Source: a virus
Direction: 5' to 3' (one strand)
DNA length: 33,780 nucleotides
IMG/VR virus record: IMGVR_UViG_3300046000_003914
Coordinates: 1-33,780 of that record
Made by a program: the position numbers and the translations under genes
The notes under the pieces: generated by a model
What the model was told of the DNA's origin: nothing
What the model saw: the letters and a program-made list of their open reading frames with translations, nothing else
Databases searched by the model: none
In this document: positions 1 through 33,780 of the stretch, in pieces
Layout of the letters: each line of letters begins with the position of its first letter
Numbering within the stretch: the first letter of the stretch is position 1

Positions 1-126
1 GTGGCCCCATCAAGAACGATTGGACTGTGAGGCTTGTAGATGCCAGAGATGACACTACCGGCTAAACTGAAGCGACTGATAACCACCCCCAAGCGATTCA
101 AGATATTGATCGGGGGCAGGGGATCA
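1..126. repeat. Left copy of 126-bp terminal direct repeat
   Basis: These bases are identical to 33652-33777. They cover the 3' end of the small terminase gene and the first codons of the large terminase. Identity stops at base 127, where the right copy has three unmatched bases and ends. The simplest reading is a circular assembly overlap of a circularly permuted genome, because both terminase genes become intact only when the ends are joined. A true short terminal repeat is possible but less likely for a P22-type headful packager. Confidence 0.95.
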
Positions 127-1461
127 GGCAAGAGCCAATCAGTTGGCGACATCTGTTTGATGGATGCCCAAACCAAAGGAATCAAGACTGCCTGCTTTAG
201 AGAGTACCAAATCACAATGGATGATTCGGTGCTCTCGCTGCTGTCTGGCGAAATAGAAAGGCTTGCGCTGTCTGGATTCAATGTACAGGCGAATGCGATA
301 CAGTACCGGGGCGAGGATGCGTTCAAGTTCCGAGGGCTAGCAAGGAATCCAGAGGGCATCAAGTCGATGTATGGCTTTAAGAGATTCTGGGTAGAGGAAG
401 CCCAGACAATCAGCCAGGACAGTCTGAAGGCTCTGACGCCTACGCTCAGATCAGATGACTCTGAAATCTGGATGACCGCTAACCCAAGAAGTATTGCTGA
501 CCCGTTCAGCCAGAGGTTCATCAAACCTTTCGAGAAGCAGCTTCGATCTGATGGCTATTACGAAGATGATATGCACCTGATCATCTGGATCAACTACAAC
601 GACAATCCCTTTTTCCCGGCAGTGCTTGAGCAGGAGAGAGCCTACGATCAAGCCAACTTATCCACAGCTTTATACCGGCACATCTGGCTTGGCGAGTTTT
701 ACGACGAAGTAGAAGACACGATTATTCCGGTGGACTGGTTTGAAGCCGCAATCGATTCTCACGTTAAGCTCGGCTGGAAGGGTGAAGGCGCTATCATAGC
801 CAGCCACGATCCCAGCGACACTGGAGGCGACTCTAAAGGTTACGCAGTGCGTCATGGCAACGTCGTGCTTAACGTGTCTGAGAAGGTCACAGGCGAGTCA
901 GCAGACGGCATGGATTGGGCGCTTGATCTTGCATTGGCTGACAGAGCAGACTATTTTGTGTGGGATTGCGACGGCCTGGGCGTCAGCCTTAAGCGTCAGG
1001 TGGATGCGGCGCTGGAGAACAAGAAGATTGAATACGTTATGTACAAAGGCTCAGAGTCGCCAGAGGATGCAGATGTCCCATACTCAGATGGCGGTACTCA
1101 GAGGGCCAAGAGCAATCGAGAGACGTTTGCCAACAAGCGGGCACAGTATTACTGGAGACTTAGAGACAGGTTCGAGGCGACATACCGGGCGGTAACAAAG
1201 GGGCAGTACATTAACCCCGATGAGATGATCAGCCTATCATCCAAGATTGAGAAGATCGACCAGCTCCGCTCTGAGGTTTGTCGCATTCCCCTAAAGCGCA
1301 CAAATACTGGTAAAATACAAATTATGTCCAAGATCGAGATGGCAAAGAAGCCGTATGAGATACCGTCACCTAACATGGCTGATGCTCTGATGATGGCAAT
1401 GTATAGGCCCAAGCCTAAGCTGGAAGCGGTCAAGCAAATCAAATTTAAAGGATGGTCGTGA
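40..1461 (+). CDS. terL: Terminase large subunit (P22 gp2-like)
   Basis: This is the ATPase and nuclease motor that packages phage DNA through the portal. The 473 residues fit the family (P22 gp2 is about 500). A Walker A motif GGRGSGKS lies near residues 25-32, and a Walker B-type FWVEEAQ near 115-121. The C-terminal nuclease half shows acidic clusters HDPSD and WDCDGLG, as expected for the RNase H-like fold. The ATG at 40 has GAGG seven bases upstream and overlaps the end of the small terminase gene by 26 bases once the window ends are joined. The stop overlaps the portal ATG (TGATG). Family assignment is by motif and by gene order; the packaging mode is inferred. Confidence 0.95.
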   Translation: MPEMTLPAKLKRLITTPKRFKILIGGRGSGKSQSVGDICLMDAQTKGIKTACFREYQITMDDSVLSLLSGEIERLALSGFNVQANAIQYRGEDAFKFRGLARNPEGIKSMYGFKRFWVEEAQTISQDSLKALTPTLRSDDSEIWMTANPRSIADPFSQRFIKPFEKQLRSDGYYEDDMHLIIWINYNDNPFFPAVLEQERAYDQANLSTALYRHIWLGEFYDEVEDTIIPVDWFEAAIDSHVKLGWKGEGAIIASHDPSDTGGDSKGYAVRHGNVVLNVSEKVTGESADGMDWALDLALADRADYFVWDCDGLGVSLKRQVDAALENKKIEYVMYKGSESPEDADVPYSDGGTQRAKSNRETFANKRAQYYWRLRDRFEATYRAVTKGQYINPDEMISLSSKIEKIDQLRSEVCRIPLKRTNTGKIQIMSKIEMAKKPYEIPSPNMADALMMAMYRPKPKLEAVKQIKFKGWS

Positions 1462-3584
1462 TGGCTAAGTACGAATCAGGTGATGACTACGCGATTGACT
1501 TCGACAGCCTTCAGTCAGTGCTCAATCTTATGTCGTCGGCGCAAGAGGCTGATCACGACAACCGAGAGAAAGCGCGTGAGGCCCATCTGTTTTGCGATAA
1601 GCGAGACGGTCAGTGGGAACCTTACTGGTGGACGAACAATGTCAATAAGCCTCGATACACATTTGATATGGTGAATCCCATAGTCGATCAGGTGGCTGCT
1701 GAGATCGAGCAGGCCGACTTCGACATCAAGGTGTCACCGATGTCAGGCCCAGCGTCTAAAGAGACTGCAATGGTCATTGATGGCTTGGTGCGTAACATTG
1801 AGGCTATCAGCAGGGCAAAGGACATCTACATCAACGCAGGCCGGGGAATGGCAACTGCCGGATACGATGGCTGGATGGTGTCGCACAAGTACGCTGATCC
1901 GCAATCCTTTGATCAAGACCTGGTAATTGAGCCTGTTGCCAATTTCATTGATCGAGTCTGGTTTGATCCTGCTTCCTACCTTCAGGACAAGTCCGATGCT
2001 CAATATGCTTTCCTGCTGCACCCAATGTCAGTGCAGGAGTACGTCAAGCGATACCCTGAAGGCTCGCAAACGTCCGTGTCGATTGATCGAGAGGGTGACG
2101 CATACTATGACAAGGGTCAGGTAATCGTTGTAGGGCAGCTATTCTACGTCGAGCAGGAAGCCTGTGACCTGGTGCTGATGAGCAACGGGGCTGTGTACAC
2201 TGTCGATGACGACTTCAAGAAGGTGCGAGACGAGCTGACGGCATTGGGCATTGAAGAAGTCAGGACTCGCAAGGCTTACAAGACTAAAGTGTGTTCACGC
2301 TTCTTTGACCAGACTGACTGGCTGGAAGACAAAGAAGACACAATCTTCCACCGGATTCCAATTGTTCCTGTCTACGGCAACTTCAAGATTGTCGAGAATA
2401 AGACAATCTATTGGGGCGTGGTCGAGAAGCTGCTAGATCCGCAGCGTGTTCTCAATTACTCCTTGTCACGCGAGATCGAGGAAGGCGCACTGGCTCCGAG
2501 GGCTAAGTACTGGATGACTCTCACCCAGGCAGCAGGGCATGAGGACGCACTGGCTACGCTGAACACTAACTCAGATCCGGTCCAGTTCTACAATGTGGAC
2601 CCTGAGATGCCAGGTGCTCCGATGCAGCAGGGTGGCGCACAGGTTAACCCAGGGCTTCGCACAATCTCCGAGTCAATGCGTCAGATCATAGGCCAGACTG
2701 CTGGGATGTTCGCTGCATCTATGGGAGACAATCCTGGCCTTCAGTCAGGCGTGGCAATTGAAAGTCTTCAGGCGAAGGGCGACAACGGCACCATCAAGTA
2801 TTTCAGGGCACTGGAAGCGGCTATTGCGGCCACTGGTGACATCTTGGTCAAGGCTATTCCCAAGGTCTACGATGCCCAGCGCACAGTCAGATTACTGTAC
2901 GAGGATGGCAGCACCGAGATGCAGGTGCTCAATGAGCCGATCATTGACCAGCAGACGGGCGAGATTGTCACCCTGAACGACCTGACCAAGGGTCAATACT
3001 CTGTGGCTTGTCGAGCAGGCCCATCGTTCCGCAACCGTCAGCAGGAGACCATCGAGACCATCATTGAGATTGCTAAGGTTGACCCGTCAATCATTGGCAT
3101 GGCTGGCGACATCCTGCTTAATGCAATTCCTACCAGTGCAGCAACTCAGATTGGCGAGCGCAAGCGTCTACAGATGATGTCGCAGGGCTTGATACCTCAG
3201 ACCCAGATGACCGAAGAAGAAAAGGCTCAATTAGCTCAAAGCGCACAAGGCCAAGAGCAGCAGCAAGACCCGGCAATGGTATTGGCCCAAGCTGAGATGG
3301 CGAAGGCTCAAGCAGAGCAAATGAGGGCACAGGTCGAGGTTCAGAGGCTCCAGTTGGATACAGCCAAGATTCAGTTGGAAGCACAGAAGGTTCAGGTGCA
3401 GATGCAAGCAGATCAGGCTCAACAGCAACTGGATGCGTTCAACGCACAGACTCAGCGCATGAATACCCAGATCAAGGCTCAACAGGCTGGAGCCAGTATT
3501 GAGAAGGACGCAGTCGATATTCAAGGCAAGCAGATTGACAACCAGATGAAGATTGCCAGCGCATTGAATCCATTCAGAGGATAA
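1461..3584 (+). CDS. Portal protein (P22 gp1-like)
   Basis: This is the dodecameric ring at the DNA entry vertex, docking the terminase during packaging and later the tail hub. The 707 residues match the long P22-type portal (725 residues) and not the shorter lambda or T7 types. The N-terminal part has the family's aromatic region (QWEPYWWTN). The last 120 residues are very rich in Gln and Ala with heptad-like spacing, consistent with the helical barrel of P22 portals. An ATG three codons upstream (1452) is possible, but 1461 overlaps the terminase stop and has AAAGGA eight bases upstream. It is followed by two small genes and then the ART-like protein. Confidence 0.93.
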   Translation: MAKYESGDDYAIDFDSLQSVLNLMSSAQEADHDNREKAREAHLFCDKRDGQWEPYWWTNNVNKPRYTFDMVNPIVDQVAAEIEQADFDIKVSPMSGPASKETAMVIDGLVRNIEAISRAKDIYINAGRGMATAGYDGWMVSHKYADPQSFDQDLVIEPVANFIDRVWFDPASYLQDKSDAQYAFLLHPMSVQEYVKRYPEGSQTSVSIDREGDAYYDKGQVIVVGQLFYVEQEACDLVLMSNGAVYTVDDDFKKVRDELTALGIEEVRTRKAYKTKVCSRFFDQTDWLEDKEDTIFHRIPIVPVYGNFKIVENKTIYWGVVEKLLDPQRVLNYSLSREIEEGALAPRAKYWMTLTQAAGHEDALATLNTNSDPVQFYNVDPEMPGAPMQQGGAQVNPGLRTISESMRQIIGQTAGMFAASMGDNPGLQSGVAIESLQAKGDNGTIKYFRALEAAIAATGDILVKAIPKVYDAQRTVRLLYEDGSTEMQVLNEPIIDQQTGEIVTLNDLTKGQYSVACRAGPSFRNRQQETIETIIEIAKVDPSIIGMAGDILLNAIPTSAATQIGERKRLQMMSQGLIPQTQMTEEEKAQLAQSAQGQEQQQDPAMVLAQAEMAKAQAEQMRAQVEVQRLQLDTAKIQLEAQKVQVQMQADQAQQQLDAFNAQTQRMNTQIKAQQAGASIEKDAVDIQGKQIDNQMKIASALNPFRG

Positions 3585-3594
3585 ATACGGGACA

Positions 3595-3618
3595 GCCTCT
3601 CACCCGATAAGGAGAGGC
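3595..3618 (+). other. Stem-loop after portal gene
   Basis: A perfect 7-bp stem GCCTCTC/GAGAGGC encloses a 10-base loop, ten bases after the portal stop. No T-run follows, so it is not a classical intrinsic terminator. It may stabilise the mRNA end or mark a processing site. Confidence 0.5.
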
Positions 3619-3638
3619 ACGATCTGAGGTAAAACCAG

Positions 3639-3815
3639 ATGAAACATGAAATTGAAATTGCAATCGAGGTTCTGGCAATCAAGGGCCAAAAAGCAACAGA
3701 CTCCGGTGATGCACTAAGATATACGCAAGCAGCACTAAACCTTGCACACACTTTGGCAACATGGACAGAAACAGAGATGCGCCAAAAAGATCACATAACT
3801 AAGGGCCAGATATGA
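3639..3815 (+). CDS. Small hypothetical protein (58 aa)
   Basis: The product is unrecognised. It runs from MKHEIEIAIEVLAI to KDHITKGQI and looks all-helical, with a 'RYTQAALNLAHTLA' segment resembling the repeating helices of small phage proteins that often sit beside structural genes. The start is supported by GAGGT nine bases upstream, and the stop overlaps the next ATG (ATGA), so the two genes are probably translationally coupled. It has no membrane segment or cysteines. It lies between portal and scaffold and is presumably late-expressed, which does not prove it is structural. Confidence 0.75.
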   Translation: MKHEIEIAIEVLAIKGQKATDSGDALRYTQAALNLAHTLATWTETEMRQKDHITKGQI

Positions 3816-4201
3816 ATCCACTAGAAGGCATGACCATCATCATCCAGCAGGAAGAGCCGTTCACTGCGAAGATCAACCGAGAGAACCGGGCCAACGTCAT
3901 CGAGAACTGGAAGTTCGGCCCTGAAGAGACCACCAGCGACAACACTGACTACTATCGCATGATGGCTAGGGCTTGGAGCGTAAAGCCAGTGGAGGCCCGC
4001 AGGCAGATGTGTGGCAACTGCGAATACTTCAACAATTCACCTGAGAAGCTGGAGATGATGGAAGTAGTACCAGAGGATGACTATGACGCTGATGGCGGTG
4101 GTCGAGGCTACTGCGAGAAGTTTGAGTTCGTCTGCCATAACCTGCGAGTGTGTCAGGCTTGGGAAGAAAGAGAAGAAGAAGACGAATACGGGGAGGATTG
4201 A
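3812..4201 (+). CDS. Cys-rich hypothetical protein, possible metal site
   Basis: The 129-residue protein has an unstructured acidic C-terminus and a central set of cysteines: MCGNCEYF near residues 66-73, then GYCEKF, FVCHN and RVCQAW. The spacing C-x2-C ... C-x6-C-x5-C could bind zinc or an iron-sulfur cluster. Similar Cys-containing proteins occur near the portal in other podophages, but I cannot name a family. The start overlaps the preceding stop, and its own stop lies two bases before the ATG of the ART-like gene. It is probably part of the head module. Function unknown. Confidence 0.8.
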   Translation: MNPLEGMTIIIQQEEPFTAKINRENRANVIENWKFGPEETTSDNTDYYRMMARAWSVKPVEARRQMCGNCEYFNNSPEKLEMMEVVPEDDYDADGGGRGYCEKFEFVCHNLRVCQAWEEREEEDEYGED

Positions 4202-4203
4202 TC

Positions 4204-6183
4204 ATGGCACAACCACAGTCAGCACTCAGAGCATTAGACCAAGCCTACCTCATGGGCATAGGCCAAGGGCCAGCACCTGCGCGTGTGCCGAGGACGAGGG
4301 GCCAGAGTGCTGCTGATATGCTGGGCGCTGCGGCAATTGGCACGACACCTATTCCGATTGTTGGCGACATCACTGGATTGGCTGCTGATGCTGCCATGTA
4401 CGCTGCCTACCCTGAAGAAAGGACAATGGGCAACTACGCTATGTCTGCTGCTGGCGTTCTGCCATTTGTGCCTGGAGTGTCGGCGCTTAGGGCTTTGAAA
4501 GATGCTCCCAATACAGAAAATGCTCTTTCTGGGTACGATACAAGTTTCCCGATTACCCATGAATCGTCAAGCCCAGAGTTTGACGGCGTAATACGGAACA
4601 AAACTCCGTATTCTGTCTTCGATGGAATTTTTGGGCTTGGGGGAGTAAAAGGTAATGCGCTTGGATCAGGGCAAGGAGCTAATTATACTTATTTGCCAAG
4701 GACTGGAAAGGTTGCTGGTAGTGGCGATGTGGATTTGGAATACGGAAAATCTGTTGAATTTTTGAAGAAACAATTTCCTAAAGCGTCAGATGATCAAATT
4801 GACTCTCTTTATCGGGCAACGGCAGAAGATGCTGGCGACTTCTCTAGTTTTGAGGACAGCACTTTTGATGGATTGCTGTATGGGGATGCTGGAGAAAGAT
4901 CGTGGATGGCGCAAAATTTAAGAGGAAAGATGGCTGTAGATCAAGGCTTTGACGCAGTAGCAATGTCTGATGAAAATGGCACAAGCTACTTCATTCCTTA
5001 CGGCAGCAAAGCTAAAAACATTGGCACAAACTTTGATTGGGACTCTTATAACAGAGCAACCGCCCCTTCACCCAGCCCGCTACAAGGCACTCTGGATATG
5101 TCCCAAGCTGCTAGGATGCAGAGGGCGGCAGAGCAGGGGTACAGCGGCCCTTATTATCATGGGTCACAAAGGATTGATAGGGTTATAGAAAGCGGCAGCA
5201 TAAACCCCAAAAGGGCAACAAGCGGGCCTATGCCGTATTTCACAGACAGCCCAGAGCTTGCGTCTAGCTATGCGGCAGGAAAGACAGATACCAGCTTACC
5301 GGAAGGAGGGTATCAAGATTTCTTCAAGGTATCTCCGAAAGACATTGGGGCTGGCGGTAGAAGCCCGATAACCGTAGAAAGAAGCTGGAATTTTTTAGAT
5401 GACAAAACAAAAAATGAAATAAGAGACAGAGCGACAAGAATTGGTTACGAAAACTATGACGAAGCCAGCGGCCCTTTAACGCTTCATTCTAGCGGCGTCG
5501 ATGCCTCTCCGTCTAAGTCTCAGTATGAATACTTGATGAGATCGTCAGCAAAAGGAAACCCATTAACGGCGCTTCGGGAGCTTTGGGTAGACAGCGGCAA
5601 TCTGTTTAACGAAGAAGAAAAGCTGGCAGAAATATATAAATTAGCAGGATTCCCAGCGCAGATAGATCAGTCTGCGGCACCTTGGATTGAAGCGAAAGGG
5701 GTGCTTCCTGCCATGCTTAGGATGGATAACCCGCTAAATACATCAAATTTCGATGAACTAAAGACTTCCGTGATACCGACACTAAAGGAGGCGTTTAAGA
5801 ATTCAAGGGCAAAAACCAAGCCTTACGGCGCAGATATGTGGGACAAGACCGTTAGGTTTACTCCGCTTGAATGGGTGAGGGAGCTTGAGAAAGACGTTTT
5901 AAATAATGCAAATAGTTACGTATGGACATCAATCCCTGACAAGGTGACGGAGCAACTTAAAAGAATAGGGTATGACGGAATTATTGACGCAGCAGGAAAA
6001 GGCGGCGGGGTAAGCTACTCTGTAGCAATACCGTTCCGTCCAGACCAGGTTCGATCAATTAACGCAGCCTTCGACCCAGCCAAGCGTGGCTCTGGCAACC
6101 TAATGGCAGGCGCAGCAGGCGCAACTGTCGGACTCTCAGCCCTACGCAACATCCAGCGAGACGAAGAGCGCCAACCCGATTAG
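4204..6183 (+). CDS. Virion-module protein with ADP-ribosyltransferase-like segments
   Basis: From the ATG at 4204 the product has 659 residues. Residues 1-95 are Ala/Gly-rich and hydrophobic (IPIVGDITGLAADAAMYAA), like the ends of ejected virion proteins. Residues about 118-270 and 305-635 each resemble the ART fold of phage polyvalent proteins. The second has YYHGSQ (about 317-322), then YFTDSPELASSYA, and ends GYDGIID ... PDQVRSINAAFDP. The first ends SYFIPYGSKAKNIG. The first segment has a candidate catalytic Glu (SDENGTSY). At the equivalent place the second has GGGVSYSV with no Glu, so it may be inactive. The central 1.5 kb is more A/T-rich in codon choice than the flanks, suggesting a later insertion into an older virion protein. 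The ART assignment is by motif and needs structural confirmation. Confidence 0.75.
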   Translation: MAQPQSALRALDQAYLMGIGQGPAPARVPRTRGQSAADMLGAAAIGTTPIPIVGDITGLAADAAMYAAYPEERTMGNYAMSAAGVLPFVPGVSALRALKDAPNTENALSGYDTSFPITHESSSPEFDGVIRNKTPYSVFDGIFGLGGVKGNALGSGQGANYTYLPRTGKVAGSGDVDLEYGKSVEFLKKQFPKASDDQIDSLYRATAEDAGDFSSFEDSTFDGLLYGDAGERSWMAQNLRGKMAVDQGFDAVAMSDENGTSYFIPYGSKAKNIGTNFDWDSYNRATAPSPSPLQGTLDMSQAARMQRAAEQGYSGPYYHGSQRIDRVIESGSINPKRATSGPMPYFTDSPELASSYAAGKTDTSLPEGGYQDFFKVSPKDIGAGGRSPITVERSWNFLDDKTKNEIRDRATRIGYENYDEASGPLTLHSSGVDASPSKSQYEYLMRSSAKGNPLTALRELWVDSGNLFNEEEKLAEIYKLAGFPAQIDQSAAPWIEAKGVLPAMLRMDNPLNTSNFDELKTSVIPTLKEAFKNSRAKTKPYGADMWDKTVRFTPLEWVRELEKDVLNNANSYVWTSIPDKVTEQLKRIGYDGIIDAAGKGGGVSYSVAIPFRPDQVRSINAAFDPAKRGSGNLMAGAAGATVGLSALRNIQRDEERQPD

Positions 6184-6278
6184 CGAATTTCGCCACTTGT
6201 TGTAGATTCTCGCCAATACTGCTACATTGTACACAGGCCACCAGACCATTCTGGGCATCTCACCTATAAGGGCAAATT

Positions 6279-7115
6279 ATGACGCAACCAGCAGACTATG
6301 ATTTTGATGATACTCCCGACGACGAAAATCAGGAGCCAATCGAGACGCAGGAGGCTGAAGATCAGCCAGACGTTGAACCAGATGTCGAGGATGATTCCGA
6401 ATCGTCAGAGGATAGTGGGGAGACTCACGATAAACCGATCTTCACCGAGGCGCAGCAAAAGGTCTTCGATGACGCAATAGGAAAGAAAGTATTCAAGCTC
6501 CGTGAAAAAGAGCGCGAAGCCGAGCAACTCCGAAAGCGGCTAGAGGAATTTGAGCAGCCACAAACTCGGTCGCGGCCACAAGTGCCAGCTCTGCCTGACC
6601 CGTTCGCTTTGTCCGATGAGGAATACAAGCGACAGATCATGCACAGAGAGCAGGCTCTTATATCCGCTTCTGCCTATGATACCCAGATGCAAATGCTGAA
6701 TCATCAGCAGGCGCGACTGGCTCAGGAGGCAGAGCAAAAGCAGCAGGAGATTCTGGTTGAGAAGGTTCAAAGCTACGCGCAGAGGGCTAAAACCCTTGGC
6801 GTCAAGGCAGAGGAGCTTCAAGCAGCAGGCTCGATTGTAGGTCAGTTTGGAATTGATGATTCGCTGGTGCAGTACATCCTTGAGGATGATCACGGCCCGC
6901 TAATCACCAAGTATCTGTCCCAGAACGTCACTGAATTGGACGCACTGAGACATCTACACCCAACGATGGCCGCGGTCAGGATTGCTACGTTGATCAAGTC
7001 AAAAGCTGTTGCCCTGAAACCCAAATATACTAACGCTCCTGATCCAGTTCGACGACCCATGCCATCGAGCGCACAGGTCAAACCGAAAGGGCCGAAGGGA
7101 GCAACATTTGAATAG
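6279..7115 (+). CDS. Scaffolding protein
   Basis: The 278-residue protein has a strongly acidic, disordered first 60 residues, then a charged coiled coil (KLREKEREAEQLRKRLEE near 70-90), Gln-rich helices and a basic C-terminus. P22-type scaffolds (gp8, 303 residues) also bind coat through a short basic C-terminal element. The position directly before the coat gene is the conserved scaffold position. AAGGGC lies shortly upstream of the ATG, and the 95-base gap from the ART-like gene has no clear terminator. Expected to direct procapsid assembly and then leave the capsid. Confidence 0.85.
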   Translation: MTQPADYDFDDTPDDENQEPIETQEAEDQPDVEPDVEDDSESSEDSGETHDKPIFTEAQQKVFDDAIGKKVFKLREKEREAEQLRKRLEEFEQPQTRSRPQVPALPDPFALSDEEYKRQIMHREQALISASAYDTQMQMLNHQQARLAQEAEQKQQEILVEKVQSYAQRAKTLGVKAEELQAAGSIVGQFGIDDSLVQYILEDDHGPLITKYLSQNVTELDALRHLHPTMAAVRIATLIKSKAVALKPKYTNAPDPVRRPMPSSAQVKPKGPKGATFE

Positions 7116-7125
7116 GTGATTTAAC

Positions 7126-8397
7126 ATGGCTAACAATCTCAGTAGTAACGTAACCCGCAAGGTTGCGCGTGTCTTCTTGGATGCTTTCGAGAATTCTCGC
7201 GTTATCACCAAGACAGTTGACACGCAGCTTCTGTCTGACAAGTTCAACCCTTCATCCGGCAGCACTGTAGACTTCAAGCGTCCGCACGACTACAACACGA
7301 TCCGCACCTCCGGCGGTGACATCTCCTCCTCGACCAAGTCTTCCATCATTGCTGGTAAGGCGACTGGTACGGTCCAGAATTACTTCACTGCTGCGACAGA
7401 TTGGGGCAACCTGGAAGAAGCGATTCAGCTCGATCAGCTTGAGGATATTCTGGCTCCGATGGCTCGACGTATCGTGACCGACTTGGAACTGGACTTCGCA
7501 TCCTTCATGCTGAAGAATTCTTCCCTGCGTTATGGTACTCACGGCACAGCAGTAGATGCTTGGTCTGATGTTGCTGGCGCTGGTGCGTTCATGGACTCAA
7601 TCGGTATCAACCCGGCGAGCGAGCGTTACTACCTGATGAACCCGTTCACGGTAGCAACACTGGCAAGTGCTCAGTCAGGACTGAACTCTGTTGATAGCCT
7701 GATTCGTACTGCATGGGAAAATGCCCAGATCAGCACCAACTTCGGCGGTCTTCGTGCTCTGAGCGCAACTACTCTGGCGAGCTTTACTTCAAGTTCTGGC
7801 GCAGACCGTGCCGGTACTTTGAGCGCGGCACCTGATGCGACATACGTTACTGCAAAGGACACAATGACCCAGTCTCTGGCTGTCACTGCGTTCCAAGCTA
7901 ACATGGTCGTGAAGGCAGGCGAGCTTGTAACGATTGCAAGCGTCAACCGCTTGAACCAGTCAACCCGTCAGGCGATGGTTAGTGCTACCGGCACCAACGT
8001 AGCATGGACCGGTGTTGTGACTGCTGACGTGACTCTTGGCGCGTCTGGCGAAGGCACTCTGGTAGTGGCTGGCCCAGCGATCTACGAAGCAACTGGTCAG
8101 TACAACACTGTAACGGCTGCACCCGCTAACGGCGCTGTGGTTACGATTGTGTCTGCTACTGCGACTCTGTACCAGCCTAACCTGTTCTACACAAAGCAGG
8201 CGTTCGGTCTCGGCACAGTGAAGCTGCCTAAGCTGTACTCAACTGACACTGTTGCGACTACCTCTGACGGTATGTCCATCCGTATCAGTAAGTTCTCTGA
8301 CGGTAACGCTAACACCCAAAGCATCCGCTTCGACTTGCTGCCTGCTTACGCTTGCTTCAACCCAAGCATGAGCGGACAGGGATTTGGAGTCGCGTGA
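7126..8397 (+). CDS. Major capsid protein (P22 gp5-like)
   Basis: The 423 residues are close to P22 coat (430). The N-terminus (MANNLSSNVTRKVARVFLDAF) and the PHDYNTIRTSGGD segment fit the HK97-fold coat of the P22 gp5 family. A Thr/Val/Ala-rich beta region at about residues 220-345 occupies the place of the P22 inserted I-domain. The C-terminus returns to the main fold (QPNLFYTKQAFGLGTVKLPK). AGGTGA precedes the ATG, and the gene follows the scaffold by ten bases. Codon use is unusually regular (GCT, CTG, CGT), as expected for a very highly expressed gene. Confidence 0.95.
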   Translation: MANNLSSNVTRKVARVFLDAFENSRVITKTVDTQLLSDKFNPSSGSTVDFKRPHDYNTIRTSGGDISSSTKSSIIAGKATGTVQNYFTAATDWGNLEEAIQLDQLEDILAPMARRIVTDLELDFASFMLKNSSLRYGTHGTAVDAWSDVAGAGAFMDSIGINPASERYYLMNPFTVATLASAQSGLNSVDSLIRTAWENAQISTNFGGLRALSATTLASFTSSSGADRAGTLSAAPDATYVTAKDTMTQSLAVTAFQANMVVKAGELVTIASVNRLNQSTRQAMVSATGTNVAWTGVVTADVTLGASGEGTLVVAGPAIYEATGQYNTVTAAPANGAVVTIVSATATLYQPNLFYTKQAFGLGTVKLPKLYSTDTVATTSDGMSIRISKFSDGNANTQSIRFDLLPAYACFNPSMSGQGFGVA

Positions 8398-8401
8398 TAT
8401 A

Positions 8402-8428
8402 AATCAATAGGTTAGCGTACTATTGATT
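8402..8428 (+). other. 9-bp hairpin after capsid gene
   Basis: AATCAATAG (8402-8410) pairs perfectly with CTATTGATT (8420-8428) around a 9-base loop, starting four bases after the capsid stop. No T-run follows. It may protect the 3' end of the abundant capsid mRNA or form the first helix of the structured region that continues to 8508. Confidence 0.6.
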
Positions 8429-8441
8429 GATGGAGTAGAAT

Positions 8442-8508
8442 GTAAATGCGCCGGGGAATAATTACCCCCTTGAGCCTAGACTTCCCACCTAGGCAAAGGC
8501 GCATTAAC
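8442..8508 (+). ncRNA. Candidate three-way-junction RNA element upstream of HNH gene
   Basis: An outer helix AATGCGCC (8445-8452) / GGCGCATT (8498-8505) is extended past one mismatch by GT/AC. It encloses two hairpins: GGGG (8453-8456) with CCCC (8466-8469), and GCCTAG (8474-8479) with CTAGGC (8489-8494). Junction strands are TTGA and AAA. It lies just before the RBS of the homing endonuclease and does not fit a tRNA. It could be a regulatory leader, a processing site or a remnant of a mobile-element RNA. Pairing is seen directly; function is not known. Confidence 0.5.
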
Positions 8509-8537
8509 TTAATCGGGAATCTTTGGGAGAAGATTTT

Positions 8538-9053
8538 ATGCCTGTGCATATTGATTCAATACTTGTCAAAAAGTGCTTTGATTACAACCCTGAAACTGGC
8601 GAGCTGACTAGAGTCGCAACGCTAGAGACAAGGGGGCGAAAGCCAAAAGGAAAGCGCGTCCATGTAGCACATGGCGGCAAAAAATATTACAAGCATGGCG
8701 TTTTTAAGTTAAACGTCTATGAGCACAGAATTATCTGGATATGGATGACAGGCGAGCAGCCTGACACAATAGACCATATCGACGGGGATGGCCTTAACAA
8801 CAAGTGGTCGAACCTCAGAAGCGTGCAGCACTCTATAAACTTAAAGAATCAAAAGAAGCACGTCACAAATACATCTGGCTATGCCGGGGTGTCATACAGA
8901 AAAGATTGCGGGAAGTGGCGAGCGAGGCTGATGGTTGATGGAAAGTCTATTAACTTTGGCGCATTCCTAACCCCTGAAGCTGCACATAATGCTAGGCTTC
9001 AAGCAGTCAATGTTTATGGCTTTAACACTAATCACGGCAGGAGACTTACTTGA
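8538..9053 (+). CDS. Free-standing HNH homing endonuclease with AP2 DNA-binding domain
   Basis: The 171-residue protein has an HNH_3-type core (HRIIWIWMTG, then DHIDGDGLNNKWSNLR at about residues 76-95) and a C-terminal AP2-like domain (GVSYRKDCGKWRARL ... INFGAF). Such proteins cut DNA at a conserved site and spread by homing. The start is set by GGGAGA seven bases before ATG 8538. It sits alone between coat and the next head gene and overlaps the following start (TGATG). Codon use is more A/T-rich than in the capsid gene, in line with recent arrival. No intron is apparent because the flanking genes are complete. Confidence 0.93.
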   Translation: MPVHIDSILVKKCFDYNPETGELTRVATLETRGRKPKGKRVHVAHGGKKYYKHGVFKLNVYEHRIIWIWMTGEQPDTIDHIDGDGLNNKWSNLRSVQHSINLKNQKKHVTNTSGYAGVSYRKDCGKWRARLMVDGKSINFGAFLTPEAAHNARLQAVNVYGFNTNHGRRLT

Positions 9054-9340
9054 TGGCTAAGAAAGATCCGCGATTAGATCGGCTAGGATTAGAAGGCTTC
9101 AATAAGCCTAAGAAAACCCCTAATCATCCGACAAAATCTCATGTGGTAGTCGCTAAAGTAGGCGACGAGATTAAGACAATCCGCTTTGGTCAACAGGGTG
9201 TTACCGGCTCTCCTCCAACAAAGGGCGAGTCTGAAGCAGACCGCAAGCGCAGAGCATCATTCATGGCGCGTCATAAAGAAAACATTAACAAGGGCAAAAT
9301 GTCAGCGGCATTTTGGTCGTCAAAGGTGAAATGGACATGA
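9053..9340 (+). CDS. Conserved phage protein of unknown function (95 aa)
   Basis: A basic 95-residue protein with the recognisable pattern IKTIRFGQQGV, then a KRRASFMARHKENI helix and a KMSAAFWSSKVKW end, known from many unrelated phages as a conserved domain of unknown function. ATG 9053 overlaps the endonuclease stop and has AGGAG nine bases upstream; TTG 9050 is a poorer choice. It lies in the head completion region. The stop overlaps the next gene's ATG (ATGA). Its function is not known. Confidence 0.85.
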   Translation: MAKKDPRLDRLGLEGFNKPKKTPNHPTKSHVVVAKVGDEIKTIRFGQQGVTGSPPTKGESEADRKRRASFMARHKENINKGKMSAAFWSSKVKWT

Positions 9341-9492
9341 ATACAATCTGGATCAAACCGAGTGGCGTGGAAGTCAGTGTTGACAGCGGTAGTTACGAAG
9401 CCGCAGCAAGTCTGGGCTGGAAGCCTAAAGATCAAGCACCTGTAGTTGAAGAAAAGAAACGTGGTCGTCCAGCTAAATCTCAAGAGGCATAA
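9337..9492 (+). CDS. Small hypothetical protein (51 aa)
   Basis: The product begins MNTIWIKPSGVEVSVD and ends KKRGRPAKSQEA. The basic GRPAK tail resembles an AT-hook. Similar short 'head-proximal' proteins with a beta hairpin and a Lys/Arg-rich tail are common between coat and adaptor genes. The start overlaps the upstream stop (ATGA), and the gp4-like gene follows after three bases, so translational coupling is likely. Confidence 0.75.
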   Translation: MNTIWIKPSGVEVSVDSGSYEAAASLGWKPKDQAPVVEEKKRGRPAKSQEA

Positions 9493-9495
9493 GAA

Positions 9496-9978
9496 ATGGC
9501 AACGGTCGCCCAGGTAGCTAAGGCTTCACTGCAAGCGATTCTGGTACAAGCGTCAGAGTCTCCCCTTGAGGCCGACGAGTATCAGGACTTTATCTTCGCG
9601 ATGAATAACTATATGTCCAGCCTTGCGGCTAAGGGCATCAATCTTGGGTACACAGCAGTAACAGGGCTTGCCGACGAGGTGACTATTCCCCCAGGCGCAT
9701 TAACTGGACTGATTGCTAACATGGCATTTCAATCTGTCCCTTATTACGGCGGCAGCGTGTCTCCAGAGCTTGCTGCAACAGCGCGTGAAGGGATGCAGGC
9801 GATGCGTCAGCTTGGGCAGTACATCACGCCCACAAGCCTTCCTTCAACGCTTCCTGTCGGCTCTGGCAACGAAGACAATCAGTTCGGCAATGGCCTGCAC
9901 TTCTACCCGGCGAATGACCCATTGGTGGCTACAGAAATTAGCGGCGGGATTGCACTGGAGATAAACACAAATGGTTGA
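9496..9978 (+). CDS. Head-tail adaptor / tail accessory factor (P22 gp4-like)
   Basis: The 160 residues match P22 gp4 (166), which binds below the portal to begin tail assembly. The helical N-terminus (QVAKASLQAILVQASESPLE) followed by a loop with DYQDF-like acidic and aromatic residues and an IPPGALTGLIANMAF helix fits the gp4 family. Gene order (coat, adaptor, gp10-like hub) also matches P22. It overlaps the next gene by eight bases. No lysozyme-type residues are evident. Confidence 0.85.
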   Translation: MATVAQVAKASLQAILVQASESPLEADEYQDFIFAMNNYMSSLAAKGINLGYTAVTGLADEVTIPPGALTGLIANMAFQSVPYYGGSVSPELAATAREGMQAMRQLGQYITPTSLPSTLPVGSGNEDNQFGNGLHFYPANDPLVATEISGGIALEINTNG

Positions 9979-10822
9979 ACGTACCTATGGTGTAAGGCAG
10001 TCTGATTTCGAGGCGCTGACGAGCATCACGCCAGGTTCCTACTTCGGTTTCTTCTACAACGGTTACAACTACAAGATCACCTACGCCAACTTCATCAGCG
10101 GGCTTGGTGTGACCGGCACGATTGTTCAGGATGGCGCTGTTACCGGCACTCCTGTCTTGGATGTATCGGGGACTGTTAACAACATCCGCAACCTTGAGAA
10201 TGGCTCTGGAATTACGGCCAGCGTCTCGGCAGAGAACGGGATTACGATAGCGCACAACTTTACTGTCAACTCTACCGGCTCTCCGTTGATGCTAAACAGC
10301 ACGGCACTCAGCCCAACCTTTGTTTCACTGGTTGCAGGTACGGGAATTACTCTTACAGCGGCAAGTGACACGATCACTTTAGCCAGCACTCAAGCAGTGG
10401 CTCAGGTGCGTGGTCAGGTCTTCATGCAGGGCAACAGTACTGCAACTGTAATAGCCTCCACTGCCACCCCTGTTCTAGTGGCTGGAACGTGGACTGTTGA
10501 CCTGTCTACTAACGCGACTTGCACAACAGCCGGTCGAATTACTTACACAGGCGCAACAACTCAAATTCTAAAAATTAACGCAGCATTGAGCCTTGATCCG
10601 GTTAGCGGCTCTAATCAAGACTTGCAGGTCTATCTGTACAAGAACGGCTCGGCAATTGCTGGGTCACGAATGGAAGCGAAAATAAACACAAACGAACACA
10701 AAGAGGTTTCTTTGGTGTATCAAATCTCTATGGCGATAAATGATTACATTGAAATTTATGTCCAGAATTCTACGGCAACAAACAACATTATCGTCAGTCG
10801 CGCTGTATTGAGTATTAACTGA
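9971..10822 (+). CDS. Structural protein with C-terminal C1q/TNF-like knob
   Basis: The 283-residue protein has a short globular N-terminus (SYFGFFYNGYNYKITYANF), a central Gly/Thr/Val-rich beta region (GSGITASVSAENGITIAHNF, GTGITLTAASDTITLAS) typical of trimeric fibres, and a C-terminal domain of about 145 residues. That last domain has the layout of a C1q/TNF-like jelly roll: TPVLVAGTW, AGRITYTGA, VYLYKNGSAIAGSRMEA and NDYIEIYVQN. Phage Sf6 uses a TNF-like knob on its tail needle. The position between gp4-like and gp10-like genes suggests a virion spike, decoration or needle protein; which of these is inference. Confidence 0.7.
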   Translation: MVERTYGVRQSDFEALTSITPGSYFGFFYNGYNYKITYANFISGLGVTGTIVQDGAVTGTPVLDVSGTVNNIRNLENGSGITASVSAENGITIAHNFTVNSTGSPLMLNSTALSPTFVSLVAGTGITLTAASDTITLASTQAVAQVRGQVFMQGNSTATVIASTATPVLVAGTWTVDLSTNATCTTAGRITYTGATTQILKINAALSLDPVSGSNQDLQVYLYKNGSAIAGSRMEAKINTNEHKEVSLVYQISMAINDYIEIYVQNSTATNNIIVSRAVLSIN

Positions 10823-12264
10823 TGCCCGCACTTCCCATCACCAATGGGTTCTATGTCAGCCCATCACTACCATTGAGCGCACAAGAGTGCTTGAATTGGT
10901 ATGTGAACGTGAGCGAGGCTCCGGCGCTGAGTCCTGAGAATCTGTTTGGCACCCCAGGCTTGGTAGAGCTTGTGTCCTCTGGAACAATTGAGGAGCAGAA
11001 CCGAGGCATGCACGAAATGGCAGGGATTGCCTACGCGGTCAATGGCGATGCACTGTACAAGATAGTCGAGACAATTACGCTTGGCGTGGCAAGCTACAGT
11101 CTGACAACGCTTGGTACGATCTCAGGCACTGCACTGGTGTCGATGGCTGACAACGGAACACAGTTGATGGTGCTGGTTCCTGGGGGCGATGGATACATCT
11201 ACAACCAGGTGACAAACGTATTTGCTCAGATAACTGACGGTGATTTCGACGCTAACGGCAATCCTCAGTTTGTGGTTTTCATCGATTCGTATTTCGTCTG
11301 CACAACTGACACCAAGAAGTTCATTTGCTCGGCTCCCAATGATGGACTGAGCTACAACGCTCTGGACTTTGGCACGGCTGAGTCAGATCCTGATGTTACT
11401 GTTGCGCCGATTGTGTTCAAGAATCAGCTATTCATCTCTGGATCACAGACCATCGAGGCATTCCAGAATGTTGGCGGCACTGACTTTCCTTTCCAGCGCA
11501 CAGGGTTGTTCCTGCAGAAAGGTGTATACGCTCCGTATAGCTTGATCAATGCACAAGACACTTTCGTGTGGGTGGGCGGTGGAGAGAACGAAGGGCCATC
11601 AATCTGGGCGCTCTCAGGCAACGATACGGCGAAGATCAGCACTACCCCGATAGATAACCTGCTTCAGAATTTAACGCTGACCCAGCTTCAGGCAATCTCA
11701 GCCTGGGCGTACTCGCAGAATGGTGCGTACTTTATCGGGTTTACACTCCCAACAACTACTCTGGTATTCGATCTCACGACCAAGCGATGGCATGAAAGAA
11801 AATCAATTATTGAAGGCGAGTTAAGCAAATGCAGAGTGACAGCCATTTGCAAAGCGTACAATCAGATACTGTGCGGCGACTCGGTAGATGGCAGGATTGG
11901 AAGAATTGATCCTCTGGTCTACACGGAGTACGGCAGCGCAATTATCCGGCGCGTAGCCACCCAGCCATTTCAGAATGAACTGAGAGCAATCTTTGTTCCA
12001 TCAATTGAATTAACGGTAGAGTCAGGTGTTGGAAATACTGACGTGGTTGATCCTGTTATCACGATGGACAGAAGCAAGGACGGAAAAACGTGGTCCGACG
12101 CTCGGTCACGTGCTATCGGCAAGGTTGGCGAGTACAACCGTCGAGTGATTTGGCGCAAGAATGGCCGAGCATCAAGATTTGAGATATTCCGGTTTACCCT
12201 GACTGACGCAGTTAAGCCGGTAATACTGCAGCTCAATGCTCAAATAATTGGGGGCGCAAAATGA
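10822..12264 (+). CDS. Packaged DNA stabilization / tail hub protein (P22 gp10-like)
   Basis: The 480 residues are close to P22 gp10 (472), the hexameric hub that plugs the portal and carries the tailspike. The family signature at the N-terminus is visible (YVSPSLPLSAQECLNWYVN, then NLFGTPGLVEL). Beta-propeller-like repeats follow (FVVFIDSYFVCTTDTKKF, FKNQLFISGSQTIEAF, DTFVWVGGGENEGPSIW). The start overlaps the previous stop (TGATG), and the stop overlaps the next start (ATGA). Called from sequence pattern, length and gene order. Confidence 0.92.
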   Translation: MPALPITNGFYVSPSLPLSAQECLNWYVNVSEAPALSPENLFGTPGLVELVSSGTIEEQNRGMHEMAGIAYAVNGDALYKIVETITLGVASYSLTTLGTISGTALVSMADNGTQLMVLVPGGDGYIYNQVTNVFAQITDGDFDANGNPQFVVFIDSYFVCTTDTKKFICSAPNDGLSYNALDFGTAESDPDVTVAPIVFKNQLFISGSQTIEAFQNVGGTDFPFQRTGLFLQKGVYAPYSLINAQDTFVWVGGGENEGPSIWALSGNDTAKISTTPIDNLLQNLTLTQLQAISAWAYSQNGAYFIGFTLPTTTLVFDLTTKRWHERKSIIEGELSKCRVTAICKAYNQILCGDSVDGRIGRIDPLVYTEYGSAIIRRVATQPFQNELRAIFVPSIELTVESGVGNTDVVDPVITMDRSKDGKTWSDARSRAIGKVGEYNRRVIWRKNGRASRFEIFRFTLTDAVKPVILQLNAQIIGGAK

Positions 12265-12515
12265 TAACGCCACTGCTAAATGCCGGACAGCCAATTGTTG
12301 ACGAATCTGGTAAAATGGCCCAAGCCTTTAGAACGTGGACTCTGGATGCTTCACTGAGTATTCCAATTGTTGGCACAGGCTCACCAGAAGGAGTAGTTGA
12401 GGCGAGACAGTATCAACTGTACATAAACTCAGCAGGCACAGCGGGCTTGATCGAATACCGCAAGATGCTCTCACAGATTGGTGGCGACAGGACGCAAGGA
12501 TGGATATTAGTGTAA
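12261..12515 (+). CDS. Small tail-associated protein (84 aa)
   Basis: An 84-residue protein with FRTWTLDASLSIP, the motif GTGSPEGVVEA and a C-terminal GGDRTQGW. The SPEGVV ... LY ... GW arrangement recurs in short phage tail and fibre-attachment proteins. It lies where P22 encodes the tail needle gp26 but is far too short for a full needle, so it may be a cap or chaperone. It overlaps both neighbours. Confidence 0.7.
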   Translation: MITPLLNAGQPIVDESGKMAQAFRTWTLDASLSIPIVGTGSPEGVVEARQYQLYINSAGTAGLIEYRKMLSQIGGDRTQGWILV

Positions 12516-12874
12516 GAGCTTGCAGCGAGGACGAGGCGCTTGAGTACGTTCGTGACCCTTCCGTTGTAAAGTTTCTCAGTCTCTATCCTGATTCAATTAA
12601 GAATGATTTCGCAATGCTGGTGATGGACGAAAAGCTGCTGGTGCTGACGAAGGCAAAAGGACGTTCAATCGAGATCCACGTCGCCTGCAAATATCGAGAC
12701 AGGTCAACGGTTAGGCAAACGATGGCGAAAGGGCTTGATTGGTTTGCTGGTGCAGGGTTTCGCAAGGTCTGGACTACTGCGCCTGATGACAGGCCAGCAC
12801 TAACCAGAATGCTTCAATCGTTAAATTTCCGCAAAGTAAAATCGAGGTGGATATGGGTATCGAAACAGCAATAG
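12500..12874 (+). CDS. GNAT acetyltransferase-like protein
   Basis: The 124 residues show a degenerate GNAT pattern. A beta strand (SIEIHVACKYRDR) leads to an Arg-rich turn, a helix (RQTMAKGLDWFAGAGFRKVW), a strand and then a terminal helix before the FRKVKSRWIWV strand. The acetyl-CoA loop is not a clean Q/RxxGxG/A, so catalysis is uncertain. Similar proteins occur among the tail genes of several podophages, occupying roughly the place of P22 gp14. It overlaps the upstream gene by 16 bases. Confidence 0.7.
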   Translation: MDISVRACSEDEALEYVRDPSVVKFLSLYPDSIKNDFAMLVMDEKLLVLTKAKGRSIEIHVACKYRDRSTVRQTMAKGLDWFAGAGFRKVWTTAPDDRPALTRMLQSLNFRKVKSRWIWVSKQQ

Positions 12875-13323
12875 CAGGCGCAAGTTTAGCGGCTAACATG
12901 ATGAGCCAGCGTTCGCAGAAGAAAGACATCAGCAAGGCCAACCGTCGATCGATGGAGATGGGCAACACTCAGATGAACAACCTGCTGCCAGCCTACCAGC
13001 AGGCGCAGGACACTATGACTGGTGGCTACGGTCAGGCTGGTCAGATTAATCAAGAGGCTCTGAATCGTGCCTACCAGATGCGCGGCCAATCGTTCATGCC
13101 AATGATGCAAGCGTATCAGGGCGGCAACGTAGCGGCTCAGAATGCCAACCTTGCGTCTATTCCCGCAATGCGAGCAGCACTATTGGGCGGGCGTATGCCT
13201 CAGATGGCTCCGGCTCAGTCGTTACCGATTGACCAAGCAGCACTTGCTGGACTGATGAACCCGCAGGCACAACAGTTCCCAAGTCAGCAGCAATTCCAAC
13301 CGATGCGTCCGTTCCAGAGGTAA
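12853..13323 (+). CDS. Candidate ejection protein (P22 gp7 position)
   Basis: A 156-residue protein rich in Met, Gln and Ala. An N-terminal hydrophobic segment (GIETAIAGASLAANMMSQRS) precedes long Gln/Asn-rich helices. P22 gp7, gp20 and gp16 leave the virion with DNA, and this gene holds the gp7 place. ATG 12853 is preferred over GTG 12847 because GAGG lies five bases upstream; it overlaps the GNAT-like gene. The composition fits internal proteins, but there is no specific catalytic motif. Confidence 0.7.
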   Translation: MGIETAIAGASLAANMMSQRSQKKDISKANRRSMEMGNTQMNNLLPAYQQAQDTMTGGYGQAGQINQEALNRAYQMRGQSFMPMMQAYQGGNVAAQNANLASIPAMRAALLGGRMPQMAPAQSLPIDQAALAGLMNPQAQQFPSQQQFQPMRPFQR

Positions 13324-13325
13324 TT

Positions 13326-14954
13326 ATGGCCTACACAGCGCAAGAAGTAGCTGCATTCATCGCGGCAAATCCTCAACTCAGCGGCGCTGAAATTTTGTCG
13401 CTGGCAAAAAGCAACGGCGTGGATGCTCCTGTATTGTTTGATGCAATAAGCGCAGATGGCGGCAGATTTCAGGGCGCTACTTACCAGGATGTGGCTGCTG
13501 CCTATCAAGCTGCCCCTTCCCAACAGAATGCTGCCACACCTACGCAGACGGCTCCTGCTCCTGTAGCGCAAACAACTACACAGCCAACTACACAGCTTTC
13601 TGGCCCAGTCGCGCAGGGCGCAAATGCGGCGCAATACACTCCTGGGCAAATAACAGACGCTCAGTTGCAGACGTTTTTTACCAACAACCCCGGCCTTCCT
13701 GATAGCCAAGTTTACGCAATGATGCGGCAGTACGGTGTTGCGCCAGAGCAGGTATCGCGGGCAATTGGTATGCCTTTAGATCAAGCGCAGAACAGATTTC
13801 GAGAGGCGCGAGTCGGAGCTACTCCTACCGGGTTGGTCGGGGCAGAGGAGTCTTTTGAAAAAGGGCTGGCTGATGCTACAGGCACACTGCGCGGTGCTGA
13901 GACTCAATCCCTGTCTGACATCGATGCGGCGCTGAAAAGGGTGGTTGATCTTTACGGTCTCAACATTGACGAATTAAGGACAGCGGGCACTACTGCGGGT
14001 AACTACTTCCAGCCTTACTATGCCGGCGGCACAAAAGCCTTTGATGTGCAGACGGCATTGTCTGGCGCTCTTGGTGTTGATGCGTTCAACAAGGCGCGGC
14101 AAGAGTCGCCATACGAGAAATTCTTGTTTGAACAGGGCATGAGAGGCAACCTGGCTGGCGCTGCTGCTACTGGCGGGCTGGGTGGCGGCAATGTCCAAAA
14201 GGAGCTTCAGCGATTCGGGCAGGGCATGGCTTCTCAAGGCTTACAGCAGCAAATAGGCAACCTTGATGCGCTATCAAACAAAGGCTTTCAGGCCGCAGGC
14301 GCATTGGGCGACATAACTCTCAATACTGCTGGAAACGTCGCAGGACAGCGCACAAACATTGCCAACGCGCAAGGCACGGCTGGCTTAAATCGTGCGAACA
14401 TTGCACAGAATACAGGCCAAAACATTGCGACCATGCAATACGGCGCTGGGCAAGACCTTGCTGCCGGTCGGTCAAGAGCTGGAGAGATACAGGCAAATCA
14501 ACTGCAAAACTTCTATGCAAATCAGTCAAGATTGCTTGAGGGCTTGGGTTCAAACAATGCAAACTTGATTGGTCTGCAGACTAACGAGCTAATCAACATG
14601 GGCGGCGATGCTGCTACGAGGGCTTCAGCATTAGCAACCGGACTGTCGAGAGATGTCTCTGGCCTGCAAACTGGATTAGCTGGAGATCAAAACCAAATCT
14701 ATCAAGGCATGGAGAGAATCAACGCTCCATCGTTTGATTACGGATCTGCGTTCGATGCGGCGGCTGGTGGCTATGCGCTGGGCGGCCAAATGGTTAACGC
14801 TCCAAGGGCTGGCGGGCCTGCTCCGGTGTCTAGCAGCATGCCATCATCCAGTAGGTTCGGGCCATACAATATGAACAGCGGCGGGTACGTCCCTGCACAA
14901 CCTGGGCGCGTTGCAGGAACGAATTACAATGCTGGAATCGGGAGATTCTACTAA
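13326..14954 (+). CDS. Candidate ejection protein (P22 gp20 position)
   Basis: The 542-residue protein has an N-terminal helical repeat used twice: FIAANPQLSGAEILSLAKSNGV at about 12-33, and FFTNNPGLPDSQVYAMMRQYGV at about 116-137. A long Gln/Ala/Gly/Asn-rich helical region follows (AAGALGDITLNTAGNVAGQR), then a low-complexity Gly-rich end (FDYGSAFDAAAGGYALGG). Composition and gene order match injected virion proteins. GAGGT is seven bases upstream, and the stop overlaps the next start (TAATG). Confidence 0.75.
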   Translation: MAYTAQEVAAFIAANPQLSGAEILSLAKSNGVDAPVLFDAISADGGRFQGATYQDVAAAYQAAPSQQNAATPTQTAPAPVAQTTTQPTTQLSGPVAQGANAAQYTPGQITDAQLQTFFTNNPGLPDSQVYAMMRQYGVAPEQVSRAIGMPLDQAQNRFREARVGATPTGLVGAEESFEKGLADATGTLRGAETQSLSDIDAALKRVVDLYGLNIDELRTAGTTAGNYFQPYYAGGTKAFDVQTALSGALGVDAFNKARQESPYEKFLFEQGMRGNLAGAAATGGLGGGNVQKELQRFGQGMASQGLQQQIGNLDALSNKGFQAAGALGDITLNTAGNVAGQRTNIANAQGTAGLNRANIAQNTGQNIATMQYGAGQDLAAGRSRAGEIQANQLQNFYANQSRLLEGLGSNNANLIGLQTNELINMGGDAATRASALATGLSRDVSGLQTGLAGDQNQIYQGMERINAPSFDYGSAFDAAAGGYALGGQMVNAPRAGGPAPVSSSMPSSSRFGPYNMNSGGYVPAQPGRVAGTNYNAGIGRFY

Positions 14955-16165
14955 TGGCTATCAATTTTGGTGACGTGCTTGGTGGATTGGGTGCAGCTTA
15001 CGGCGGCAGAGCGCAAGAGTACGCACAGGGCATTCAGCAGCGTGAGCAGGGGCTGACTGAGCGCAAGCGCATGGAGCTTGAGGCTCGGCAGAAGGCGATG
15101 TACCAAGACGGCTATCAGGCGTTCCAGATGCTCTCTGACGGCAACCTTGATGGAATTATCGACCTAGCTAATGACCGGCTTGAGATGCTTGCGACCTTCC
15201 CAGATGCTGATCCGTCTGACACTTTGGAGGTTATCAGAGACGCCGAGGCCGCAAAAGCTGGCGATCCAATGGCTATCCGTAACCTGTCCATGAAACTCGC
15301 AGGAGCTGCACAGACTGCCCAGAGAATGGGGCTTGTGCCACAAGTGGAGGCAGAGCGCGGTGTTGTAGTCGGCCCTGATATTGTCAGCCCAACTACAGGC
15401 AGGATGATATACCAAGGCAGACAGGAGACAGAGCCTGGCTTTGAGATAATGACTCCAGAGCAGGTGGCCGCAATCCCTGGTCTTGATCCCACCAGAGCAT
15501 ACCAGCAAAATATGGGAACGCGACAAGTTTCCCAAGTGGGCGGCGGCGGGCAAAATATAACCGTTGACACTGGTGGTCAGAGAAGCTTGCCGGGTCTGGA
15601 AAAAATGTTAGATGAAAATTTCGCAGCGGCAAGCATGAGTGCTGGGGCAAGGCCAAGGCTTGCCATTCTCAGCCAATTGGCCGACATAACAACAGAAGGT
15701 CAATTTCAGGCTACTCTGTCAAGAATGCTTCCAACTTATAACGATGCCAACACAGCATTTACAGGCATTGTTAACCAGATATTGCCAAGCCTGCGTGTGC
15801 CGGGTTCCGGCGGTCAGTCTGATAGAGACCTTCAAGTGCTCGAACAAAGCCTTGGTCAACTGTCTGCATCAAAAGAGACTAAGCAGCTTTTGATTCAGTC
15901 GTTCATACAAAAAGATGACCTTATGCAGCAGAAGGCTGATATTACGCAGAAATTTTATAACGGAGAATTGTCTTCCGCTCAAGCGGCTGCAGAGATTAGA
16001 AAGCTGGATAGCGTGTCTATCATATCTCCTGCCTTGCAGCAGGCAATGGATAGAATTATCCCTAGTGGCTCACAATCCAGCATTCCACAATCTGCCGTTG
16101 ACGCAGGCGTGACTCCTGAAAAATGGTCTCTAATGACCCCTGAAGAACGTGGAGGGTGGAAATAA
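14954..16165 (+). CDS. Candidate ejection protein (403 aa)
   Basis: The 403 residues begin with a Gly/Ala-rich segment (INFGDVLGGLGAAYGGRAQEY) and continue with charged helices (QQREQGLTERKRMELEARQK). The central region (LDGIIDLANDRLEMLATFPD) resembles helical phage virion proteins found next to DNA-transfer proteins. Its stop overlaps the next start (TAATG). No enzymatic motif was seen. Together with its neighbours it gives four consecutive candidate ejection proteins where P22 has three. Confidence 0.75.
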   Translation: MAINFGDVLGGLGAAYGGRAQEYAQGIQQREQGLTERKRMELEARQKAMYQDGYQAFQMLSDGNLDGIIDLANDRLEMLATFPDADPSDTLEVIRDAEAAKAGDPMAIRNLSMKLAGAAQTAQRMGLVPQVEAERGVVVGPDIVSPTTGRMIYQGRQETEPGFEIMTPEQVAAIPGLDPTRAYQQNMGTRQVSQVGGGGQNITVDTGGQRSLPGLEKMLDENFAAASMSAGARPRLAILSQLADITTEGQFQATLSRMLPTYNDANTAFTGIVNQILPSLRVPGSGGQSDRDLQVLEQSLGQLSASKETKQLLIQSFIQKDDLMQQKADITQKFYNGELSSAQAAAEIRKLDSVSIISPALQQAMDRIIPSGSQSSIPQSAVDAGVTPEKWSLMTPEERGGWK

Positions 16166-18063
16166 TGCCTTTAACTCCAGAGCAAGCAGCATCATTAGCA
16201 AGAGTTAACGCTGTACTTGCAGAACAGCAAGAACCTCAACGCCTGCGTATGATGGCGCAGGGTGCAACGCTCAACACGGCTGATGAGGCTGAAGCTGCGG
16301 CGAGGTCTGCGTATAGCGGCAGACCGCAGCAAGAGATTGCACAGGAGATCCGTCAGGGCTTGCGAAACTATCAGCAGGATAGTCCGATTGCTTCCAAAGC
16401 ATACGAGTTTGCCGGGGCGCTTATACCTTCAGCTTACGCTGCGTACAAAACGAAAAGCCCTGCTCCAGTTGCTGGGGTGTTTGCTAATTTCCTTCCCAAC
16501 ATATCCAAGGTCATTGGGCTTGGCGCGGTGGAAGGGTCTGTGCAATCTCTTGGAGGCATGGAGCAGCCATTTAGCGAACGATTCGATGAGCCTGGGCAGA
16601 TAGCGATGGGTGGGGCAATTGGCGCAGGAACTGCTGGTGTGATGCAGGCTGGTGGCGTTGCTGCGATTAAGGGCATTGATACCGCATTAGAGGCTGGCAG
16701 GGTCGTGTCTGGCAGTCGCGCTCGCAATGCTGTGACCAACGAGGTGCAACGCATTGCGGCAGAGGCTGGAATTGACGTGGCAGAGGCAGAGGCCCGACTG
16801 CTGCGTGGTGAATTGATTGCTGAAGACCCGAATGTGGCTTTGCAGCTTCGCGGGTACATGGGTTCTGGTGATGCAAGTACGGCTATCCGGGAGACGATGC
16901 AGGCTAGACCGGCGGCTACCAGGCGCAGTGCGTTTGATGCAGTGCGGTCAGGTATTGCTGCTGGATTGGATCGGAACATCTACCGGCACATGAGAGCGCG
17001 GGCAGAGCTTCTGCGCGAACTGCAGAACAAAGAATACAAGGCGGCTTTTGAAACTGCAGGAGATGCGCCACAGGCTGTTATTGATCAGATGTACGAGACC
17101 ATTGCGCGATTCCCAACGGGCGGCAATAAGCTCAAGGAGGCGTTCAAGTCGGAGACCGGGCGCGACCCGTTCTTTGTCATCGATGACCTTGGCCGGATTA
17201 CATTCAGAATGCAGCCGACGATGAAGGACGCAGAGCAGCTTCGACGGATTGTCGCTGATGAATCTCGCGCACTGGTAATCGGCGGCGGGGCTAATGCAAC
17301 GACCGGCATAAATTTGGGGAATGCCGAGGGCGCATTGCGATCAACAATTGATACGGCGGCTCCGCAAATTGGAGATGCAAGGGGCAGGGCCAGGTTGATC
17401 TTCCAGCGCAATGACAATTACAAGGCTGGACTGAAAGCTAATTCCAAAAGCCCAGACGAGATTCAAGTTGAATTTAATGACGTTCTCAATTCAAAAGACC
17501 CTGGTCTTATTCAGGCGTACCGATTGGGATACCTGCAGAACCTTCAGGCCAGAGTTCAGAGCGGCAACCGAGCTTCTGTTGTTGCTAATTTGACAAATCC
17601 TGAAATTAAGGATGGCTTGATATTTCGAACCATATACCCAGAGGATCTGCAGGAAGCGGCATTGTCTCGGCTTGGCGTTGCAAGACAGGCCAATACTGCC
17701 AGCAATACCGTTCTGCAGGGATCACAAACAGCGGCAACGCAGACAGTGCAGGGACGACAGGGAATGCTTTCAGAGTCAGTCAGAACCAGCGGCTTGGCGG
17801 CTGATGCGTTGCGCGGAGATGTTGGCGCTGCAGCGGCAATTCTTGATAGAATGATCCAGCAATTTAGACCAGGGCTTACTGACAGCAACAGATCGGCTAT
17901 TGCGAGAATTCTTCTTTCCAGTGATCCGCAAATAGTCAGGAAGGCATTGACGGATACCGAGGCATTGAGAAGCCTGCAAGCGGCCATCGTTCCTCTTGCA
18001 CAGTCGCCACTAATCTCGGCATCCCTTGCCGGTACAACTTTAGCACCTGAGACAGGACAATAA
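16165..18063 (+). CDS. Candidate ejection protein (P22 gp16 position)
   Basis: The 632-residue protein has a helical N-terminus, then a long hydrophobic Ala/Gly region (about residues 75-190: GALIPSAYAAYKTK, GQIAMGGAIGAGTAGVMQAGG). That region could insert into the cell envelope, as P22 gp16 does. The remainder is helical and charged. ATG 16165 overlaps the previous stop and has GGAGGG eight bases upstream, so GTG 16156 is rejected. It is the last internal protein gene before the tail fibre. Confidence 0.75.
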   Translation: MPLTPEQAASLARVNAVLAEQQEPQRLRMMAQGATLNTADEAEAAARSAYSGRPQQEIAQEIRQGLRNYQQDSPIASKAYEFAGALIPSAYAAYKTKSPAPVAGVFANFLPNISKVIGLGAVEGSVQSLGGMEQPFSERFDEPGQIAMGGAIGAGTAGVMQAGGVAAIKGIDTALEAGRVVSGSRARNAVTNEVQRIAAEAGIDVAEAEARLLRGELIAEDPNVALQLRGYMGSGDASTAIRETMQARPAATRRSAFDAVRSGIAAGLDRNIYRHMRARAELLRELQNKEYKAAFETAGDAPQAVIDQMYETIARFPTGGNKLKEAFKSETGRDPFFVIDDLGRITFRMQPTMKDAEQLRRIVADESRALVIGGGANATTGINLGNAEGALRSTIDTAAPQIGDARGRARLIFQRNDNYKAGLKANSKSPDEIQVEFNDVLNSKDPGLIQAYRLGYLQNLQARVQSGNRASVVANLTNPEIKDGLIFRTIYPEDLQEAALSRLGVARQANTASNTVLQGSQTAATQTVQGRQGMLSESVRTSGLAADALRGDVGAAAAILDRMIQQFRPGLTDSNRSAIARILLSSDPQIVRKALTDTEALRSLQAAIVPLAQSPLISASLAGTTLAPETGQ

Positions 18064-18097
18064 TGCGATTCCATGTGAATTGCGGGAGGGTAGCACC

Positions 18098-21000
18098 ATA
18101 GCGCGTTACGGCGATCTAGGCACACAATACTTTGATGACGCTGGCGATCCTCTTGTCAGCGGCAAAGTTTACTTCTACGAGACCGGCACCACGACGCTTA
18201 AAGCGACTTATTCCGACGTGGATTACACGATTGCCAACACCAACCCGGTAATCCTGACTGCTGCCGGTAGACAGCCAAACATCTTCTTTGAGGGTGTTGC
18301 CAAAGCTATCCTGGCTACTTCAGCCGGTACGCAGATACTTGTCAGAGACCCTGTTGGGGACACTGCTGAGAGCTTCGGTAATCCGTGGATATCCTCCAAG
18401 CGATACAGTGCTAATGACGTTGTGCAAGGCTCTGACGGTCAATACTACGTCTCCTTGATTAACGGCAACGTGAATCTCAATCCGGTTACCACCACCGGCA
18501 ACTGGACCTTCCTCTATTCGGTCGAGTGGAGCGCAGGCACGACGTACAAAGAAGGCTCGGTTGTTACTTACCAAACACTGCTCTATCAATCATTGCAGAG
18601 CACTAACCTGAATAAAAACCCTGTCACGGAGACGGCGTACTGGGTCATTATTAACCTGGCGTATGTATCAACCGTTACCTACACGGTAGGCCAGAACGTA
18701 GTCGGCCCTGATGGTGTATTCTACACGGCACTGAGAACAACGATTGGCGACACTCCTGCAAGCTCACCGAGCGACTGGGTGGGAACGAGTGCTGCTGCTG
18801 CGGCCTCTGCAACGGCTGCTGCTGCTTCTGCGACTGCTGCTGCTGCTAGTGCAAGCTCTGCCAGTACCTCAGCAACCAATGCGGCCACAAGCGCGTCTAC
18901 GGCCTCTACGCAAGCAACTAACGCTGCGGCCAGTGCTGCAACTGCAACAACCCAGGCGAGCAACGCAAGCACGTCAGCAAGTAACGCATCGACAAGCGCA
19001 ACGAATGCCGCTGCTTCTGCTAGTACGGCATCTACCCAGGCCAGCAACGCTTCCACCAGTGCGACGAGTGCGGCAGCAAGTGCTACGTCTGCAACGGCAT
19101 CAGCTTCGACCGCTACCACTCAAGCGTCTAACGCTTCGACCAGTGCCAGCAATGCAGCAACGAGTGCCAGCAATGCAGCGACGAGCGAGACCAATGCTGC
19201 TGCTTCGGCGTCTACTGCGACTACTCAGGCGACTGCCGCAAGCTCCTCTGCTAGCTCTGCATCAACAAGTGCGACGAACGCATCCAACTCTTCCTCTGCT
19301 GCAAGCTCTTCAGCCAGTGCTGCTTCGACTAGCGCATCCAATGCGGCGACATCTGCGGCGGCTGCTTTGGTAAGCGAAAACAACGCAACGTCCTCAGCTA
19401 ATGCCAGTGCTGCCAGTGCTGCCTCTGCTGCTGAGATTGTTAACATCAGCAGCGTGACTACGTTCACCAATCCACTTGCCCGCGCAGTGCAGGTCGCAAT
19501 CACTGCTGCAACCTCTGCAAGCAACGGCATCCAGCAACTGACGAACACTCAGAACAACTTCGCCACAGGGAACTTCGCATTACAATGGCGCGGCTCTGTG
19601 CCTGACTGGACTCCTGCTGCTAACGTGATCTTGATTAACAAGCACGATGGGACGAATGGCTATATTCTTACGCTGCTGACTACCGGATTCTTGCGGCTGA
19701 CAATCAACGCAACCAACTTTGATTCCACTGTTGTGACAGGCATGACTGACAACTATGTCGCCATGATTGATGTGGACATCACTGCTGCGACTACTACGGC
19801 AGCAGGGTCTGTTGTGTTTACGCTCAACGGTGTTCAGCTTGGCACTACGCTGGTTATCAGTGCGCGTGTTGAGAAGATTACCAACGGGGGCTTTGATTCA
19901 GATATTACTGGCTGGACGTTAGGAACAAGCTCGCAAGGCACTATCGCGTGGAATTCTGGGAAGATGCGCGTCGAGCGCACGGGCACCAACGGCGCATCGG
20001 GTTATCAGGCCATAGCGTTGGCGGCTGGGGAAACGCTGTTTGTTAAAACGGCGGTTACTTATATTTCAGGCGGCGGGTCGGCAGCATCAATATCTATCAG
20101 GGAAGGGGCTGCTGTCACAAGCACAGCTCTTGCTGGCGGCACAAGTTTGGCTGCTGTATCGGGAAACTCATCGGTTAGTTACACAGCGCCATCAGCGGCA
20201 ACCGTTTATGTTCATCTACGGGTGGTTTCGGGCAACGGTGTTTATGACTTCGACACAGTAACCTCCCTCGACAGCGACACTGTAGACAACACTGCCAGTC
20301 TCTACGTCTGCGGCACAAGTGCAGTGCGCTCTGCCTCTCAGTGGTTCAGCCATCGACTGTTCAACCGGGCGAAGACTGTTGCAGAGAATCTGGGGATGTT
20401 TGTGAATGGCGTGTCTTCAGTTGATGTGGGCGGCAGTCAAACCAACTTCTTTACGGGCGATTCAGTAAACTTTGAAGGCGGTACTGTAGGCTCTTGGGCG
20501 GCGAACACTGGCAACGGCGTTACAAGCGTTGCAGTTAATACTGTGTCTCCGATTAGCGGCACTTACGATTTGCGAGTGGTTACAAACGCGCTGACAAACA
20601 GCGGCATACAGCTAAACATTGGGTCAGTTGTTCTTGGGGAGAAATATCGCTTAGTCTTTGATTACAATGGCGCTGTTTCTAATGCGTGGGGCGTGACGTT
20701 CCGCAATAACGCAAGCCCTTCGTCAGGCTCTGCGTGGGCATCCTCGGCAACTGGCGGGACAGAGTGGCAGCCCGCCACTGCTGGCAAGTTTGTATACGAA
20801 TTCACCTGCTCACTGACAACAAGCAGCGGGCGCGTACACATACTCAACAGCGTTGTTGATACTATTCAGCTTGATAATTTCCAGCTTGTAAATCTCGGCA
20901 TCACCTCCGAGCTTCTAGCCCAGAACGCCCAGACTGACAACGGTCAGGTCTTGGACTCATCAGGCAACAAGCAACACGCTCTGCTCCCCGCCTCCGGTGC

Positions 21001-21361
21001 TTCGATCATGGGAGCTATCTCAGCAAGACGCAGAGAGGTGCGCTGGACGAACACATGGGCGGCAACTCAAGAACTTCAGTATATCGGTGGAGTCAATCAG
21101 GCGATCCTGCCTACCAACGCTTACATCGAGTCAATCGTCGGCACAGTCTCAGGCGCTACTCCTCACGACATCATAGTGGGAGATGGGTCGGACACAGATC
21201 GATACGTGACGATCACCACAGGGCTTGCTGCCGGGACAACGACATTCACTCTCGCCAACAGAACTACTGACGGCACCAACCTGAAGCTGACAGTCGATCC
21301 TGATACTGACGCAACGATGTCAATTGCTTGGGTCATCACCTACTACCGATTGGAGGGTTAA
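18098..21361 (+). CDS. Tail fibre / receptor-binding protein, apparent ATA start
   Basis: From ATA 18098 the product has 1087 residues. The N-terminus reads ARYGDLGTQYFDDAGDPL, a recognisable virion-attachment beginning. Three chitin-binding-like repeats follow (W/Y-x-G...V...Y; for example RYSANDVVQGSDGQYYVS). The Ala/Ser/Thr stalk comes next (about 230-450), then several beta domains like carbohydrate-binding modules (FDSDITGWTLGTS; NFEGGTVGSWAAN) and a beta C-terminus. No ATG, GTG or good TTG start exists: TTG 18080 has no SD, while GGGAGGG (18084-18090) is seven bases before ATA. A 12-codon ORF from ATG 18063 ends at the overlapping TAG. The start is inferred. Confidence 0.85.
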   Translation: MARYGDLGTQYFDDAGDPLVSGKVYFYETGTTTLKATYSDVDYTIANTNPVILTAAGRQPNIFFEGVAKAILATSAGTQILVRDPVGDTAESFGNPWISSKRYSANDVVQGSDGQYYVSLINGNVNLNPVTTTGNWTFLYSVEWSAGTTYKEGSVVTYQTLLYQSLQSTNLNKNPVTETAYWVIINLAYVSTVTYTVGQNVVGPDGVFYTALRTTIGDTPASSPSDWVGTSAAAAASATAAAASATAAAASASSASTSATNAATSASTASTQATNAAASAATATTQASNASTSASNASTSATNAAASASTASTQASNASTSATSAAASATSATASASTATTQASNASTSASNAATSASNAATSETNAAASASTATTQATAASSSASSASTSATNASNSSSAASSSASAASTSASNAATSAAAALVSENNATSSANASAASAASAAEIVNISSVTTFTNPLARAVQVAITAATSASNGIQQLTNTQNNFATGNFALQWRGSVPDWTPAANVILINKHDGTNGYILTLLTTGFLRLTINATNFDSTVVTGMTDNYVAMIDVDITAATTTAAGSVVFTLNGVQLGTTLVISARVEKITNGGFDSDITGWTLGTSSQGTIAWNSGKMRVERTGTNGASGYQAIALAAGETLFVKTAVTYISGGGSAASISIREGAAVTSTALAGGTSLAAVSGNSSVSYTAPSAATVYVHLRVVSGNGVYDFDTVTSLDSDTVDNTASLYVCGTSAVRSASQWFSHRLFNRAKTVAENLGMFVNGVSSVDVGGSQTNFFTGDSVNFEGGTVGSWAANTGNGVTSVAVNTVSPISGTYDLRVVTNALTNSGIQLNIGSVVLGEKYRLVFDYNGAVSNAWGVTFRNNASPSSGSAWASSATGGTEWQPATAGKFVYEFTCSLTTSSGRVHILNSVVDTIQLDNFQLVNLGITSELLAQNAQTDNGQVLDSSGNKQHALLPASGASIMGAISARRREVRWTNTWAATQELQYIGGVNQAILPTNAYIESIVGTVSGATPHDIIVGDGSDTDRYVTITTGLAAGTTTFTLANRTTDGTNLKLTVDPDTDATMSIAWVITYYRLEG
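18790..19440 (+). repeat. Ala/Ser/Thr-rich degenerate tandem repeats in tail fibre
   Basis: The DNA encodes imperfect heptad-like units of the type ASTSATNAA and STQATNAAAS, repeated for about 215 residues. Such repeats form the trimeric coiled stalk of many phage fibres and commonly vary in copy number. The extremely biased composition also opens long false ORFs on the other frames and strand. Confidence 0.9.
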
Positions 21362-21363
21362 TC

Positions 21364-21744
21364 ATGATTACTTTAACCGTGGACGGACAGCAGGTAGATT
21401 GCTACGGCGGCGACATCGTGAACGACACCTTGAGCACAAGTGTTGGCTTGGTTCCTTTCGAGTGGAGTACCGGGTTTCAAGTGGAGCAAGCCATTGACGC
21501 GATTGCTGCATATCTAGCTGAAACTCCGGTTCCTGTTAGCTCAACAGGTATAGGCTGGGTTATTGATCTTCCAAGCTCAACGCACCCGCAAGCTGAAATT
21601 AAGGAGATTGATTTCGTGGTCAACATGATCAATTTTCGATGGCGAGGATCTGACTACAACGGGGATTGTGGGGTAGAGTTTACGTTTACGGTAGACACGA
21701 CTCCAGCCGAGGTTGCAGCGGCTATTGTTTCGCTGGTTAGCTGA
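21364..21744 (+). CDS. Hypothetical protein after tail fibre (126 aa)
   Basis: Unrecognised. From ATG 21364, which follows GGAGGG by about six bases and the fibre stop by two, the product has 126 residues. The N-terminus is MITLTVDGQQVDCYGGD, and the C-terminal half is beta-rich (EIKEIDFVVNMINFRWRGSD, VEFTFTVDTTPAEV). It may be a fibre chaperone or an accessory adhesin because of its position, but no motif supports a specific job. Confidence 0.75.
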   Translation: MITLTVDGQQVDCYGGDIVNDTLSTSVGLVPFEWSTGFQVEQAIDAIAAYLAETPVPVSSTGIGWVIDLPSSTHPQAEIKEIDFVVNMINFRWRGSDYNGDCGVEFTFTVDTTPAEVAAAIVSLVS

Positions 21745-22478
21745 TGGACGTTTATTTTAATCCTGGCGGTTCTCCGGTCTCGATAGTCGATCAGGTTAAA
21801 TATGCCTGCTGGTCATGGCAGACGCGCACGGGAATTGAACTGAAGTATATCGGGGAGACTTCAAGCGAGGTTATTCCCGGCTCTGCTGTCATCCAATGGG
21901 TGACAGACGAGTGGATGGAAAACAGGTGCCCAGGGAAAAAGTATCGTGGCGTCCACTATCGACAGAGCGGCGGCAGTGTCATCAAGCTGAACTCAAAACA
22001 CTTCACGGGCACGCTCTCGGATAGAAACATCAGAACAATAGTCCATGAACTAGGTCATGCGATTAACCCAGCGGCAGATGACCACTTGCAAGACGATCAT
22101 GCCGTAATGTATGCGTACAGCTCAATACTGCATGGCGGCAACTACGCGCTGTCTATGGCCGACTACCTCCCGCTAAACGCTTCAGGCTCGCTTGATCACT
22201 GCGAACTGACAATGAGCCGTGATATTTACATTCCCGAGATTGACGGCCACCGGGCGATACTCAACTACACCGGAGCGGGGGATTCGCATTCGTGGAAGCT
22301 CTCGCATCTGTCCAAATGCCCCCAGGCTACCGGGAAGACTGCCAACAAGGTGGACGGTGACACAATGGCCCTAACTCTGCCGGACGTGCGTTCACCAGGT
22401 ATCAGAGTCAGCGCAGAGCTTCTATGGACTGGTGACGATCAGTGGAAGATTGGCAGTGTTAAAGACCTTCCGCTATGA
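21744..22478 (+). CDS. Metzincin-like zinc metallopeptidase
   Basis: The 244-residue protein has the zinc motif HELGH at residues 101-105, with a possible third ligand in AADDH (D112, D113 or H114), and a downstream DDHAVMYAY that resembles the Met-turn SVMYPY of matrixins. There is no signal peptide. The strict HExxHxxGxxH spacing is not met: position 111 is Ala. The start overlaps the previous stop (TGATG). It ends three bases beyond the convergent leftward operon's last stop. As the last gene of the tail module it may be virion-borne and cut envelope or capsule proteins or peptides, or may act in lysis; both are inference. Confidence 0.8.
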   Translation: MDVYFNPGGSPVSIVDQVKYACWSWQTRTGIELKYIGETSSEVIPGSAVIQWVTDEWMENRCPGKKYRGVHYRQSGGSVIKLNSKHFTGTLSDRNIRTIVHELGHAINPAADDHLQDDHAVMYAYSSILHGGNYALSMADYLPLNASGSLDHCELTMSRDIYIPEIDGHRAILNYTGAGDSHSWKLSHLSKCPQATGKTANKVDGDTMALTLPDVRSPGIRVSAELLWTGDDQWKIGSVKDLPL

Positions 22479-22655
22479 TTGCACCTTGTCGATGATGGCG
22501 CGGAAAATAAAATCAAACATGCCAGGAGACAGCTTTAGCCTGCGTGCAATGTGGGGATCAAGGCAGTCACAGGCTTGGGACTTTGCAAACGCACTTTCCT
22601 GCGGTATGTACGGAGCAAAGCATTTTTTACATCTGTCGGTTGTCGTGGTGGGCAT
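22473..22655 (-). CDS. Small Cys-rich protein (60 aa)
   Basis: The 60-residue product has a CKKCF pair near the N-terminus and CDC near the middle, suggesting a small zinc finger. AGGAGGAG precedes the ATG, and the upstream stop overlaps by one base (TAATG). Its end overlaps the convergent metallopeptidase gene by six bases. It is the last gene of the leftward operon. Function unknown. Confidence 0.7.
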   Translation of the reverse strand: MPTTTTDRCKKCFAPYIPQESAFAKSQACDCLDPHIARRLKLSPGMFDFIFRAIIDKVQS

Positions 22656-22921
22656 TATGTGCTCTCCTCCTTGTCGATGATGGTTCCTAGCTCAAGCGAA
22701 ATTTCCGGGCATGACAGGTACGTTGCGATTACTGCCGACTCCAGCAGCTCCACACTCACTATCCTGTGGGTGTCGGGGATGGCGTAGAGCGGCTTTTGCG
22801 CCCACGGATACTGCCCATGAGTTAGGCTCGGGTTTTCGTAAGGAGTGACAACTTGCGTTGGTTCGTCAATCCCCTCAATTTGTTTTTCGTACATCCACGC
22901 AACCGGCTTAATCTCGCTCAT
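22655..22921 (-). CDS. Hypothetical early protein (88 aa)
   Basis: This 88-residue product begins MSEIKPVAWMYEKQ and contains QKPLYAIPDTHRIVSVELLE. 'PVAWMY... PLYA' is a recurring pattern in uncharacterised enterobacterial phage and prophage proteins. It overlaps the gene before it (ATGA). No function is known. Confidence 0.8.
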   Translation of the reverse strand: MSEIKPVAWMYEKQIEGIDEPTQVVTPYENPSLTHGQYPWAQKPLYAIPDTHRIVSVELLESAVIATYLSCPEISLELGTIIDKEEST

Positions 22922-23322
22922 TCCGTGTTCTCCTGCGTCGCGGCGCTTATAAGTTCTATTGCCCTGGCTAAGTTATACAAAGCCATCCCGACAGGCAGCA
23001 ATTGCGCCCGGTCTATCGGCTCGACTACGCAGTGGCCCCCGTGGTAGCCGGTTACTGCTGCGATTGGCTCAGCCTCCCCCTCACGCGAGGCGATGTTGCA
23101 GCCCCGGAAAGCGGCATCCGCGAGCTTCAGCAACTCTTCCAGCTCATCAATGCGCTTCTGCTGCTTTGCGTGAGCGGCTTGGTAGGCTTGCCATGCAAGA
23201 TGAACCTCAATCTGCCTGTAACTGCCCGGCCATGCCGCTGAAACAGTTTCAGGGTAGCGAGATACGTCGCAATCAAAAGGCGATCCACCGACCAGCTTCT
23301 CAAACTCATCGCGCAGGGTCAT
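22918..23322 (-). CDS. Hypothetical early protein (134 aa)
   Basis: The start is set at MTLRDEFEKLVGG because its ATG overlaps the preceding stop (ATGA) and follows AAGGTG. A start at 23376 would overlap the upstream gene by 58 bases. A helix with an AWQAYQAAHAKQQKRIDEL coiled coil occupies the middle. The C-terminus contains MALYNLARAIELISAA. Related to short EaA/EaE-type phage accessory proteins by pattern only. Function unknown. Confidence 0.75.
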   Translation of the reverse strand: MTLRDEFEKLVGGSPFDCDVSRYPETVSAAWPGSYRQIEVHLAWQAYQAAHAKQQKRIDELEELLKLADAAFRGCNIASREGEAEPIAAVTGYHGGHCVVEPIDRAQLLPVGMALYNLARAIELISAATQENTE

Positions 23323-23525
23323 GGTTGCACCTTGGCAATCTCGGCAAGGAGGGCGTCGGCCTGATACACTGACCACTCTGCAATCTCTTGAGCGCTCCCT
23401 GATGAGTCAGGATGGGCAAGAATCCCCTGCATCGCGGCCATTGCGAAGGCTTCGCGCTTGGTTAGGCCAGGGTAATAGCGGCTGGCATTTTGAGCTGGCG
23501 CTGCCGGACTATCTGCGTTATTCAT
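23319..23525 (-). CDS. Hypothetical early protein (68 aa)
   Basis: The 68-residue product contains YYPGLTKREAFAMAAMQGIL, a pattern seen in many short proteins of enterobacterial phages and prophages. AAGGGGAAATT precedes the ATG, the same RBS type used elsewhere in the early operons. It overlaps the next gene (ATGA). Function unknown. Confidence 0.8.
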   Translation of the reverse strand: MNNADSPAAPAQNASRYYPGLTKREAFAMAAMQGILAHPDSSGSAQEIAEWSVYQADALLAEIAKVQP

Positions 23526-23534
23526 AATTTCCCC

Positions 23535-23888
23535 TTATGCGTAGTAGTGCTGCCTGACCGTGATCGGCAGATTTGTTTTAGTTATCGGTCGCCAAAGTGC
23601 TTCGATGTCAATGTCGAGCTTCACAATACCTTCTAGCTCGGCGTGTCTTTCGCGCTCTTTTTTCCGTTTGACGGTTGAGCGTCTAATCCCTTCAAGCTGC
23701 CTTCCTGGGAGCCTCAGGCTTACATTATGCTTGCTGCAATGAAAAGACAATGCTCCGGCTGTCATTCCGATTGAGTCGGCAATTACCTCTCTCGATTTCT
23801 TTCCGGCGTACTTCTGCACAACGGGCCAGATCTTCTCCCACAGTGAATCTGATCTTGTTTTGCGCTGTTTGTGTTCTTCAAATGACAT
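23535..23888 (-). CDS. Putative DNA-binding protein with HTH (117 aa)
   Basis: The basic 117-residue product has a helix-turn-helix-like segment, REVIADSIGMTAGALSFHCSK (about residues 33-53), followed by a Lys/Arg-rich helix (RRSTVKRKKERERH). It could regulate the leftward operon or bind DNA during replication. Its start overlaps the small membrane protein gene by 11 bases. The call rests on the HTH pattern only. Confidence 0.7.
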   Translation of the reverse strand: MSFEEHKQRKTRSDSLWEKIWPVVQKYAGKKSREVIADSIGMTAGALSFHCSKHNVSLRLPGRQLEGIRRSTVKRKKERERHAELEGIVKLDIDIEALWRPITKTNLPITVRQHYYA

Positions 23889-23970
23889 TTATTATTTCCC
23901 CGATTATCCAGCCGAAACAAAACGCTATTAGCAACGCCATTGCCTCGATTCGTTGTTGTGTTTTGTTCAT
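23878..23970 (-). CDS. Small single-pass membrane protein (30 aa)
   Basis: MNKTQQRIEA is followed by a hydrophobic segment (MALLIAFCFGWIIGEIINVI), so it is almost entirely one transmembrane helix. TTGAGGTAATGGGA precedes the ATG, and the end overlaps the next gene by 11 bases. It lies just downstream of the leftward terminator. Its size makes it easy to overlook; expression is inferred from RBS and overlap. Confidence 0.6.
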   Translation of the reverse strand: MNKTQQRIEAMALLIAFCFGWIIGEIINVI

Positions 23971-23982
23971 TCCCATTACCTC

Positions 23983-24031
23983 AATAAAACCCCGCCTGAC
24001 TGCGTACCCAATATACTGAAGGCAGACGGGG
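23983..24031 (-). terminator. Intrinsic terminator after recT
   Basis: On the minus strand CCCCGTCTG (24031-24023) pairs with CAGGCGGGG (23998-23990) with one G-U pair, followed by TTTTATT (23989-23983). This is a 9-bp stem and a U-rich tail 12 bases after the recT stop. The loop is long (24 bases), so efficiency may be partial and allow or regulate transcription of the genes that follow. Confidence 0.75.
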
Positions 24032-24042
24032 GGACGTGCTCG

Positions 24043-25146
24043 TTATGCAGCTTTCACTGCTGCGTCAAAGGTCGATTTCATGTTCTGCGGTAGACGTTCA
24101 CGGAGGATTCCGATAGCGTCGCTACTCATTCCGTCCACAATCTCGGCAATGGCTGAATCGTCGCCTTGCTCTATGCCTTCCCTGATGGCCGTGGCGCAAT
24201 CTTCGACAATGGATGCACCCTTGGATAGCAGGTCGCCCACAATGCGCTTGTACTTCGTTACAGAGCCTTTCTCAAAGCTGTTGTAAAGGTTCGTGAACAT
24301 GCTTTCATCCATCGTGCATTGCAGTACAAACATTCCGAGCGCGTCACTGTTCGTGATTAGTCCGTCAAAGTAGCCTTTCTGTTCGGCGCTGTAATTGCTC
24401 AAAGCTGGCGAGGACAGTATTGGCTCAAAGCCTTCATTCTCGTTTGACAGGTGTATGGCTTGTTCGATGCGGTCAAACTGATCTGTCTTCGGCCAGGTCT
24501 TCGATGCGCGGCGAATGACAGTCTTTTTAGCCTGTTCTTCAAACCAGTCCTTCCAAGGGCCAAAGCCTTTCTTGAAGCTCTCGGAGGATGCGCGAACCTT
24601 CTCAATCTCGGCAATGCTCATCTCGTTGGTGAGGTATTCCCCGGCGCGGGTCTTGGCAATGCACACAAAGCCCACTATGGGGCCGCGATCACGGAAGGAC
24701 TCATAAACGTGAGTCGGCTCTTTGTCGATGCCGTTGTTGACGTATGTATCCTTCTCATGGACTGGTTTAGCTTGGACCCATTGCATTGACCCGGTAATGG
24801 TTGCGAGGTCACACAGGCCGATGTAGGAAGGCTCAAGGAATATCCGAGATTGCCAGAAGTCGCGGCCATCGTTTCCCTTCACCTTCATGTTGCGGGTTAT
24901 GAGGTAGGCTTGCTTCTTGGCAGGGTTTAACGACAGCCCGATTGCTGCAATGTTGATAATCGCAGCGGCCAATGATTCAGGGCAGGACAATGCCGCATTC
25001 ATCAATTCCGGCTTGGATTGCAGGAGCTGAACGGCAAAACCTTTTTCAGATTCAAACTTGATTGAAGGAGCTGCAACTTTCTTGAAGCGTTCCTGGGTGA
25101 GATCAATCACTTTGTCGTAACGTGTTTCCTGCAATTGCGTTTCCAT
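24043..25146 (-). CDS. recT: RecT-family single-strand annealing protein
   Basis: The 367-residue protein pairs complementary single strands in phage recombination. The RecT signature is clear: KPELMNAALSCPESLAAAI, then AIGLSLNPAKKQAYLI (about residues 69-84), and later EPSYIGLCDLATITGSM with GPIVGFVCIAKTRAGEY. It is longer than Rac RecT (269 residues) because of a C-terminal extension (about residues 255-367) of unclear role. AAGGGGAAAATAAG precedes the ATG. No RecE-type exonuclease was found next to it or elsewhere, so resection may rely on the host or an unrecognised protein. Confidence 0.92.
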   Translation of the reverse strand: METQLQETRYDKVIDLTQERFKKVAAPSIKFESEKGFAVQLLQSKPELMNAALSCPESLAAAIINIAAIGLSLNPAKKQAYLITRNMKVKGNDGRDFWQSRIFLEPSYIGLCDLATITGSMQWVQAKPVHEKDTYVNNGIDKEPTHVYESFRDRGPIVGFVCIAKTRAGEYLTNEMSIAEIEKVRASSESFKKGFGPWKDWFEEQAKKTVIRRASKTWPKTDQFDRIEQAIHLSNENEGFEPILSSPALSNYSAEQKGYFDGLITNSDALGMFVLQCTMDESMFTNLYNSFEKGSVTKYKRIVGDLLSKGASIVEDCATAIREGIEQGDDSAIAEIVDGMSSDAIGILRERLPQNMKSTFDAAVKAA

Positions 25147-25147
25147 C

Positions 25148-25399
25148 TTATTTTCCCCTTGGCACTGTTCGCCCTTTCCCGGCGCTGTCTGTTGATTTTA
25201 CATACTCGGTACTATCGTCACCAATGCGCCTGTCGCCCTGCAATCGTCGTATCTCGGCGTTTAGTGCCAGCTCTCTATCTATTTCATACACATCGTCTGT
25301 AATGCGATTTCGTGACTGCTTCAGCTTACTGTCGGCCCACTTAATAGCAATGGCAAAGGCGACGAACAGAAAGCCAAACACGATGAATGCGTCTACCAT
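25148..25399 (-). CDS. Small membrane-anchored protein (83 aa)
   Basis: An N-terminal hydrophobic helix (DAFIVFGFLFVAFAIAIKWA) precedes a charged, helical cytoplasmic-type tail (KLKQSRNRITDDVYEIDREL). It overlaps the preceding gene by seven bases, and the recT ATG follows within two bases of its stop, so it is probably translated with RecT. No known family. A role in superinfection or host takeover is possible but not shown. Confidence 0.75.
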   Translation of the reverse strand: MVDAFIVFGFLFVAFAIAIKWADSKLKQSRNRITDDVYEIDRELALNAEIRRLQGDRRIGDDSTEYVKSTDSAGKGRTVPRGK

Positions 25400-25680
25400 G
25401 CCCGCCTCCCTGACCGCATACGCTCGCCCTGCTGGTCTTCTGCTTGCATGGTGAGCTTGCGGTCAAGCAATCGCTCAACCCATGCCAATGCCTGTTCTTC
25501 TGTTTCGTCGTCGATTGCCATAACGAACGGGATTGCATTTTTCCCATCTTTAAACGTCACTTTGTTAATGGCCATAAACTCAGGCATTCCCGGCGAATCA
25601 AAGCTCGGTGGTTCTTCCGCGAATCCATCGTAATCGACATAAACCAGATTGCCTTCAATAATCAAAGTCTCGACGCTCAT
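25393..25680 (-). CDS. Hypothetical early protein (95 aa)
   Basis: The 95-residue product has a beta-rich start (MSVETLIIEGNLVYVDYDG), an acidic middle (EEPPSFDSPGMPEF) and a short helix (EEQALAWVERLLDRKLTM). Similar short sequences occur in gammaproteobacterial phages without known function. It overlaps both neighbours by four to seven bases. Confidence 0.75.
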   Translation of the reverse strand: MSVETLIIEGNLVYVDYDGFAEEPPSFDSPGMPEFMAINKVTFKDGKNAIPFVMAIDDETEEQALAWVERLLDRKLTMQAEDQQGERMRSGRRAW

Positions 25681-25892
25681 ATAGTCACCTTTAGCGCTGC
25701 GCGAAGTCTTGCCATTGAACGCAAGTAATTGTGCCGAGTCTTGTTAAACATCCACCAAGAAACGGATTTGCAGACCGGCGTCGTATAAGAGTTAAGCTCT
25801 GCCTTTGCTCTGCGGTACTCGCGGCCATTGAACATCATCATGGTGCGGGCAGTGCGGATTTCAAACTGCTTAATGCTGGCGACATTGCTCAT
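25677..25892 (-). CDS. Hypothetical basic early protein (71 aa)
   Basis: From ATG 25892 (overlapping the stop of the preceding small ORF, ATGA, and following GGGGTGG) the product has 71 residues and is strongly basic (FNGREYRRAKAELNSY, FNKTRHNYLRSMARLRAALK). A longer reading from 25943 would cross the upstream ORF and is not favoured. Function unknown. Confidence 0.7.
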   Translation of the reverse strand: MSNVASIKQFEIRTARTMMMFNGREYRRAKAELNSYTTPVCKSVSWWMFNKTRHNYLRSMARLRAALKVTI

Positions 25893-25990
25893 AGCATCCA
25901 CCCCGCAGCGGTAATGAACGTCAATCCAAAAGCCAGAGCGCACACGATAAAAGGTGCAAACTTCTCTGCCAATTCTTCATTTCTTTTCAT
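25889..25990 (-). CDS. Small single-pass membrane protein (33 aa)
   Basis: The 33-residue peptide starts MKRNEELAEKF and continues with one hydrophobic helix (APFIVCALAFGLTFITAAG), ending GWML. GAAGGGGAAACAG precedes the ATG, a strong RBS of this genome's usual type. It overlaps the repressor-like gene by 14 bases and the next gene by four. It lies exactly where lambda-type early operons carry small membrane peptides; role unknown. Confidence 0.7.
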   Translation of the reverse strand: MKRNEELAEKFAPFIVCALAFGLTFITAAGWML

Positions 25991-26183
25991 TCTGTTTCCC
26001 CTTCCTTCTCTTTGCCAGCTTGCCGAGCCTGACCAGCTCAGTGCCGAGCGTGTAGTTTGGTGTTGCGTTCTTGCCTGTTAGTATCTGACTGATTGCTGGC
26101 TGGGTTACATTGCAGAGGATCGCAATATCGCCCTGGGTAGCTCCGGCATCCATCATCTCTCTAATTGCCTCTTGCGGTGTCAT
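25977..26183 (-). CDS. Cro/CI-type HTH regulator (68 aa)
   Basis: A 68-residue protein with an HTH_3-like core: EAIREMMDAGATQGDIAILC, then VTQPAISQILTGKNATPNY, and a basic tail (KRRKGKQNEKK). It is too short for a repressor with a C-terminal oligomerisation or cleavage domain, so it acts more like Cro or a mini-repressor. It is the first gene transcribed leftward from the divergent promoter region. Expected to bind operator sites in 26184-26335. Confidence 0.88.
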   Translation of the reverse strand: MTPQEAIREMMDAGATQGDIAILCNVTQPAISQILTGKNATPNYTLGTELVRLGKLAKRRKGKQNEKK

Positions 26184-26212
26184 TGTTATCGCCCTTCCTG
26201 ATTTGAGATGCC

Positions 26213-26241
26213 ATCGTATAACGGAGCTTATCGGCGGTCAA
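26213..26241 (-). promoter_or_regulatory. Leftward early promoter candidate
   Basis: On the minus strand TTGACC (26241-26236) is followed after 17 bases by TACGAT (26218-26213). The -35 matches consensus at five of six positions. It drives the HTH gene and the leftward operon. The dyad TTATCG (26228-26233) / CGATAA (26249-26254) spans the -35 and may be an operator. Confidence 0.6.
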
Positions 26242-26274
26242 CAAGTTTCGATAAATAAAGTTATGCAAAAAGAC

Positions 26275-26303
26275 TTGCACTCTGCTTGAGAGTTTGCCAA
26301 GAT
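26275..26303 (+). promoter_or_regulatory. Rightward early promoter candidate with operator dyad
   Basis: TTGCAC (26275-26280), a 17-base spacer and CAAGAT (26298-26303) precede the winged-helix gene by about 30 bases. Inside the spacer region is ACTCT-GCTTG-AGAGT (26279-26293), a perfect 5-bp dyad suited to a dimeric repressor. Confidence 0.55.
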
Positions 26304-26335
26304 GTGCCGACTAAAACAAAAAAGGAAAAGATAGA

Positions 26336-26533
26336 ATGACCTACAAGCAGCAACAAGCCTTTGGGTTTATTGCGCTGCACCCTGGCTGTTCAATCAAGGA
26401 GCTTGCCGAGCACTGCGGCATCACTCACCAGTCAGCGTATGAGCGCATAGGTCAACTGAAGCGAGATGGCCTGATCAGCACAGGACTCAAGCACCAAAAG
26501 CGAAGGATCAAGGTTATAGCGCCTCCCTTGTAA
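26336..26533 (+). CDS. Winged-helix / HTH regulator (65 aa)
   Basis: The 65-residue product is almost all one winged-helix domain: CSIKELAEHCGITHQSAYER is the HTH, and IGQLKRDGLISTGLKHQKRRIKV looks like the wing. Single-domain MarR-like proteins of this size are common at the head of the right early operon. AAAAAAGGAAAAGATAG lies before the ATG. It may serve as a Cro analogue opposing the leftward HTH protein; this is inference. Confidence 0.85.
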   Translation: MTYKQQQAFGFIALHPGCSIKELAEHCGITHQSAYERIGQLKRDGLISTGLKHQKRRIKVIAPPL

Positions 26534-26565
26534 CAGCCGGGAAGGTGGAATAGAACGAAAGGGGA

Positions 26566-26594
26566 TTGCTAATAATTATGGCGAATTATATAAT
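26566..26594 (+). promoter_or_regulatory. Promoter inside the RHH gene start
   Basis: TTGCTA (26566-26571), a 17-base spacer and a perfect TATAAT (26589-26594). Transcription would start near 26601, beside an in-frame ATG at 26602, so it may give a leaderless mRNA for a 46-residue form of the RHH protein. Confidence 0.5.
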
Positions 26595-26742
26595 GCGTAA
26601 CATGAAGACAGAAACACTATGCGTTACATTGCCCGCCGATCTGCGAAAGAAGCTGGTTGAGCTGGCAAAGAAGGAATCACGGAACGTCTCTAACATGACA
26701 GCCGTGCTACTTGAGGAAGCTATAAAAAACAAAGCCGCCTAA
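26578..26742 (+). CDS. Ribbon-helix-helix (Arc/MetJ-type) regulator (54 aa)
   Basis: From ATG 26578 the product has 54 residues. The strand KTETLCVTLPADL is followed by helix RKKLVELAKKESRN and VSNMTAVLLEEAI, the classic beta-alpha-alpha layout. In-frame ATGs at 26593 and 26602 are alternatives: the MKTETLCVTL start gives just the RHH core and would suit the internal promoter. AAAGGGG lies 13 bases before 26578, a rather long spacing. Likely a dimeric DNA-binding repressor of this operon, possibly of its own gene through the boxes at 26593-26629. Confidence 0.8.
   Translation: MANYIMRNMKTETLCVTLPADLRKKLVELAKKESRNVSNMTAVLLEEAIKNKAA
26593..26629 (+). promoter_or_regulatory. Tandem operator-like boxes
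   Basis: ATGCGTAACAT (26593-26603) and ATGCGTTACAT (26619-26629) differ at one base and are spaced 26 bp start to start. The copies lie in different codon frames, so protein repetition does not explain them. They overlap the -10 and start site of the internal promoter. RHH proteins usually bind such paired sites. Confidence 0.5.
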
Positions 26743-26764
26743 CCTTGACGGGGAGGGGCGGCTT
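26732..26764 (+). other. GC-rich stem-loop over RHH stop
   Basis: AAGCCGCC (26732-26739) pairs perfectly with GGCGGCTT (26757-26764) around 17 bases. The following bases (CATTATC) are not a proper U-run, so it may be a weak attenuator or pause element upstream of the replication gene. Confidence 0.5.
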
Positions 26765-26788
26765 CATTATCACAACTGGAAGTATTAT

Positions 26789-27706
26789 ATGCCAAGAGCG
26801 CGCAATATCAAACACTCCTTTTTTGTGAGTGAGCAGGTTGCAGACAATTGCCCAATGGGCAGGCTTCTTTTTATCGGACTATGGACAATTGCAGACTACA
26901 AAGGCAATTTGCTCTGGAAGCCGAGAACCATCAAAGCCCAATTATTTCCCTTCGACGAATGCGATCTTGAGTCGCTCGCGATTAATCTGGATAAGTCTGG
27001 ATTAATCCGGTTCTACTCGGTAGACGGTTCGACATACGTCAATATACCCGGATTCCTTCGTCACCAGAACCCGCACAAAAATGAAAAAGCGAAACCTTCT
27101 GAAGTTCCAGACTTTACAGCAGAGCTTTCGCAACCTATTGAAAACAAAAGACTCGCGAATAATCCAGATAAGTCGCGATTAAATCACGATGAGAACGGGA
27201 GTATTCCTGCTGATTCCTGTTTCCTGATTGCTGATTCCTTATCCCTGAATCCTGATCACCTGAATCCTGAATCCAGTTCCCAGCCTCCGGCTGTTTGCGT
27301 CGATGCTTCGCAATCGTCGCCAGCGGCAAAGCGGGCAGCAAAGCCTAAGCAGGAAACCAAAGGCGCGGAAACATGGGGGGCATATTCTAATGCTTACTAC
27401 TCACGATACGGAGTTGACCCGGTACGCAATGCGAAGACCAATTCCATGATTACCCAGCTTGTTGACAGATTGGGCGAGGATGACGCTCCGCACGTTGCAG
27501 CGTTCTACATCCATCACAGCAATAGCTTCTACGTTGCCAATGGGCACTCTGTTGGGATGCTGCTTAGGGATGCTGAGAAGCTACGCACGGAATGGGCAAC
27601 AGGCCGAAAGGTAACCCAGACAATGGCACGGCAGGTAGACCGCACAGCCAGCAACGCATTCGCCAATATGTTGACCGCACAGGAGCAAGGCAATGACCGT
27701 AAGTAA
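26789..27706 (+). CDS. Replication initiator (lambda O-like organisation)
   Basis: The 305-residue protein has an N-terminal winged-helix-type domain (FVSEQVADNCPMGRLLFIG, then LWKPRTIKAQLFPFD), a Pro/Ser/Asn-rich linker (about residues 115-195) and a C-terminal helical domain (GAYSNAYYSRYGVDPVR to SVGMLLRDAEKLRTEW). Phage replisome organisers have this plan: origin-binding N-terminus, linker, helicase or loader-binding C-terminus. The linker is encoded by direct repeats (27203-27275) like the iterons in lambda O. The stop overlaps the next gene by 14 bases. Function is inferred from architecture and position. Confidence 0.75.
   Translation: MPRARNIKHSFFVSEQVADNCPMGRLLFIGLWTIADYKGNLLWKPRTIKAQLFPFDECDLESLAINLDKSGLIRFYSVDGSTYVNIPGFLRHQNPHKNEKAKPSEVPDFTAELSQPIENKRLANNPDKSRLNHDENGSIPADSCFLIADSLSLNPDHLNPESSSQPPAVCVDASQSSPAAKRAAKPKQETKGAETWGAYSNAYYSRYGVDPVRNAKTNSMITQLVDRLGEDDAPHVAAFYIHHSNSFYVANGHSVGMLLRDAEKLRTEWATGRKVTQTMARQVDRTASNAFANMLTAQEQGNDRK
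27203..27275 (+). repeat. Iteron-like direct repeats, candidate replication origin
   Basis: CCTGAATCCTGA occurs at 27244-27255 and 27259-27270 (15-bp period). GCTGATTCCT occurs at 27209-27218 and 27230-27239 (21-bp period). Related ATTCCTG and TTTCCTGATTG units lie at 27203 and 27220. They encode the low-complexity linker (SLNPDHLNPESSS). Repeats within the initiator gene are the hallmark of lambda-type origins. Confidence 0.6.
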
Positions 27707-28412
27707 CCGAGTAATTCAAGAGCTGGCCGTTACTGCTGAACTGTGCGGAACGGAAATGAGCGATGCTGCTGCGCGTGTTATGTGTGCGGAGCTTGCCGTA
27801 TACCCAGAGCAGGTTGTGCTTGGTGCGCTGTCTAAGCTGCGCCGAGAGCATCAAGGGCGGTTTACCCTTGCAGCGATAATTTCTCGGCTTGATGATGGCA
27901 GACCGGGTGTCGAGGAGGCTTGGGCAATGTACCCAAAAGAGGAATCAGAGAGCGCGGCGGTTACAACGGAGATGCAACTGGCGATGCACTCGGCGTATCA
28001 GCTCATCCAAGATGGCGACAGGATAGCGGCAAGGATGGCATTCAAAGAGTGCTATGAGCGTATCGTCTCAAAGAATCGAGCAGAGCGCATACCTGTCGTG
28101 TGGCAGATGACTCTCGGGTTTGACAAGAGCGGAAGAGAGGCGGCATTGATCGATGCGACAGTGCGCGGCCTGATTGGTGCAGATCACGCGATGAGCCTGC
28201 TTCCTCACGAATTCAGAGAGCGGTTTGCTGAGTCTGTAGGGCAACCAGGATTATTGCTGGCGCACGAAAAAGGCGTAGACCCTGAAGGATTAAAACGGGT
28301 GAAAGGAATCATTGCCGGGTTAGGCCGAATCGACAAACAACCGGAGCCAGTGCAATCATACGAAAAAACGAGAGAAGCCTTAGATAATCTGAAAAAGCTG
28401 TTTGGGAAGTAA
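27693..28412 (+). CDS. Replication-associated protein, possible helicase loader
   Basis: The 239 residues carry an N-terminal region (AARVMCAELAVYPEQVVLGALSKLRREHQGRFTLAAI, then SRLDDGRPGVEEAWAMYP) that recurs in uncharacterised phage proteins downstream of replication initiators. The rest is helical. No Walker A is present, so it is not a DnaC-type ATPase. The P-gene position suggests helicase recruitment. It overlaps the initiator gene by 14 bases and has AAGG before the ATG. Confidence 0.65.
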   Translation: MTVSNRVIQELAVTAELCGTEMSDAAARVMCAELAVYPEQVVLGALSKLRREHQGRFTLAAIISRLDDGRPGVEEAWAMYPKEESESAAVTTEMQLAMHSAYQLIQDGDRIAARMAFKECYERIVSKNRAERIPVVWQMTLGFDKSGREAALIDATVRGLIGADHAMSLLPHEFRERFAESVGQPGLLLAHEKGVDPEGLKRVKGIIAGLGRIDKQPEPVQSYEKTREALDNLKKLFGK

Positions 28413-28415
28413 GCA

Positions 28416-28616
28416 GTGGACGAAATCAGGCCGAGGCATTACCTGGCAGCTTATCTCAAGGCCGGGGGCAACAGAGACAAGGAGCGCGAGGCACTAGCTG
28501 GATGCCCGGAAGAATGGAAAGAGCTTGTTAAAACTCACATCAAAATTCAAAAGGGGAAAAACAATGAGCGAACCGCAAAACAAAGCAATCAAGGATTACC
28601 TGCAAAGAGGATATGA
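28416..28616 (+). CDS. Hypothetical early protein, GTG start (66 aa)
   Basis: The start is GTG 28416, three bases after the upstream stop, with GGGAAG nearby. The product begins MDEIRPRHYLAAYLKAGG and has a helical ERE...EEWKELVKTHIKIQ segment. Its last 17 codons overlap the next gene's start in another frame, and that gene's RBS lies inside it. Function unknown. Confidence 0.6.
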   Translation: MDEIRPRHYLAAYLKAGGNRDKEREALAGCPEEWKELVKTHIKIQKGKNNERTAKQSNQGLPAKRI

Positions 28617-28797
28617 GCTGACGCACTTGCAGGCAGAGCAATTGTTTGGCTGTAGTCGTCTAGCGGCCAGGGTCCATGACCTCAAGGCTCAGGGGTGCGA
28701 CATTGAAAGCAGATGGCTCGACGTTGGCGACAAGAGCTTTAAAGCCTATCGCATGAGGATAGACAGGGCGAGTCTGGCGCAATCGGTGGGTCTATGA
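28564..28797 (+). CDS. HTH domain protein (77 aa)
   Basis: The start ATG 28564 follows AAAGGGGAAAAACA. The product (MSEPQNKAIKDYLQ; TLQAEQLFGCSRLAARVHDL-like, here THLQAEQLFGCSRLAARVHD) is the phage HTH family in which a G-x2-LT...A...FG..RL..RI.DL pattern forms the fold. It is probably a small DNA-binding regulator of the right early operon. Confidence 0.85.
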   Translation: MSEPQNKAIKDYLQRGYELTHLQAEQLFGCSRLAARVHDLKAQGCDIESRWLDVGDKSFKAYRMRIDRASLAQSVGL

Positions 28798-28857
28798 CCC
28801 TGGACGCTAATCTTTGGCTCCAGACCGGAAGCCCGGTAAAACAACAAGGGGAAGAAA

Positions 28858-28998
28858 ATGGCAGAGTTCTTGAAGTACGCGATCAAGGAAAAATATCGCC
28901 AGATGCACCGCTGCCAGCCGGAGGAGCTTCGGCAGCTCAGATTCGACACTGCGATAATGTGGCGGCGATTGAGGCGGGAGCACCGGAGGTCGGTATAG
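28858..28998 (+). CDS. Small hypothetical protein (46 aa)
   Basis: From ATG 28858 with AAGGGGAAGAA immediately upstream. The basic 46-residue peptide reads MAEFLKYAIKEKYRQMH to RREHRRSV. The next ATG follows its TAG directly. An alternative longer ORF in another frame from 28794 has no RBS and a poor composition, and is rejected. Function unknown. Confidence 0.65.
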   Translation: MAEFLKYAIKEKYRQMHRCQPEELRQLRFDTAIMWRRLRREHRRSV

Positions 28999-29175
28999 AT
29001 GCGAAACTTTGGGGAAAATAACGGGCGTGTGAAAGTGCCGTTTGAGACGGTGAGCGAGATCCGCCATTGCTACCACAGGCACGGAGCAAGACCAAGAGAC
29101 CTTGCCAGCCAGTACGGAGTGAGCATCAATACAATTTGGGATTGGGTGCGATACAAAACGAGGGTGAATCAGTGA
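28999..29175 (+). CDS. Small HTH protein (58 aa)
   Basis: The 58-residue product contains a resolvase/transposase-type HTH: FETVSEIRHCYHRHG, then RPRDLASQYGVSINTIWDWV (about residues 31-50). It follows the preceding gene without a gap and overlaps the next start (GTGA). Likely a DNA-binding regulator; target unknown. Confidence 0.75.
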   Translation: MRNFGENNGRVKVPFETVSEIRHCYHRHGARPRDLASQYGVSINTIWDWVRYKTRVNQ

Positions 29176-29642
29176 CCACCTTGCAGCTAATTAAGATGCC
29201 GGGGGGCATGCTGAGACCTGCAAATCAAGTTGATGCTGACAAGCTGGAGAAAGTGCAGAACGGGAGATTACTAAACGCTGAAATCACTCAACCCAGAAAC
29301 CCCGCATTTCATCGCAAGATGTTTGCATTGTTTAACTTTGGGTTTGAGTATTGGACGCCTGAAGTGGAAAGCGTGAACGGGGTTACGCCTGAAAAGAATT
29401 TCGAGAGATTCCGCAAGGATGTATTGATTCTCGCCGGATTCCGCACAATGGTTGTCAATGTCAAGAATGAAGTCAGGTATGAGGCTGAGTCTATGAGCTT
29501 TGCGGCGATGGATGAAACAAAGTTTGCCGAGGCATACCAGTCTGTTTTCAATGTGATTTGGAGAATAGTCCTTTCCCGCATTGACGGGCTAACGGAGCAA
29601 GTGGTAGAAAATACAATCAATCAGATGTTGAGTTTTGATTGA
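29172..29642 (+). CDS. DUF1367-like protein
   Basis: GTG 29172 overlaps the preceding stop (GTGA) and follows GAGGG. The 156-residue product matches the pattern of DUF1367: TLQLIKMPGGMLRPANQ at the start, RNPAFHRKMFALFNFGFEYW (about residues 42-61) and SFAAMDETKFAEAYQSVFNV near the end. It lacks the central insertion of the longer enterobacterial members (about 190 residues). Such proteins are found near NinB/NinG recombination genes in lambdoid phages. Biochemical function not established. Confidence 0.85.
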   Translation: MTTLQLIKMPGGMLRPANQVDADKLEKVQNGRLLNAEITQPRNPAFHRKMFALFNFGFEYWTPEVESVNGVTPEKNFERFRKDVLILAGFRTMVVNVKNEVRYEAESMSFAAMDETKFAEAYQSVFNVIWRIVLSRIDGLTEQVVENTINQMLSFD

Positions 29643-29670
29643 ATCAACGAGAGCAACAAGGGGAACAATA

Positions 29671-29856
29671 ATGAGAAGCGAAACCCGGATTAAGGCATTA
29701 GACATTACCGCGCAGATAGAAGCATTTTTCCAAAGCGGCGGCGCGGTCAAGCAGTGTCCTGCTGGGTCGGCCATCCGTGACGATGATGGACTGTCACCCA
29801 GGCAGATAGGCGAGCAAACCTACGCAGTGATGAAGGAAAAGGAGGCGGCCAAATGA
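29671..29856 (+). CDS. Small hypothetical protein (61 aa)
   Basis: ATG 29671 follows AAGGGGAACAATA, a strong RBS of this genome's usual type. The product (MRSETRIKALDITAQIEAFF ... KEKEAAK) includes a FQSGGAVKQCPAGSA segment that recurs in short phage early proteins. It overlaps the next gene by four bases. Function unknown. Confidence 0.75.
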   Translation: MRSETRIKALDITAQIEAFFQSGGAVKQCPAGSAIRDDDGLSPRQIGEQTYAVMKEKEAAK

Positions 29857-30137
29857 GCTATTTTGCAGAGGTAACGCATACCGAGTGCGTCAATCGAATG
29901 CTATCAGTCAAGGACAGCGTACAGGAGCGCACAGCATTAGAGCTAAAGGTGCTCAGTGCGCTGGATGCAGCAAAAGAAGCGTACTTTGCAGCAGGTGGGA
30001 AAGTTGACGTAAGGGCGGCGTTTGAAATGCAAGACCCTGAGAGCGAGGGCGCAAAGCAAGGGAGAATAGACGCTCTTCGGCAATACGATCTCAACCATCA
30101 GCGGCAGGCAATCAGAGTCAGCAAACGTGGCAAATAG
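29853..30137 (+). CDS. Hypothetical early protein (94 aa)
   Basis: The 94-residue product has helices (VKDSVQERTALELKVLSALDAA) and a basic end (NHQRQAIRVSKRGK). GGAGG precedes the ATG. Its stop lies 11 bases inside the ninG gene, so it is likely coupled to it. Function unknown. Confidence 0.75.
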   Translation: MSYFAEVTHTECVNRMLSVKDSVQERTALELKVLSALDAAKEAYFAAGGKVDVRAAFEMQDPESEGAKQGRIDALRQYDLNHQRQAIRVSKRGK

Positions 30138-30699
30138 CAAAAGGCGCTGCGCAGCCTGCAAGAGCTATTTCAGGCCGGAGCAGACATTCCCTGGCACTGT
30201 GTCTTGGTGCTCGCCTGAATGCGGTCTAATCGTCGCACAGAAGCGTGCCCCTGCTGTTAAGCGCAAGGAGGCAGCGCAGGAGCGAGCGCAGAATACTGAG
30301 GCGAGGGAACGTATCAAGACTGTTGCGAAATGGCGTGCGGAGGCTCAGGCAGCGTGCAATCAGTATATCCGTGAGCGTGATAAAGGTTTTCCGTGCGTAT
30401 CATGCGACAAGCCAGACGATGGAAGCCATCAGAGGCACGCAAGCCACTACCGGAGCGTGAAAGCGTGTTCCAGCCTCCGCTACCATCCGTGGAACATCTA
30501 CGCATCGTGCGCTCAGTGCAACTCACACTTAAGCGGAAACCTGCTGGAATTCCGCATTCGCTTGGTTCGTCGGTACGGCCAAGAGCGGGTGGATTGGCTT
30601 GAATCTCAGAATGGAGTGACCCGGTACACAATCGAAGACCTGAAGCGCATAAAGGCCGAGTACAAGGATAAGCTGAAGGCTTTGCGCCAAAGCGAATAA
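30127..30699 (+). CDS. ninG: NinG/Rap recombination nuclease
   Basis: This is the lambda Rap family, a structure-specific endonuclease that cuts recombination intermediates and boosts Red/RecT recombination. The 190-residue product has the N-terminal zinc cluster (C8-x2-C11 ... C28-x3-C32) and the HNH-type centre with CVSCDKP, SHQRHASHYRSV and CAQCNSHLSGN. GTG 30127 is the start in frame; SD is weak and translation is probably coupled to the upstream gene. Fits with recT elsewhere in the genome. Confidence 0.93.
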   Translation: MANSKRRCAACKSYFRPEQTFPGTVSWCSPECGLIVAQKRAPAVKRKEAAQERAQNTEARERIKTVAKWRAEAQAACNQYIRERDKGFPCVSCDKPDDGSHQRHASHYRSVKACSSLRYHPWNIYASCAQCNSHLSGNLLEFRIRLVRRYGQERVDWLESQNGVTRYTIEDLKRIKAEYKDKLKALRQSE

Positions 30700-30744
30700 A
30701 AATATCGATTAAATTACAGGAAAGGCTGTACTATCGTGTAAAAA

Positions 30745-30760
30745 GGAGTAATATCACTCC
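30745..30760 (+). other. Small hairpin covering an SD-like sequence
   Basis: GGAGT (30745-30749) pairs with ACTCC (30756-30760) around a 6-base loop, just before a 28-codon ORF at ATG 30762. The GGAG would be hidden in the folded RNA. Possible translational control; short stem, so modest weight. Confidence 0.35.
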
Positions 30761-30796
30761 CATGCCAGCAATAAAGCGGGCCAAGGGGATAAGAAA

Positions 30797-31009
30797 ATTA
30801 GCAACTACCAGTCAACGATTGCCGAGATTATCGAAACTAACAGCCTGACCGTAAAGCCGCATCACGTCGAGGCGGTAATGCGATTGCAATACGATACGCT
30901 GGACTACCTGCCTTTCATGGTGTTTGTTTCCGAGTGCTTTGTCGCTGACGCAATGTTGTCAGATGCTGGCGAAGAATTCATGGACAATTTCGCAGCGACG
31001 TATAACTGA
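30797..31009 (+). CDS. Small early protein with apparent ATT start (70 aa)
   Basis: The open frame has no ATG, GTG or TTG before residue 28 (VMRLQYD). AAGGGG (30783-30788), then an A-rich eight-base spacer, then ATT AGC AAC TAC match the RBS layout of other genes here, giving (M)SNYQSTIAEIIETNSLTV and a 70-residue helical protein ending FMDNFAATYN. The stop overlaps the methyltransferase ATG (TGATG). A 28-codon ORF in another frame (ATG 30762, stop 30848) overlaps its start and might feed in by reinitiation or frameshift. Function unknown. Confidence 0.6.
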   Translation: MSNYQSTIAEIIETNSLTVKPHHVEAVMRLQYDTLDYLPFMVFVSECFVADAMLSDAGEEFMDNFAATYN

Positions 31010-31566
31010 TGAAAGTGCTAATTGCCTGCGAATACTCCGGCACAGTGCGTGACGCATTCATTCGTCTTGGTCATGAAGCCATAAGTTGCGACCTTTTGCC
31101 TACAGATTCCCCCGGACCGCATTATCATGGCGACGTGTTCGACATTATCAATGACGGATTTGATTTGATGATTGCCCATCCTCCCTGTACCCACCTTGCC
31201 GTATCAGGTGCGCGACACTTTGCCGAAAAGCGGGCAGATGGAAGACAGCAGGAAGCAATCGACTTCTTCATGACATTGGCGCGGGCAGATATTCCGCGCA
31301 TTGCCATCGAAAACCCTGTGTGTATTATGTCAACAATTTGGCGCAAGCCTGACCAGATTATCCAGCCGTGGCAGTTCGGGCATGGCGAAACGAAAGCAAC
31401 GTGCCTATGGCTTAAAGGGCTTCCACCTCTCAAGCCTGCCGAAATAGTGAGCGGGCGCGATGACCGGATACACAAGATGCCACCAAGCGCAGACAGGTGG
31501 AAACTCAGGTCAACGACCTATGCCGGTATTGCAAGCGCAATGGCTACTCAGTGGGGAACCGTATGA
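31009..31566 (+). CDS. Minimal cytosine-C5 methyltransferase-like protein
   Basis: The 185 residues contain the motif I-type start VLIACEYSGTVRDAF, motif IV HPPCTHLAVSG with the catalytic Cys at residue 60, and ENP at 101-103 (motif VI). There is no target-recognition domain, and the total is about half a normal Dcm. Related compact PPC proteins occur widely in phages; their activity (5-methylcytosine, or another C5 modification) is uncertain. It overlaps both neighbours (TGATG and ATGA). It may protect phage DNA from restriction. Confidence 0.85.
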   Translation: MKVLIACEYSGTVRDAFIRLGHEAISCDLLPTDSPGPHYHGDVFDIINDGFDLMIAHPPCTHLAVSGARHFAEKRADGRQQEAIDFFMTLARADIPRIAIENPVCIMSTIWRKPDQIIQPWQFGHGETKATCLWLKGLPPLKPAEIVSGRDDRIHKMPPSADRWKLRSTTYAGIASAMATQWGTV

Positions 31567-31790
31567 CCGCAAGCAAATACGCAAAATCGGCAGGGCTTAA
31601 GAGCCTTGCCGAAGCTGTACGCATGACAGGCAGAAGTGCCGACACACTCACGCGATGGCACAAAGATATGCCAGAGTTGTTCCGTGCTGTTATTTTGGGC
31701 TGTCTTGAGATCAAGCGCATCGACGCGCTCAAGGATGCGCCTTTGTACTGCGACTGCAATCTGTACACTATCGTACCGACATTGCAATAA
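31563..31790 (+). CDS. HTH protein in late-regulator position (75 aa)
   Basis: ATG 31563 overlaps the methyltransferase stop. The 75-residue product carries GLKSLAEAVRMTGRSADTLT and RWHKDMPELFRAVILG, a helix-turn-helix arrangement found in small phage regulators. Being the last gene before the candidate late promoter, it sits where lambda encodes Q. Whether it controls late transcription is inference. Confidence 0.7.
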   Translation: MTASKYAKSAGLKSLAEAVRMTGRSADTLTRWHKDMPELFRAVILGCLEIKRIDALKDAPLYCDCNLYTIVPTLQ

Positions 31791-31810
31791 ACACAGTTTC
31801 CCGCCATAAT
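31782..31810 (+). promoter_or_regulatory. Candidate late promoter before lysis genes
   Basis: TTGCAA (31782-31787), a 17-base spacer and CATAAT (31805-31810, five of six matches) lie upstream of the holin gene. A 7-bp hairpin CAGTTTC (31794-31800) / GAAACTG (31815-31821) overlaps the -10 and start site and could influence initiation or the early transcript. Confidence 0.5.
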
Positions 31811-31838
31811 CAATGAAACTGGTTACGGGGATGGACAG

Positions 31839-32156
31839 ATGGAACTTGGGCATCGAATTTTTGCATGGATCGTGGAAAACTTAGCTTACGGGTGGTTTGT
31901 AATGATGGCGTTCTGGGGCGGTACGGCAAATTACATCAGCAGGCGCAACAGAGACAAAACGCCATTTTCGATCATTGAGTTAGTCGGTGAATGGTCTATA
32001 AGCGGGTTTTCGGGAATCATCACGGCGTACATCTGCATCGATCTCGGACTGTCGTTTGCTTTCACCTCTGCGGCGGCAGGCATTGCAGGGCACATGGGAG
32101 GCAGAGCAGTAGCGTTAATTGAGCAGGTAATACTCAAGCGAATGGAAGGCAAATGA
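31839..32156 (+). CDS. Holin (LydA / phage holin family)
   Basis: A 105-residue membrane protein with three hydrophobic stretches (NLAYGWFVMMAFWGGTANYI, SISGFSGIITAYICIDLG, FAFTSAAAGIAGHMGGRAV) and charged ends, matching the LydA-like holin family in length and in the C-terminal GIAGHMGGRA motif. It would form the timed pore or membrane lesion. ACGGGGATGGACAG precedes the ATG. The stop overlaps the next ATG (ATGA). Confidence 0.88.
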   Translation: MELGHRIFAWIVENLAYGWFVMMAFWGGTANYISRRNRDKTPFSIIELVGEWSISGFSGIITAYICIDLGLSFAFTSAAAGIAGHMGGRAVALIEQVILKRMEGK

Positions 32157-32551
32157 TAATCACGCAGTTTCGAACATACTTTACAGCCCGCACAACTTCC
32201 GAGCTATACGTCGATGGCGTCAAGCTAATCGGCTCCTGCCTGGAAGACATTGGAAGACCGCAAGGCGTCAAGATACAGGATGAAACTTGCATTCCTGAAG
32301 GCGTCTATGGCGTCAAGATTACCCTATCAAGCCGATTCAAGAAGCCTCTCATTCTGCTGTATAATCAACCTGCGGATCTGTCTGTAGTTGACGGCACGGC
32401 AAAGTGGACAGGAATCAGGGTTCACTCCGGCTCGACGGTTGAGCACACAGCCGGGTGCGTACTGTTCAAGGGTTACGAGGCTTTGCAAGAGATGATTCAG
32501 GCCGAGCTAGATGCGGCACAACCTGTTTACTGGATAATCGGGAGAGCGTAA
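32153..32551 (+). CDS. DUF5675 protein, candidate lysis enzyme
   Basis: The 132 residues match DUF5675: SCLEDIGRP, IPEGVYGVKI, then GIRVHSGSTVEHTAGCVLF (about residues 87-105). The conserved His and Cys recall, without proving, the HxG...C catalytic plan of L,D-transpeptidases. It lies between a holin and a second membrane protein, the usual endolysin position, and no other lysin is visible in the genome. It lacks a signal peptide, as expected of an endolysin that needs a holin. Enzymatic role is inference. Confidence 0.85.
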   Translation: MIITQFRTYFTARTTSELYVDGVKLIGSCLEDIGRPQGVKIQDETCIPEGVYGVKITLSSRFKKPLILLYNQPADLSVVDGTAKWTGIRVHSGSTVEHTAGCVLFKGYEALQEMIQAELDAAQPVYWIIGRA

Positions 32552-32754
32552 TGGAAGGCAAAAGCTGGATAACGAGTAAAACGATTGTGGCAGGCTACGT
32601 CGCTACCGCTTGCGGGCTGGCGCAGCTCTTTGGCATTGCTGTAGGCCCGGAAGATCAAGCCACGATTGCCGCGGCTGTCGTTGGTATAGCTACCGCGGTA
32701 AGCGGCCTGATGACTGTCTACGGTCGATACAAGGCTACAGAGAAAATCAAGTGA
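32551..32754 (+). CDS. Second holin-like membrane protein (67 aa)
   Basis: The 67-residue product has two hydrophobic segments (TIVAGYVATACGLAQLFGIAV and TIAAAVVGIATAVSGLMTVYG) and ends with a basic YKATEKIK tail, like small phage holins or antiholins. The start overlaps the DUF5675 stop (TAATG), and the stop overlaps the next start (GTGA). It may be an antiholin or a pinholin. Confidence 0.75.
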   Translation: MEGKSWITSKTIVAGYVATACGLAQLFGIAVGPEDQATIAAAVVGIATAVSGLMTVYGRYKATEKIK

Positions 32755-32960
32755 CAGCCCTGCTTCAACTGATAAACACCCTGCTGGCAATCCTGAAGCG
32801 GGTCATGGCTAAACAGGAGCAGCAGCAGCATGAGAAGACAGTCGATGAGATTCAGAGCAATCCTGGCGCTTTCCTTGCTGACCATTTTGGCCGGGTGCCA
32901 GACAAGTCAATCGATCACAATGCCGACAAAGCCGATCCTCGACGTACAAGTACAGACTGA
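32751..32960 (+). CDS. Putative i-spanin-like protein (Rz position)
   Basis: GTG 32751 begins a 69-residue protein with a short hydrophobic N-terminus (TALLQLINTLLAILKRVM) and a charged helical tail (AKQEQQQHEKTVDEIQSNP). The lipoprotein gene lies within and beyond it in another frame, as for Rz/Rz1. The hydrophobic stretch is short, so a transmembrane anchor is not certain, and the protein is much shorter than lambda Rz (153 residues). Function inferred mainly from overlap. Confidence 0.65.
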   Translation: MTALLQLINTLLAILKRVMAKQEQQQHEKTVDEIQSNPGAFLADHFGRVPDKSIDHNADKADPRRTSTD

Positions 32961-33048
32961 CGGCGGCATGTGCCTCAACGCAGAGAGCACGGCAAGCCTT
33001 GCAACCTATATCGTCGAGCTAGAACGTGCCATAAAGATTGCTCAGTGA
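32830..33048 (+). CDS. Outer-membrane lipoprotein, o-spanin (Rz1-like)
   Basis: From ATG 32830 (or 32845) the product begins MRRQSMRFRAILALSLLTIL, then AGC as lipobox (LAGC, Cys about residue 23). The mature part is short, with TMPTKPILDVQVQ and a helical end (LATYIVELERAIKIAQ). It overlaps the upstream gene in a different frame by 131 bases. Rz1-type proteins link to the i-spanin to fuse inner and outer membranes at the last step of lysis. The host is therefore Gram-negative. Confidence 0.88.
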   Translation: MRRQSMRFRAILALSLLTILAGCQTSQSITMPTKPILDVQVQTDGGMCLNAESTASLATYIVELERAIKIAQ

Positions 33049-33074
33049 TACAATGAAGACCCCGCATAAGAGAC

Positions 33075-33144
33075 GCTATCAATCCCGATAGCACCGCCAC
33101 TTTCCCTTTGGCGTTATCTCAGAGCGGTTACGGAGCCTTACTCC
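33075..33144 (+). other. Run of three short hairpins upstream of terminator
   Basis: GCTATC (33075-33080)/GATAGC (33087-33092), CGCCA (33095-33099)/TGGCG (33109-33113) and GGAG (33132-33135)/CTCC (33141-33144) lie in series, followed directly by the terminator. No ORF covers this stretch. It could be a structured 3' UTR or a small RNA of about 120 bases. Confidence 0.45.
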
Positions 33145-33146
33145 AC

Positions 33147-33176
33147 CCCCTGACTAATACTCAGGGGTATTTTTTA
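33147..33176 (+). terminator. Intrinsic terminator between lysis and terminase genes
   Basis: CCCCTGA (33147-33153) pairs with TCAGGGG (33161-33167) around a 7-base loop, followed by TATTTTTTAAA. A clear rho-independent terminator after the lysis cassette. Reaching the terminase genes from the lysis promoter would need readthrough, antitermination or a further promoter. Confidence 0.9.
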
Positions 33177-33186
33177 AAGGTGACTT

Positions 33187-33333
33187 ATGCCGATTAAGAA
33201 AGGCTACAGCAAGAAAACAGTCTCGCAGAACATCAAGTCCGAGATGAAGTCTGGCAAGCCACAAAAGCAAGCCATTGCCATAGCTCTTGATACTGCCAAG
33301 CGAGCAAAGAAAGCTCGCGGGACGATTGAGTAA
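33187..33333 (+). CDS. Small basic phage protein, DUF6496-like (48 aa)
   Basis: The 48-residue product MPIKKGYSKKTVSQNIKSEM ... KPQKQAIAIALDTAKRAKK has the pattern of a tiny, widespread phage family (DUF6496-like) of unknown function. AAAGGTGACTT lies upstream. The stop overlaps the small terminase ATG (TAATG), so it is part of the packaging module. Confidence 0.85.
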   Translation: MPIKKGYSKKTVSQNIKSEMKSGKPQKQAIAIALDTAKRAKKARGTIE

Positions 33334-33716
33334 TGGCAGCAGGAAGACCGCTCAAGATCAAGTCGGCTGAAGAGATGCAGGCAAAGATTGATGAGTATTT
33401 TGCAATGTGCAATGACGAGAATCCTCCTCTCGTATCTGGTCTTGCCTATCACCTTGATATGAATACAGAATCACTCAGGCGCTACAGTGCAGATGAACAA
33501 TTCTATGCGACTGTAAAAAGAGCCAAGCAAAGGGTAGAGATGTATCTGGAGAAACGACTGCAGCAGCAGTCTCCAGTTGGATCAATCTTCAGCCTTAAGA
33601 ACAACTTTGGATGGAAGGACAAAACCGAGCAAGAGCTATCAGGTCCAGACGGTGGCCCCATCAAGAACGATTGGACTGTGAGGCTTGTAGATGCCAGAGA
33701 TGACACTACCGGCTAA
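33333..33716 (+). CDS. terS: Terminase small subunit (P22 gp3-like)
   Basis: The 127-residue protein starts AAGRPLKIKSAEEMQAKIDE and has a DNA-binding-type helical N-terminus (LVSGLAYHLDMNTESLRRYS) and an oligomerisation helix (VEMYLEKRLQQQSP), like gp3-type packaging proteins that recognise a pac site. The C-terminal tail crosses the repeat junction, overlapping the large terminase start. In P22 the pac site lies in this gene, so it is a candidate region here. Complete only at this end of the window. Confidence 0.93.
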   Translation: MAAGRPLKIKSAEEMQAKIDEYFAMCNDENPPLVSGLAYHLDMNTESLRRYSADEQFYATVKRAKQRVEMYLEKRLQQQSPVGSIFSLKNNFGWKDKTEQELSGPDGGPIKNDWTVRLVDARDDTTG

Positions 33717-33777
33717 ACTGAAGCGACTGATAACCACCCCCAAGCGATTCAAGATATTGATCGGGGGCAGGGGATCA
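33652..33777. repeat. Right copy of 126-bp terminal direct repeat
   Basis: Exact copy of bases 1-126. The last three bases of the window (33778-33780, TTT) do not match the left end and look like an assembly or read-end artefact. A second copy of the large terminase start lies at 33691 and is cut off by the window end. Confidence 0.95.
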
Positions 33778-33780
33778 TTT

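What the first reader, a model, noticed from the sequence alone, without database searches (positions are those of the whole stretch)
4500..6050. Tandem ADP-ribosyltransferase-like segments inserted in a virion-module protein
The protein begins and ends like a short Ala/Gly-rich phage protein, but the centre holds two ART-like segments with distinct codon use. The pairing of motifs (His/Tyr motif in one, candidate Glu in the other) suggests the copies may have diverged, one active and one structural. Its position among head genes suggests delivery with DNA into the host, as T4 Alt does. I know of no described P22-like phage with this arrangement.
Basis: partly seen in the sequence, partly recalled or inferred. 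Interest (0 to 1): 0.75.

Follow-up and report, generated by a model that had tools for sequence, protein, structure and literature searches.

The report
Head-gene payload with anti-CRISPR-like enzyme
Between its portal and scaffold genes this uncultured P22-like phage carries a swappable "payload" protein in which an enzyme domain of the AcrIF11 anti-CRISPR family is joined to a second, different ADP-ribosylating enzyme, suggesting that the virus may carry ready-made anti-defence enzymes inside its particle.

Summary
Gene 4204-6183 (659 aa) lies in a P22-type head operon between portal (plus a small ORF) and scaffold. Residues 108-290 are an AcrIF11-family ADP-ribosyltransferase (ART): NCBIfam AcrIF11 E 7e-11 (43.3 bits, just under the 50-bit cut-off), PDB AcrIF11 hits, AlphaFold model matching 6kyf, catalytic Asp-Glu loop kept. 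Residues 314-620 are a divergent ART-PolyVal with H319/Y345/D595 kept. Both are under purifying selection and A+T-rich against their host gene.

Among 53 distinct relatives of this portal-scaffold gap, a shared N-terminal "chassis", a SALR tetrapeptide and often a shared C-tail enclose at least 17 cargo clusters (many ARTs, GNAT, ParB-like, DUF7178, LPD23, SAM-lyase-like, unknowns). Some gaps are empty. AcrIF11-family domains that pass NCBI's cut-off occupy the same slot in L031 and in a very distant phage, L079.

Most likely role: a small polyvalent effector packaged in the head and injected to modify host or defence proteins. Virion delivery and an anti-CRISPR target are inferred, not shown. 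I found no earlier description of an AcrIF11-type enzyme in a virion-gene slot.

The parts
4204..6183 (+). payload gene, 659 aa (P0001), ATG start, SD GGGGAGG at 4190-4196 overlapping the stop (4199-4201) of the upstream ORF
   Evidence: no promoter or terminator above shuffled expectation in 3500-7200
4204..4512 (+). N-terminal chassis, type I (residues 1-103), hydrophobic/Gly-Ala-rich, shared by proteins with unrelated centres
   Evidence: 4000-4494 is 86-87% nt identical to L013/L018/L020
4525..5073 (+). AcrIF11-family ADP-ribosyltransferase domain (residues 108-290)
   Evidence: NCBIfam NF052490 E 6.6e-11, 43.3 bits, cut-off 50; PDB 6kyf/8dwq hits; AF2 model, Foldseek 6kyf prob 1.00, VIA Z 7.2; 92% nt to L008 polyvalent gene
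4558..4560 (+). H119, probable motif-I His of segment 1 (alignment-dependent; P116 is the alternative)
4969..4974 (+). D256-E257, equivalent of catalytic D115/E116 of AcrIF11Pae1 and D146/E147 of AcrIF11Pae2
   Evidence: alignment; residue roles from PMC12421852
5072..5140 (+). linker 'SPLQGTLDMSQAARMQRAAEQG', 96% nt identical at module joints in L012/L013/L018, also flanking the AcrIF11-like module in L008
5143..6063 (+). ART-PolyVal-type ADP-ribosyltransferase domain (residues 314-620); H319, Y345, D595 = H-Y-D motif; WTSIPDK 574-580 invariant
   Evidence: Pfam PF18760 E 6e-5, below cut-off, 13 of 37 relatives hit, best 1.9e-11; conservation in 54 sequences; AF2 pLDDT 82.6, PARP/cholix-type folds Z 6-7
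6052..6183 (+). conserved C-terminal tail 'AAFDPAKRGSGNLMAGAAGATVGLSALRNIQRDEERQPD'
   Evidence: 90-93% nt to L012/L013/L014/L018 over 6050-6500
4219..4230 (+). SALR motif 1 (residues 6-9); further copies at 4480-4491 and 6136-6147
   Evidence: 89 SALR in 53 payload proteins against 0.97 expected by composition, 47 in first 45 and 27 in last 45 residues
1452..3584 (+). P22-type portal protein (upstream neighbour)
   Evidence: PF16510 E 4e-134
3812..4201 (+). conserved Cys-rich ORF of 129 aa, upstream of the slot; present also where the payload is absent
6279..7115 (+). head scaffolding protein (downstream neighbour)
   Evidence: phrog_8865 E 8e-21
7126..8397 (+). P22-type coat protein
   Evidence: PF11651 E 3e-67

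Best explanation
The gene is the current occupant of a cassette-exchange slot between the portal and scaffold genes of a clade of aquatic P22-like phages. A conserved N-terminal chassis and C-tail, both bearing SALR, are proposed to tether the product to the assembling head. The exchangeable centre is a two-enzyme cargo: an AcrIF11-family mono-ADP-ribosyltransferase and a divergent ART-PolyVal. It is made late with the head proteins, packaged in small copy number, and injected with the DNA. The ART-PolyVal domain then ADP-ribosylates a host target, and the AcrIF11-like domain ADP-ribosylates a defence component, possibly a CRISPR surveillance complex, before any phage gene is expressed. Cargo is swapped through recombination at the shared flanks and linker, probably by the phage's RecT/NinB/NinG system. 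Shown here: domain identity, catalytic-motif retention, purifying selection, cassette swapping and slot conservation. Inferred: packaging, injection, enzymatic activity, targets and the recombination agent.
For: AcrIF11 family: NCBIfam equivalog model E 6.6e-11 in the window; L031 (56.4 bits) and L079 (70.5 bits) in the same slot pass the 50-bit cut-off. PDB sequence hits 6kyf and 8dwq, the two solved AcrIF11 structures. AF2 model best match 6kyf, Z 7.2; no other row exceeds 3.7, and one of the two at 3.7 is 8dwq, the other AcrIF11. D256-E257 kept. ART-PolyVal: H-Y-D and about 60 other columns invariant or nearly so (H-Y-D definition in PMC5512222); PARP/cholix-like folds. Purifying selection. 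Slot: 84 loci / 53 distinct gaps with the payload between portal and scaffold in most; 17 or more cargo clusters; Pfam cargo tally; empty slots L196, L217, L222, L223, L227 and cargo-less chassis L186. Sharp nt mosaic borders and 96% linker identity. SALR enrichment. Distant phage L079 has portal, AcrIF11-like fusion, scaffold and coat in the same order. RecT, NinB, NinG in window.
Against: No virion proteomics and no activity data. The window's AcrIF11 score is 7 bits under the curated cut-off. The third His of AcrIF11 is absent and the first is alignment-dependent. In the tree the window domain sits on a long branch (3.39) apart from validated AcrIF11, so its target may differ. The AF2 model of segment 1 is weak over its first 54 residues. 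Cultured P22-like relatives lack the payload. Host, and hence any type I-F CRISPR, is unknown.
Confidence: 0.6

Rival explanations
1. The same payload protein is virion-delivered, but the AcrIF11-like domain does not act on CRISPR. Like most phage ARTs it modifies another host target (RNA polymerase, translation factors, another defence system), and only the fold and catalytic loop are shared with AcrIF11.
For: Long branch separating the window domain from validated AcrIF11 and replaced or extended helical region, which PMC12421852 proposes carries target specificity; other ARTs in the slot have varied sequences.
Against: Slot relatives L031 and L079 pass the AcrIF11 equivalog cut-off; catalytic loop conserved.
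Confidence: 0.45
2. Polymorphic-toxin role: the slot encodes toxins (as in MuF polymorphic toxins) that kill or inhibit rival bacteria or co-infecting phages rather than aid the incoming phage.
For: Conserved delivery part with swapped enzymatic centres is the polymorphic-toxin layout (PMC5576092, PMC3482391); ART is a common toxin fold.
Against: No immunity gene travels with the cargo: the flanking 129-aa ORF and the scaffold gene are constant and persist in empty slots. No prophage copies of the chassis found in 84,980 bacterial and archaeal genomes. Cargo vocabulary (GNAT, ParB-like, LPD23, DUF7178, SAM-lyase-like, AcrIF11) is that of polyvalent anti-defence proteins.
Confidence: 0.15
3. 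Not packaged: the gene is a 'moron' that happens to lie in the head operon, and its product acts in the infected cell late in infection (for example modifying host proteins or excluding superinfecting phages).
For: No direct evidence of packaging; the slot is dispensable (empty in several relatives).
Against: Position between portal and scaffold is conserved in very distant phages (L079); no promoter above chance; conserved SALR-bearing ends independent of cargo suggest a shared destination; literature argues that head-gene ARTs are likely packaged (PMC9503650).
Confidence: 0.25
4. One ART domain is a degenerate, structural leftover.
For: Third His of AcrIF11 missing and first His uncertain in segment 1.
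Against: dN/dS 0.24 for segment 1; DE-x-GTS loop kept; segment 2 keeps the invariant columns of its family.
Confidence: 0.15

Closest known systems
AcrIF11 (anti-CRISPR ADP-ribosyltransferase; PDB 6kyf and 8dwq; NCBIfam NF052490)
   Same: Segment 1: same family by profile, fold and catalytic Asp-Glu loop.
   Different: Known AcrIF11 are small stand-alone proteins expressed in the cell; here the domain is an internal module of a 659-aa protein encoded among head genes, divergent, with unknown target.
Polyvalent proteins of phages and conjugative elements, with ART-PolyVal (PF18760) (Iyer et al. 2017, PMC5512222)
   Same: Multiple effector domains in one polypeptide near head genes; ART-PolyVal with H-Y-D; shared vocabulary (GNAT, ParB-like, LPD23); the AcrIF11-like module itself occurs at 92% nt in a 2203-aa polyvalent protein (L008).
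   Different: Much smaller (one or two effectors); fixed chassis and tail in a fixed portal-scaffold slot; I found no AcrIF11-type ART in the passages of that paper that I searched.
T4 Alt
   Same: ART encoded with virion genes and proposed to be injected to modify host proteins.
   Different: Alt belongs to the R-S-E clade; here H-Y-D and H-F-D/E types. No homology shown.
MuF polymorphic toxins of temperate phages
   Same: Head-associated N-terminal part with interchangeable C-terminal enzymes including ARTs.
   Different: No MuF domain, no immunity gene, cargo internal between conserved ends, no prophage copies found.
Injected anti-restriction proteins P1 DarA/DarB and T4 IpI
   Same: Concept of pre-formed anti-defence proteins delivered with DNA.
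   Different: Different proteins and targets; delivery here is inferred.

Membership tests
AcrIF11 family (NF052490) | Score above curated cut-off (50 bits) | tested here: inconclusive
   Window 43.3 bits, E 6.6e-11, just below; same-slot relatives L031 56.4 and L079 70.5 pass
AcrIF11 family (NF052490) | AcrIF11 fold | tested here: met
   Foldseek 6kyf prob 1.00, E 1.2e-3; VIA Z 7.2, next rows 3.7 (one is 8dwq, also AcrIF11); first 54 residues of the model poor
AcrIF11 family (NF052490) | Catalytic acidic pair (D115/E116; D146/E147) | tested here: met
   D256-E257 in SDENGTS aligns
AcrIF11 family (NF052490) | Motif-I His and aromatic of motif II | tested here: inconclusive
   F143 aligned; H119 aligned by L-INS-i but P116 by the align_proteins run
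AcrIF11 family (NF052490) | ADP-ribosylation of Cas8f/Csy1 and CRISPR inhibition | not testable with these tools
   needs an assay
ART-PolyVal (PF18760, Tox-ART-HYD2 clade) | H (strand 1), Y (strand 2), D (strand 5) | tested here: met
   H319 and D595 invariant in 53 relatives and lying in modelled strands; Y345 (F or Y in family) next to strand 2; definition
ART-PolyVal (PF18760, Tox-ART-HYD2 clade) | Score above Pfam gathering cut-off 31.2 bits | tested here: inconclusive
   Window 24.2-25.4 bits; 13 of 37 members of its subfamily match, best E 1.9e-11
Polyvalent protein | Two or more effector domains in one polypeptide | tested here: met
   AcrIF11-like plus ART-PolyVal
Polyvalent protein | Encoded with portal/terminase/head genes | tested here: met
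Polyvalent protein | Packaged and transferred with the DNA | not testable with these tools
   needs virion proteomics
T4 Alt (R-S-E ART) | R-S-E active site | tested here: not met
   The conserved motif residues are H-Y-D and H-F-DE instead
MuF polymorphic toxin | N-terminal MuF domain | tested here: not met
   No MuF match at E up to 1
MuF polymorphic toxin | Adjacent immunity gene | tested here: not met
   Neighbouring genes constant regardless of cargo and present in empty slots

The most novel reading that the evidence does not exclude
A virion-delivered anti-CRISPR enzyme: P22-like phages carry a pre-made AcrIF11-type ADP-ribosyltransferase in the head, inside a cassette-swappable payload, and inject it so that CRISPR complexes are inactivated catalytically before any phage gene is transcribed.
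Probability: 0.2. Interest if true: 0.88.

Novelty: new variant of a known kind. Interest (0 to 1): 0.7.

Why it matters
Known anti-CRISPRs are described as made after DNA entry, which leaves phages exposed and can require co-infection (my own knowledge). A catalytic Acr packaged in the particle would remove that delay. The slot also gives a list of candidate anti-defence domains, at least 17 cargo clusters and several with no known family, delivered by a common chassis; the SALR-bearing ends are a testable packaging signal.

Tried and rejected
Diverged-duplicate model: rejected, the two segments belong to different ART families. V603 as a lost catalytic Glu of segment 2: rejected, the column is variable. 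Column-146 Glu (Ala in window) as the lost catalytic residue of segment 1: set aside, since published mutagenesis places catalysis at the following Asp-Glu pair. AF2 of chassis plus ART-A together: alignment A3 mixed chassis with the N-termini of stand-alone ARTs, so only domains were modelled. Host search: chassis absent from GTDB genomes, portal only in three loci from two MAGs, so the host is unresolved. A pre-toxin (PT-TG-like) reading of the chassis was considered; no Pfam support at E up to 1. Foldseek alone gave no significant PDB match for segment 2; PARP/cholix similarity came from the second look, where Z 6-7 is modest. The ART-B match to the cyanophage A4 pre-ejectosome (9k3a_B, Z 8.0) could not be followed in the literature.

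Full report
WHAT IS THERE. The window is a 33,780-base virus record with a P22-type head module: TerL, portal (PF16510, E 4e-134), a 129-aa Cys-rich ORF, the gene in question, scaffold, coat, then connector and ejection genes, and RecT, NinB, NinG and small terminase. The gene runs 4204-6183 (659 aa). Its Shine-Dalgarno GGGGAGG overlaps the stop of the 129-aa ORF, and promoter-like sites do not exceed shuffled expectation, so it is most simply read as part of the head operon.

TWO DIFFERENT ART DOMAINS. Residues 108-290: the window domain matches NCBIfam's AcrIF11 equivalog model at E 6.6e-11, 43.3 bits against a cut-off of 50. Searched alone against PDB sequences, its only two good matches are 6kyf (E 7e-4) and 8dwq (E 1.2e-3); a profile of 27 relatives gives 1.1e-21 and 6e-10. 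Both entries are AcrIF11 proteins (PMC12421852). The AlphaFold2 model (mean pLDDT 60.7; first 54 residues poor) has 6kyf as best match (Foldseek prob 1.00; VIA Z 7.2 with the next rows at 3.7, one of them 8dwq). The acidic pair shown by mutagenesis to matter in AcrIF11 (D115 in Pae1; D146/E147 in Pae2) corresponds to D256-E257. F143 aligns with the family's aromatic; H119 is the likely motif-I His but depends on the alignment. Residues 314-620: a divergent ART-PolyVal (window 24-25 bits, below the cut-off; 13 of 37 subfamily members match, best E 1.9e-11). In 54 sequences the H-Y-D set that defines the clade (PMC5512222) is kept as H319, Y345 (Y/F) and D595, along with WTSIPDK; the model (pLDDT 82.6) resembles PARP, tankyrase and cholix catalytic domains at Z 6-7. 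So the segments are two ART families, not copies, and V603 is not a lost catalytic residue. Both domains show purifying selection (dN/dS 0.24 and 0.08; the second rests on near-saturated dS).

A CASSETTE SLOT. At the DNA level the window matches L013/L018 at 86-87% up to 4494, has an extra piece 4495-5071, matches again at 96% in the linker (5072-5140), differs to about 6052, then matches at 91-92% into the scaffold gene. The extra piece matches at 92% a 2203-aa polyvalent gene in L008, where copies of the linker flank it. The ART-PolyVal part matches L001 at 71% nt, attached there to another chassis. The cassettes have GC 0.44 and 0.46 against 0.57 and 0.60 for the ends; no equally long window in the other genes is as low. 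Fetching portal relatives gave 84 loci with both portal and scaffold, 53 distinct. Most hold a 264-1099-aa payload in the gap, a few none, and L186 keeps chassis plus tail without cargo. Cargo falls into 17 single-linkage clusters, an underestimate because chimeras join clusters: ART-PolyVal (23 of 53 proteins), GNAT, DUF7178, LPD23, SAM-lyase-like, DUF3990, ParB-like, and families without any match. Ten slots from phages with portals of at least 93% identity carry nearly all different cargo. SALR occurs 89 times in these proteins against about 1 expected, 47 times in the first 45 and 27 times in the last 45 residues, and in none of the window's other head and tail proteins examined. Common descent of the chassis inflates the count, but four chassis types and both ends carry it. 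No immunity gene accompanies the cargo.

ACRIF11-TYPE DOMAINS IN THE SLOT. Besides the window, L031 (56.4 bits) and L208 carry chassis, AcrIF11-like domain, linker, another ART and tail; L040 carries GNAT, AcrIF11-like domain and ART. L079, from a phage whose portal is only 25% identical, has TerL, portal, a fusion of a hydrophobic N-terminal part with an AcrIF11-like domain (70.5 bits), scaffold and coat (scaffold and coat there are read from position and sequence, not from a profile search). About 30 further relatives in IMG/VR are small stand-alone genes. In the tree the window/L008 pair is on a long branch and validated 6kyf groups with the stand-alone genes, so shared chemistry is likely but the target is open. 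Closest cultured P22-like phages have an empty slot or unrelated small genes.

MECHANISM. Late expression with head proteins, recruitment into the procapsid through the chassis and SALR ends, injection with DNA, and ADP-ribosylation of host or defence proteins by two enzymes is the reading that fits position, architecture, cargo vocabulary and the published view that head-gene ARTs are packaged (PMC9503650; PMC5512222). Shown: domain identity, motif retention, selection, cassette exchange, slot conservation. Inferred: packaging, injection, activity, targets, and recombination via RecT/NinB/NinG. I put virion delivery at about 0.6 and a CRISPR target for segment 1 at about 0.2-0.3.

NOVELTY. 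Literature searches of the open-access library found no report of an AcrIF11-type ART in a virion-gene or polyvalent protein; most subscription papers were not searchable. Separately the kinds are known (AcrIF11, polyvalent proteins, injected ARTs); their combination in an exchange slot between portal and scaffold is a new variant.

Noticed in passing
window 4219-4230, 4480-4491, 6136-6147 and L-loci payload proteins: SALR tetrapeptide at both ends of most slot proteins (89 against about 1 expected), absent from the window's other head and tail proteins examined; candidate packaging tag.
   Followed up: partly
L188:4601-5947, L218, L230, L238, L246, L011, L014, L017, L022, L023: A 10-member cargo cluster with motifs like 'SDRxAAG..I.D..GGQDYMF' or 'RGGTFWG'; representatives L017 and L188 had no significant Pfam or PHROG match; candidate unknown anti-defence domain.
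   Followed up: partly
L011:7537-8424 and L017:4163-4999: Slot proteins with a ParB-like cargo (L011 by PHROG match; L017 by the 'ILDGHNRASIA' sequence only) following a first payload gene: two payload genes in tandem.
   Followed up: partly
L246:4793-8089: 1099-aa slot protein with an S-adenosylmethionine-lyase-like domain (Pfam 29.3 bits, cut-off 28); SAM lyases are known anti-restriction effectors (own knowledge).
   Followed up: no
window 9050-9340: 96-aa ORF whose 'TPNHPTKS...SAAFWSSKVKW' sequence (weak DUF6321 match) recurs as the N-terminal part of the 1030-aa L005 polyvalent protein that also carries the ART-PolyVal subfamily.
   Followed up: partly
window 3812-4201: 129-aa Cys-rich ORF constant upstream of the slot, present even when the payload is missing; function unknown.
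   Followed up: no
model of window 5071-6180: The ART-PolyVal model also matches residues 1418-1611 of a cyanophage A4 pre-ejectosome protein (9k3a_B, Z 8.0), a possible ART fold inside a podovirus ejection protein.
   Followed up: partly
window 8523-9053: HNH endonuclease gene directly after the coat gene.
   Followed up: no
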